From the NCBI GenBank assembly GCA_000310025.1, contig FN649758.1, forward strand, positions 109,715 to 173,714: a DNA stretch of 64,000 bases, in the 5' to 3' direction. Shown in pieces: positions 1-64,000 of the stretch (position 1 is its first letter; every line of letters starts with the position of its first letter). A model generated the notes under the pieces. The model had not been told where the DNA came from and made no database searches. It worked only from the letters and a program-made list of their open reading frames with translations. The stretch comes from Ectocarpus siliculosus (taxonomy: Eukaryota > Sar > Phaeophyceae > Ectocarpales > Ectocarpaceae). The position numbers and the translations under genes were made by a program.

Positions 1-2033
1 TAACGCACGTTCCGCACCGCGCGAAGCCTCCGCGGTGTCCTAAAGTGTCTCTCAATACAACACGATACTGAAGGCTTCATTGTGTCAAGACCCTGTATTG
101 CACTAGAACAACAATCTGCCCCACACTACGTTACACAACACACGGTGGTTCCTTGGCGTGGTGTTCTATTCTAGCGAAACAAGGATGCATCCAAGACTGC
201 GACTGCAACGCACGAAGAATTCTTCCACAAATCGCGAATCGTCGGGTGCACTTCGCCCGGGCCTTCCCCGCATGTTTGACTTGCGATTCATCGGTGAATG
301 CCTGCACAACCAAAAAACTATCGGTACAGGGTTGCCCAATGTTGCCCATCCCTTCCCGTCTCGCACAAATAGGAGCGAGCATGCTTATGACGGTGGCGGA
401 CTTAAGCCTCCGTGATCGACGATGTTACGCACGACTCAGGCCTACCGCAATCGTTCTCCTCGTCGTGCGCATCATTCTCATTGTCCCTCAAAGTAAAAAA
501 AGTTCGTGATTTCTCGGGTACAGCCTGCATTCCAAATTCCATCGCGTCTTCCAACGCCCGTGGGTCGTCCTCCACTTTGAGCCACAGCTAAACGCCACAC
601 GCACTTCAGCCCTATTTGGGTCTGGCCGTTTATCGACGAAACAATTGCTCCGTCGACTCTCGGGGGACGGATCTAAGCGCCGGGTGTTCTGGGAGGCTGT
701 ACACTTGCTCTGCTGCCCGTAGCCCCCTTCCTCTGTACCTTGCCCGCAAAACCCATGCATCCGCCGCCCGTACGGGCACAAGTGCATGCCACTGATAAGC
801 ATGGGAATCGAACATACAGAATGTGTGCATGGCTTCCACCCAGGCGCAGGCGGTGCACCAACAGAAACATATCAATGTCTGCATATCCACATATAAAGCC
901 TGTGGCAGAGAGAGACCTCGCGGAGCACTTCCCGCACTCCGCATTCCCGCCCGCTCTTGTACTTTCTCAGGGCTCCAGTGCATTACTAACGATACCCCCT
1001 ACCACGCTGTGCATTCACGGGGCAAAATCTGAAAAAAAGTGCCGCATAATGAAAGGGATATATTTTTTCTTTATAGCGGGCTAACGAGGGGAATTCCCTT
1101 ACAAGCCGAGTATCTTACAAGCCGAGTGTCGTTAAGGCTACGCACGGCTCCTTACAAAATAAAACTAGACTTATGTGAGGAACGGCGTTTCGCAAAAAAA
1201 CAACATTTGACACGGAGTGAGGGATTTAAACACAATGCAACATTATGTGGAGGGGACGTAAACACCGATAGAGAAAAGATTCTATAACAGAATTTTGGTT
1301 CGTAGATCGACAAATCGAACGGCGCTCTGTGTCATGCCTCTTCATGTGTTTGTCCTATGAAAATCGCCAGCAACCTAGCTTTCGCACTCAATGTGTTTGT
1401 TCATCGGGGATATACACGAGGAGAACGGCAGCGACGCGTCAACGTACCCAGAAGATCCGGCAGCTTGGCGCAATTTCTGGCTGCTGCAAACATCTGCATA
1501 AAGTGCACAAGAACACCTCTAGAGTTTTGACTGCCTGCTGCTGCTGATGCTGATGCTGCTGCTGCTGTCAAGGCATGCGACACCACTCACACATCACATC
1601 TGTAGGCTCTGGCAGTTTCCAGCGGTGTGGTTGCGGTTGGCGAGCGGTAGCTCTCGACAACTGAAACAATTTGATTTTCTGGGCTTTTTCACAAAAAATC
1701 TCTGCGGGAACAATGTGCCCAAAACGTAAATCTGACCCGCGTCGATCTCGCGCTACAAGGCCTAATCTGATCCTAACCCATATTTTTAGGCGACCGGGTA
1801 GCTCAAGTTTATATATTTTTCCAAACAAGATGTACACGCTGGTGTCTCCTAAGCTTTAGCGAAAAAATGGGTGGATATGGAGCTTCCAGCAGTCGGGGGG
1901 GGCGGACCGCCAAGGACGTTTACGTCTGTCTAGAAGTTTGACCTGTGAGAAAACAAAAAGAGAAAAACGTTTGGAGCCAAACACACCACAACAGAGTCCT
2001 GGGACACCGGGGAGGGTAACCCCTCCCCTGGCA
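1..2033. other. Intergenic stretch, no supported gene
   Basis: Open frames here are short (under about 120 codons), overlap on both strands and show no recognisable motif or exon with matching splice phases. The only structure seen is a short CTG-type microsatellite near 1540-1567. I see no gene. Confidence 0.6.
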
Positions 2034-2792
2034 CCTTAAGGGGGGGAAGAAGAGCAATTTCGATGTTGACGAATTCTGGAGTCAAACGCAAGGGGCTCCG
2101 AAATTGTACAACAGACACAAGACCAGTCGGGGAGCATCGCGAAAAACAGCAACCGTTGATTCTCGCAGAGGACGGCAGTAGAGGCTGCTCAAAACATGCA
2201 TTTCACGCGTCTACCTCCACAGGCCTCCTTTGAAATCAAGATAAAAAATCAAACCATTCTAAATTCAAGTCGAAAGAGCCTAAACGGAAGGCGCTCAAAT
2301 AAGGTCAGTTTTGAGGGATAGGCTAGGCATTCTATTGTCAGCAGTAGAGGACATCATGAACAGGCGTCGTGCGTGCTGGCACGTTCAGGTTTGCTACTGG
2401 AGCTGAAATATCGAAGATCGCAGCACCTTTGAAAACAGTCCGAAATCTGCGCCGGAACCTAGCGGCATCCAACATTTGTCACAGCCATGCTCGCCGCCAC
2501 CGACACCAATCTCCTGAACTACGGGTTTACAGTAGTAGCTGATGCCACTAGCTACTGGTGACCCCCCTCCGTGTAGGGGTTTACGGTCCGTGGCGGTGAG
2601 CATGGCTGTGACAAATGTTGGATGCCGCTTGGTTCCGGCGCAAACTTCGGACTGTTTTCAGAGGCTGCTGCGACCTTCGATTTTTGTATTTCCGCTCCAG
2701 TAGCAAACCTGAACGTGCCAGCACGCACGACGCCTCTTCATGGTGTCCTCTACTGATGACAATAGAATGCCTGACCTAACCCTGGCGGGAAG
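2034..2792 (+). repeat. Foldback (long inverted-repeat) element, copy 1
   Basis: About 760 bases that reappear in reverse complement at 11686-12447. The right part (about 2326-2790) is itself a hairpin: the stretch beginning with 'aggcattctattgtca' at about 2325 returns as its complement near 2760, around a short spacer near 2540-2570. The left part (about 2034-2325) is single-copy within the element. No coding potential is evident. The shape suits a foldback or non-autonomous DNA element, but the family is not identified. Confidence 0.75.
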
Positions 2793-2868
2793 GTTGTTTT
2801 CTTTCTTTGTAAAGGACAAAGTATGGGAAAAGAGTCAGCGACAAAACCGCTGTTCTTCCACCCCTTAA
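2789..2868 (+). repeat. Left terminal inverted repeat of the 4.65-kb segment
   Basis: Matches the reverse complement of 7359-7439 with about three substitutions. Homology stops sharply after 'ccaccccttaa' on the inner side. Confidence 0.7.
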
Positions 2869-3779
2869 AGCAGGGACGATGGTTGCAGTGAGGGTAGAAG
2901 TAACGTATGCTCTGTATGTACCGCTTCACGAGCGTTCTGATCGACGGGCCCTCCGAAACTTTCGAAACCAGACTCAAGAAAACGTCCATGTATCCAGCAT
3001 GTGTCCCTCAGTCCTCAGCGGTCGACAAATTCTCTTTTGGGCGTGGCCATATCTCGAAAAAGCGGCCTTTCTTTGATTGTGCCATATAATATGTTGTGCC
3101 TCGAATGTACCAGTCTTTCAAATTGTATTTCAAATTGTACGTGATTTCTACGGTAGCATCGGCCCCCCTGCCCCCATTCGGCGGTGGGCGGTAGGGCCAC
3201 AAAGTGATGGAGGTCAAGGAGGAAGGTATTATCCTAAAGACTGGAGAGAGGGGTGATGTTGACGTAGGATGGGAATTGCTGGTAAAGCAGAATCGCTGCG
3301 CGCGGTGTGCTGTTGCTCAAAGAGTCATGCGGTACCAGATTTGTGTGCTGTTTTTGAGACAGACATGCGGAAGCGACAAAAAATAATTGTTCAACAACAG
3401 AGAAGTTGAAAATCGAAAGAAAAAAATGAGATGTTCTTTCGCCGTTGCTATTTGTGGAACATCGGGTTGTCTTGTAGTGTACCTATGTCCTTGATTTTGT
3501 GACGTGTTAGGGTCAGTCTTACGGCTTGATTATTTCCGGATTGGATTCGGGGGGGGGGGGTCCTTTTCTGAGCCAAAAACAAATTTGGGCGTCTTACGGG
3601 TAGGAAAATGGCAATTTCCAACAGCCCAAAATCCAACAGGGCAGTTTCCAACAGCGATTCCGGCCGGGCTGTTGGAAATTGGTCCATTTTCCAACAGCGA
3701 TCCTGCTGGAATATCGCTGTTAGAAATGGGGGGGGTACCCCCTGGTCACACCCCGATCGTGCCAGAACGAGGAACTACA

Positions 3780-4590
3780 CCGTCTGCTGGCCAAACAGAG
3801 GCCAGTATCATGAGGTCATGCACATACCCTCTTCTGGTATCTAAAATTCAGGGCGTTCTGCGTCGTGTTGGCGGCACACGAGCCGAAAACGTCAACCCTG
3901 CCACACTGCTCTGCTGACGTTCCTGCCTTTTTGGGCCGAAAAGAGCCGTTTTTGCGCCTGCTGCATGTGTGACCAGTTCAAAACGCATGCCAGAGAGAGG
4001 CCTTAAGCCGTTAACATCCACAAACTGCAGCCAATGGCGTGTGTTCATACTCATACCCTCTGCTCGCGTACCAGAAACAGAGCGTGTTGTCCAGTTTTGA
4101 TTGCACACGGCCTGCAAACGTGAACCAAAGTGTGTTGCGGTGTTGACTTTTTGGTATATTTTCTTGTTCCGCCGTGTTTGCTCCGTTTGTCACCCGCGAC
4201 CAGTCAAAAACGCATGCCAGAGAGAGGCCTTTGGCCGACGACATCCACAAACAGCAGCCAGTGGCGTGTGGCCATACACATACCCTCTGCTCGCGTCCCA
4301 GAAACAGAGCGTATTGTCCAGTTTTGATTGCACACGGCCTGCAAACGTGAATCGAGGTGTGGTTCGGTGTTGCCTTTATTGGACGTTGCTTTTTTTTTCT
4401 GCCGCTTGCTCCGACTCGAGTGTGATCAGTGTACAACGCATGCCATCAGAGAGAGGTCTTTGGCCAACGACATCCACAAACTGCAGCCACTGGCGTGCGA
4501 TGATACGCATGCCCTCTGCAGGCGACCCATAAACAGGGCGCTCGGTGTCTTGTTGGTCGCACACGAGCCAAAACCGTGTACTGAAGCACG
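3780..4590 (+). repeat. Tandem repeat, ~223-bp period, about four degenerate copies
   Basis: The segment 'gccagagagaggcctt' followed by 'catccacaaactgcagcc' and 'cataccctctgctcgcg' recurs at about 3990, 4213 and 4441. A more diverged, partial copy starts near 3788. Copies differ by substitutions and small indels. Overlapping open frames of 65-143 codons on both strands are by-products of the repeat and are not annotated as genes. Confidence 0.75.
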
Positions 4591-7358
4591 TTGTGACTCA
4601 CAAGAACATGAATCAGCCTCTTTTTCCCTTCAGAACAAATTATACCTCGAGGAACCGTAAGACGGTCGTTTGGATCTTGATATTTTTTTCCGTGCAGTCC
4701 ACCCCCCCCCCCGACCGAGAGAAAAATAAAATCTCCGAAACAATCACGCCGTAAGACTCAGCCTTACTTAGTCCGATTCCCAGAGTCAAACATGTTGTTG
4801 TGTGCATGAACTATAACTACACCTGCTAGCGTATGTATTTGAAAAAATTCGCCTGTTTTCGTGCGTCGGGATATCTTTCGCTGGCAGAACGGAGACTTTT
4901 CTCACGCTTCCTTCTCAGAGGCACGCAGGGGTATCGTCGGTACACTACATCGCACGCCCAAGGACCGCCAGCCACCCGTGGCGTTTGTGCTTGGCGCCCA
5001 AAGTTGAAGAAACTGGCTCCATACCACGGCGACGTGTTCCGCCCAAAGAAAGCCTTCGCAAGAATTTAAAAAATGCTTTGTATCCCAGGAAGAGTTTTGT
5101 TTTGATTCCTGCACAACGCACACAAGTCCCACAGAACCATGGGCACGAACACACAAGACCGAGTAATCAAACGCAGCGGATTACAGCAGTGGGACCTGCA
5201 GCAAAGGCGCCACTAGCCAAAACGCACGCACTCACGCAAACGCAAAAAGCCACGGCGAGAAAACAAACACCCCGCACATGATGCAAAATTCCAGGCAAAT
5301 TCTGCAAGGTGTACGCGAAACCGGAATTCACTACCCGGAATTCAAGACGTTGAAATGTAACGATGCGTTCGCGATGACATTGACCATGTCCTCTTGCGTC
5401 GCCCCCGGGAGGCAAGCCACCTAACTCCCGAACGAGAGCCTTGTATAGTCTAGACTAAGTGTGATATTTCTGGACAATCGAGACAAAAACTATGGATATA
5501 CGGGGAACAAAAAGAAAAAGGAACGAGTTAGGATTCGAACCCGGTTGACAACAGCGGCCACGATTCTTCCTCTTTTCGTCGTGATGAATAGGGATACACG
5601 TACTGTAACAGTAGGGTTCCTTGTCTCTTCATGCGCAGAGCTCATTGCCGTACGCAAAAACGAAAAACCGCTGCTGTGGTGTACTGCTGTATAAAGCGTG
5701 CTGCAGACACGTGCGCGCTACGAAAGCTGCGCTTGCTGCAGGTCTGCAAGTACGGCCAATGTGTACTGCGCGTCTATGCTCGATGCTGTCAATCATGAGC
5801 CACGTGTTTCGGCGTTGATCATGGCCGTTGCGCGTGATCGAATGTGTGTGTTTCACAGGCAAAAAAACAATCGACGGTACCCTATTTTGAAATATAACCG
5901 CAGACAACGACGACGATGCCCGTCTGTAATATGATAGAATGGTAAATTTTCGGAGTACATATCTACCCATGGGACAGATCATGACCTAGCTCACGCATGG
6001 CTTGCAGAGCGTCATGGAGCGAAAATATCTCGATCACCTGTGTCCCTTCAGATCACCATGGAGAAAATATACTCAGGTCACTAACGTCCTTCAGATCAAC
6101 GCGGACGTACCATTTACGACACAAGGTAACACTCTGAGAATAACATCTTTGTCTAATATCGCGGGGTCCAGCCGGGTGCTGCATTTTATGGGGGGTACTT
6201 GTAGCCGTGCATGCCAAAGTTGTTAGATCGTCGATCTCGCATCCCCAAAAAGCCGGGACGGAGCACGCAGGGTTTTCAACGGGCCAGGCTAGGCTGGGGT
6301 GATACCACTGACACCTGCCTGCGGCTGCAGAGCGTACTTGCAGTCGCGTGGAAGGTAGCGGTGGAAGGGAGGGTGACAAACCCGCTGAGCCGCAGGTGTA
6401 GTATTGTAGAACCGGCGTTTGCTCGGGATGAAAGAAAGAAGTGATCGGTCCAGCCTGCCCTTTCTGCGGTCGAAACAGCCGTCGAAGAACCGGAAGTACT
6501 GCAGCGGGAATATGTTCTCCCTGCACGTTGATTCTGTGGCAAACATCTAATGTACCGGGACAGAGGTTTTGGATCTTAATTACGCTGGCGAAGCCCGCCA
6601 ATACACGTGTGTGGAACCCAGTTCTCTGCGGGCCGCGCGCTTTTAAAAATTGCACCTCTCTGAATAAATGGAGGAAAGGAGAGACACCAGAGCAGAGGTA
6701 TCGTCACCGCGGCAGCAAAGAAATAAATTACCGTGCGCAGATATGCTGCCATGCGGGTTGTTGAACATCTACCAACGAGATGATTGATGGTGATTGGTTT
6801 GGGGCGGTTTTTCCAAAGAACCCCTGATCGAGTCAAGAGAGCGAAGAAGAAGTCAAGAGCGCAAACATTCAACATTTAGATGCAGAGATGCCTAAGCATC
6901 ATCATCATCATGCACGACACTTGAAGTGGTCTGGCGAGAGGACGGGAGTGCAGGCGATACAGAAATAACAGGGATTCCTGGGTGTGGGTACTACTGCTGT
7001 GGCTCGACAAAAAATATGCGCGTATGCGTGTGTGTATGCTCTCCTTCCTCCCTGTTTCTAAGCTCGCTTTCTTCGTGCTGCTGCTGCGTGCTCGTCATCG
7101 ACACCAAGTGTGCGCTGACGTTGCGAAACTTCGTACACACAGAGACCGGATGGTCGCTGCTGGTTCTATCCCGCCGGCGTGTGGTTTGCGCCAGTTGCAG
7201 CTCCCACGCTCCCGGCTGATGTGTGTTGGTCAGTGAACTGGTTTGTTCGAATGCGGTGCCCAGAAAAAGCGGCGTAATTGCCGAAATTACTCGAAAATAG
7301 ACAAGACGCCAAGTAGGCGCCAAGTTAAACGTAGACAGATGATTGGCGGAACGCCATG
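4591..7358. other. Interior of the TIR-bounded segment, no supported gene
   Basis: Frames up to 200 codons exist (the longest on the minus strand at 6053-6655), but they have no recognisable domain and overlap other frames. A tRNA-like 'ggattcgaaccc' near 5533 does not sit in a foldable tRNA context. Nothing further is supported. Confidence 0.5.
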
Positions 7359-7439
7359 TTAAGGGGTGGAAGAACAGCGGTTTTGTCGCTGGCTCTTTTC
7401 CCATACTTTGTCCTATACAAAGCAAGAAAACAACCTTCC
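7359..7439 (-). repeat. Right terminal inverted repeat of the 4.65-kb segment
   Basis: Reverse complement of 2789-2868. It is followed directly by 'tgttagtataccc', the start of a dispersed repeat. Confidence 0.7.
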
Positions 7440-7445
7440 TGTTAG

Positions 7446-7690
7446 TATACCCTTGTAAGTGTGTTGAAGATGATGGTATCACTTGTATTTAGGACAGCAG
7501 ACACGATCAGGACGCGGCGGGAGAGAGAGAGTGCCACGACACAGCAAGCACTCCCGCAGGGTCGAGCCCCGTGGATCAATCATGAAACCAACCCAGGGGA
7601 CTATCAATTCCTATCTGCGTAGCCAACTCTTACAGTCCCGTTGGAATATTCTCATCCGCTCATGCACACACGAACACCCTCCCTGGTTCT
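7446..7690 (+). repeat. Dispersed ~240-bp repeat, copy 1 of 3
   Basis: Begins 'gtatacccttgtaagtg' and ends near 'cacacgaacac'. Near-identical copies lie at 10766-11004 and 11454-11692. It contains the octamer TGGTATCA, which resembles an initiator-tRNA primer binding site, so it may be an LTR or leader piece of a retroelement. LTR ends (TG...CA) cannot be fixed, so I leave it as a repeat. Confidence 0.65.
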
Positions 7691-8567
7691 TTACGCTAGT
7701 AACTAACCACTAGTGGGCATGCACACGCCGGATGTGACGAAAACCCAAACGGACAAAAAAACCAACGCGAAAAAATAACAGGGGGAAACCCGGCCTCCGG
7801 GTCAAAACCCCCACCAATATTCACCGTTCCACCAGATACTGTCACTGTTGCGCTACCAGAGCAAGATCAATACATGCATAATACCAGTCGCGCCAGAATC
7901 CACGCTCGGAATCTTTATCTACAAACGTGGGCGGCGTGCTATCATATTCTTCCTGCATGAAGTACCAAGATCATAACCCTGTTACCAACAACGGCCTATC
8001 CCAATTCTTGGTAAGCAATAGCGTAAGACTATCCTGAGGAGTTGGTTCAAACAACTACCATGCGGGTGCACTACTATCTGTTCTTCAAACAAACATCAGA
8101 CAAACATTGAAAACGCCCCCCCTCGCTGACGTAACACAGCGCACCGGGGCAAAAGGCAATCATCCAACATTTTCTGAGCGACACACAACCGGCATGCATT
8201 TTTCGACAATCCTCTGTTCTCGTCGACGTACAACACTGGTGTCCCAATTTTTCCTCATACGTTCCTTCAGCGGTTCCAACAGTATCCCATATTCCTGCAC
8301 ATTTCGCGACCTGGAGAACGGCCCGACGTGGCCGCAATCAAGAATTTTCAACCAAAATGACTACCAGGAAAATACTGAACATGTGGACGCGAACGCCTCC
8401 GAGAAACACGGAACACCCTCCCTGGCTCTCAACCAAAGTGCACTCATGACAACTAACAAGGATTACCAACTTCGCTACGAATACCATCAAACACCAAGTA
8501 CCGTCAAGAAAGAAGTGCCAATCCAGCACTGTGATGCGTGTTGCTCCCCTCCCAGCGCTCGTCCCGG
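7691..8567. other. No supported gene
   Basis: A 155-codon plus-strand frame (8107-8574) overlaps several minus-strand frames, and none shows a recognisable motif. It may be degraded retroelement sequence given its place between a dispersed repeat and a minisatellite. I cannot support a call. Confidence 0.5.
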
Positions 8568-8754
8568 CCTGTAGCCTCGCCAGAAAAAGGAGTTCCCGTT
8601 TTAGCACCACGATGCAAGTACCCTCCCCTCCACGCCCCTTCCGACGTGCCGCGGGGTTCCCCCTCACGCCCTTTCCGGCGCGCCACGGGGCTGCTTCGGT
8701 TTTCTCCCCCCCTCACGCCCCGTCCGACGCGCCATGGGGCCTTAGATATATTTT

Positions 8755-9665
8755 TTATTTTTTGGTTGTTGCCCTCCCACGCCCCTCCCGTCGCGGCTGC
8801 GAGCACACGGCCCTCCCGCCGTGTTATTTGGTTGTTGCCCTCCCGCGCCCCTCCCGACGCGGCTGCGGGCACACGGCCCTCCCGCCGTGTTCTTTGGTTG
8901 TTGCCCTCCCGCGCCCCTCCCGTCGCGGCTGCGGGCACACGGCCCTCCCGCCGTGTTATTTGGTTGTTGCCCTCCCGCGCCCCTTCCGTCGCGGCTGCGG
9001 GCACACGGCCCTCCCGCCGTGTTATTTGGTTGTTGCCCTCCCGCGCCCCTCCCGTCGCGGCTGCGAGCACACGGCCCTCCCGCCGTGTTATTTGATTGTT
9101 GCCCTCCCGCGCCCCTTCCGTCGCGGCTGCGGGCACACGGCCCTCCCGCCGTGTTATTTGGTTGTTGCCCTCCCGCGCCCCTCCCGTCGCGGCTGCGGGC
9201 ACACGGCCCTCCCGCCGTGTTATTTGGTTGTCGCCCTCCCGCGCCCCTCCCGTCGCAGCTATGAGCACACGGCCCTCCCGCCGTGTTATTTTTGTTGTTG
9301 CCCTCCCGCGCCCCTTCCGTCGCAGCTATGAGCACACGGCCCTCCCGCCGTGTTATTTTTGTTGTTACCCTCCCGCGCCCCTTCCGTCGCAGCTATGAGC
9401 ACACGGCCCTCCCGCCGTGTTATTTTTGTTGTTACCCTCCCGCGCCCCTCCTGTCGCGGCTGTGGGCACACGGCCATATCGCCGTGTTCTGCGAACATTG
9501 CCCCCCCCCACGCTCCTTGCTGCGCGGCACGGGGCTGTTTTGCTTGTTGCCCTCCCGCGCCCCTTCCGTCGCGGCTGTGGGCACACGACCGTCTCGCCGT
9601 GTTCTCTGAATGTTGCCCCCCCCACGCCCCTTCCGTCGCGGCTATGGGCACACGGCCTTGCGGCC
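8755..9665 (+). repeat. GC-rich minisatellite, 66-67 bp period, about 13 copies
   Basis: The core 'gttgttgccctcccgcgcc' plus 'gcacacggccctcccgccg' repeats with spacing 66 (for example 8821, 8887, 8953) and then 67 from about 9283. The copies at the far end (after about 9480) are more diverged. Because 66 is a multiple of three and the unit lacks stops, long frames stay open on both strands (up to 266 codons). These are repeat artefacts unless expression is shown. The lower-order flank 8568-8754 carries related 'cacgccc-ttcc' motifs. Confidence 0.85.
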
Positions 9666-9831
9666 GGTTTTCGGTGAGTCCACCCTCCCACGCTGCTGCA
9701 ATGGTGCCATCTTCACCGTCTCCTGCTGCTGCTGTTGTGTGTGGATGGAGCGCGCGCAGTGACTCGCGCGGCAATGATGTATTTCCTCCGCCTCTTCTTT
9801 CAAGGCCTCACGTGCTGCATCCAGCTCCTCG

Positions 9832-10722
9832 TCATCGCTCGCCGCCATGATCGCCAGGACTGCCTACAGGGTCTGCACGATACTGACCGATGCCCCCGCT
9901 TGTTGCACCGATATTATCTACTGCCTCACCCCACCGTGTCTTTCTTCCCATGGTCCCACGATTAGCTTCACCTGGTTGCTTTGATGGCGCATCGACGGCG
10001 TCGTGGGGATGCATGCTGCCCCAGCTCTCTAGACGCAAGCACTTTCCCGTGTCAACAGGCACACCTGGTGTGCCGTCTGCGGCACCCCCTCCAGCGCCGC
10101 ACAGCTCTTCTCGACGTGATGAGTACGTTGCTCTGACTCTTCGGCAAGTGCCTCGAGCGGCGGCTGCATTTCTACCAGCGTTGCCTATCTTGTAGAGGTA
10201 TTCGGTGTTCTGGAATCTACCAAACCCACCGTCAGCAGGGACCTGAAATGCCCACACCGGTTCGCCTTCCGCAACCGGCCGACTGCTGATGATCTCTGCT
10301 GCAGCCGTGTAGTCTATGCAAGCGCCCACCGAAGCAGGCTGCTCTTGGGATGATGACCCCCTGACGTCCCCGCTGCCCGGTCCTATGCCCAGGTCCGCTC
10401 CAGCAGGGATCCTTGGCACTACCGGGCTGGTTCCCGGTCTGGTGCTCCTTCCCCCGTGCTGTGCGGGCGGCGTGATTCCGTCGTTGTGCGGCCCCTCTTC
10501 CAGCAGGCCGCGGCCAGACGTAGCACCCGTAACGACAGCGCCCACCGTGGCGCCGCCGGACTCCCCCTCCTTCTCTAACTTTCCGAGGGTGGCTCGGAGT
10601 AGCCCTGCCAGCTGCTGTACCTCGTCCGTCAGGCCTGAAACTTTGCTCTCCAGGTTGTCAACCCTGCCCTGCGTACTAGTGGTGGCGTCGGCAGCCTCTG
10701 CTGCAACATCGGCGTCACTCAT
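9832..10722 (-). CDS. Gag-like coiled-coil ORF of a possible retroelement
   Basis: A 296-codon frame starting at Met 10722 (MSDADVAAEAADATTS). Residues about 17-55 form a heptad-like, Leu/Val-spaced coiled coil (VDNLESKVSGLTDEV). After this comes a Gly/Ser/Pro-rich low-complexity region and then a more ordered part (AEGEPVWAFQVPADGG). No protease, integrase or reverse transcriptase follows; the strand runs on into the 66-bp minisatellite. The frame lies next to a dispersed repeat, which is why I suspect a retroelement gag. A second, incomplete copy of its first ~125 codons lies beyond the N gap (11105-11410). The frame could extend upstream to 10803. No known family is recognised with certainty. 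Confidence 0.35.
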   Translation of the reverse strand: MSDADVAAEAADATTSTQGRVDNLESKVSGLTDEVQQLAGLLRATLGKLEKEGESGGATVGAVVTGATSGRGLLEEGPHNDGITPPAQHGGRSTRPGTSPVVPRIPAGADLGIGPGSGDVRGSSSQEQPASVGACIDYTAAAEIISSRPVAEGEPVWAFQVPADGGFGRFQNTEYLYKIGNAGRNAAAARGTCRRVRATYSSRREELCGAGGGAADGTPGVPVDTGKCLRLESWGSMHPHDAVDAPSKQPGEANRGTMGRKTRWGEAVDNIGATSGGIGQYRADPVGSPGDHGGER

Positions 10723-11004
10723 CTCCAGCACGGGTTCCCTCGAGGGATACACTCTAGAGTGTATAGTATACCCTTGTAAGTGTGTTGAAGATGATGGTAT
10801 CACTTGTATTTAGGACAGCAGACACGATCAGGACGCGGCGGGAGAGAGAGAGTGCCACGACACAGCAAGCACTCCCGCAGGGTCGAGCCCCGTGGATCAA
10901 TCATGAAACCAACCCAGGGGACTATCAATTCCTATCTGCGTAGCCAACTCCTACAGTCCCGTTGGAATATTCTCATCCGCTCATGCACACACGAACACTT
11001 CCCG
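10417..11004 (+). repeat. 588-bp duplicate flanking a gap, left copy
   Basis: Apparently identical to 11105-11692, and it ends exactly at the gap. It contains the 5' part of the gag-like ORF and dispersed-repeat copy 2 (10766-11004). Confidence 0.85.
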
Positions 11005-11104
11005 NNNNNNNNNNNNNNNNNNNNNNNNNNNNNNNNNNNNNNNNNNNNNNNNNNNNNNNNNNNNNNNNNNNNNNNNNNNNNNNNNNNNNNNNNNNNNNNN
11101 NNNN
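11005..11104. other. Assembly gap (100 N)
   Basis: Exactly 100 N, the usual placeholder for a gap of unknown size. Both flanks carry the same 588 bases abutting the gap, which suggests two contig ends that overlap but were not merged. Confidence 0.95.
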
Positions 11105-11692
11105 CACTACCGGGCTGGTTCCCGGTCTGGTGCTCCTTCCCCCGTGCTGTGCGGGCGGCGTGATTCCGTCGTTGTGCGGCCCCTCTTCCAGCAGGCCGCG
11201 GCCAGACGTAGCACCCGTAACGACAGCGCCCACCGTGGCGCCGCCGGACTCCCCCTCCTTCTCTAACTTTCCGAGGGTGGCTCGGAGTAGCCCTGCCAGC
11301 TGCTGTACCTCGTCCGTCAGGCCTGAAACTTTGCTCTCCAGGTTGTCAACCCTGCCCTGCGTACTAGTGGTGGCGTCGGCAGCCTCTGCTGCAACATCGG
11401 CGTCACTCATCTCCAGCACGGGTTCCCTCGAGGGATACACTCTAGAGTGTATAGTATACCCTTGTAAGTGTGTTGAAGATGATGGTATCACTTGTATTTA
11501 GGACAGCAGACACGATCAGGACGCGGCGGGAGAGAGAGAGTGCCACGACACAGCAAGCACTCCCGCAGGGTCGAGCCCCGTGGATCAATCATGAAACCAA
11601 CCCAGGGGACTATCAATTCCTATCTGCGTAGCCAACTCCTACAGTCCCGTTGGAATATTCTCATCCGCTCATGCACACACGAACACTTCCCG
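11105..11692 (+). repeat. 588-bp duplicate flanking a gap, right copy
   Basis: Repeats 10417-11004 from the first base after the gap. It contains dispersed-repeat copy 3 (11454-11692), which runs directly into the inverted foldback element. Confidence 0.85.
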
Positions 11693-12447
11693 CCAGGGCT
11701 AGGTCAGGCATTCTATTGTCATCAGTAGAGGACACCATGAAGAGGCGTCGTGCGTGCTGGCACGTTCAGGTTTGCTACTGGAGCGGAAATATAAAAATCG
11801 AAGGTCGCAGCAGCCTCGGAAAACAGTCCGAAATTTGCGCCGGAACCAAGCGGCATCCAACATTTGTCACAGCCACGCTCACCGCCACGGACAGTAAACC
11901 CCTACACGGAGGGATGTCACCAGTAGCTAGTGACATCAGATACCGCTGTAAACCCGTAGTTCAGGAGAATGGGGTCGGTGGCGGCGAGCATGGCTGTGAC
12001 AAATGTTGGATGCCGCTTGGTTCCGGCGCAGATTTCGGACTGTTTTCAAAGGCTGCTGCGAGCTTCGATATTTCAGCTCCAGTAGCAAACTTGAACGTGC
12101 CAGCACGCACGACGCCTGTTCATGATGTCCTCTACTGCTGACAACAGAATGCCTAGCCTATCCCTCAAAACTGACCTTATTTGAGCGCCTTCCGTTTAGG
12201 CTCTTTTGACTTGAATTTAGAATGGTTTGATTTTTTATCTTGATTTCAAAGGAGGCCTGCGGAGGTAGACGCGTGAAATGTATGTTTTGAGTAGCCTCCA
12301 CTGCCGTCCTCTGCGAGAATCAACGATTGCTGTTTTTCGCGATGCCTCCCGACTGGTCTTGTGTGTCTGTTGTACAATTTCTGGACCTCTTGCGTTTGCT
12401 TTCAAAATTCGTCAACATCAACATTGCTCTTCTTCCCCCCCTTAAGG
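11686..12447 (-). repeat. Foldback element, copy 2 (inverted relative to copy 1)
   Basis: Reverse complement of 2034-2792 over about 760 bases, with scattered substitutions. Homology starts at 'cttcccgccaggg' and stops at 'cttaagg'. The internal hairpin occupies about 11700-12150. Confidence 0.75.
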
Positions 12448-12662
12448 CTATTTTGTTATCAGGCCGCCACGAATCGTTTTTTTTATCACCGATTGGTAAC
12501 TTTTTTCACCGAACCGATTCCGGGATTTCCATTGGTTCTTATTGGCAGAGGCTTGCCATTTTTTAAAAAATCCCGGAAAGTGTTGATGCCGACGTACACA
12601 CACCGGTCACGACAAGGCGAGAGGCCCGAGGCATACCACAGCAGACGCGATAAACCCACACC
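12448..12662. other. Short spacer, nothing recognised
   Basis: AT-richer sequence between the foldback element and the Harbinger accessory gene. No feature is seen. Confidence 0.5.
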
Positions 12663-13848
12663 ATGAACAACAACGCCGTAGCAGCGGAAGGCCGGTCATC
12701 TAGAGCGAAATCGGTGCCTCTGAGACTGCAGCATGCAGGTGAAAGTGGTGCTGCTGCTGGGCATGGGGTCGCCCAGACCGCGCCTGCTGGCGCCGCACGG
12801 CGGGCACCGAGCGGCATGGCCCGCCAGGCCATTCACAGCAGGGTTATCCCCCATACCGGTGCATAACAGGGGGTGCCACCTGGCGCGGGGATGATGCCGG
12901 GCTTCTCGGACGACGCTGCTCGGCGAGCTCATCAGGCGGCCGTAGCAAAGGTTCTCAACGACAAGCGATTTGGCGACGCCCCACAAAAAAATTGGAGCGA
13001 GTCGGAGAGCGGCGACGACGACGAGGGGGGGGCAGCCCGACGTCAAGTGGCAGCAGCAACGCGTCGGTTGAGGACAGTTCAGCTCAGTCGGACATTGGCT
13101 CGCAGTCCGGAGATTGTACTTGGAGTTTGTCAACAGTGTTGTATTGCAAAACGTACTCCCGGGATGACGTCGACATTGAGGCCTGATTGAAAAGGTTAGT
13201 CTGCACCATGGACTCTTAACGTGTGTTTTGAAGCAAGACCAAACACCATACCTGTTGGCTCCAAACAGACCATTTCCCGCCTGCGCTTTGCGCATTTTTT
13301 TTTTTTTAGGGGACAAGGACACGTACATTATCGGTTGCACCGTCGAGAAATACCCCGAACTTCACCAAGTGTGCAACAATCTCCTCCCGGAGGGCGCACA
13401 GCGAGAGGAAGACGGGACCGGAGAGGTCAATATCTGCACCGGCGGTGCCGAGCGCCGGGCGGCCACCAAGCAGGAGGGCGCGAGGCTCGAGGAGCAGAAC
13501 AGGCGGGGGACGAAGCAGAAAAAGAGGGGGGGGGGGCAAAGCGTGGCAGAGGCTACGTCCGTTGCCATGAAAACCGCACTCTTAGATATTGAGCCGCTCC
13601 TGCCACGTGGCGGGTCGGAGAAATCCGAGTGGCGCCTGAAACTGGGGGAAGAGGAAAGCAAGTCTGCTGCCTTCGATACCAAGGCTGCTGCATACGCTCT
13701 CCAGAAAACAATGTGCGCCGACCACCAAAAATGTTCGGAGCAAATAGTGAAAGAGGAGGAAAAAAAGCGGCCGGGTTACCAGACGAGAGTAAAATTCATG
13801 AAACAAATGGTAGCAAAACTCGAGAAGGACATGTTTGGCGGCCAATAA
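12663..13848 (+). pseudogene. Accessory protein gene of a PIF/Harbinger transposon, broken
   Basis: The Met at 12663 opens a frame that hits TAA at 12864-12866 and then continues in the same frame (SDDAARRAHQAAVAKVLND). A run of eight G at 13025-13032 then shifts the reading to a Ser-rich frame. An intron with a strong poly-T acceptor ends at 13309. The last exon, 13310-13848, starts DKDTYIIGCTVEKYPELHQ, passes a Lys/Arg/Gln-rich stretch and ends with a charged helical region (KKRPGYQTRVKFMKQMV). PIF/Harbinger elements normally carry a second DNA-binding (Myb/SANT-type) protein. The charged C-terminus resembles the NAM-associated domain of such proteins, but I infer the role mainly from its position upstream of the transposase. 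Part of the last exon recurs at 20083-20458. Confidence 0.5.
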
Positions 13849-13852
13849 CACG

Positions 13853-13898
13853 TTCTTCCACTGCGGCACTTTCTTTCGTGCAATCGTCGCAGTGGAAG
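13853..13898. repeat. Short hairpin after the accessory gene
   Basis: 'ttcttccactgcg' at 13853-13865 is complementary to 'cgcagtggaagaa' at 13886-13898. The inversion breakpoint in the derivative copy at 20.5 kb falls at this sequence. Confidence 0.7.
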
Positions 13899-13924
13899 AA
13901 AAGGGCTGTGTGCTCCTGTTACGC

Positions 13925-14640
13925 ATGAGTGAGTCGCCTTCGTTTTTCGGAGCATTAAGCACCGAGGATACGTGCGCCTCCGCGAAGACGTGTTGGTTTG
14001 GTTGGCAACAACAATTGAGAGGATGCCTCACCGCAACGAAGGAGTATCAAGGATGACATGTGATTGAAGAACGCCGAGAACATAGCGGTTCACGGCCAAG
14101 CTGTTGTGCCGGCAGAAAACGAACGCGGGGGTGTTTTTTCTTTCTCACTCTCTCGGCAAGGCTTGTTTCTGCGAGGGCCATCGCATTTTTTTTTCTTGCA
14201 GTTTCGGAGGGGGGGGGACTGTTTTTCTATGGGGCATGGGTGAGTCGCCTTCGTTTTTCGTAGCACAAGCACTGAGGATACGTGCGCCTCCGTAAAGACG
14301 TGTGTGTTTGGTTGGCAACAACAATTGAGAGGATGCCTCACCGCAACGAAGGAGTATCAAGGATGGCATGCGATTGAAGAACGCCGAGAACATAGCGGTT
14401 CACGGCCAAGCTGCTGTGCCGGCAGTGAACGAACGCGGGTGTGTTTTTTTTTTCTCACTCTCTCGGCAAGGCTTGTTTCTGCGAGGGCCATCGCATTTTT
14501 TTTCGTGCGGTTTCGGAGGGGGGGAACTGTTTTTCTTTGGGGCATCGGTGAGTCGCCTTCGTTTTTCGTAGCACAAGCACTGAGGATACGTGCGCCTCCG
14601 TAAAGACGTGTGTGCTTGGTTGGCGACAACAATTGGCTCC
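13925..14640 (+). repeat. ~310-bp tandem repeat, just over two copies
   Basis: 'gagtcgccttcgtttttcg' begins units at about 13931, 14241 and 14550. Each unit contains poly-T and poly-G tracts. An inverted array of the same unit lies at 19560-20060. Open frames inside are repeat artefacts. Confidence 0.8.
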
Positions 14641-14641
14641 C

Positions 14642-16632
14642 GGCAATCTGCATTGGCTCCCGACGAGGCATGTGCTTTGTTCTAGTGGTGCAGGCATGTT
14701 TTTGATTTAACTGTTGTTACTGCTGTACGGTAGTCAGCGTCACAGTTAGTTCCTCAGCGTTGTTCCCATACAATGACTGCTGCTGTATGCATTGCATACT
14801 ACAAGCAGTACTGCTGTACATATTGCTGTATCACTGCATGTTCCCTGCTGCATACTTTGACGAGCGAGTTTTCGTTTTGAACAAAGACAGCAGGAACATA
14901 CAGCAGTGTAGTCTACAGCAGTAACGTTTCTCCTGGGTTTTAGAGTTACTCTTCCCCGTCCCTCTCTATCTATACACGAGAGGAAGCCTTACGCATACGT
15001 GCCGTGGCCGGCTGCATGTACACACCGACACTCACCGCCGAAGAAGGCGTTGACTTCCGGCGAAGGGCGGAGTAGCTCGACAAGCTTGTGGAAACTCCCT
15101 TTCTCCATGCGGTACGACCGCCGCCAGCCGTGTCGTGCATCGAGGTCCGCCTCGTGTTGGGCCCACGGAAGTCGCTTGGGCTAGTAGATGGGCTCCCGTT
15201 CCTGAGGGCAGTGGGCACGATGAGATTCTCCTGCTGCCACGACGCCCGCCGCCACTACTACGGCCCTCAGAAGACCCAGACTGTGAATCTCTTGTCCTCC
15301 TTGGCTGCATTCTCCTCGTCGATAGCTCGTCGACGGTGCTTCTCCCGGCGTTGCGCTGCGGGGTCCTTGGGATCCTGGCGCTTCCCGCGCTCAGCCATGG
15401 TGGTCGACTTGCCGTGGGAAGCACTTTGGGGTGTTTTCGGCGCTGTCTAGGTGTGGTGTGATGAAGGCAGCGCGCGTGACCGGTGTTTGCTTCGGCTGCC
15501 CGAAAAAAGCGGTAAATTTTTCCCCGGAATCGTTTTAAAGGAGCAAGCCCCCAAAAAACCCGATTCCTTCTTTTCACGAAATCCGGGGATAAACGCTTCC
15601 ATATATGTTCAAGAAAACACGGTTTCGTTTTTTCATTCCGTTTTTTATTGGTCGATAAGGGGCCTTGAACATATATGGAGGCGTTTATCCCCGATTTCGT
15701 GAAAAGAAGGAGTCGGGTTTTTTGGGGGCTTGCTCCTTCAACGATTCCGGGGAAAAATTTACCGCTTTTTTCGGGCAGCCGAAGCAAACACCGGTCACGC
15801 GCGCTGCCTTCATCACACCACACCTAGACAGCGCCGAAAACACCCCAAAGTGCTTCCCACGGCAAGTCGACCACCATGGCTGAGCGCGGGAAGCGCCAGG
15901 ATCCCAAGGGCCCCGCAGCGCAACGCCGGGAGAAGCACCGTCGACGAGCTATCGACGAGGAGAATGCAGCCAAGGAGGACAAGAGATTCACAGTCTGGGT
16001 CTTCTGAGGGCCGTAGTAGTGGCGGTGGGCGTCGTGGCAGCAGGAGAATCTCATCGTGCCCACTGCCCTCAGGAACGGGAGCCCATCTACGAGCCCAAGC
16101 GACTTCCGTGGGCCCAACACGAGGCGGACCTCGATGCACGACACGGCTGGCGGCGGTCGTACCGCATGGAGAAAGGGAGTTTCCACAAGCTTGTCGAGCT
16201 ACTCCGCCCTTCGCTGGAAGTCAACGCCTTCTTCGGCGGTGAGTGTCGGTGTGTACATGCAGCCGGCCACGGCACGTATGCGTAAGGCTTCCTCTCGTGT
16301 ATAGATAGAGAGGGACGGGGAAGAGTAACTCTAAAACCCAGGAGAAACGTTACTGCTGTAGACTACACTGCTGTATGTTCCTGCTGTCTTTGTTCAAAAC
16401 GAAAACTCGCTCGTCAAAGTATGCAGCAGGGAACATGCAGTGATACAGCAATATGTACAGCAGTACTGCTTGTAGTATGCAATGCATACAGCAGCAGTCA
16501 TTGTATGGGAACAACGCTGAGGAACTAACTGTGACGCTGACTACCGTACAGCAGTAACAACAGTTAAATCAAAAACATGCCTGCACCACTAGAACAAAGC
16601 ACATGCCTCGTCGGGAGCCAATGCAGATTGCC
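14642..16632. repeat. ~2-kb near-perfect palindrome
   Basis: The left arm 14642-15613 is the reverse complement of 15664-16632, with a spacer of about 50 bases. The arms differ at very few sites; in a 108-codon frame read from both arms I see only two residue changes (Ser/Arg and Val/Ala). Each arm carries the 5' part of the Harbinger transposase gene, and only the right arm continues into the rest of the gene. The right arm ends inside the first confident intron. Confidence 0.9.
15036..15398 (-). pseudogene. Mirror copy of the 5' end of the Harbinger transposase
   Basis: In the left palindrome arm, the minus strand repeats the Met start (15398; MAERGKRQDPKGPAAQRREK) and the exon ending at the splice donor equivalent to 16238. 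The arm ends at 14642, before any downstream exon, so this copy cannot encode a complete transposase. It is a by-product of the palindromic duplication. Confidence 0.75.
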
Positions 16633-18497
16633 GTATCCCGCAATGATGCAACAACAGCAGTCGACACATGTTGCTCATGTGCAAGATATTGTGTGTGTAG
16701 GTGATTACCACAGAGCCGTCTCAGTACCGTAGTCGAGAGGTGGGTTAGGCCGGCAATCTGACCAGTTTGTCGAGAACATGCGCCCCCCGTCGAAGGTTGC
16801 TAATTAGGTGCTGGCGATTGTAAGCATGCCCCCTTTGACAAAATGTATCTGCGTGTCGCTTGGAAACCCCACAGCACTGCGCTCGCCACTCAACGGCGCC
16901 ATAGCTGTGGAGGTCCGCGTTGCGGTGGCGTTGAGGATCCTGGCTGGCGCCAGTTACTGGGATGTTGCCCTCATGTTTGGCTTGTCGGTATCGGCCACGT
17001 ACAACATCTTGTGGGAGGTGATCGATGACATCAACAACACGCCTGCGGTTGGGGCATTTTACTTCCCCCTGACCAGGGAAGGCTGCATGCGAAATGCCAA
17101 CGGATTCAAGGTGAGGCCTTACGGTGGCCAGTACTGCTGCTGTGGGTTATTCTTGGCGGCCTTCTTTGGACCAACCGCGGGATATCGTGTAGTTTTTTTT
17201 TCTTCTGGCGTTTCCAGTCGTTTTTGTGTAGGGAGGCCTACCTATACGCAGCCCTCGTCGGTAAAATAAATGTCGTCCTCTGCGCGTACAAGTTCGGGCT
17301 GTCATCGTTGTCAGCATGCTTCGAATAGAAAAACAACTCCCGAGTCCCAGGTGGTTGGCCAGCTTTTGGTGTGTCCTTTTACAAATATATGTTACTGACA
17401 TCAATTGTGCATGCTGGCCATGTTGGTTCGACCCTGCAACAGCAGTGGCCCGGCAACAGCTTTTAGCGAGACAAGAGTGTGGAATCCAATGTGTTGTAGC
17501 CACCTCCTTGGCTCTAAGATGCCTTGGTACCTTTTTACCGCTGAACCTGACGCAGTATTAGGATTAGCGAACAACTCAAGTCTCAGTTTACACGGTATGC
17601 GCACCTTTGCTGGTGATGGCGCCGTCGCCGATGACATCAACCCACACAACGTACAGCCGAACACTGTTACCATTTTTGGTCAACGTATCTCTCGACTTAT
17701 TTTGTATCCCTTCCCGGCACTGCTACTTTCCCGCCCTCCTGTCTGCCGTCTACAAATGCAGGAGAAGAGCACCGATGGCATTTTCTCCTGGGTCGTCGCC
17801 GCCGTGGATGGTCTGTTCATCAAGGCCAAGGCTCTGTATGCAGGAGAAACCGCCAATGTCATCGCGTACTACTCTCGCAGCAAGTCCGCGTACGGCATCA
17901 ACGTACAAGCGATGTGCACCGCCGACGTACCGGTTTTGCGCAATGTCGGCGATCTCTCCAGGCTCCACCAACGACTGGGTGGCATGGCATCGATCTTCCC
18001 TCGCCAAGGCCGTCGCCCGCTTGCCCGCCGGAGTTCACATCATTGGTGACGCCGCCTACCCCATCGGAGAAAAGCTTCTGACTCCGTACCCTGGGAGGCA
18101 ACTGCCGGCGGGCGAGGACTCATTCAACTTCCACCTGAGCCAGCTTCGTGTCAAGATCGAGCAGAGCTTCGGCATCCTGGTTTCGACTTGGGGGATTCTG
18201 TGGAGACCTCTCCGCGTGCAGTTCCCAGGACGCGCGGATATCATCACCGCTCTATTTCATCTGAACAACTTCCTGCAAGACGAGAAGGTAGCGCCGATCC
18301 AGCTTGCAGAGGAGGACTCCCGCAGCGGACGCGGCCGGCCGGCCCTCTGTGCTGCCCAGCGCACCTTGACGGATGCCTGGCAAACGGAGCCGGTTCCTTC
18401 GAGGAGCGGTGAGACCCCAGCCCGAGCGGCTATCCGCCAGGCCCTGGAGGTCAAGAAGCAGTGGAGGCCGGACTACAACCGCCGGAGGAATTCGTAA
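15876..18497 (+). pseudogene. PIF/Harbinger-type DDE transposase, frameshifted
   Basis: Exons: 5' part from Met 15876; a segment ending at 16238 (WRRSYRMEKGSFHKLVELL, the usual N-terminal helical signature); 16875-17110 (helix-turn-helix, ALRILAGASYWDVALMFGLS); and 17762-18497. The introns 16239-16874 and 17111-17761 have GT-AG ends and matching phases. Catalytic residues are visible: first Asp in AAVDGLFIKA, second Asp in STNDWVAW, Glu in VKIEQSFGIL, plus GDAAYP between them. One extra G at 17927 (after codon GAC) breaks the frame inside the catalytic domain. The 5'-most join (about 15995-16060) is unresolved, because the first frame stops at 16003-16005. In the family, this enzyme cuts and pastes the element with help from the accessory DNA-binding protein. 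Confidence 0.85.
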
Positions 18498-19559
18498 GGA
18501 CGTATCCAGCTCCGGCGGCATCGCGTCGCGTGTGCACGAGGGGGAAGTGGGGACGGGTCTATATAGGTGCGGATGGAGGCGGATGGAGGCGGGCGAGAAG
18601 CGTGGCGGGGGGGAAGGGAGGGGGGGGGTGCACGGGGAGGCTATTCTGGCGTCGTGGGTACACTAAGAGGGCGGGTTAGGGTTAGGGGCTACATCAGCGG
18701 ATGGCGGCACAAGTAGGCTCGCTTCCACGAGGTGGCGGGTCTCGCTTCCACGGTAGCACGAGACGCGCGGGAGGGACGGTTGCGGCGCGGGAGAAGGGGG
18801 TGCGGGAGGGGGGCACCTCGTTCAGGAGGGCAGAGGGCGCTGGATGGACGCGTTTTGGTGTTGGTGCTAGGGTGTCGGCGCATCCAGGGGAGAGGTGGGG
18901 GTGGCATGTTGATTATCGCTGACATGTTTTGTGGGTGTCGGTGTGAAGCGTTCTGGCCAAGAGTTTCCGGGTACACGTGGTTCGTAATGTGCCGGTGCGT
19001 GGGTCTTGGTTGTGTGTGTTTTGGTGCCGGCAACAATTTAGGGTTGACATGAATCTTGTGCGGATGAGAGCGGGGCCCGGTAGGTCTCGGAGGGTGCTTG
19101 TTTTGGGTAGTGCATGAAACGTGTGGGCATGTTCGTCTTCTTTTCCCCAATTAGGAATGTATGAGTCGTAAGCGTTGTCGTCGTCGACACGATTACTGTC
19201 TCTATATATTAAATTGGCATTGCAGCACGCCAGACGATACCGCGATGGTCCACAAAAACTCCGTGTGATATGTATCGTACAATGTAAGGTTCATCGCGTG
19301 GGTGAAACATTGCTCCAGGTTGCAAACCTGAAGGAGACGCACACACCCCCACCAAAAATTGCGGTCTTGTCGAGTCCCACTGCCAACACATTCCTGCGCT
19401 TGAAGTGAGCATGCGTGGAGACGGCATAAATTGCAGGGCTCCAAAACTGTGGAACCCAACGCGTGCCTCAGATTTTCCGCCTCATCCCCATGTAGTATTG
19501 CGTTGCAAGAACAAGTCTTGCAAATAGGAAAACACCAAACGACATGTATGCACGTAGGT
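18498..19559. other. No supported gene; G-rich stretch with a telomere-like motif
   Basis: Strongly G-rich on the plus strand between about 18540 and 18900. Two TTAGGG units occur at about 18675-18688. A 153-codon minus-strand frame is Pro/His-rich and looks like a compositional artefact. Confidence 0.5.
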
Positions 19560-20060
19560 TGCCGGCACAGCAGGTTGCCCGTGAACCACAACGGTTTCGG
19601 CGTTCTTCAAAAATGTTATCCTTGATACTCCTTCGTTGCCGCAAGGCATCCTCTCAATTGTTGTTGCCAACCAAGCACACACGTCTTTACGGAGGCGCAC
19701 GTATCCTCAGTGCTTGTGCTACGAAAAACGAAGGCGACTCACCCATGCCCCAAAGAAAAACAGTCCCCCCCCCTCCGAAACCGCGGGAAAAAAAAAATGC
19801 GATGGCCCTCGCAGAAACAAGCCTTTCCGAGAGAGTGAGAAAAAAAAACACCCTCGCGTTCGTTTACTGCCGGCACAGCAGCTTGGCCGTGAACCGCTAT
19901 GTTCTCGGCGTTCTTCAATCACATGTCATCCTTGATACTCCTTTGTTGCCGTGAGGCATCCTCTCAATTGTTGTTGCCAACCAAACCAACACGTCTTCGC
20001 GGAGGCGCACGTATCCTCGGTGCTTAATGCTACGAAAAACAAAGGCGACTCACTAATGCA
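19560..20060 (-). repeat. Inverted array of the ~310-bp repeat
   Basis: Reverse complement of the 13925-14640 unit: 'cttgatactccttcgttg' occurs near 19621 and a similar copy near 19930. Together with 20480-20612 it makes the outer parts of the right-hand derivative inverted relative to the left element. Confidence 0.8.
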
Positions 20061-20082
20061 TAACAGGAGCACACACCTCTTG

Positions 20083-20458
20083 GGAGGGCGCGAGGCTCGA
20101 GGAGCAGAACAGGCGGGGGACGAAGCAGAAAAAGAGGGGGGGGGGGCAAAGCGTGGCAGAGGCTACGTCCGTTGCCATGAAAACCGCACTATTAGATATT
20201 GAGCCGCTCCTGCCACGTGGCGGGTCGGAGAAATCCGAGTGGCGCCTGAAACTGGAGGAAGAGGAAAGCAAGTCTGCTGCCTTCGATACCAAGGCTGCTG
20301 CATACGCTCTCCAGAAAACAATGTCCGCCGACCACCAAATATATTCGGAGCAAATAGTGAAAGAGGAGGAAAAAAAGCGGCCGGGTTACCAGACGAGAGT
20401 AAAATTCATGAAACAAATGGTAGCAAAACTCGAGAAGGACATGTTTGGCGGCCAATAA
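20083..20458 (+). pseudogene. Fragment of the accessory gene's last exon
   Basis: The block 20083-20475 repeats 13472-13865 in the same orientation, with a few substitutions (for example KLGEEESKS versus KLEEEESKS). It includes the natural stop after DMFGGQ at 20456-20458. The 5' exons are missing. On both sides, sequence matching the left element is inverted, so the block has been flipped relative to its neighbours. It cannot be a functional gene. Confidence 0.8.
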
Positions 20459-20479
20459 CACGTTCTTCCACTGCGACGA

Positions 20480-20612
20480 TTGCAGGCCCGGCAGGCGCGG
20501 TCTGGGCGACCCCATGCCCAGCAGCAGCACCACTTTCACCTGCATGCTGCAGTCTCGGAGGCACCGATTTCGCTCTAGATGGCCAGCCTTCCGCTGTTAC
20601 GGCGTTGTTCAT
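20480..20612 (-). repeat. Inverted copy of the accessory-gene start
   Basis: Reverse complement of 12663-12793. Homology stops exactly at the ATG triplet of the left copy (bases complementary to 'atgaacaac'). With the left copy it forms ~130-bp inverted ends of a 7.95-kb interval, but no target duplication is visible. Confidence 0.75.
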
Positions 20613-22784
20613 TTTTCAGTCACTTTGTTTTTGCTGTGTTCGTGCTCGAGCAGTTGCGGCTTCCCGTAAACAAAACCAGGAAAGCTTCAGATAGGCAACG
20701 CCGACGAAACTCGTCGAGGAGTTGCATATCAATACTCGATTGCCCGTACCCTCCCCAAAAGCATCTGGAATGTCAAAACGGGAGTCAAGGTGCGGTGGAA
20801 ATGTTTTTTCTCACCCGCGGGACTGCTAACGGTCCGAGGGTGTTTCGCACCGTGAAATTGACCCACATGTACAATGCGGCGAAACCTCAAGTTTCAGTCC
20901 AAGCTCTCCTCTTAGGAAAAATAAATATAAACGCAGAAAGACTACCCATTCGAGATACACCCGCAAGAGGTCGAACGGGTTGTCTGTATGTCATCTTGCT
21001 TGGTCTGCTGGCTGTGGCAGAGTACGGTTCTGCAGGCATTATTTTTTTTGTGGCAGCTCAGTTCCATCTGTCACTCATGGCAGATTTCGGCCCAGATTTT
21101 CGGGAGCCGCGCACCGTGAGGCTTGGATGAGTGACAACACACACGGCACAGCCGGCCAACCCGGCGTCATACACGGAGTACTGTCTTTCCCTTGCTCCTG
21201 CCTGTCCGGCAGCAATGTCCATATATTGCCATGTATGTTGCGATGAGTTCATGGCTCCACTCAAACTTTCACAGGTATGTTTCCGGTACATATAGGTATG
21301 CATACGGAAGTTTCACTCTCGCTAGGGGCGCAGTGGTTAATATCTGCAACGTGATGTTCAAAGGTAGGTGGCGTTATGCGACGCCACGACGTTCGACCGG
21401 TGTTCAACCTGCTCTGAGCCAAAAACAATCGCGGTTTCGAACCGTCTCGTTGAGAGTTTTCTGACAACATTTTGGCGTGCTCTTCGTCTGCGGGAGACTT
21501 CATCTGCGGGAGACTGATACGAGTCATGTGTGGTGTCATGAGAAAGAACACTCTTAGTTGTGAGGGAAGAACCTGTCTAGTGTCTGTACAGACTGCAGTG
21601 AGCACCATGTAATTATTTGCCGCCCAATATGCATGCGAGCCATGTGCACCCTGGTCGATGCTGAAAAAAAAACTGCATGCACCATCTTGTCATGACAACG
21701 CCAAAGATGGTAACCCTCATCACACCATCATAAGGCTACCTACACATGCTGACCAGGCTGCCTACAAAAGGAGATCGGTGACACTTTGGGTGGCAAGTTC
21801 CTCTTGCGATCTCTCTGATTGAGTGACTCTGCACCATAGCAATACCTATTTCACGACTTCCTGCCAAGCGGGGGTTCTGCACAGAGAATGAATGCTGTGA
21901 GGTCTAATGAATCGTTTCTGCTTGCTGTGGAACTCCCTCTGTGCACACCAAGCGGCGGCAATTCCCAGCCTGAACGGACACCTGCTGCTGAAATGTTGCA
22001 CAGACAACAAATGCGTTCAGCACAACAGAGACTCAAGGGCCGAACAAGATGTCGTCCACTGTCGCCTGAAGAAGCTCCACCCCGCAGTGAACGAAAGCTC
22101 AGCGCTGTGCTTTACCGTAAAGAATCTTACGTGACCCCCCATCAAGATCTTGGGACAGGAACACAGCGCCAGGTCGTTGATCCCATACGCAGTGAGAACC
22201 TTCGAGCTTACGTTTGTGCCGACCACCACACGGTCTGTCTATAGAGCAATATGTATGTCTAGTGCAACACGGCTCCCCATGAGATGCTGTGTGCCATACA
22301 CGCCTCTTCCTTCGATTTTCGAACTCCAAACGCTCCCGCAAGAGATTCAGCTTCACGATTTCACACACAACAACCCTAACATGCCAAACTTCACCATTGT
22401 TCTTATTTTCGAGGCCTGAGACTAAACGAAAACAACATTGGTCAACAAAACCTTTTACACAGCAAGTTAAACACGGAGCAAGACAAAACGAAATGTTCGA
22501 ACATGTTACACAAGGAGACGACACCGAAAGGAATCAAGCGAGTTTATCTATGTACAAAGTTTTTCGATAATAGTATGCATATGCTAAGGATATGCCCAAT
22601 AAATATTGCTGTACTCGCGATAAAACACACACATGAAAGGTCCTTGTGATACTACATATTCTGTACTCCGTGCTTTAGGTACAACGCTTAAATTTGACTC
22701 CATTGGCGTGCACCCAGTCAAGCATGCGTTGGCCCGCCGTTCACTCTGCGCTCCCCATCGAACTGAACGGAACAATGCCGAGCG
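20613..22784. other. No supported gene
   Basis: A 183-codon frame (20579-21130) starts within the inverted repeat and has no recognisable domain. A possible tRNA A-box-like string near 21325 lacks a convincing cloverleaf. Nothing can be called. Confidence 0.45.
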
Positions 22785-25700
22785 CCTTGCAAAAGCGCTT
22801 GGTGACACCGTATGCTTGTTCCCCGGCAAGTTTGGGGATGGATGTCCCATACGGGTTAAACATCGGGCTGCAACACCCGAAAGCTATTGCCTACTCGCCG
22901 TGAAACGCTCCTCTAGGGTGGGAGTGAGTTTCAACGTAGTAGCAGTAGCGTTGCACGCGAGGCAGAGAAAACCGGTTTGCGCCAGGCGGAAGATAAGCGT
23001 CCCAGAGCCCACATGCAACCACACATCGCCGGAACCGGGAACGACAGAGAACAAAGGGGGTATGGAGGCCATATGTTTAACTAACGTGGTGGTTCTGTGC
23101 ACGTAAGGATCGAACCAACACAACGGAGAAGGGCGAACAGCGAAGAAAGGCCCGGCCGAACTTCCGGCTTTGTGGACCGGCCATACAGAGATGTGGGATC
23201 GACAGAGCAGACTGTGCGGAAACCTTGACAAAAGACCAGAACGAGAGGCATTGTCGATTGTTGGACAATGGTATCCATTGAATTTGCAGGCGACGGCACG
23301 GGAATGTAGGGCACAGGGTTATCAAAGTTGAACAAGCACTATGTAAATATCCCTCTAAACCGTTACGATTGGTCCCGTTATGGCCGACTGCCAACCAACC
23401 TAACACTTGACGATATACCCGAACGACAAACACCGGCAAGCATAGTCACTTGTCATTGGACTGTTTGGTGCTTCCAAAATAGTCGAAGAGTAGCGCCTCC
23501 CTTGCTTGACAACGACTGATATGAAATATGCGCCAAACCATGGGCGAAATTCGTCTCCAGAAAAGCGCTCTAGTTAGTGGCAGGAGACAAAGGATGGGAT
23601 TACGCACACCTGCATCCCTAATGCGGGTGGATGTTCCCATGGCGCCGGCTCTTCTTGGAAGCCCTCTTCCGGGGATGCACCGCTCGTTTCATTCCTCATC
23701 TCCATAGATTCTAAACGCCTCATAGGCCCCAAATTGGCGACCGTTTTCGTGACGCCCGAGGCGCGCTCGACTGTTCTGGCCACGGATTTCTTAAAGTTGC
23801 GGGGCTTGAGATGTGGTTCTGATCGGCTGGCCGCCACAAAGAATATGGGCCACAATATCAGGATCAGATCTGCAAAATGGACGAGCGCAGAACCCCAAGA
23901 TGGACACATGGAGGTACTTCAATTAGATGAAATACGTACACGGTTTCCAACAAGAGTTTTTGATGGTAGAGAACGCATCGCGGGTGGCAACCGCAGCAAA
24001 GTCAACCTGATGCAGACCCTGCGCGCTCGTGTTGCACTTTGTCTTTCTTCGGCTTCACTCACCCCTAAACCCGCCGATATTACCAAGAATCTCGGCGAAT
24101 TCGAACGGGTCCAATTCCGTGATGACTTCCCATGAGTCAAACTGTTGCTTGATCTCCATCGACAACCGGACGTATGGCTTGGCAATGTCTGCGTCCACCT
24201 GGGCAGGATGAAGCACGAGTGAAAGCGAGGGATAAGCGAAATCCTTCTTTGAAGGGGACGACAAGCAACAGAGGCTCTTCTAGCTCTATACGATGGTCTT
24301 GTGTGGCATGTACCGAGGTATACGTTGATTGCTTCCACGAACACGCAACGACAAGTCTTTTGAGTTGCCCGGCACTCTCGCACGAGCCCAACCTACCGTC
24401 AGCCGAACTCAAACAGCGCGTGACATATCCCCGAAATTGTTCCATTCCAGGACTGCCCTTGGGGGATCCTCTTCGGGAGAGTAGACAGATCTAGAAAATT
24501 CAGCGATTGCCGCCGATTCGCAATGGAGCGCGAAATGAAGGGCGGCGGCGGTCGAGTCTCACATTATCCTTGACCACCCCGATGTTCGTCGATACAGCCT
24601 TGTACGAAGAAATGCTGTCCCCGGCATATTTAATCTGGTTGGTGAGGCCGATTCCCTGAACAAAAAACCACGCAAGGAGCGCACCCACGGTCAGCGCTGT
24701 GAGAAGCGTTCCACGGAAGGGCATGCTACAACATGACACAAAAACACAGTAAAAAACGACTAAACGTCCTGCCGTGATGAAACGAACAGGGCGCATGCGT
24801 CCTCACCAGCATGTCAGGTGCACAGAGCCGCTGTTGGCACACTAGGCTCTCTAGCTGAAGGTTCTAAAGTCCACCGTGTGGGGGTTAGCTCACCATTGAG
24901 TTGAAAACGTGGCTGTTGGACGTACTCGTGATGCAGGTGTAGGACAACTGGACTGCCGTCGACACCATGGAAGCGTCATCTGGATCGGTCAGGAACGCAT
25001 ACACCCACTCTCTGCGAGGTTCGGGCAGAATAAAGCGACACGCTGTTGTTGGAAAAGGAGTGCCTACCGTCTTTTGGAGGATCTCCGCCATGTCCAAAAG
25101 ACGTACGTCACTCGCCTGAATGTTGGGGGTCTCATGTCATATGCATGGCATTTCCCGATATTTGCCGTCGCATTATCCTGTGCAGACGGTTTGGGTTTGT
25201 TCACCTGTGAGGCTCCCACTCTTCTCCATCTTCCACGCACGTCGTAGACTCCGTCGTCTCATTGCCACTGGGGTACCAATACATCTGCCCAAGTCAAGCA
25301 ACGGGTGTCAGGTTCTTGTCAGTTACCTCGACCGCAGCGATGCTAGAGCGCCTCTCATTAGAAGGGGTGATATCGACGCGGCCCGAGTATGCTTTCCTGC
25401 TAGTAGTGCACAGCAGTGATGAGACCTGGAGGTTGAACTTCTTGGTCCGCCCACAGCAGGCGGATCAAAAGACCTCCGCCCTTCCGCGTCGGCAAAGGGG
25501 ACGGCCGGTCTTGTGGAGCTGTAGCAGCATCACTTCGATGCCGTTGGCTTCTGTGGCTTTATAGGTGATGTATTGTGCCGAGTCTAGGTTACAACTTCTT
25601 GTTTTGTTTGTGGGTCGCGCCCCAGTCCGCATGTTGCTGAACGAGGAGGACGAAAATCTAGACCCTAACCCAAACCTAAAGACGAAACAGTATGGCTTCG

Positions 25701-28700
25701 AGGAACGGCGGTAGCCCATGTCGACCAGAATATCATTGTCTCTGCTGAGGAAAAGCATAAGCAAAGAAGGGGAACCTGGCATGGGTTCTGTAATGGTTCG
25801 TTCACAGCCGCAGGTTCTCCGGGGTCACCGCTGCTATGACAACACCATTTGATCTGGGCGTGCGGGGCAAAATGGTCCACTGGTTTTCCTTGCAGGATGC
25901 AGTATGCCCGTCCTAGGCCACACCAAACGACCAAACCACTCACGCCAAAGTACCCAAAAGGGGCCGTCGTGTGAAAAACATGCGAGCGTTTGGCACGTCA
26001 CGGGTGTCGTTATCTGGTGACTACGAGACATAACGGCAAAGCCTCACGTCCAAGCTGATGTAGTCCAAGTATTCGTCGGGGTTCCTCTCTTGCCCAACAA
26101 AAGCGGTGGCAGCCGATGTCTTGAACTCCACACAGAGTCCTCTCCCCTGAAGGATGGGGACGCCAAGCACGGCAAGAGACCAAACCAAGGGTGTGACAGG
26201 TGTTTCAGGTGCCATGCTATGGGAACCCCACGAGCAGGTTTATGACATTGTACGCATACCTACGTACACGGGATATATGCATATACATTTCGCGTGTTCC
26301 TGTTGCGACAGAGAGCGCAGAATGCGTACAGGGAGTCTCGCCATACGGGCTGCTCATTGGGTTGTCGAGCTCGAAGGCGTGGGCGGGCGACACCCAGCGC
26401 TGGTCGCAAGACACGTCCGTTTTATTCCCAAGTGCTTTAGCACACATATTTGTATGCTCACAACGAATAGATGGCCCATGGTCCTTCCAACGTGTACGCA
26501 ACACCCTCGTCTCGAACTACAGCAAACACATCATACTTCATGGGAACGCTTTTCGTGCCTTTACTCTCACCTCAGTACCCGTATCGATCGCGTTAGCCTC
26601 GATTTGCAGCTGGTCTGTGGCGACTTGGTCCGTCCCGTCGCTGGGGTAGAAAATCGCCTCGGGTACGCCTCCCTCGGTTTCCCACGCGGAGTTGACACAC
26701 CCCAGCTCGAGGGAAGTGTCGTCGCAGCCATACTGATTGTATGGGCACACCCAGAGGTCGGGATATTTGTACACCGTGTTCTGTGAGGCAGTGGGACAAA
26801 AAGAGGAAAGAGAGGACAACGAAATCATTTCAAAATTAATCCCCGTGATCAAGTGCACACGGCGCTGGCACGGGTTGATGGACTTTCAGCCATTGCCAAC
26901 CACTGTATACATGTGGTGGCTGATAGCAGTGGTCTTTCGCATCCGGGTGTGCTAGCAGATTGCTCTCCTTGTCCATTCTGTGGCACCCCTCCTTCGACTT
27001 GCTTCACGCTTTCGCACGGTACAACTGGATCGTCCGGAGAAAACATTCAACACTGCGGAATATTCTCCGTCTGTACATTGCAGCTGGGAGAAACCCAACA
27101 TGGTTTCGGCCATGAGATTTGGACGAGCTATACTAGACGACAGACAGAATCGCTGCCCCGATTGTTCGTATGGTTTTTCTGCATCAAACAGTTGCATGTG
27201 CCGGTTGGACTAGTGGTATAAAACGTGTGGAAGTGTTCCGTGTCCTTATTGAACCTGTACATTTGAGGTGTTTGTGCGTGTGCCTGTGCTGGGTTAGCTC
27301 GCAGCCTATTTTTCGAGCTACTACGTTCTCCGAAAAGCGTTCAAACCGCTGGTGCTCGGGCTCGAGCAAGTGGGGGTCGTGGTCCTTCAGGGTAGGGTCG
27401 GTGACTTTCCCGCCATACCGGTTGCAAAAAAAGGTGTTTGCAATACCACACAGAACATTGCTCCAGCTTGAGTACGTCGACGCGTATTCAGAGATTCAGA
27501 GGTTACAGGGCAGCTTTGAAAGGGTGAAAGGATTTTGCACGCGAAACTGATCATGACAGATGTTACAGCTGTATCTGAAAGTAGACCCAGGTGCAGCCCC
27601 GAAGGCTTCGACAATAATCGGATATGTCTAGGCTAAGGACCATTGGGTTGCTCGATGTGGCGACTCAGAGAGAAAACAACGGGTGTACCGCGAGAAAGCG
27701 CATGCATGGAAGGAAAACACCTACCACATCAATTGGAAGCTAAGACGGGGTTTGGAGAATCCGAGAGTTAATCTCCACCGATCAGTGCGAAAAACTGAAC
27801 TCTACCAAAACAAGCTTAGCTCGGTGGTCTCGGATTTCATGCGACCATTGACATACCGAAATTAATGGATATTTCATCGACAGCAGGCCTAAAATGAGTA
27901 AATCTGGGTTCTTCGAAAACGTATGGCCGTGTTCGGTGCCGCCTGTACCCAGAACCCGAGTCCCTTGACAGGTATTCCGGAGAGTTTCCATGTTCGGATC
28001 AGCGAACGGAACGTTTTCACGGCTTAGCCAAACGGCAAAATGTTTCCATTTGCGAATTCACGTCCGGATGAGACCCTGAACAAGCAGGAACAGAGACTAC
28101 AAGCACATCCGAACGCACCCAACTACGACATCAAGCGCATTTCGGCTATCATTCATGGCTACAAAGGCATAGAACAGGGCCGCCCCTGCGACTCGCTTCG
28201 CTCGCCAATGCTGATGTCGTATCGAATCTATTATCGATTGAACATGTATATGCAACACTAGTTCTTGGTTGTAATATTGTTGCCCCACCGTTTCTCCTGC
28301 GTTCAAGACAATATATTTTGTTATTCCACGGGAAGGGTTCAGCCGTCCCTTCCCCTCGCCGAACCGTGAAGTCGTCCACCGCATATAATACTAGAAGTAT
28401 ACTCACAAGCACAAGAATTCGCAACAGTCCTAGTGACATAGGCCGTTGTGAAGCGGAAATGACGTGCCAAGGAACAAGGAAAACTGGGATCTACAAAGGT
28501 CATGGCTGACTAGGTCAGCACCAAATTTGGTCTCACCGACAGTACGACCGATGTGTTCGGAGACTTCGTTCTCTCCACTACTTTGTACAGGAGCCAGCCG
28601 GTATCTGCGAAGAGGCACGAAAGAAGAGTCGCCGTGAGAAAGGTTGCTTGTGGCCACCGCAGAAACATACCGAAGTGCCGATACGTAGAACAAGGCGATG

Positions 28701-29240
28701 TTGCTGTCGTTGCCAACGAGAGATAGCCGCGGATGGCGTAAGCATCGAGCGAGATGAAAACGTGACATTTGGCGCATTTGCTGAAAAGCTGATGTTGAGT
28801 AGCCGGGTTTCGTCTCTTTGAGCAGCTTCGAGTGCTAAGTTCCGACCTCGTACGAAAATTGGCGTTCGCTGCAACGGCCAGCACCCTAAGTTTGTCCATG
28901 GTTTCGAAATGGTTCGCAGCGCCACCGTGCCGGGGATCACGATGCGAGCCGCTAGTGAGGCCGCCCGTGGGTCAATAGGTTGGAGTCGTCGGCTCTACAT
29001 ATTTTCTCATCTAAGGAGAGACGGATAGAGGGGGGAGGCCGGGTGGTGATCAAGAGTGGCATCCGGGTCTACCGTCTTCTTGAACCTATTGCTATGCAGC
29101 GTGTGGCGAGCAAGCTCGAAATTCGCCAAATCATAGGCGCGCTCACATATGAGAATTGACACATGCAGTGCCGTCCACAACATGCGAGCCCGCCGCCTGT
29201 GTTGTGCAATTACCTCGTCCGGCGCCCTGAATTGGTGGTG
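22785..29240. repeat. Segmental duplication, left copy (~6.4 kb)
   Basis: Collinear, same-strand homology with 36335-42130, covering the exons of the membrane-protein gene, parts of its introns and 3' flanking sequence (for example 'gaaacgctcctct' at 22904 and 36457). Exons are better conserved than introns. No homology is seen outside these limits. Confidence 0.85.
23574..29226 (-). CDS. Two-pass membrane protein with cysteine-containing ectodomain (11 exons seen, 5' end missing)
   Basis: Exons, in coding order: 29226-29147, 28604-28537, 26780-26571, 26146-26048, 25853-25776, 25425-25327, 25284-25205, 25110-24894, 24655-24563, 24198-24063, 23869-23574. All junctions are GT-AG with consistent phase, giving about 484 residues without the first exon. 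Architecture: basic RRRAR then a membrane segment (MLWTALHVSILIYTGWLLY), a long ectodomain with Cys in WVCPYNQYGC, CVEFKT, IKWCCHSSGD and a glycosylatable GNETTESTTCVEDG, then GNIGGFR and a second membrane segment (DLILILWPIFFVAAS), and a basic tail. This layout resembles the ENaC/ASC sodium-channel fold (short cytoplasmic ends, two helices, Cys-rich loop, Gly motif before helix 2), but sequence identity is too weak to claim that family. The frame could instead end at a further 3' exon after the splice-like site at 23610. Confidence 0.65.
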
Positions 29241-31779
29241 GTGATGAAAGGGAAAACGGTGATGAGCAGGGTGTGGTGCACATGAGTGGTGCACATTTGA
29301 GGGGCACGGGGGTGAGACAGGAGAAACAGGCGAAGCGTGTAGCACACCAAGCCAAACATGAGACCCAAACGTCGATTTGACGGGCGGGGGAAAAGATGCC
29401 CATCGCTTTGGTGGGGACTTGCATGGTCCAAATGCGTGCATAGACAGCCCGAAAGGGTAGGCACTAGAAGCGTGAGCAACACTCCAGGCTGAGTAGGGGC
29501 GATCCAAGGATAGCTTCGTCAGCTCTGTCAAATGGGCGCAAAAAAACAACAAGATTTGTTAGCCCACAAATCGACAACCGCGGGGGGGCACATTCATACA
29601 GAAATCTCCAGGTGTTATGCTGAGGCTTTCTCGCTGATGCAGGGACACGCAGCGGAGGTCCTCCGGGTTTAATGCTGGGGAATTTTTGCGGAGGCTGCTG
29701 TTGCTTTCGTGTTTGTGTCGTTTTCGTAGCATCAACCAACCGTGCAAACCGACTGATAAAAAAAGGCTCAATGCGACTGAAAGCAGAAAGAGCTTCGAAG
29801 GGCATGATCTGGGACCCCGTGAGGGCGCGTCGTGGGAAAAAACTAGGCTATTCTCCGGGTTGAAGACAGAAACGATAGCAGATATGCAAGCATACGTGTA
29901 TGTCATCTGGGTCTGGAGACCGTCGAGAGGTGACGGGAATCACCGCGCGACCCCCAGGCTTATCTTCGGGAGTTTCTCATGCACACATCCCTATCAACCT
30001 TCTGGAGTAGCCAGCCTCTAGTCGTCTCAAGGTATCTGTGGGTACCTCCAGACATCAACTCTTCGGCGCTGGCAAGGTCGTACGGTGAGAGACATGTTTT
30101 GTCGAAGCAAAACAAGAATACAGAGCAAACCCTCGCCGAATGGCTCGTATATTTTCGGCGATTCATGATAACTTTCGAGATTCCTCCCCCCGGCCGGGGG
30201 GTGCGCTCACCCTTGGGGGGGATGGTGGAACCCTGCATCATTTTATCTTGGTGAAGAATAGCTAAAAACAGAATAAATGCAACGTTCGCTTTGTGTCCGT
30301 TTCGCGCATTGATTTACTTTTCTGAGGATGTTTGTCACTTGTCCTTTATTAATCTTTGCTTGCTACTGTTGTACAGAACCCGGCACCTCATGGCCCCAGG
30401 CTCGGTTCAGATTTTGTCTCAAGCGGCTACCCCACGGCGACTATGTATATAGGTTTCAGTGTAGGCTTCTTGGCTTTGGGCACCTGTTCTTATAAGGCCA
30501 AGACCTTAGATTTGCGATTATTGATGCTCAAGTTCCTAACCGCTAAGTTCTATGTGCGTGGCGTGCTCTGTTGTTTGTGTGCCCTTGTAGGGAGTCTACT
30601 GAGACCACGGAAGGCGCGCGGGTCCATTGGACCGGTACGGCTGGTAGAAAGCACTGATCGGAGACAGGGTTAAACGGTTGTTGTACTGTAGACACTCTGC
30701 AAATAGGTAACATGCAACACCCCCTGGACCGGTTTTCAAATCCTGATTACTCCACAACGAAGCGGATGCCCAAATCAAAAATATTGCGTTCTCGGAAAGC
30801 TCTCGACGAGGCCGCCCCTTTTTGGCACCGTCACCGCTGCCTTTCCTGCCGAGTAATCGAGCTCTGAAAATTGGTCTGGGTGTGATTCTTGTGCAACCTA
30901 CAAGCAGTGGGTATGCCTACATATGCATTGGCAAATGTATGTGTGTGTCCGGGACGGCGTTAAGGCTTTTCGTGATTCCATACAATAACAGCAGCAGTGT
31001 TCGGTGTAGTGCAGATTGCGATTTTCCTACGTACGCTGTAGACTTGGTCTACATCTGTACATTGTACAACAGTCCAGTGTTGCTGTATTGAAGGTTGATG
31101 AAGCAGCTCCGGTCCAATAGGAGCTGATACGCTGCTGAAGACAGATGTTCGAGACACAAACCCCTACAAGATGTTGATGTCTTGCTAGAGAGAGACATCC
31201 AGCATCATCTCGCCACAGCTCCTCACAAGAAACGACTGTCCATGGTCTCCAGCAGCAGCGGTACGACTGTGTGGGAGGGCATCAAACCATGTTCGTGTTC
31301 GTACGTACGATTGTAGGCTGTAGTGTATACATATGCATACATGTACCCCTCACGTCATCGTTAGTCTACTGCTGCTGGAGACCATGGAGATCATCATCGC
31401 CGGCTCCCATGGTGTACGCAAAACGTCGCCAGACTGGTACGAGCAAGTACTTCTGTGTCGTCTGTTTGAGAAGAAACATGTGTGTCGTATCAAGTCGTAT
31501 GTATGTATTCCCATGGGAAAAAGGCGGTCTGCTGCTGGGGCTGTGCAATCATTGTGAGGCATCATGGTGGAGCAGCTCACCACATGTTTCTTCGTTTCTT
31601 TCGTCCCTTCTCCTTCAGTCGCAGCACCAGAGAGAAGCGCCGCGGTAGAGTCCTGTTGCTATCTGCGTTTGGCACCGGCGGTGGGCGTGCTGTGTGTGCG
31701 CTTTGTGTGGTACCAGACCAAAAGCGTGCTCAATGCGAAGATGTCACCTAGAACGAAAGTGCCAGGAAAATTCCATTGG
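29241..31779. other. No supported gene
   Basis: It may include the missing first exon(s) of the membrane-protein gene: a 181-codon minus-strand frame at 29007-29552 spans exon 29226-29147 but reads through its splice sites. Elsewhere only short overlapping frames are seen. Confidence 0.45.
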
Positions 31780-34491
31780 CGAAAACTGGCGAAATAATTT
31801 TCCAACGAAGAGTCTGGGAACAACTTGACAGTCTCGTGCGGAGCATCTCCAAAGATGTGTACGTGTGTACGTCCTGATTGACGCCAATGCGCAGACAGGA
31901 GAGAGAATGGAGAGGATGGGGGGGTCATGGGCACACATGGGCGTGATGAGCCGAAGTACAATGGCAGGCTGCTGCTGACCTTCGTAACGAAAACATTGAG
32001 ACACGGGGTAGACTATGGCACACATGCCACGGGTGCGGTGTGTCATGGACCGACCGCAAACAAACGCCTCGACTACATCTTACGCGGTGGGCACACCACG
32101 GCCGAGTGCCTAACGTGGTTATCAACCCCCAGCCGGCAAGCCCAGTCAAGGCCGACTCAGAACCACAACATGGTGATAGCTACTGCCAACATCGGTGGCA
32201 GGCTCGCCCACAAGCGAGCGGTTCTGACCAAACCGAAACAGACGCAGTTGTGGCCGGCGGGAGTTACAGGGCCAAGCAACGCTATGGGCGGTCGCTGACC
32301 GGTTCCTCCTCAACCTCGACCATCGACTGGGCGAGCAAGCGATCACCACCCCGGAGATAGCGATCGCGTTGAAAATGCTCCCTTCGAAGTACCGTTGCAC
32401 GGACGATGCTACCCGAGGACCACGGAGACGACACACGCAGGAGTGGTGTCAGACCCCAGAGACAAGCAAGAGCAACCTCGGACGAGGCCCTTACCAAGCG
32501 GCAGGAAGCGCGCCGCGTAATGATGGGCCATCGGAAGTCAATACCATGCAGGACCCTCAAAGAAGCCTGTAAAGGGGGTGTTGCAGCTGTCGAAAATTGC
32601 ATCTACGTCCACCTGGACAGATATGTGACCGAACTCGAAGCCATCTACACGGAGCGAGACATGAGAGACTCTACAAGCACGTCAAGAGATCGGTGGGCCT
32701 CAATGGGAGCGGTTCGTCTGGACAGCGGTTCGTCGTTGACGAGAATGGCGCGCTGCTCCGGCACAAAGATGACATCCTCCAGCACGGTGGGTGAGCTTCT
32801 TCGGCACCCTCCCCAAGCCGCCCACCCTGAACTCAGATGTCATCTCGAACAAGCAACGCAACGGCCAACGACACACCCGGCGGTTGGGAGTAGCGCCAGA
32901 CCTGAAGGAGGTGGAACGGGCAACGAAAGGTCTGCTGAACTGGACGGCACCGGGCCGTGACTCCCTTTCTGCAGAGTTGCTCAGGTTCGATGACGACGAA
33001 CCCATCGTGCTGGGGCGCCTCCATGCCATCCTCGATGAGGTGTGGAACGGAGGAGAGGCCCACTAAGAGTGGAAGGAACGCAACGATCAAAGTGTTGTAC
33101 AACAAGGGTGACCGGTCCAACATGAAGATCATCACCAAACCGTGACGTTCCTTCTCTGCGAAGCAATAAACATCATACCAGAGCAGCAGTGCGGGTTCCG
33201 ACCTGGGCGATCCATCGTCGGCATGCTGTTCTTCGTGCGCCGACTCCAGGAGCTGGGGCGGCGAAGTAAAATATACCGCTCTACATGTGCTTCATTGACC
33301 AGGAGAAGGCTTATGGCTCGATGGATCGAGAGCTGCTGTGGAAGGCTCTGACCAGGGCCGGGATTCCCGCGGAGATGGTCACTCATCCGCCACTAATTTC
33401 GCGACAGAACGCGAGCCCGGGTGTGGATGGACGACGGAGAGCTATCGGACTGGTTTTCAAGGGTGTGTTCTGTCTCCACTGCTGTTCAATATCTTCTTCG
33501 CCGCGGCTCTCGACGTCGTTGTCACTCGGGTCAGCGAGGATGATGTTATTCTGCCCGCAACCTAGTGCACCTGGGCGGAGGAAACGGGAGCGAGGCCGGA
33601 AGCACCACTTGACCAAATGCGGAAGGCGGTATGGGGGAAGCTGATGCCGATGACGCCTGCGTTGTATCGAAGTCCGCCGCAGACTGGCGAGATCGTAACC
33701 GTCATCGTGGAATTTTTCGGGGAGTTCGGGCTGACGGTGTCGGTAAAGAAGACGGAGACGCTGCTGTTGCGCGTAAAGGAGGGGGAGCAGCCAACGCCGC
33801 CACCCCCACCGTCACCGTCATCACCGTCATCATCGAAGAAACGGGACAGAGGTACGCCCAGACGACTGAGTTCCCGTACCTTTGTGACCTCGTCAACCAA
33901 TATGGCGACCTCGCCCGGGAGATCAACTACAGGATCAGAGTAGCGTGGGAATGCGTCAGGAGAAATGGCCGGGAGCTGTTAGACAGACGTTTCGACTCAA
34001 GAACCGCCTGCTCCAGGCAGAGGCGATGGACGCGCTGGTGTACGATTGCATGGCATGGGACCCACGTCGTAATCACTACCGGTTGTTGCGACCGGCAACT
34101 CTCCTACTCCCAGACCCTGAATAGCGCCGGGTGCCAGAGCGTGGAAGCCACTGTTCGGCAAAGGGGCCTACTGTTCGCGGGAGCATTGGTGAGGCAGCCG
34201 GGCGGGCGACTCGCGAAACGGCTGATGTTCGCCGAACTGTTGGGGGGGGAGAATCCAGGAAAGGGATTCCCGGAACAGCAATGGCTGACGTGCCTGAAGG
34301 ACGATTTCAAGGCGTTCAAGGCTACACACGGATCCACGGAAGACGAACCACGTGTGTTCGGAGTCCCGAAATTAGGTTGGACGGAAGCAGCGAAGGCAGA
34401 GCGGGGTGTACCATGGCATGCGGGGGTACGGCAGGGAGCTGAGAAGTTGATGGCCGCCTGGCACAAGGATAAAGAGGAGGATAGCCGATGA
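31780..34491 (+). pseudogene. LINE-type non-LTR retrotransposon, endonuclease and reverse transcriptase, multiply frameshifted
   Basis: Family signatures occur in the right order, in changing frames. An APE-type endonuclease core (VLIDANAQTGERMER, about 31871) and its C-terminal signature (RLDYIL at about 32069, then NHNMVIATANIGGR) come first. A linker and thumb-side region (GLLNWTAPGRDSLSAELL, about 32928) follows. The reverse transcriptase blocks are EQQCGFRPGRSI (about 33181), FIDQEKAYGSMDRELLWKAL (about 33287), GCVLSPLLFNIFFAAALDVV (about 33462), ADDACVVSKSA (about 33640; Tyr/Phe before ADD replaced) and VSVKKTETLLL. A 3' region runs to the stop at 34491. At least four frame changes and a small deletion before GCVLSP show that it is dead. 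This is not an LTR element, since no integrase or LTR is present. Confidence 0.85.
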
Positions 34492-34910
34492 CGAGCGCTG
34501 AAACGAGACAACGAGACCAGCAACAGTACCGATATGTCACCGACCAAGGGATCGAGAGAGGGGGAAGCAGACGGACGAAACGGGGAGGGAAGAAAGCAAA
34601 CGAGAAGAGGCAGACCGAGTGACGTGAGATGGGCCGAATTGAATCCCTTCGCTGATCCGCCCGCCCCCTCCCCGCAATGCACCATTGCATCAGTCCCCAC
34701 AAGTGATTGTATGCCTTGTTTGTGGATGGTGGCCCTATCTGATTGTGTTTATTCGCTGGTGGTTGTGCATGTGTCCTTATTTTCTGTGTCTGTTTTTATT
34801 TTTCTTGCTTTTTTCCTGCCTCTTTTCTTTTTCCGTTTCTTTCCTTTTCTCTATTATACTTCATATTTTTGTCCTTTTGGTTTCTTCCCCGGACTGCCTG
34901 CTCTCTTCAC

Positions 34911-34962
34911 AACAACAACAACAACACCAGCAACAACAACAACAACAACAACATCCTGCGTA
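34911..34962 (+). repeat. (CAA)n microsatellite, possible LINE 3' tail
   Basis: Runs of 'acaacaacaacaaca' about 420 bases after the LINE stop codon. Simple-repeat tails are common at LINE 3' ends, so this may mark the element's end. Confidence 0.55.
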
Positions 34963-36334
34963 CCGACTTCGAGACGCCCGGCAGCCTCCCAAATGTTGGA
35001 ACACCCCTTGGGCAGGTGCGGCTTGTATCTACAGCGACCTAACGGACAGTAGCTGTTACCCCCTCTTGGCCCCGCGGCTTAAAAGCACAGCGACTAGGCC
35101 CTAAGCAACAGAGAGCTTTAGGTTATCTACAGTACAAGGGTTACCCCTCTCCATTGCGAGTTACAGCAGTTTGCGGAACAACCAACAATTGTTGTTTTGT
35201 GCAGTGTTTGAATCGCAACCCGCACGGAACGAGTTTCCTCGGCACGACGAGCCGCTTGCTCGTCCAGAGCTGGTTCTCGCCTCAGTGCCGTACTGGAGGA
35301 AACGGAAAAAGCGCTGCGGTGAAGAAGCGCTCTGTTGGTCTTGGTTGGGCGAAGGCCGGTTGGAATGTGTCCTGAGCAGAGTGAAGTTTCGTACGGTTAT
35401 AGCAAATGTGTTTTGCGATGGGGGCACGTCGTCTGCAGTGGCGTCCCTACGGGAAGTGTCGGCCTAGTTGCCGGCAGGCTGGTCGACGGGCACGCCGGTG
35501 ACCTCGAAAGTGTTGGTGACATCGCGCCCGGGTCACGCTGGCGGCGGTTCAGCGGGAGAGGGTGGAGCATGCGTGGTGACCGGGGAAGAACGAACGGCGG
35601 CTAGGCGATGTCTCGGAGGTGGTGACGCGCCTGCGTTTACCGGCCGAAGGCGGGGAGGGCTTGTCCAAGTCCAGGGTTGCGGTTGTCGGCCGCTGTTTTC
35701 ACAAGCGGTTGTGCGAAGGGGTTCAGATGCAACCGCGTGTTGCCCACGGTCTTTGACAGCAGCGACGGTAAGCCTCGATGGCGTGTTCTTCCCGCTCGAA
35801 GGGGTGCGTGCTTTTGTCGCAGGATTATGTAGTCTAAGGGTTTCATTTTTGCCTTCGAAATAGCGAGCGAAGCGCACAAAAGGGAGACAGATGTCTAGCA
35901 CCCAGAAAAACTCCCAATCAGGCCAAAACCAGAAAGCCCTTGCGCACGCGGACCCCAAGCCGAGGCCAAATATGACTCGATATTTCACTGTGGAGGGAAT
36001 CTGCCCAGTGTGTGTAGATTTGCGGCTCTGTTTCAGTCTAACTTCCTTTACTTTTCCTTTCCTTGGCAATCACTGGCTATCCCTCGATCCCAGGCAACAC
36101 TGAAGAATAAAATACAAACGCGCTTGCTGCTGCCAAACAGCGACTGGCCCGCTGCTTGCATCAATACGGAACTCGGCAGGTGGTTCTGTACAAGACATGC
36201 CCACCCAGATGGTATTTTACTCCAAAGAATAAAAAAACACGACAATGCGCCATCCTCACCGATTGTAATATTTACATTGCAAAGGTTATCCCTAATCAAA
36301 CATGTATTGGTTCATTCTAAATATAAAATGGAGC
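34963..36334. other. No supported gene
   Basis: Frames up to 178 codons (minus strand, 35533-36069) overlap equally long plus-strand frames and show no motif or splice-consistent exon. Confidence 0.45.
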
Positions 36335-37047
36335 GCCTTTGCAAAAGCACTTATTGGGAAAGACCATGGCACATATTTTCCGACCAACTTTGAGGATGTA
36401 TGTCCCAAACGGGTCACACATCGGGCTGTATCACCCGGAAGCTATTAGGTACTCTTCTCGAAACGCTCCTCTGGATCGTGAGCGGGTTTCAACGTAATCG
36501 TAGCGTTCCACGCCAGGCCACGAAAGCCGGGTAGCGCCAGCCGGAAGGAACGTGCCCGAGAGCCCCAATGCAACCACACATCGCCAAATCGGGAACGACG
36601 CGGAGCGAAGGGGGGTACGGAGGCGGTACGATAAACGTGTCTGTTCTGCGAACGAATGTGTCGAACCAAAGACAACGGAAGGCACTGCTGCCTCACGAAC
36701 ACAACTATTTAATAAACTTGCCGGAAGCGGTAGGCAAAACCTGGACACAAGCCTGTCAAAGGTCGAACAAGCACCACTACATCTCCGAAATCGTCGCGAT
36801 TGATTCCATTATGGACGACCCCCAGCCAATTTCGATTTGGATGATTCGCCCGAACGCAAAGATCGACAAGCATCGTCTCTGGCCAATGGAATGTTCGGCG
36901 CGCCAAAATGTTACAAAGAGTGTAAGGGTACCGCCTTCCTTGCTTCACGACCACTGTGATGAACCATGCGCTAAACCATGGCGAACCCCGTCTCCCGGGA
37001 AGCATTTCATGCAGTGGCAAAGAACCAAAGGACAGGGTTGCGCGCAC

Positions 37048-40000
37048 CTGTACCCCTAACGCGGGTGGATGTTCCCACGGCGCCGGCTCTTCTTGGAAGC
37101 CGTCTTCCAGGGATGCACCGCTCGTTTCATTTCTCATCTCGATAGATTCTACACGCCTCATAGGCCCCGAATTGGCGACCGTTTTCGTGATGCCCGAGGC
37201 GCGCTCTACTGTCCTGGTGACCGATTTTGCAAAGTTGCGAGGCTTGAGATTTGGCTCTGGCTGGCTGGCCGCCACAAAGAATAAAGGCCATAAAATCAGG
37301 ATCAGATCTGCAAACGGACGAACACGAGAACACAACAATAGCGAACCGAACCGGAAAAGAGTAAATCGCGTGCAGGGTTACCAGCAGAGGGTATTTGCTG
37401 GTAGAGAACGCATAGCTGGTGGCAAACGCGGCAGGTCTGCCTAATATAGACCCTGCGCGTTCTCGGTTAGCTTTGATCTTTGGCTTGCTTGTGTGTTCAC
37501 TTACCCCAAAACCCTCCGATGTTACCAAGAATCTCGGCGAATTCGAATGGGTCCGCTTCTGTGATGATCTCCCACGAGTCAAACTGTTGCTTGAGCTCCA
37601 TCGACAAACGGGCGTATGGCTTGGTGATGTCAGCGTCCGCCTGGACAAGAACAAGTACGAGTGACAGATAGAGACACTCTGAGATCTTCTTTGAAGGCGA
37701 CGACAAGCAGCGAGGCTCCGGTATTTCTACGTCACGGTCTTGTGTGGCATGTAACGCGGTAAGCGTTGATTGCTTCCACGAACACGCAACGACCAGTCTT
37801 TTGAGTTGCCCGCCTCACCTGATCCTTGTACACCCCGGAGTTTATCGATACAGCCTTGTACGAAGAAACATCGTCTGCGGCATATTTAATCTGGTTGGTG
37901 AGGCCGATTCCCTGAACAAAAAAATACGCAAAGCGCGCACCCACGTCCAGCATCAAAAGGCATGCCACGACATCACACAAAAGCAAAAACGACTAGTCGC
38001 CTTCCAGTGATGAAACGAACATGGCGCAAGCATCCTCAGCAGCATGTCAGGTGCACAGAGCCGCTGTTGGCACACTGGCTCTATAGTTGAAGGTTCTAAA
38101 GTCCACCGTGTGGGGGTTAGCTCACCACCGAGTTGAAGACGTGGCTGGTGGATGCACTCGTAATGCAGCTGTAGGACAACTGCACTGCCGTCGACACCAT
38201 GGTAACGTCCTCTGGATCGGTCAGGAACGCGTACACCCACTCTCTGCGAGGTTCGGGAAGAATGCAGCGACGAGTTATTGGGAAGAAAAGTAGCGCCTAC
38301 CGTCTTATCGCCGATCTCCGCCGAGTCCAAAAGACGTACGTCACTCGCCTGAATGTTGGGGGTTTCATGTCATATGCATGGCATTTCCCGATATCTGCCG
38401 TCTCGTTATCGTGTGTAGACGGTTTGGGTGTGTTCACCTGTGAGGCTCCCACTCTTCTCCATCTTCCACGCACGTCGTAGAATCCGTCGTCTCATTGCCG
38501 CTGGGGTACCAATACATCTGCCCAAATCAGGCAAAGGGCGTACGTGTTTGTTGGGTGAATCGACAGCGGCAATGCCAGAGTGGCTGTCAACAGAAGGGGT
38601 GATATCGACGCGGCCCGGGATACCTTCCACATCCGTGGCACGCAGCAGTGATGGGACTGGAGGCTGGACGTCTTGACGCATCCACAGCAGGCGGATCAAA
38701 AGACCTCCCGCTTGTCCGCGTTGGGCTTAGCACAAGATCGGTATTGCGAAGCTATGGCAGCGTCACTTCGATGCCGTTGGCTCCTGCCGGCCTTGCAGGT
38801 GACCTATTGATCCCGAGAGCTGAACAACAGTCCGGGTGTACAACGCTACGTTTGTGGTTTCCGCCCCCGCCCGCGTGTTGCTGAACGACGCGGACGAAAT
38901 CTAGACCTCATTACCAAACCTACAGGAAAGCCGAAACAATATGGAATCGAGGGAAGCAGTGTCTCCGCGTAAGAGCAGGTTGGGCAAAGGACGGGAACCT
39001 GGTATGGGTTGTGCAATGGTTGGTTCACAGCCACAGTTTCTCCGGGGTCACCGCTGCTATGATAACACCATTTGATCTGGGCCTGGCGGGAAATATCTTC
39101 CGTCTATTATCTGCGCAGGACGCAAAATGCCCATCCTAGGTCATAGAAACCGACCAAATCATTCACGCCAAACTACCCATATAGGGCCGTCTTGTGAAAC
39201 ACAAGCCAACGTTTCACACGGAGTGGATTCACGAGTTTCGTCATCCGGAGACTACGAGACATAATAGCAACGCCTCACATCCAAGAGGATGTAGTCCAAG
39301 TATTCGTCGGGGTCCCTCTCTTGCCCAACAAAAGCGGTCGCAGCCGATGTCTTGAACTCCACACAGAGTCCTCTCCCCTGAAGGACGGGGACGCCAAGCA
39401 CAAGAGACCAAACAATTGGTGTGATAGGTATTTCAGGGGCATTACTATGAGGACCCAACGAGCAGGTGCATGGCTTCATTCGAATACAGACACGCACGGG
39501 CGTTCATGTTGCCAAAGACAGCGAACACAAACAAGACAACATAGAAACCGGGAAACACACACGGGATCCTCAATGATTTGTTCGGATGGAAGGTTCGGAC
39601 GACACTCAGCGTTGGCCACGAGACACGTCCGCTATGTCCCGAAGTGTGTCAGCCCGAAACCCTGTATACTCAAACCCCATAGATGGCTGGGCCTTTCCAA
39701 CCCTTACACGAATACGCTTTCGACTTTCGAAACTACAGCAAACTCAGCGTAATCGTGGCAATGCTTCTCTTGCCTTTACGATCCCCTCTATGGCACTCGT
39801 GTCGACCCAGGTAGCCTCGATTTCCAGTGGGTCTGTCGCGTTTTGGTCGGTCCCTTCGCTGTTGTAGAAAATCGCGTTGGGTGGGCCTGCCTCAGTTTCC
39901 CACGACGACTCCACACATCCCAGCTCGAGGGTGATGTCATCGCAGCCATACTGGTTGTATGGGCACACCCAGAGGTCTGGGTACGTGTACACCACGTTCT

Positions 40001-42111
40001 GTACGGCGGTGGGACGTATTGAGGAAACGGCGACAAGGGAAATAGGTAGAAACATGTCGCGGTTCACCAGTTCGCGAGATGGCGCGCGAGTAGTGCACTG
40101 TCGATTTGATGGACGGGTTCACCAGTTCGCGAGATGGCGCGCGAGTAGTGCACTGTCGATTTGATGGACGACATACAGCCGTCCGCAGAGCCCCGGTTGA
40201 TTTTCTGACGACTACTTGTACATTGTAGCACGTGGTGTCTGACGACCCACTTGCACATATTAGCACACGGTGGCTGTAGACACACGCCTGAACACGTGAG
40301 CAGATTGTGTCTCCCAGTCCAGTCTGCGGTGCCCCTCGTTCGAACGGTATCCACAACTGTGAGCCGGGGGTAAAATATCCGCACCCTCGGATTTTGTTCC
40401 CGCGGTACATTCCAGGAGGGCGATTCCAGCACAGTGTTCGCCGGAAGATCTTGAACGAGGTAAACCAGACAGTGTCGCCGTCCGGATTGTTCGTACGGTC
40501 TCTTAACCAATCGATATTTGCATGTATGTGTCGGTCCGAGCGGTGGTATCAGAAGTGCTGGGAGTGGGGGCGCACCTGATTCTCTACATCTGGAGTGTTC
40601 TTGGTGCTCAGGCCGTCGAACTGACTCTCCATCGTTTCTCCCCTTTCGCCGTTGTACTTATTCTGTGTTAGTGCGACACGATGTAAGCACATCTCTGCGC
40701 ACTGTCCGGCAGTCGTCTACAAATACGTATTGCATGAGGCAGAGGAGCCCCCGCATACCGTCGAGTCGAACCGGCATGCCAGGGAACAAAGAAAGCTGGG
40801 GATCGATGTAGGCGATGACGGATCTGGTCAGCAACTCAGCATATCTCACCGACAGCTCGACAGAGGTGTTTGGAGACTTCGTTCTCTCCACCGTTTTGTA
40901 CACGAGCCAACCGACATCTGCGAAGACACACGCAAGCAGGTAAGAGCGTTGTTTGTGGGCCACAGAAGTCTGTGGGCCTCAGACAGCCTATCCATCGGCT
41001 GATACATACAGTAGGACAAAGTGCTCCCGTTTGGCGAACAGAGATATCCACGGCTGATCTGAGCGTCGAACGATGAAAACGTGACATGTCCTCCGTACAA
41101 ACGTTGCTTATGTTGCTCGAGCAGAACCGCAACGAAGTAGACTGAATACAGCGCACACAAGGCCGTCACACCTGCAACTTTGACGAACGCATGCTGCCGC
41201 CACAGTACCCTCTACGGTGAAGCGATACGGTTCGAGCCGCGTCAATGCGTTTAGCGTGCAAGGGCCGACAACCAGTAGCATGCGGTCGCCGAAAGATAGC
41301 AAATCTCCACGTGAGGACCGATGATTGGTCGCAGAAGCTTTGCTACTTATATGGAGACCTACCGGGTGTGTGTACAACGTCGTAAGTAAGGCACCGTCAC
41401 CGCGGCGGGAACACTGAGTCTACTGGTGAGACCTGCATGTTGTTTGACATACTATAACCCGAAACCCCCCGATTTGTCAAGCTAGATCCTCACATTCGTA
41501 ACTGCCATCGAGACGTCGCGAAGGCAGGAACAACTATATGTTGTCTGCATGTTGTCTATCGTGAGCATTGCACGTTTATTCTTCCGTGTGCCCAGCTAGA
41601 TCTTGAAACTGCCGCCGAGAGACGCCAGGTGGAGGAAGGCGTATAACACTTTGTCTACGTATGGATGCAGTTTGCGGCAAAAAGACTGGCATTGAATTGT
41701 TGGGGTTCAAAATACAAACCTAAACCAAGAAATGGTATTCGATTCAACAAAACTACTGTAGATTCTACGTCTGTCTACCGTTGTGGACTGGGTCACGGCA
41801 GGGCCGCGCCGGCGCTGACGATTCATGTTCCTTGGGAGGCGACCCGTGAATCAAAATGTTCGACGCAGCGAACCCTACACCTAGTAATCTATTGATCGTT
41901 TATGATTTTTCTCAAATAAAGGGAGAGGGAGAGAGGAATAGAGTGGGAAATAGATCTACTATACCCTATTGCTGATTTCGTGTACAGCGTTCGCATGATA
42001 GCTCAGCGTTCTTGGTGATAAGCGCGCTCACATGTGACAATTCCCACCATCATGATGGCCCACAGCACACGAGCCCGCCGCCTGTGATCTGGAACCACCT
42101 CGTCCGGTTTC
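37048..42111 (-). pseudogene. Decaying paralogue of the two-pass membrane protein gene
   Basis: Equivalent exons are recognisable: 42111-42032 and 40917-40850 with unchanged lengths, then 39998 onward (YTYPDLWVCPYNQYGC), about 39400-39300 (CVEFKTSAATAFVG), 39090-39010, 38650-38570, about 38525-38445 (GNETTDSTTCVEDG), 38350-38130, GIGLTNQIKYAADD near 37910, LSMELKQQFDSWEII near 37600, and the final membrane exon from about 37310. Lesions relative to the left copy are: a missing G at the start of the VSSLL exon, loss of that exon's GT donor, one extra base in the exon near 38280, and GT changed to GG at the donor of the large ectodomain exon. The splice donor after the last exon matches at 37048. 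It is probably non-functional, although some lesions could be bypassed by nearby sites. Confidence 0.7.
40061..40170 (+). repeat. Exact 55-bp tandem duplication
   Basis: 'ggttcaccagttcgcgagat' starts at 40061 and 40116 and the two units appear identical. It lies in an intron of the decaying paralogue and is absent from the left copy. Confidence 0.9.
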
Positions 42112-42641
42112 CTGTAAAATGTAGGAGGCGTGTTGCATGTGGTAGAGGCTAGGGGGTTAGACATGAAGAAACAGCCCAAAAGTGCTTTGGAGCAAAACAA
42201 AACAAAAAGGTCACCGCTTTGACGAGGAACTGCTCGTCCTCTCGCACGTCGAGACTCCGCAATAGATGTGGGAGACCGTCGTCGTCGCAGATCACCTTTC
42301 GAAATATATGTATATACTCAAGATATGAAAGAATTTTTTACGTTACACTATGCATAATACTCCTATATTATACATCCATCCCCGGTGGGTCATCTTTCTG
42401 TTGGTGGTGTGGCACTACGCACGTGCGTACGTACATACGTGTTTGTGTTAAAGTGTACGTATGTATTGGTCCAAGTATGAACGGTCTAACAAACCCTGTA
42501 TAACAGTTCAGAGAATAGTCTATAACGACTTAGTAAATGCGTAATACCCTACTTCAAGTATGTCATAAAACTAATATACGTGTTACTATTACCATTCTAA
42601 TTCCTATATAATGGAGCCCCCCCCCCCCCCCCCCCCCCCCC

Positions 42642-42741
42642 NNNNNNNNNNNNNNNNNNNNNNNNNNNNNNNNNNNNNNNNNNNNNNNNNNNNNNNNNNN
42701 NNNNNNNNNNNNNNNNNNNNNNNNNNNNNNNNNNNNNNNNN
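42642..42741. other. Assembly gap (100 N) between poly-C runs
   Basis: Flanked by 25 C (42617-42641) and, 31 bases after the gap, another 25 C (42773-42797). Homopolymer C probably stopped sequencing or assembly here. Confidence 0.95.
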
Positions 42742-42796
42742 TTTAACCCCTTTAAAATTCCCAAAAAAGGGGCCCCCCCCCCCCCCCCCCCCCCCC

Positions 42797-42925
42797 CGGT
42801 GTTTGCCATCGGGGTTAGGTTTTCGTCGCTTGGCAACGACGTTGTACAACAAGCCCTCCCCTCGGTGTTTGCCATCGGGATTGGGTTTTCGTCGCTTGGC
42901 AACGACGTTATAAAACAAGCCAATT
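42797..42925 (+). repeat. Two-copy 66-bp tandem repeat
   Basis: 'cggtgtttgccatcgg' begins at 42797 and 42863. The copies share 'ttttcgtcgcttggcaacga' and differ at a few positions. Confidence 0.75.
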
Positions 42926-44757
42926 CACTTCGTGGACTCGGCAATCAGGTTACCGGTTTTTTTAAACCTCTTTTTTTTTTTTGGCGGTGACCATAATGGT
43001 GGTCGAGTAGATCATGTTGTGCGGGACGGAGCACCCTCACTACGCGTAAGGGGGATGGTCGCATCACGTTGTGTTAAAATGGTCAAGCATCCTCGAGGCA
43101 GTTGCAGAGTGCTTACTACAACTGTCTCTGGAAGTGAAAGCACCAGAAAATAAATTAAGTCATACGCAGCTGTCATCCGTACGCAAGGAAGTAAGCACAA
43201 GATGCCGAACACCCTTAGCAGGATGCAGCGCACTCTTTAGCAGGATGCAGCTCACCCTTCATGCGACTCGCCGAATACCTCACGGTGCTTCGCGCTTGGT
43301 GATGTGAGAGCCTGGTCCGGTGAGAACCCGGCGTGCTCCGTCCCGGCTTTGTAGAGATGCGAGGTCAATGGTCTAACGACTACGGCATGCACGACTATGA
43401 GTAACCCCCCCCCTCGGCGGGCCCAAAATGAAAAAAGCGGAGTGTGGGTCCAGGACCTTTTTTTCTTGTACCCTTGGTTGTACGTACGTGTTGAAGGAAC
43501 GTGTGAATCGAGGAGGTATGTATTGAGGTATAAGTACTGGCAAGTTTCAACGAGAGGCAAGTGAGAAATCATCTGCTGGTGCAAGCTGGTGAAAGTGTTC
43601 CAGCAACGTAGGAGGAGTCGAGGAGGTATCGATGTGGGGAACAGTTCCTTTCTGAATATTAATAATTGATTTTGGTTGACAGCCTTTTCAACTGATTGGG
43701 CTGACCTACTGTAGCGGCGAGGAGGCGTGCAGTGTCACCGGCGGCCTCCAAGCACGGCACACCATGCAGAAACTCGGTTTCGGTGCATGGACTGAACCAA
43801 ACGTTTTTCACGAAATTGCAGGTACTCCGTCCATTTAGCACGGATATCCGTGCGGTTTGGACGTTTTTTTCTGACGGAAAACTGTCCTCGACGCAACGAT
43901 TTCGCGCGGTTTATGCTACGGAGTAAACAAAACCCGCTCCGTAAAAAAAAGAAACGCTCCGCTCCGTGAGACTTTTGCTCTCGGATAAACCGCTCCGCAC
44001 CGCTCCGTGATATTTTCAAATGAAAAAAAACGCTGCGTGGACCGTACAAAAAACGCTTCGCGGGGAGGTTCTCCTCCGTGCACTGCTGTACTGAAAAATG
44101 AAATTATGTCTACAAGTACATTAGTGGTAGTGGGTGCGTGATGAACCGGGCACTAATACAGGAGTACGGCCCAAAACGGCACTACAGCAGTGGGCAGCCC
44201 TCAATTTGGCTGTGCCCAGAGATTTGACCCGGGGCACGCTTTAGTCTATACCGGCAACCGGCCCTCAACATGGGCCTCTACTGGACAAATGTTAATGTTG
44301 TGTACAGCACGGCGGGTTCGTATGTATGTGAGTCTCTCACATCAGTACTGGTACTGCTGTCGCCTACTGCTGTACGTGTTACAGCTGTCGCCTACGCACG
44401 TGCCACCGCATAGTCTCGAGCTGTTTTTGGGACAGAACAAAAAAAAAAATGCCGTCGGACGCGGGAGAAGCGTCAGCCATGTTGACACCGCAATACACCT
44501 CGCCAAAGCTCCACCCACAACGCAATCTCAGGAAATTCAGGGCACGGCGAGTTGGGTACGAACGTGGTTTGGTGTGTGGTAGTGGTGGGAGGGCATCAGA
44601 TTGCGGGCCGCCGGCATGGCATTGTGGATGGGTACGGGCTGCTGTACATGCCACAGAATTTACAGCTGCAGCAGACCAACCTTTTCCGTGACATACAATA
44701 CAGTTCCTCCAAGGGCGACCAAAGACCAAAAGACGAGAACACCACGACGAAGCCCAT

Positions 44758-46191
44758 TCAACATCTTCTATAGTCTAGGCTATTGCTGTAGACCACTTCA
44801 TCGCCAGCGAGCTGAGAAGGCATGGTGCAAGAAAAACGGTGCGGTAGAACGGTCTTCCTCCAACAGGGTACAGCATGACACCCAGTTGTCATAGCAATGG
44901 CACAACACCGAACAAGAAATAACGCTCTTGTGGACTACTCACCACATTGTTCGGTGTCCCTTTCCCCCAGTCGCGGCAGCGAGAAGCCCCGGCAGTAACC
45001 CTGCTATTGCTCTCTGTTTCGCGTCGATTGGTGAGCTTTAGGTGGCACTCTACACCAGCCAACATGGAATAGGACCACAGACAACAAGACCCCAGGGGAT
45101 ATAAAACGAAAACAATTGCCCCGCCGCACGGACCGGTGCCAATAAAAAAAAATTCCATCGGAAAATTCCAGCATCGCGCGTGGCGCTTCCGCGGGAGCAC
45201 AAGACCACGTCAAGCATTGTTGTTGCTGTCTGCTGGCGTTTTTGGATCGACCGCAATTCTGGCATACGCTCATCAACTAAAGTAGCATATACAACCGCGA
45301 ATCGCTGCGCAATCTCCCGATCAGATGCTTCTCTTTCGCGCCTATCTTGGCAGTCCTGCATACAGCAGTAGTCTGTAGTCTCCAGATTCTGTGAAGTCTT
45401 GGTTTCGGTATCGGGAAGCACAGCTGTTTCATTTCTCTCTGATTCACGCCATGAAACCGGTCAAAGAGCGCACTCTGGGTGCGTGGTTCGCCAGTTAGCA
45501 ACTGCCCGATGACTCTAGGTTGTGCTATCTTGTAGGTAGCGGAAATCAAACCATTAGACTGTTACAAGAGGCGCATTCACTCTGAGGGGGGTGACTCCCC
45601 TCGTAGGCCCTCTGCTTTCCACCCAAATGTTCATTTCGCAAATGCTCTCACGCGTCTCCCACATCCTGCAGGATTGTATCCGGGGGGGTCACGCCTCTTG
45701 TAGTGTTTGGTTTCAGCTTCGTTGACAGGTCAAACAATTACCGCCGAATGGTTTGATGTTCGCTTCTACGAAAGTTCGGATCTCCCTTTGGGAAGAAAAA
45801 AACTCACAATTTCAAGAGTGAATAGCATAGCTCAAGGGTGAATACTTACGGAGAGAGGGAACAGACTGCCTGACTGCTGAACCCTCGCGTTGGCGACGAG
45901 GTTGGAGGTTGAAGGACAGAGCACCAGGGACACCGTAATTTCATTAGGAAATTGTTTCACATTTCGCCTCGGACCTTGGCCATTGATCACATATTGGGTA
46001 ACTCGGTGTTTGTTTGTTTGTGTGTGTGTGTGGAAAAAACGGCATACAGTAGTCCAGTCTCTTTCCCTCCTGAGGTGAAAACCAATCTCACCAAGGAACG
46101 TCTTGGAACGGTACGCATCCTCGGTGATCGACGTTACAGCCACCCACACCCTCGTGGTCCTCCTGTTTTCTCCGCCTTCAACCCGCGCCAT
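44758..46191 (-). CDS. Small 5-exon gene of unknown function
   Basis: Proposed exons: 46191-46092 (Met start, MARVEGGENRRTTRVWVAVT), 45974-45850 (PNEITVSLVLCPSTSNLV), 45355-45268 (REREASDREIAQRFAVVYAT), 45049-44943 (CHLKLTNRRETESNS) and 44811-44758 (LAGDEVVYSNSLDYRRC, stop). The phases agree at all four junctions (1, 0, 1, 0), giving about 157 residues. The donors are GTGAGA, GTAAGT, GTATGC and GTGAGT; the third is the weakest. I recognise no domain. It lies downstream of the CEP120-like gene on the same strand, about 735 bases from its stop. The phase agreement over five exons is the main evidence; each exon alone would be weak. Confidence 0.45.
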
Positions 46192-46925
46192 ATTTCTTCC
46201 TCTTGCAGGTATTGTAGGAAATAGTTGCCATCCCTCGGTCAACGACAACCCAGCACCCAGAGGTCAAGCATGACAGGGCGGGAGTAAACTAGAGTGGTAA
46301 CGCCAACGTAGCTGGCAAATTGTGTTCACACCAACGATCGCTGGGGAGTGGCAATGCCAACGCAGGTACATGTCTGCACACTAACGCTCGCTGCTGCTGT
46401 ATAACAGACCAACCCAGGGGGGAAACGGAAGTAGAAGGGACCGATTGGTCGAACCAAGTGTACGCGAGTACATTTCCTTTCCTTGAACACCGGCAGCAAG
46501 GGTTCGCGGACGGCCGGAGTAGAACCGATGCAGCTAGGAAATTTACACGAGACACAAACTCGTCATCTGGTGCGTGGTCATCGCATGCTCTAACGAAGAC
46601 AGTGCTGGAGTGAGTGCCTACTGCGCTACCGTACATGCAAGGAAACAAGCACGCGCTACATATTCACACGGCATCATTAAAGCTACAGTTCAAATTTAGT
46701 ACACGAGGAAGCCGAGCGTTCCTGCCCCTAACGCCACACCAAGAGCAAAGAAAGCAAAACCTGAGAAACGTACATAGGAAATGGATGGGGTTATGGGCCT
46801 TTTCACCCAGTCCAAACGTCCGAATGCCTTCTCCATCTTCTGCCTCTACAGGCAAATATGTACAACGCACTGCCGTGATCGCCCCCACGACCTGTTTTCG
46901 GGTGCATACGGTTGTGCATCGCAAT
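46192..46925. other. Intergenic spacer and 3' region of the CEP120-like gene
   Basis: No coding feature is supported. It should contain the 3' untranslated region of the CEP120-like gene and the promoter of the small gene, but no signal can be pinned down. Confidence 0.5.
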
Positions 46926-49900
46926 TCACTCCTCTCTCTGCAGTAGGCTCGAACCCCGCCCGCCGACGCTCCCGCCCGCCAAGGAGATGCGACGGTTTAG
47001 CTCGCTCACGATGGGGTTCTGCGGCGTGTACATCCCGGTGGCAAGCAGCTCGTCCCGCCACTCTATCAGTCGCCTCATCTCTGTAGATCCGTCAACGTCG
47101 CCTCCCAGCGGGCCGGACGCCGAAGCTCCCCCTCCACAATCAACATCAGCATCCACGGAGCCCCCGTGAGAGGCCGGCCCTGATTCCCGCCGCTGCTGAA
47201 CGGAAACTTGGGCAGGGGCAGGAGTGGGTCTAGGGGGAAGGCTGGGAGAAGGCCCCGGGTCGGGGAACGCCGGGTTGGTAGTGGGGGGGGGCGATTCTCC
47301 TCTGCGTGGCCCCCTGGTGTCCACGAGAGGGGGTTGCGTGATCGTCGGGGTAGCATCTGCGATGGTGCTAGGGTTGATCTTGGCTAGGCCGGCCTGAGCT
47401 TCTTGTACCAAGCTCACGTGTCTGTTGGAGCGGAGAAGAGCGGAAACAATAGGGCGGGGTGACATCAGGATCAGGCATCAACAGCACCATTGCCACAGAT
47501 GTCTTCCATGGATTGAACGGTTGGTGCTGTTGCCCTCTTGAAAAAGTGTGGTTGGCGAAACCATGTCGAGGTCATGTTATCAAACAACTTTATGAGGTCC
47601 CAAAGATCGGAATTGAGTGCTGGAGGGCACCCAAGGTGTCGATGATCTGGAAGCTATCAATGACTCGCCTTCCTACCATAATTCCCGACTCCTACCTCGC
47701 GCGTAGCAACTGTCCGTATTTTAGCATATAGTACACCACCACTTACCGGTAGCGTCATGGCCCTCATGTCAGGACCGCCAACAACAACGGTGGGTTGCGG
47801 CCCTGACATCTACCGGAATGTTTGCATACGCCAACGCCATTGTCCCTGGAAACACGCTCATTCCACCTCAACCTCCTTCTCTAGACGATTTACCAAGGCC
47901 CGCCCGAACCAACCGGATTCCCCAAAGGCTACAGCTGCCGAAAACACAAGGATTGCCGCTTGCAAACTAGTAACAAGACACTCACCACCCGACACCTAGC
48001 CAACAGCAAAAGGTCCGATCCATATCGAGCACCCGGCCACCAGCCTCTAACACATCAATGCAGCCGACTCCGGTACCTGAGTTCGTCCAGCTCCTGCTTT
48101 ATGGTGCGTAGCTCGTTCCTATCACCATCCAGCATGAACCGTTCCTCCCTTGCTAGGTACTCCAGCCGGAGCTGCTCCATCTCGCGACGCGCGCAGGTCG
48201 TCTCACGCTCCTGGAAAAAAAAAAAAAAATGATGCCGATAACCAACGAAAAAAAAAACTTAACAAACAGGGGCTGGGAAGCTTACTCGTGGTCCGTGGTG
48301 GGAAAAGGGAACGGCTTGGAGCACGGTTCTGGGTTAGGGTTGTACAGTACGAAAGGGAAGGCGGCGGGTGTCGAGAAGCCATGCTCACAAGGCAGCATCA
48401 GGCGAGAAAGGCATAAACACCAGACCGAGACAAGACGATGATGATGACATGCATTGCAATAGAGCAGCATATGCCAAGGAAACCACAGGCGTACTGGCAC
48501 TTGGTACCTGATGATGCCTGAGAGCCCTAGCCAGCTTGTGGATGTTGGCTCGGTACTCCTCCTTTTCTAGCAAGGCCTTGTTCTTCAAGCTCCGCTCTCG
48601 CTCAATCTGACATGACCAAACACCAAACACCAAACACGGTGATTCCGGCATGTACATGTACACCACGGCCATGTAAGAAACGGCCATCGCATGTGCCAAT
48701 TCTACAGAGCGCTTTCTGAGGAACTAGGTTCGAAATGCGGGAAAGCAGTCACCTCGATTAACATCGATTTCCCCAACATTACGCATGCCTGCTACAAGCA
48801 CGAAGTAGTTCGTATCACAAAGCCCACAACACCACGAGGACGACGGGCTTCAAGATAACAACAAGAAAACATGTAAAGCCAACAGCCGCAAAAAAAACAC
48901 AGCCTTCCAGCATAAACCCTTAACGACGCTGTCGGGCTGGCAACAACAGTCAGCAGTCGCCCCTTTAGGCCGAGCACGTCCAGAATACACATGACTTCCT
49001 AACAACTACAAGGAATGACAACAGCAGCAATGGCATGACAGCAACAGCAGCCCACCTGTGCCTCCGCTTCGGCCTTGGCTGCCCCCAACCGATACACCTC
49101 CTGCCTCAGGCCTCCCTCCGGCGTTCTTCTCTGCTGCTGCCTGAAACGCTCCAGATCCTCGTCTGTGGCAGCTGCCCTAGCACGGGCATCTTCCAAAGAC
49201 TTGGCGTGGCTGGCAACTTGCTTCTCCAAGGCTTTCACCTTCATTCGCTCTAGGTCCACCTGGCACAGCAGCACGGTTCAGGACCAAAAATACCAAGACA
49301 CACAAGGGTTGGTGTGACGAGCCCGAGTATCACACCGCCGCCCAGGTATTGGGGACGACAGTTGATCTCCTCTTTCGGCTGTGGCTGGCGCCGCACGGTG
49401 ATTAAGGTCTCAAGAAGTGAAACAGGGATGAGGGTGCTACCGTCTCGAAGGAAACCGAAGGTAGGGTTCGCTACATGTGCCCGTCCTAGTCATGGAAATC
49501 GTCTCATGTGATCTTCGTGTTACCCTGTCCTGTGGAAGACAAAGGGATCATGGACGTTACCGTAGTCGTCAACCCATTCTTGTCCTCGTCGTAGAAGTGA
49601 CACGTGTAAGATACAAGAAGGCAATGGCGTGGATGTACTTGTTGGTAGTGGTAGTGGTCGTGATGGTGGTCGTGGGGGTCATGGGCTTGCCCTTCGCAAG
49701 AGCAGTGGCCAAACTCGGGTACACCCGGTCCAACCACGGCCATAATCGGGTACCCCTACAAAGACGCTGCTGGGAACGACCGCCTGACACCATCTGATTG
49801 GCTGGCGCCCGCCCCTACCCGACCTTAACCGTCTTTCCACCGGGTGCACCCGATCTTGGCTTCTCACCCCCGGGAGGGGTACCCGGTTTGTCTTTCCCCT

Positions 49901-52900
49901 ACCCGAAAATGGCCGGGATGTTCGACCAAACCCATGGACACAATCACGGGTCGGACGCCAACCGCTGGCCGCTCGTATGTCGCCAATGAGAAAGCGGACG
50001 AAGCAGAGAACATGTCTATCTCTTAAATGCGTCTCGTGCGTGTCACCTATCGTGAGTTAGGTATTCATCCAGCTCTTCTTGATCATTTGCATCGAACGCC
50101 CGCTGTCCCCCCCAAGCAAGAGTTCCACCGCCGGCGGTGGGTACACCTCCGCCCGCCTACGCCCCCCGGTATTGAGGGCAGGGGGAAGGGCATTGCTGAC
50201 GTGTGCTTGTGTGCATGGGGTTTGGTCGAAAAGCCCAGATATTTTCGGGTAGGGGAAAGACAAACCGGGTACCCCTCCCGGGGGTGAGAAGCCAAGATCG
50301 GGTGCACCCGGTGGAAAGACGGTCAAGGTCGGGTAGGGGCGGGCGTCGGCCAATCAGATAGTGTCAGGCGGTCGTTCCCAGCATCGTCTTTGTAGGGGTA
50401 CCCGATTATGGCCGTGGTTGGACCGGGTTTACCCGAGTTTGGCCACTGCTCCCTTCGCAAATATAGATTCACTCTGATCACCACCCAGCTCTCACTCGTA
50501 CCGTACACGAAGCCTGGTACAGCAGATCCCCCCTGACCAACATGTCCTCATCCACACGCTCACTCTAATCCTTAAACGCACAGCCACCACAGCAGTAACA
50601 CGCACCGTGATATCATCATTTCGTGAGAGGCATGACGGGGTACGGTACCTTACCTGGTGTTTGGTCTCCTCCCTCAGTCGTCTCTGCAGCAGCTGCAACT
50701 CCGACAGTTTTTGAGCGTGGTCGGTCTTCCAAGACTCCTCTCGAGCCTTTAGCTGCCGTTCCCTCGCCCCTACTTCGGACAGCGCCTTCCGAAGCTTGCC
50801 CTCCAGCTGACGCGGCAAGCAGGTTGCGGGGGGGGAGAGAGAGAGCCGTTTCCAAACTTTTTCCAACAACAGCAGCTTTGAAGATGTTGAAGAAGCCACA
50901 AGTGCAGGGTTGAGCACCCACCCCCAGGGAAGTTGAGCTGGGTATAGAACGTCGTGTGATAGTAGAGTTTTACCCTCTGATGTTCATGAATGTTGTTTAG
51001 CCAACCTTCATGTACCATTCGTCGGACAGTGAACTCAAGTCTTCGGGCCGTCAGCTAGAAGGCGAGATATCGCTCGCACGAAGCATCAAACGAAAGGCTT
51101 CGCACCGGTTCGTTGCTTCAAAACCTCTGACAAACCCTTGCGCGGTTGCTACAACATCGTGCCATATGTTCAAGGTGTGCTAGCTACTTCAAGGAAGTAT
51201 GATGTCATCCATCGTCAACACGTGTCGACAGTCACAATCGAGACTTCGCAATGCAAGCAGCCGACAAAAGGAATCTCGTCAACGCCTATCGTGCAGCCGT
51301 ACGTTCTCCCGAGCTGCTGCCGCATTGGTTGCATCGTTACCGTGCACCTTGTACCGGTCTCAATATATCGAGGTCAACACAAGCAACACCGGCTACAAAC
51401 AGCACCTTCGAGTAGTCGGCTTGTGCGTGGCTCAGCTCTCGTCGTCTGGTCGCCTCCCTCGCCTCCCACTTCTGCTCGAGAGCTTCGTCCTGCACAGACA
51501 GACGCAACAATACATCAAGCGCACAAACGACGGCCAGACAGGAAGTGGAGTTCAACAGCATGAGAACAGGGGCCGACGATTCGAAATACGTTCATGGCCC
51601 ATCTTTTCGAGCCCCCGTGCACCCACCACGCAGCATCAATCAAAACATAACTCCGAAAAGAGAGGCTGATTCTTCTACGCCCATGCAACGCCTTTAGAAT
51701 TCATCGCGCACCTCGCAAAAAACGTTTGCAACGATCGACAAACGCTTGAGCTCACGAAACGGTTGTGACCGATGAGCGGACATGCCACAATATTTACCCA
51801 CAACGTTTCATTTTCCATTTTCCCTGACGTCAGCCGTTTCGATTCCCAAGGAACGACCAGCCACACACACACATGCCAGGTACGTCAAAACGCATCTTCT
51901 CCTACACTCCACACAAGCGCGGCCACATCATATCTCTGGAAATTCGAAGGTCCACATCGTGCCAAGAACCTTGCAAGGTCCCACAACGCACGCGTTGCCA
52001 CATTTCGCACATCACCTCTTCCCCGTCTATCATATTACCGCACCTTTTCCCGCAGGCGCTTGGCGAACTTGGCTTCCTCGACGACCCTCCATCTCTCCCA
52101 CTCCACTCGAGCACGTTCGAGATCTACCTCCGCTTCGGCCCTCGCTGCCTTCGCCTCTACCGCTGCCGCCGCTGCCTGTGGTAGTCCTGCCCCTGCCCCT
52201 GTCGCCATCCCTGTCCCCGTCGACCTCGCCTCTGGTGATTGTGCAGTTGGCGGCACTAGTGGCATCGGTGGTGCTGATGATGGCCGCATGGGATCGATGG
52301 TCTGGCTTAAGCCTGGAAGATTCGCCTACAGGAGGGGGGTAACGGGTAGGACGTCATGCAGCGAGGCAACAGATCAGCGTGGCGTCGGGTCCAGTCAAAC
52401 GTCGACCATTCTCCCTGTTTCTCGCTACAGTATTGATGGCGGACGGGCGTTTCCAATATTTGTGTCGCCGTGGGTGTCCATCCCCTGACAAGAAAATCAA
52501 GACACAACGGGCGCTAGGGCTGGACGAGCCTAGAGTAGAGTGGACTACTCGGGAGAGGGTGGGAGCGAAACGTCTTTACAAACCGCCAAGTGAATATGAC
52601 GCAACAAGCTTGTGGATGTCACGTCATGACTGGTGAAGTCAGCAAGTCATCGAACCAGGATGGCCAGTCAGGCAAACATGACCATAGAAACCAACCAAAG
52701 ATGTAAAGGGGGGGATTTTCGTTTCATGTGAGGCAGAGAGAAGGCGGGACTCCTCCGCTCTTTCCTGAAGCCATGCGGCGGCACTAACCTGATCGTTGGG
52801 GTCACCAGTAGGCCCCATGTCTTCCAGGAGAAGGATCACACGAAGGGAGCACAGCCGTGATGGCAGGGAAGACGGCGGCGATGTCGCCACTTGGTCGTTG

Positions 52901-53944
52901 TTATCGCGTTCGTTGTTGACGCTCGCCACAGTCAGGTATCGGTCCAAGACCTTGACCTCAACAGGGGATGATCCAGATGCGTTCCCGGGTGTGATAACGC
53001 CCGCCCTTTGCCGGGCCTTGAGGTGCGCTTTGAAGCCGGCCATGGACGTGAACGTCTGCCGTGTTCCGGCGCAGCAAGATGCCAACAATATCACGGAGTT
53101 ACGACAGTCGGGCGTTGGCATTATCGCGGCACCAGCAACTGCACCAGCACCAGCAATAGCAGCAACAGCAGCGGTAGCGGAAGCAACTCCAGGAGAGAAC
53201 CCAAGGGACCAAACATCCGACGGGTGATAACGAGTAAATGCGAAATAGGAGTCTTACAGCGGGTGTCGCCTACAAAAAACACCGACGCCAAGATAGTTTC
53301 AAGAGTCCATTCCAGAATTGCCATGGGCGCCATCATACTGTACGGTAGGCGAGAAACAGCATCATCACTATCGGCGCTGACACACCTTGCCGGTGTCTCT
53401 GCAGCGGAAGTACTGCGGGGGAGATTCCACGACATCCTGCAGGGGTATGGTAACAACCCCAACCTCCTCTTCCTTGAAACGATCCTTATTCCGAAGCGAA
53501 ACCACCTGGCACAAACCAAGCAACACGAAAGACAGAAAGGCATGAGCTTATTAATTGCGGACGGCGATGTCTCAGACAGAAACGCATGGCGGACCTGCAG
53601 TTCAAAGAGGGAGTGCGTAGAATCGATCAATCAGGGCGGCCGGTCGAGAGGTCTGGATGATGATATTCCTACGGAGACAACCAGGATTGGTGCGATAGGT
53701 GTTGTATCGGAAACGGCTATTGGCAACGGCAGAAAAACAGAAGAGAATGCATCAGTTATGCAAGGGTCAAAAACGTCATCACCGTGAGAGTCTTCGTGTG
53801 TGAAACACGACACCACAGTGCGTTGGGGGGGGGGGAGGGAGGGGTGCGTTGGCACTGGTACGGAATGGGGCCCTCATCCTGAATACACAGTTGGGGCGCA
53901 ACCCGTGGTACCGGTACATGTTCACGCTTTCGTCTCGACGGAAG

Positions 53945-53991
<47 letters not shown>

Positions 53992-56900
53992 TCACCATAC
54001 TCCTGTCCTGCACGGTAGCGGCGAGGCGGTCGAAGCTCATCCCGAAGGAGAACGTGCAGCACGAGTTCGAGAGAGGCGTGTCCATCCGGGGAGCCGCCCA
54101 CACCATGGAAGTTCGCACCGGAGCCGAAGTCCCGAAGTAAGGGTAGTGGTAACAGGCCACCTTCAAGGTGCACGTACGGCAACACAACACCTCCAAAAAT
54201 CAAAGACGGGTCGTGATTGTCGCGCAGATGCTGGAGCTAGTAGGGAGGGTACGGTAAGCACGCGGGTCGCGTGGCGGAAAGCAGTGCCACCTGTATAGAT
54301 GGGGGTACATCTCGAAGATCTGGAGAAATTCGTCTAGCGGTTTTCAGGTGGCCCGCAAGGCATGCGGTGCTGCATATGTTTCTGGGTGATCGTCAGCCCG
54401 TCGAAGTTCGAACGTCGTTCAAACCCCTCGGAAAGCCCAAGGAGCAAAAACACAAACACAACCGCCTTGTGGAGATGAACATTGTGGAGATGAACATTCG
54501 TAAACTTACCACGTAAGCCGCGTTCTCGAGGTCCTTGACCGATGCCAGGTTGATGGACATCCGATAGCGGCGCGGCACCGCGCCCCCCGCCACCGCCCCA
54601 CTCCCGACCACTGGCGGCTCCTCCGCCTGCACCCCCGTTGTCTTAACCGCGGCACCCCCCCCAATCCCTGACCTACAACCCCTTGCCCCCTCAAGGCCGA
54701 AGCTGTTTTCTCTTTCCTCCTCCTCGTCGTCTTCCAACTGCTCGCTCTCCTGTTCGAAAACCGCACCGTCTTCGGCCCCCTCCCCGGCCGGGCCGTCGTC
54801 TTTGTCTGTCAAGGACAAGCAGACGCGGCACGAGCCCACCTCGTTCCCTTCGGGTGACATGAGCTTGACGTTGACGTGCTGCCGACCGCCGCAGGCCGAG
54901 GAAGGCCACGGCACCACGCCCGTCGCGATCGTGACGTCACCGTGTCGGGCTCCAGAGCCGCCGAGCACCTGGACGGCCGCAAGGACCCCGCCGACGCCCC
55001 CCTCCCTTCCGGGGTTCGGCGGTTCCCCTTCCCACTCCCAGGTGATGGTCTCCAGGAAGTCGCTGTCTTCGGTGTCTACCTCCCCCCGCTCGCCGCAGCC
55101 AACCACCCGGAAGCTTTCCCGGAAGGACGCGGAAGGGTTAGCGTTAGCCACTCCCGCGATTGCATCGGTTGCCGTGGCCGCACCGCCGGTTTTTGCAGAC
55201 AGCAACAGCTCTCTCGTGGCGTCAGTGATTCCCACCAGAACACCGCCGCCGCCGTTGACGCGGTTGCTCAGCGCCGAACCGTCTCCGCTGCCTGGGTCAT
55301 CAACCGGCCTGAGCTCTAGCCGCTGCAGCGCCGCCGTGATGGCGACCGCCCGTCCAACTCTCTTCCCAACTACCGCAAGGCGCGACCATGTCTTCACGCC
55401 GCTCGCGCCGGCTGAGCCCTCGGTCCTGCCCATGGCCGCCGCTGCCGCCGTCGCCGTCGCCGGCCACAGCCCGCCGGCATCGGGGCTCCCAACAAGCTCG
55501 TCGCCAGGCCCAGGTTCGGAATCAGCCTTCGTCAGCTCGGCGCAGATGGAGACAACCGGGGGGTCCCGTGACTCTTCCTCCCCCCCTCCGTCGTACTCGT
55601 CTCGTTGCTGCGGGGCCGCCAGGGGCTCGCCGGGGAGGTGGAGCTGGAAGTCTCCCTCCATCCCGGTGCTGCCAAACTCGCACGTGCTGCGGCCCTGCCA
55701 CTCCTCTGTCGGTAGCAGCAGAGACATGTCCACGTCTGCGTGCGCCAGGATGCGTCCTTCCGTGCAGAGGTAGACCTGTACCGAAATTACGTCATCGGGC
55801 CGGATTCGCAGGAAACCCGCAATACGGCGCGCGAGCAGAAAAAAAAAACATAGCGAGGAGAAGGGAGAGGGGAGGGAAGCGAAGCTGGTTGTATTCTTGT
55901 GTCGCCCGCTCAACGCCGAACGAGGGTGGTGCGAGCTAACCGTAAGGATCGTTGGTACTGCGAAATAGCGTGTTTGAACGCATGGTAGCCCCACCAGACT
56001 CTGATGTTTGCGGCGTCATATTTCCTGGAATGGGGTCGATTAATGTGCAGCAGTGTTGCTTGCTGCGTATACCAGTGGCCTCTTCGCTATGTGTACTGCG
56101 CTTGAAGACTAGACTACACAGCTTCCCCGGTGCTCCAAATATCGCTACAACATATAACCGCAAATATCCCGTTTACAGAGCGATTACGCAAGTAAGCCCG
56201 TCGCCTTCAACAGAAAAAACGAAAATATCACTTCCTCCTCCCGCCCACACATCTAGATGGACCCAAAATACATGTAGATACGTGTGCGCGCAGCAGAAGA
56301 GAAAGAGGCTTGCATGATACATCATCAAAGCGCGACCCTTGCGAACAACATCCACTGACCTGCAGCGGCGGGGCCTCGGCCAGGAAGCGGCATAGCCCCT
56401 GCAGGGTCGCCCGCAGCCGAAAGGAGTCCATCATCGGCTCCAGCACCGCACCCCCCCCCGGCGGCGGCGGCCCCAAGCTCTCGAACCTATCCGTCTGCAC
56501 CACCACGCCGAAGATAGAGTAGCTCAGCCAGAACCCCGCGGGGCCACCCCCATCGCCGCCGGCCACCGCAGCCGCCAAACCTGACAGTCCCGCAGCCCCC
56601 TTGACGGAGATGGCTAGCGAGAACGTCCGGGCGTCCTGCCCGTCCGCGCCCGGCCCAACCGGTAGGGCGTCGAGGTCGGACACCGCGTCGACAGCAGTCG
56701 AGGCTGCTAAAGGCGCCTCGGCTTCGGAGGCGGTGCTGTCGACCCCGGTATGGACGGCAACCTCGTCGTCTTCCAGCCCTGCTGCTGCTGCGGCAGCGAC
56801 GGGTAACGGCATCGTTCGTTCCGACGCGGCCGTCGGAGAACCACCTTCGAAGCTTGCTCCCGAAGCGGGGAGTTTCGCCGAATCATTCCCCCGGTGACCG

Positions 56901-58033
56901 CCCGTGCCGCTGTTCGGTCGGCCTTGTTGCTCGTACCCTTCTCTACCCGGGTCCTCCTGCGGGTCGCGCGCCATGGCCAAGCTGGAGGATATCAGCACCT
57001 CCGCGGGGCTGGCGCCCTGGAGCTTGACCCAGCGCTCTTGCTGACGCTGCCCGGCGAGGTCTCGCATGTCGACGATGAACCAGCCCACCGAATCGGAGGT
57101 GTCCATTGTGGGGGAGTTGGGGTCGGTGACGTACACGTGTACCTGGAAATGGTTGCGGTTGGGGGGGTGTTGGGAGTGAAAATAAACGAGAGGTGCGAGG
57201 GAAGTCGCTGTCGGCTGGAAAGAACAAGAACGCAGGGCGTTTCCAACGGTGACAGAAGAAGAAATTCTCATGGAATGTTGGGTTCCAAAGGGATTGGTTC
57301 TTGTTTTTTTTGCCTCTCTGTCGTTGAGCTTCGTTCACCTCGCTGATGCTCCTATGTACGTACAACGCGGACAGGAGCAGCAGTGCCCAAGCGGGCGCGT
57401 GAGAAAAAATACCCGCCGTAAATCCTTGTGCCATTTTGTACGGGTTTCAAACTCACACTTCGCTTCGGCGAGGCCTCCGACAGACGACGCTCCCGCCGAC
57501 AGCAACGGCCAAATGTGTGTTGCACACTCTACACTGCAATAAAAAAACTCTGGGAAATCACTGCAGCAAGAACATCCCAGGATTGGACTACGGCAAAGCC
57601 GTCGCTGTTGCTCCAAGTATGCGCAACGCTGGGCCACTCTACGAATTCAAGCGATCTACTAACTACTTCAAACTGCTGTCCTGGTTCTTCCGTGGCTAAG
57701 TAACCTCACCTTGCAGACAGGGGTGTACGCCTTGACCTGCTTGAACTGTTGCTCAGGTAGGCTCCACGACAGCTTGTCCGCGCCCCGCAGCCACGTCGCC
57801 TGGCGAGACCTCACGCCTCTGCCCCATGCCGAGTTCCCCGTTTCTCGCGTCTCGTTGGCGATGTTTGCCTGCGCTCTCAAGCACCTCCGGTAGTCGACGC
57901 TCCCCCGTCCATGCTGATGCCCGTGCTGTTGCCCGTGCTGTCTGAGCGCTAGTTCCCTCTCCTTTTCCTCGTTGAAAAACGACTGCGGGAGGTGTCGCAG
58001 CGATCGCACTACCACGGTGATCTCTTGGAGCAT
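46926..58033 (-). CDS. CEP120: CEP120-like centriole assembly protein, 13 exons
   Basis: Exons in coding order: 58033-57710, 57142-56360, 55775-54510, 54160-53996, 53505-53386, 53055-52789, 52325-52044, 51489-51406, 50806-50654, 49259-49056, 48606-48508, 48210-48077, 47421-46926. Every junction is GT-AG and in phase, giving about 1,458 residues (animal CEP120 is near 1,000). C2-type regions: about 1-170 (ITVVVRSLRHLP; VGWFIVDMRDLAGQ), 279-430 (FWLSYSIFGVVVQTDRFESL) and 770-975 (RYRMSINLASVKDLENAAYV, YHYPYFGTSAP, SLRVILLLEDMG). Coiled coil from about 1045 (LEGKLRKALSEVGARERQLK; EQLRLEYLAREERF). The C-terminal signature is RRLIEWRDELLATGMYTPQN followed by VSELNRRI. Length excess lies in Gly/Ala/Glu-rich linkers, chiefly the 1,266-base third exon. 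In animals CEP120 acts at daughter centrioles and promotes centriole elongation; here it suggests basal-body assembly for flagella. Met 58033 is the first start in frame with the C2 strand. Confidence 0.88.
53943..53990 (+). repeat. (CAGA)n microsatellite beside a splice donor
   Basis: About 12 tetranucleotide units. On the coding (minus) strand it reads CTGT repeats starting immediately after the GTGAGT donor of intron 4 of the CEP120-like gene. Confidence 0.95.
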
Positions 58034-58977
58034 CGTCTGCTGTTAGAAGTCTCGCTGCTGCCGAACCAGCAGCAGCAGCAGCAACAGCAACAGCAACAAG
58101 GCAGGCTGCTGTTTTCGTCCCCTGTTCCCTGTGGCTATTCGGGCCTGATTCATGGTACACATGAGATAAACCCAGATGTTTGGCGACGAGGGAATTGGAA
58201 CAGGAACGGGGGATGTTCGTCAAGAGGGGGGTATCCTGCCGTAGTAGCGCACACCACGAAAGCCTGCACTCCAATCAAAAACAGCTGCTTGCATTTCCAT
58301 CTAACCCGGCACACGGTCTTGATTCTCTCTCTCTCTCTTGAAGGTTTCTCTGTCTCTGTTGAAGGTGTAAGCAGCTCCGACCAATGGGCACTCAAAAAAC
58401 AGATAAATTCTCTTGGCGCGCATGCAATACAGTGTACTTTCGCTCCCAATGGGATAATGGTGAAGGTGCAGCCTACCCTTCCCGTGCATGTGCCTGTCCA
58501 CAATGCGATCCTACAGAAGTAGACTACTTAGCCGAAATTCGTGACAGCTATCTTGAATATTATACTTCCGTAGTGTCACCGGTTACCGACCTACTTCGTA
58601 TTCAGTACACAGTATACAGCCGCACGGTTTCGAAGCTAGAATACCAACTGCTGTGAACCCCCGTAGCGGGCATTTGTCAAGTGTCGATAGGATACCCGTA
58701 GGATACGCCAAGTTCGTCGCATTTTGGAAACGGCATTTCGAGTGACATCCTGCACAGGTAGAAGGTTAACGTTAACGTGCCGAAAACGTGCTGTACGTAA
58801 CTCCGAAACATTGTGGCTGTAGCGTCAATGGCTTGACAACCGCTGCGCGCGCATGTTGTGTGTGCATGGGTGTTGCTCAGATTGAGTTCCGAATCTCCTA
58901 GCGCATCACCTCAAACCAGGGGGGTAAAACTGTAATGGAGTTGTCTGTCAGTAGTTTCCCTGCGATGGTGGAGTACC
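58034..58977. other. Upstream region of the CEP120-like gene
   Basis: A CAG/CAA-rich microsatellite lies at about 58062-58110, probably in the 5' untranslated region or promoter, and a CT run near 58330. No gene is supported between here and the transposon. Confidence 0.5.
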
Positions 58978-58979
58978 TA

Positions 58980-59004
58980 CCGTAGGTTGCATAAGATATC
59001 ACAC
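58980..59004 (+). repeat. Left terminal inverted repeat
   Basis: 25 bases pairing with 63337-63361, with a single T/C mismatch at position 20. It is followed by 'cacacccc' subterminal motifs to about 59180. Confidence 0.9.
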
Positions 59005-59222
59005 TTTCATTAGATACCACACCCCCTCAGAAAACGTACACAATACCACACCCGTGTGCTATTTTTTTCAGCCCCCCAAAAAACGTCATTTTATCACACG
59101 GTGACATAAGATACCACACCCCCTGAAGTTGGGAGGCATTAAATCGACGGAGCCCCTGCTTATCACACGGTGTGACAACGTGAGGACAGAGATCACGACC
59201 ACACCACCTGCTCGCAAGAGCC

Positions 59223-62200
59223 ATGGAGGCGGACAATGTCGTGGAGGGTGGTGCAGTTAGCAACCCTGCTGAAAGCCCCGCGGCTCAGACTGCAGTGGGT
59301 AAGACTCCAGCGGCGGCCCCACGCTCCATAGCGTCCTTCTTTCCACCCGCCCCGGGGGAACGTGGGGCTGCTCGGACGACTCCCTCAGCAGCCGCACATG
59401 ACACCGCACGTACTGCTGAGGCCCGCTCAATAGAATCTACTGCTACTGAGACTCCCACAGCACCGGCTGCGCCTGCCACCGCGGGTGCCGCTGAAACCTG
59501 CGAAGCAGAACCTACTGCTGAGAATCCCGCAGCACCCACACCTACACCCGAAAAGGCAGCTCTCCCGCCAACCACCAACACCCTGAGCGCGGCTACTGCT
59601 GAGAACCCTGCAGCAGCACCGCGCTGCGGAGAACCATCGTGCACCAACAAGCCCTTGTGGGCAGAGCCAGGGAAGGATATGCCGGAGTTTTGCGGCAGGC
59701 ATGCGAAGTCTGGGGACGTCTACATCAAAATAAGGTGTGCGCAGAGCGTCTTGCAGTTTGCAGCACATGGGTGTTTGTGAGGATTCTCATGGCTCAAGCA
59801 AACCAAAGAACATGCCACGCCTGATTGCCTGATCGATAACCAGATCGAAAAAATAATGTGATTTTGACGTCGTGTCGTCGCGCTCGCCTCACTGTACATT
59901 GGCATGTACACACTACATTTACATGTAGTTCATATATTGTGGTGTGGGCGAAATGTTTACTGGATTATTTTTTTCACACACACGACACGTTTCCGCATAC
60001 CGTTTTTTGTGTTTGTGATGTTTCGGTAGGAAGACTGCGAAACCCGTACCCAACACGTGCAAATATGTAAACATAACCTCGACAGCAGTTCGTGCCTGTT
60101 TGTGTGAGATACGAAATAGGTGCCGTCAGCTGGTCACCCTCTGTACCTTGCAAGCGTGGACGACATGACTCTCAACCTGGTGGCCGTTGTCAGAGCTATC
60201 CGCTAGCCATCGTATTTTTGGTACGTTTGCCTGATGGTCGTTGGAGCGAGCGCATTGTTACAGATACTGCACTTAACGACACGTATGCTACATGTTGTGT
60301 TGCTTCCTCGAACTCATGCGCTTTTCAGGAACGTGCACCTGCCTGAAGCACCGACGACAGCAGCCGCAGCGGCGCCCGTCGGCGACGCCATGTTTCCTGG
60401 AGAGTCAGAGGAGTGGACAGATGGTTTCGGTGGGCGTCTCGACGGCACGCCGGCCGAGGGCAAGGGCAAGGGAAAGAGGAAAAGAGAGCCGCTGGAATTG
60501 GAGCCACCAAACTTCCCCATTAAGTTTGGTGGTGGCCAGAAACGCAAGCGGTACGATTTGGAATTCAAAGTAAACGCCATTAAGTACGCGACCATGCAAG
60601 CCCGGGGGCGCAGGGGCCTAATGGAACCATCGGTGTGTCGTATGCGCAACGAGTGCTTGGGATTCCCGAGAAGATCATACTCTCTGCGTGGACAAAAGAC
60701 AGAACAAAGTACGAGAAGCAGCTGTAACAGGCAGACCAGCTCGGGGCCAAACGCAAGAAGAAAGCCCGGAGCGTGAAGTCGTTCAGAACGGGGAGGGTTA
60801 GGTCAAACGCTGAGGCCGAGCTCGAACTTCTCGACTGGATCAACGATGTTCGTTCGGAAGCCACCTCTGCCCGCGTCTCTACAAGGATGATCAAGAACAA
60901 GGTGGTATCGCTCAACTCGCTTTGGTTCGGCCCGAGGCCTGCAGCGAACGACCTGGGGGGCAGTAGAAAGTACCGCAACAAGCAGACTCACTGGTGCAGG
61001 AGGTTCCTTAGGAAGAACCGGTTGTCATTCCGGGCGGTTACCAGGCAAGGCCAGAAACTCCCTTCCGGGTGGCCTGCGATTGCCATGAAAGCCGTCAAGG
61101 AATGGAGGGCGCTTCGTCACGGAGGAATCGACGGTGGGGGAGGACGGAGCATGGGGGGGGCAACGAGCAATGCGCCTTCGAAGCCACCTCTGTTGTTCAA
61201 GGAGGAGCAGAGCTACAGCATGGATGAAACTGCTGTGTGGATGGAGCCCGCTGGCACGTCGACCGTGACGGTGAGTTCAATAGTGTTGCTTCGAGTCATG
61301 TGCCTGTCTGGTCGTTTCTTGGCATTCCGTGCAAACAGTGGGCATTGTGATGCAATATTTCTTGCCGTACGTACTCAGTGTCCAGCCAGTAAGGCTAGAC
61401 GACGTTGGTATTGCGCTTATGCCGGGTTAGAAGTTTCTTACCATTCGCATCCCATCATCGCTGTACTGCAAAACCCATACGTTGCTTTGTGCGTGAAGAG
61501 CTGTCATTCTCATCTACAAAATCGACTTTTTTCGTCGCCTCTGCTTTCTCTATTGCTTATTGCTTTTTATTTTTGTCGTTCGCAGCACACCGGTCAGAAA
61601 GAGGTGGCCATCAAAACCGGTGGAAAGGAAAAGTTGCGGATCACTGCCGTGCTTGCAGCAAACATGAAGGGCGGCAAACTCCCGGCGCTGCTCATCTTCA
61701 AGGGTAAGCCTACGGCGCCGGGCAAAAACCCCGCTGCCAACAGCATCGAACGAGAGTTCAAGGTGGGCAAGGACAAGAAGGGGATAGTATACCCTCAGAG
61801 CGTTGTGTACGCCGTGGACGACAAGGCGTGGCACACGCAGCGCGTCTTCAGGGATGTTTGGCTCCCCCAAGTGTGGAACCGGCGCCCGGGTCGCGAGGGG
61901 GTCCTGGGCAACTACCGTCAGCCGGACACGCTGCTATCGTGGGACGATTACACCGTGCACAAGACATCCCTGTGCAAGGAAGCGATGGACAAGTCCAACA
62001 CGAAGCTGTTTTTTGTCCCCGGAGGCCTAACGCCCAAGATCCAGCCTTGCGATGGACTTATCAACAAGCTGTTCAAGTCCAACATGTCCAGGCTCTACGA
62101 TGACCACATGGCCTCCACCGACGCCGTGCGCAACGACCGCGGCTACCCGGATCCCCCATCGAGGGGATTGCTCGCGCAGTGGGTGAAGAAAGCGTGGGAT

Positions 62201-62525
62201 GAAGTGGACCCTGAGAGCATCCGTTCGAGCTGGAGGAAGGCTGGCATGACCCTTGCCTTCGATGGATCTGAGGACGAGGCGTGGGCCAACAAGGAGCTCA
62301 AAAAAATCCGACGCCCAAGGGAAACCACTTCGTGCAGACGGCGACGCGGCCGATGCCGGCGTGGAGGAGGCTGGCCCATCGGAGGAGGGGGAGACGATGG
62401 CCGACTTGTTGGAGGTGTTGGAAATCGACGACGATGACAGCTCGGGAGATGGCGAAGGCAACGATGACTCGGAGGTTGAGGTCATGGCAGACTTGCCGGG
62501 GGCGGACGTTATTTGCATAGACTGA
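59223..62525 (+). pseudogene. pogo-like DDD transposase with N-terminal EsV-1-7 zinc motif, three lesions
   Basis: Exons: 59223-59734, 60329-61270, 61586-62525, with GT-AG introns of 594 and 315 bases and agreeing phases; about 797 residues if unbroken. Exon 1 is an Ala/Pro/Thr-rich tail region with a PIP-like box (SIASFF, residues 35-40) and one C-X4-C-X16-C-X2-H motif (Cys135, Cys140, Cys157, His160), the exact EsV-1-7 spacing. Exon 2 has a basic, NLS-like start, a CENP-B/Psq-type helix-turn-helix ([15 protein letters not shown]) and a second DNA-binding region ([17 protein letters not shown]). Catalytic Asp: SMDETAVW (61223), [10 protein letters not shown] (61943) and [10 protein letters not shown] (62051), a DD35D layout. 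The C-terminus is acidic. Lesions: a frame change in the G runs at 60604-60616, TAA at 60725-60727, and a frame change in A7 at 62300-62306. Host-derived or sequencing errors cannot be excluded for the homopolymer sites. Confidence 0.85.
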
Positions 62526-62959
62526 GGTGTCTTGTCTGGTATCTACCTACCGTAGTTGCATGCCATGGTCAAGTCAACCAAAGCTGCTATTCGAGCCAAT
62601 TTGTCCTGGGTTTCATATGTTTCGGTAGTCGCTTGTCCTCATGGTTTCTAGCTTTGGTTGATATGTAGCTGGCACTTGCTTGCGTCCTATGTGGTTCCAG
62701 CTTGAGTGGTGAACGCAAGTCTTGCAAGTGGTTGCGTCGTCCAGGTGCCTGTGTGCTGTCGTTTTGTCGCACACAACACCGGCACAACCGCTATGAGGTA
62801 TCGGTTCTACGTCTTCGTTGTGTACCTATGCGAAGAATATCCAAAGGATACTGCGAAGATGCACGTGGGAAAGCATGTACGTGATGGAGTGGTGTGAGCC
62901 ATCCTAGCTATCACACCTGTTTTACACCCCTTGACGCCCTTTGTACGTGGGTGCCTCCT

Positions 62960-63340
62960 GTAAGCGCACCGCATCACTCGAGCGACATTATTATCACACC
63001 CCCGTAGGTAGGGTCTTGTGGGCGCACTGCAACCACACGGGCGACATTATCACCCCCCCGTCAGGCCGGGTCCTGTGAGCGAGTATCACCACACGGGCGA
63101 AGTTATCACACCCCCTTGTTTTCACACCCCCTGTAAGCCGGGTCCTGTGAGCGCGCTTCATCACACGGGCGACGGTATCACACTCCCTTGTTATCACACC
63201 CCCTTGTTATCACACCCCCTGTTGGTGAGACTCTGTGAGTACACTTTATCACACGGGTGACATAAGATATCACACCCCCTACAGAATACCACACCCGTGT
63301 GATAACTTTCGTCCTCCCGAAAATGTTATCACACGGGTGT
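62960..63340 (-). repeat. Right subterminal repeats of the pogo-like element
   Basis: Several ~65-70-base units containing 'gggtcctgtgagcg', 'cacacgggcgac' and 'ttatcacaccccc'. 'gtgacataagatatcacacc' near 63257 echoes the left subterminal region near 59101. Such arrays commonly serve as transposase binding sites. Confidence 0.8.
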
Positions 63341-63361
63341 GGTATCTTATGCAACCTACGG
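63337..63361 (-). repeat. Right terminal inverted repeat
   Basis: Ends in 'gcaacctacgg' and is followed by TA. It is the complement of 58980-59004. Confidence 0.9.
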
Positions 63362-63363
63362 TA

Positions 63364-63550
63364 TACGCGCCTGCAAAACAAATCAACGTGTGTACAAACC
63401 ACGTGGAGTGCTCGAGAACCCCATTTCCGGGCAGTGCGGGTGCCTGGCGAGCGGAGTGGGATTACAGCAGTATCATCGGCAAAGGCAAACTATAATTATA
63501 AATATTACCCTTTATACAGGCACTCACCCGGCGTGGATGTCTCTCTCTGA

Positions 63551-63607
<57 letters not shown>

Positions 63608-64000
63608 CGTGGCGCCGCTTCTGCTGCTGCTGTTGCTATTCTACGGCTTCCTCGCCTGAGCTGCTGCTGCTGACTTGACGGCTTGGCCAAGCTTGGCCCA
63701 TGGGACTGTGAGATTGTTGTTCTACCCCCCCCGAGAAACGCCTTGTTTTGCAAAAATTCTCAATAACGCGCCGCATCACAGCAGGCACGCAGGCACAGCA
63801 GCAAACTCGAACCGAAAGAGAGAGAGGGAAAGAGAGCGAGCGAGAGAGAGCGGGCAATTTTATGGACGGGACGGGGGTGGGGGGCGGGGCTTCTTTTTCT
63901 GGAAGATATAATGACTGCAGCCAACACAGCAAGTGAGCGATGCCGCTGTTGCTACTGCGTTCCACTGAGACAAGACGTGAATATGATCAAAATATAATGT
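63364..64000. other. Flanking sequence with a CT microsatellite, no supported gene
   Basis: A (CT)n run lies at about 63539-63605 and a purine-rich GA stretch at 63815-63850. Frames across them are compositional artefacts. Confidence 0.6.

Follow-up and report, generated by a model that had tools for sequence, protein, structure and literature searches.

IMMEDIATE UPRIGHT (IMM), a member of the EsV-1-7 family (PF19114), controls early development in Ectocarpus. In a passage of PMC7457493, the IMM protein is called one of unknown function. A fusion between an EsV-1-7 domain and a transposase is already known, as it was published in 2025 for TcMar-2_Ec32 of Ectocarpus sp. 7, which the part of PMC12477816 devoted to it gives as a 4.4-kb Tc1-Mariner element with the EsV-1-7 domain N-terminal on the transposase. 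Its partner there is a 217-bp MITE, TcMar-N1_Ec32. Fot-like elements have also been listed in stramenopiles, and most of the terminal inverted repeats (TIRs) of Fot and Fot-like elements are 40-60 bp long (PMC7386202). What is new here is a sister transposon family whose first exon is similar but lacks the motif; this family is not discussed in the portion of PMC12477816 that concerns TcMar-2_Ec32.

The window analyzed was a 64,000-nucleotide stretch of Ectocarpus siliculosus DNA (contig FN649758.1, positions 109,715 to 173,714). A first-pass annotation had placed in it an EsV-1-7 motif with exact spacing, on the first exon of a pogo-like transposase, and had claimed that this exon joins the transposase part in phase and lies within the element's own terminal repeats. 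All of this was borne out, and the fusion of an EsV-1-7 motif to a pogo-type transposase is confirmed at the level of the predicted protein. The features are as follows, in window coordinates.

58978..63363, + strand: whole TcMar-2-like (pogo-type) DNA transposon, 4386 bp including the TA at both ends, with a TIR pair
58978..59004, + strand: left TIR, beginning with TA (inverted-repeat search)
59223..59734, + strand: exon 1, with an Ala/Pro/Thr-rich N-terminus, an IASFF stretch and the EsV-1-7 motif at its 3' end
59625..59726, + strand: EsV-1-7 cysteine-rich motif (PF19114; Pfam, residues 135-168), with C135, C140, C157 and H160
59735..60328, + strand: intron 1, phase 2, GT-AG, predicted from frames and conservation
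60329..61270, + strand: exon 2, with a weak HTH_Tnp_Tc5 DNA-binding part and the first catalytic Asp (SMDETAVW, by eye)
61271-61585: intron 2
61586..62525, + strand: exon 3, with the DDE_1 core (D-X35-D) and an acidic tail
62903..63334, + strand: subterminal direct repeats near the right end, with cores such as TATCACACCCCCT
63337..63363, - strand: right TIR, ending with TA (inverted-repeat search)

The two TIRs are 27 nt long and 96% complementary. Exon 1 runs from the ATG at 59223 through 170 residues and two further bases, and pairing the donor GT (59735-59736) with the acceptor AG (60327-60328) keeps the frame across the 59734/60329 junction. The exon holds a single C-X4-C-X16-C-X2-H motif (CGEPSC...PEFCGRH), which is the sole exact match to this spacing among the six frames of the window. 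The motif was recognized by the EsV_1_7_cys profile (PF19114) with 35.6 bits and an E-value of 8.3e-9 against a cut-off of 25, clearly above background, as was its counterpart in copy L016 (32.9 bits). The claim that the remainder of the protein is a CENP-B/DDD transposase held for its catalytic half, with DDE_1 scoring 69.6 bits in the window copy and 68-70 bits overall. The CENP-B-type part is weak: HTH_Tnp_Tc5 scored 15.3-15.5 bits in the window copy and L016, below the cut-off of 22.2. The element was called pogo-type on a DDE_1 domain with DDxD and a spacing of 29-59, here D-X35-D.

The window copy itself is damaged. Its exon 2 is frameshifted and stopped, so that the spliced frame ends after 319 residues, and the frame of the exon 3 tail is shifted. 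Its right flank (63362-63560) is 100% identical over 199 bases to that of another copy (C93:102834-103032), while the left flanks of the two differ (17/52 bases alike). The two TAs of the window copy may thus not stem from one insertion, and the flank pattern points either to copies having recombined with each other or to a join made within the element during assembly.

A DNA search of the genome, in which 40 of 209 candidates were scored, returned 98 pieces, a lower bound. These gave at least 19 near-complete copies, among them the window copy and some that are split in two. A TA stands before the left end in 19/19 of the copies, after the right end in 17/19 and on both sides in 17/19; the right-end exceptions are L017, which has GT, and L031, which has no matched right TIR. 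Copies lacking exon 1, which the first-pass annotation had named as evidence that would count against it, did not turn up: exon-1 sequence is present in all 19 near-complete copies found, although it is partly inverted in L030 and several copies have a broken exon-1 frame. In 13/19 copies (the window and 12 of the 18 others), the strict motif is complete. Five copies (L018, L019, L021, L024, and L026) have two one-base gaps inside the motif in common. Since these copies share one lesion, it seems that a copy with a non-functional motif and frame was multiplied, presumably in trans. In an alignment of 18 copies, which leaves out L028 on account of an insert (this copy does have a complete motif), a spliced frame of 796 aa is open in three (L016, L025, and L029), one of which, L025, carries His160Arg in the motif. 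Two further aligned copies have spliced frames of 778 and 786 aa. The 796-aa frame of L016 unites EsV_1_7_cys (32.9 bits) and DDE_1 (68.2 bits) in one protein.

Splicing of exon 1 to exon 2 is predicted from the frames and from conservation, the GT and AG of intron 1 being kept in 18/18 aligned copies. Exon 2 does have its own Met about 20 residues in, as would suit an exon 1 that forms a gene of its own within the element, unspliced to the transposase. We consider such an arrangement very unlikely, given the in-phase GT-AG junction, the open 796-aa frames that cross it in three copies, the homologous first exon of the sister family with an intron at the matching place, and the N-terminal position on the transposase that PMC12477816 gives for the domain where it describes TcMar-2_Ec32.

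Shorter relatives are also present. A 25-base TIR pattern with at most two mismatches was found 202 times in forward and 193 times in reverse orientation in the whole genome, against 0 for the control. Among the matches listed, three TIR pairs lie exactly 217 bp apart (C6:245787-246003, C12:3622765-3622981, and C18:4050027-4050243), and the C6 element was read as sequence. The deletion derivatives L039-L046 stop within or ahead of the motif. Five of them (L039, L040, L041, L043, and L044) have near-identical breakpoints, passing from element position 676-691 to 3667. This suggests a single non-autonomous subfamily in which the first half of the EsV-1-7 motif is retained.

Within the motif, pN/pS is 0.26 versus 0.97 in the rest of exon 1, from few changes that are too thin to speak of selection. 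A PDB sequence search gave no useful relative (best E-value 0.6), and an AlphaFold model of the 50-residue motif region, built from single-sequence input, was uninformative (pLDDT 50). A looser version of the pattern (X14-18) occurs on the sense strand in intron 1 of the sister copies L006 and L008, with no Pfam EsV-1-7 match. The same looser pattern occurs in an antisense stretch in most TcMar-2 copies, and none of the three stretches scanned (L006 and L008 included) gave a Pfam EsV-1-7 match.

The sister family comprises seven loci (C43, C6, C1, C76, C75, C10, and C23) whose exon 3 shows 66-73% amino acid identity. Their left ends begin with TACCGTA, and a matching right end was seen in two of the seven; the ends and subterminal repeats are related to those of TcMar-2. 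The sister first exon reads METPNN...ITSFF... (METSNN in L007) and is followed by an intron at a position matching intron 1, with phase 2 read from the frames. Over the first 60 residues, the exon of L002 aligned to that of the window with a score of 66, against a mean of 36.4 (SD 6.2) for shuffled sequences, of which 1/2000 scored as high. Over the whole first exon, the homology signal was weaker (35/2000 shuffles as high). The motif is absent from the sister first exon in 7/7 copies, with no Cys in six and one in L007, the exon of L008 being a 104-residue part, and a Pfam scan of the L002 first exon gave no match. Two short stretches of these exons may be recorded separately. A PxxIxSFF stretch (window 59319-59342, residues 33-40) is common to the TcMar-2 and sister first exons (L002-L008) in an otherwise loose N-terminus, with a gap in L007 and IASYF in L016; we take it to resemble a PCNA-binding PIP box minus its first Gln. 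The first exons of L002-L007 end in VVDMVDEEP or similar, where TcMar-2 has the EsV-1-7 motif, and this end resembles a SUMO-interacting motif.

The direction of the change was judged from these copies and from more distant ones. A motif match was seen in neither of the distant relatives L011 and L012, in which first exons were not delimited. The broken relatives L009, L010, and L013 have no recognizable first exon and so do not help in polarizing the change. Gain on the TcMar-2 branch is favored by the homologous but motif-free first exon of the sister family and by the lack of a match in the two distant relatives. A diverged fragment, L001 (C43, from about 269741), carries the motif with Cys140 changed to Arg, 70% identical to that of the window, at 22.2 bits (cut-off 25); the motif is therefore older than the recent burst. 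The same fragment, just below the cut-off, would also suit a motif ancestral to the brown-algal pogo group and lost in the sister family. Such a loss is possible but unlikely, as the sister first exon holds zero or one Cys in 7/7 copies and as L011 and L012, for which the limits of the first exon were not set, gave no match either. Most likely, judging from these comparisons, the motif was gained by the TcMar-2 lineage after its split from the sister family and before the recent burst.

The source of the gained motif is probably a host EsV-1-7 gene. In the 189-Mb genome, PF19114 gave 880 first-look candidates, and all 150 scored of these 880 were above the cut-off, in keeping with a brown alga. 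Identity to the transposon motif is 35-45% for nine chosen host motifs and reaches 52% for the best host match among the matches listed, with copies and derivatives of the transposon not counted. With identity at most 52% among the matches listed, the transposon motif was not copied recently from any host gene listed. Origin from a giant virus, in place of a host gene, is rather improbable: no IMG/VR relative was found with the DDE region or with an 11-row motif alignment, although this pattern search is weak, and 35 residues are too few to decide the matter.

The first-pass annotation had also suggested that a transposon carrying the motif offers a route for expansion of the EsV-1-7 family, through either capture of a host domain or spread by transposition. 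Capture is favored by the motif-free homologous first exon of the sister family; spread did not find support. We compared 116 transposon sites with 54 listed host EsV-1-7 positions (rounded), using a 25-kb threshold chosen afterwards. The host positions come from two listings, in which 150 candidates out of 880 and 150 out of 391 were scored. The TIR sites derive from about 100 places listed out of 395, after removal of any that belonged to a full copy or a derivative or that marked the second end of a MITE; C94:115 kb stayed in the set but is the left end of L028. The sister-type sites number eight, namely the seven sister copies and L013. Three of the 116 sites lie within 25 kb of a host motif, where about 1.35 were expected in sum: one of 19 full copies (0.22 expected), one of 14 derivatives (0.16), and one of eight sister-type sites (0.09). 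For the 75 further TIR sites, the count at this distance is zero (0.88 expected). These three near cases amount to a mild excess at a post hoc threshold and from incomplete lists.

If the transposon had distributed EsV-1-7 motifs and thereby seeded the expansion of the host family, proximity of this kind might be expected: 3 of 41 elements and derivatives are less than 25 kb from a listed host motif (about 0.47 expected), and the derivative at C30:3211 kb sits between two EsV-1-7 clusters. Seeding nevertheless appears extremely improbable. The 0/75 result for further TIR sites runs against it, as does the ceiling of 52% identity among the matches listed. The element has one motif, whereas each of five long host EsV-1-7 frames (L032-L036) has 6 to 23 by Pfam, and a Pfam scan detected no transposase domain in these five frames. 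Finally, the derivatives L039-L046 break off within the motif or ahead of it. As the partial lists reveal no clear association between host genes and element ends, and as the derivatives end where they do, spread of the EsV-1-7 gene family by the TcMar-2-like element is not supported, and the transposase fusion gives no account of the family's expansion.

We hold with considerable confidence that the window element is a copy of TcMar-2 or an ortholog, that its motif was most likely gained after the sister split, probably from the host, and that the motif may be an accessory module. This reading draws on the 796-aa L016 frame, the 19 near-complete copies with their TA flanks and open frames, the D-X35-D spacing, the 217-bp elements and the sister family. 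In the predicted protein, a single EsV-1-7 zinc-type motif would end a flexible N-terminal exon, with the DNA-binding part and the DD35D core joined on by splicing. From the anatomy and knowledge of the family, this core would cut at the TIRs and reinsert at TA, and the transposase would move the 217-bp MITEs in trans. The motif is unlikely to bind the element's ends, since related ends and subterminal repeats occur in the sister family, which has no such motif; the motif may instead be an accessory module for the choice of partner or target site. Both zinc binding and this accessory function are predictions from sequence. Against the overall reading stand the multiplication of the five copies in which the motif is lesioned, perhaps helped in trans, the His160Arg change in one of the three open 796-aa frames (L025), the weaker homology signal over the whole first exon and the HTH_Tnp_Tc5 score below its cut-off. 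Tentatively, and with some doubt, an N-terminal exon that an ancestor of TcMar-2 already had may have acquired a host EsV-1-7 motif at its end by exon shuffling, and this motif may now direct the transposase to EsV-1-7 partners or chromatin sites of the host. If this were true, the element and its sister family would form a natural with/without test of the EsV-1-7 domain. TcMar-2 and the sister family offer an assayable pair for transposition and target choice with and without the motif.

Compared with the published TcMar-2_Ec32, the element has the same make-up: 4386 bp, a spliced frame that holds both PF19114 and DDE_1, and 217-bp elements with the same TIRs. No difference was seen from what the relevant part of PMC12477816 gives, the match being on size, domain and MITE and not by alignment to the consensus. 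The 217-bp elements with the same TIRs indicate that the element is probably TcMar-2 or its ortholog. With the pogo DD35D families (Passer, Fot/Fot-like; PMC7386202), it shares the TA target and a DDE_1 domain with D-X35-D, next to a candidate HTH_Tnp_Tc5-like region that scores below the cut-off. It differs from them in the added EsV-1-7 motif and in a TIR of 27 nt as opposed to 40-60 bp in most Fot and Fot-like elements, its placement in pogo being by domains. It resembles the EsV-1-7/IMMEDIATE UPRIGHT family (PF19114) in a C-X4-C-X16-C-X2-H motif over the Pfam cut-off; unlike host EsV-1-7 proteins, it has one motif, compared with 6 to 23 in five long host frames, is fused to a transposase and lacks GMV after the His. 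A second zinc-type module on a related transposase was observed in the same genome: L038 (C4:3980500-3984500, minus strand, 694-aa frame) combines DDE_1 (56 bits) with a weak N-terminal C2H2 (19-20 bits, under the cut-off). The vertebrate POGZ and POGK (PMC7386202), with an added ZNF or KRAB, likewise pair a pogo transposase with an added N-terminal module; these are domesticated host genes, whereas the TcMar-2-like transposon is a mobile multicopy element.
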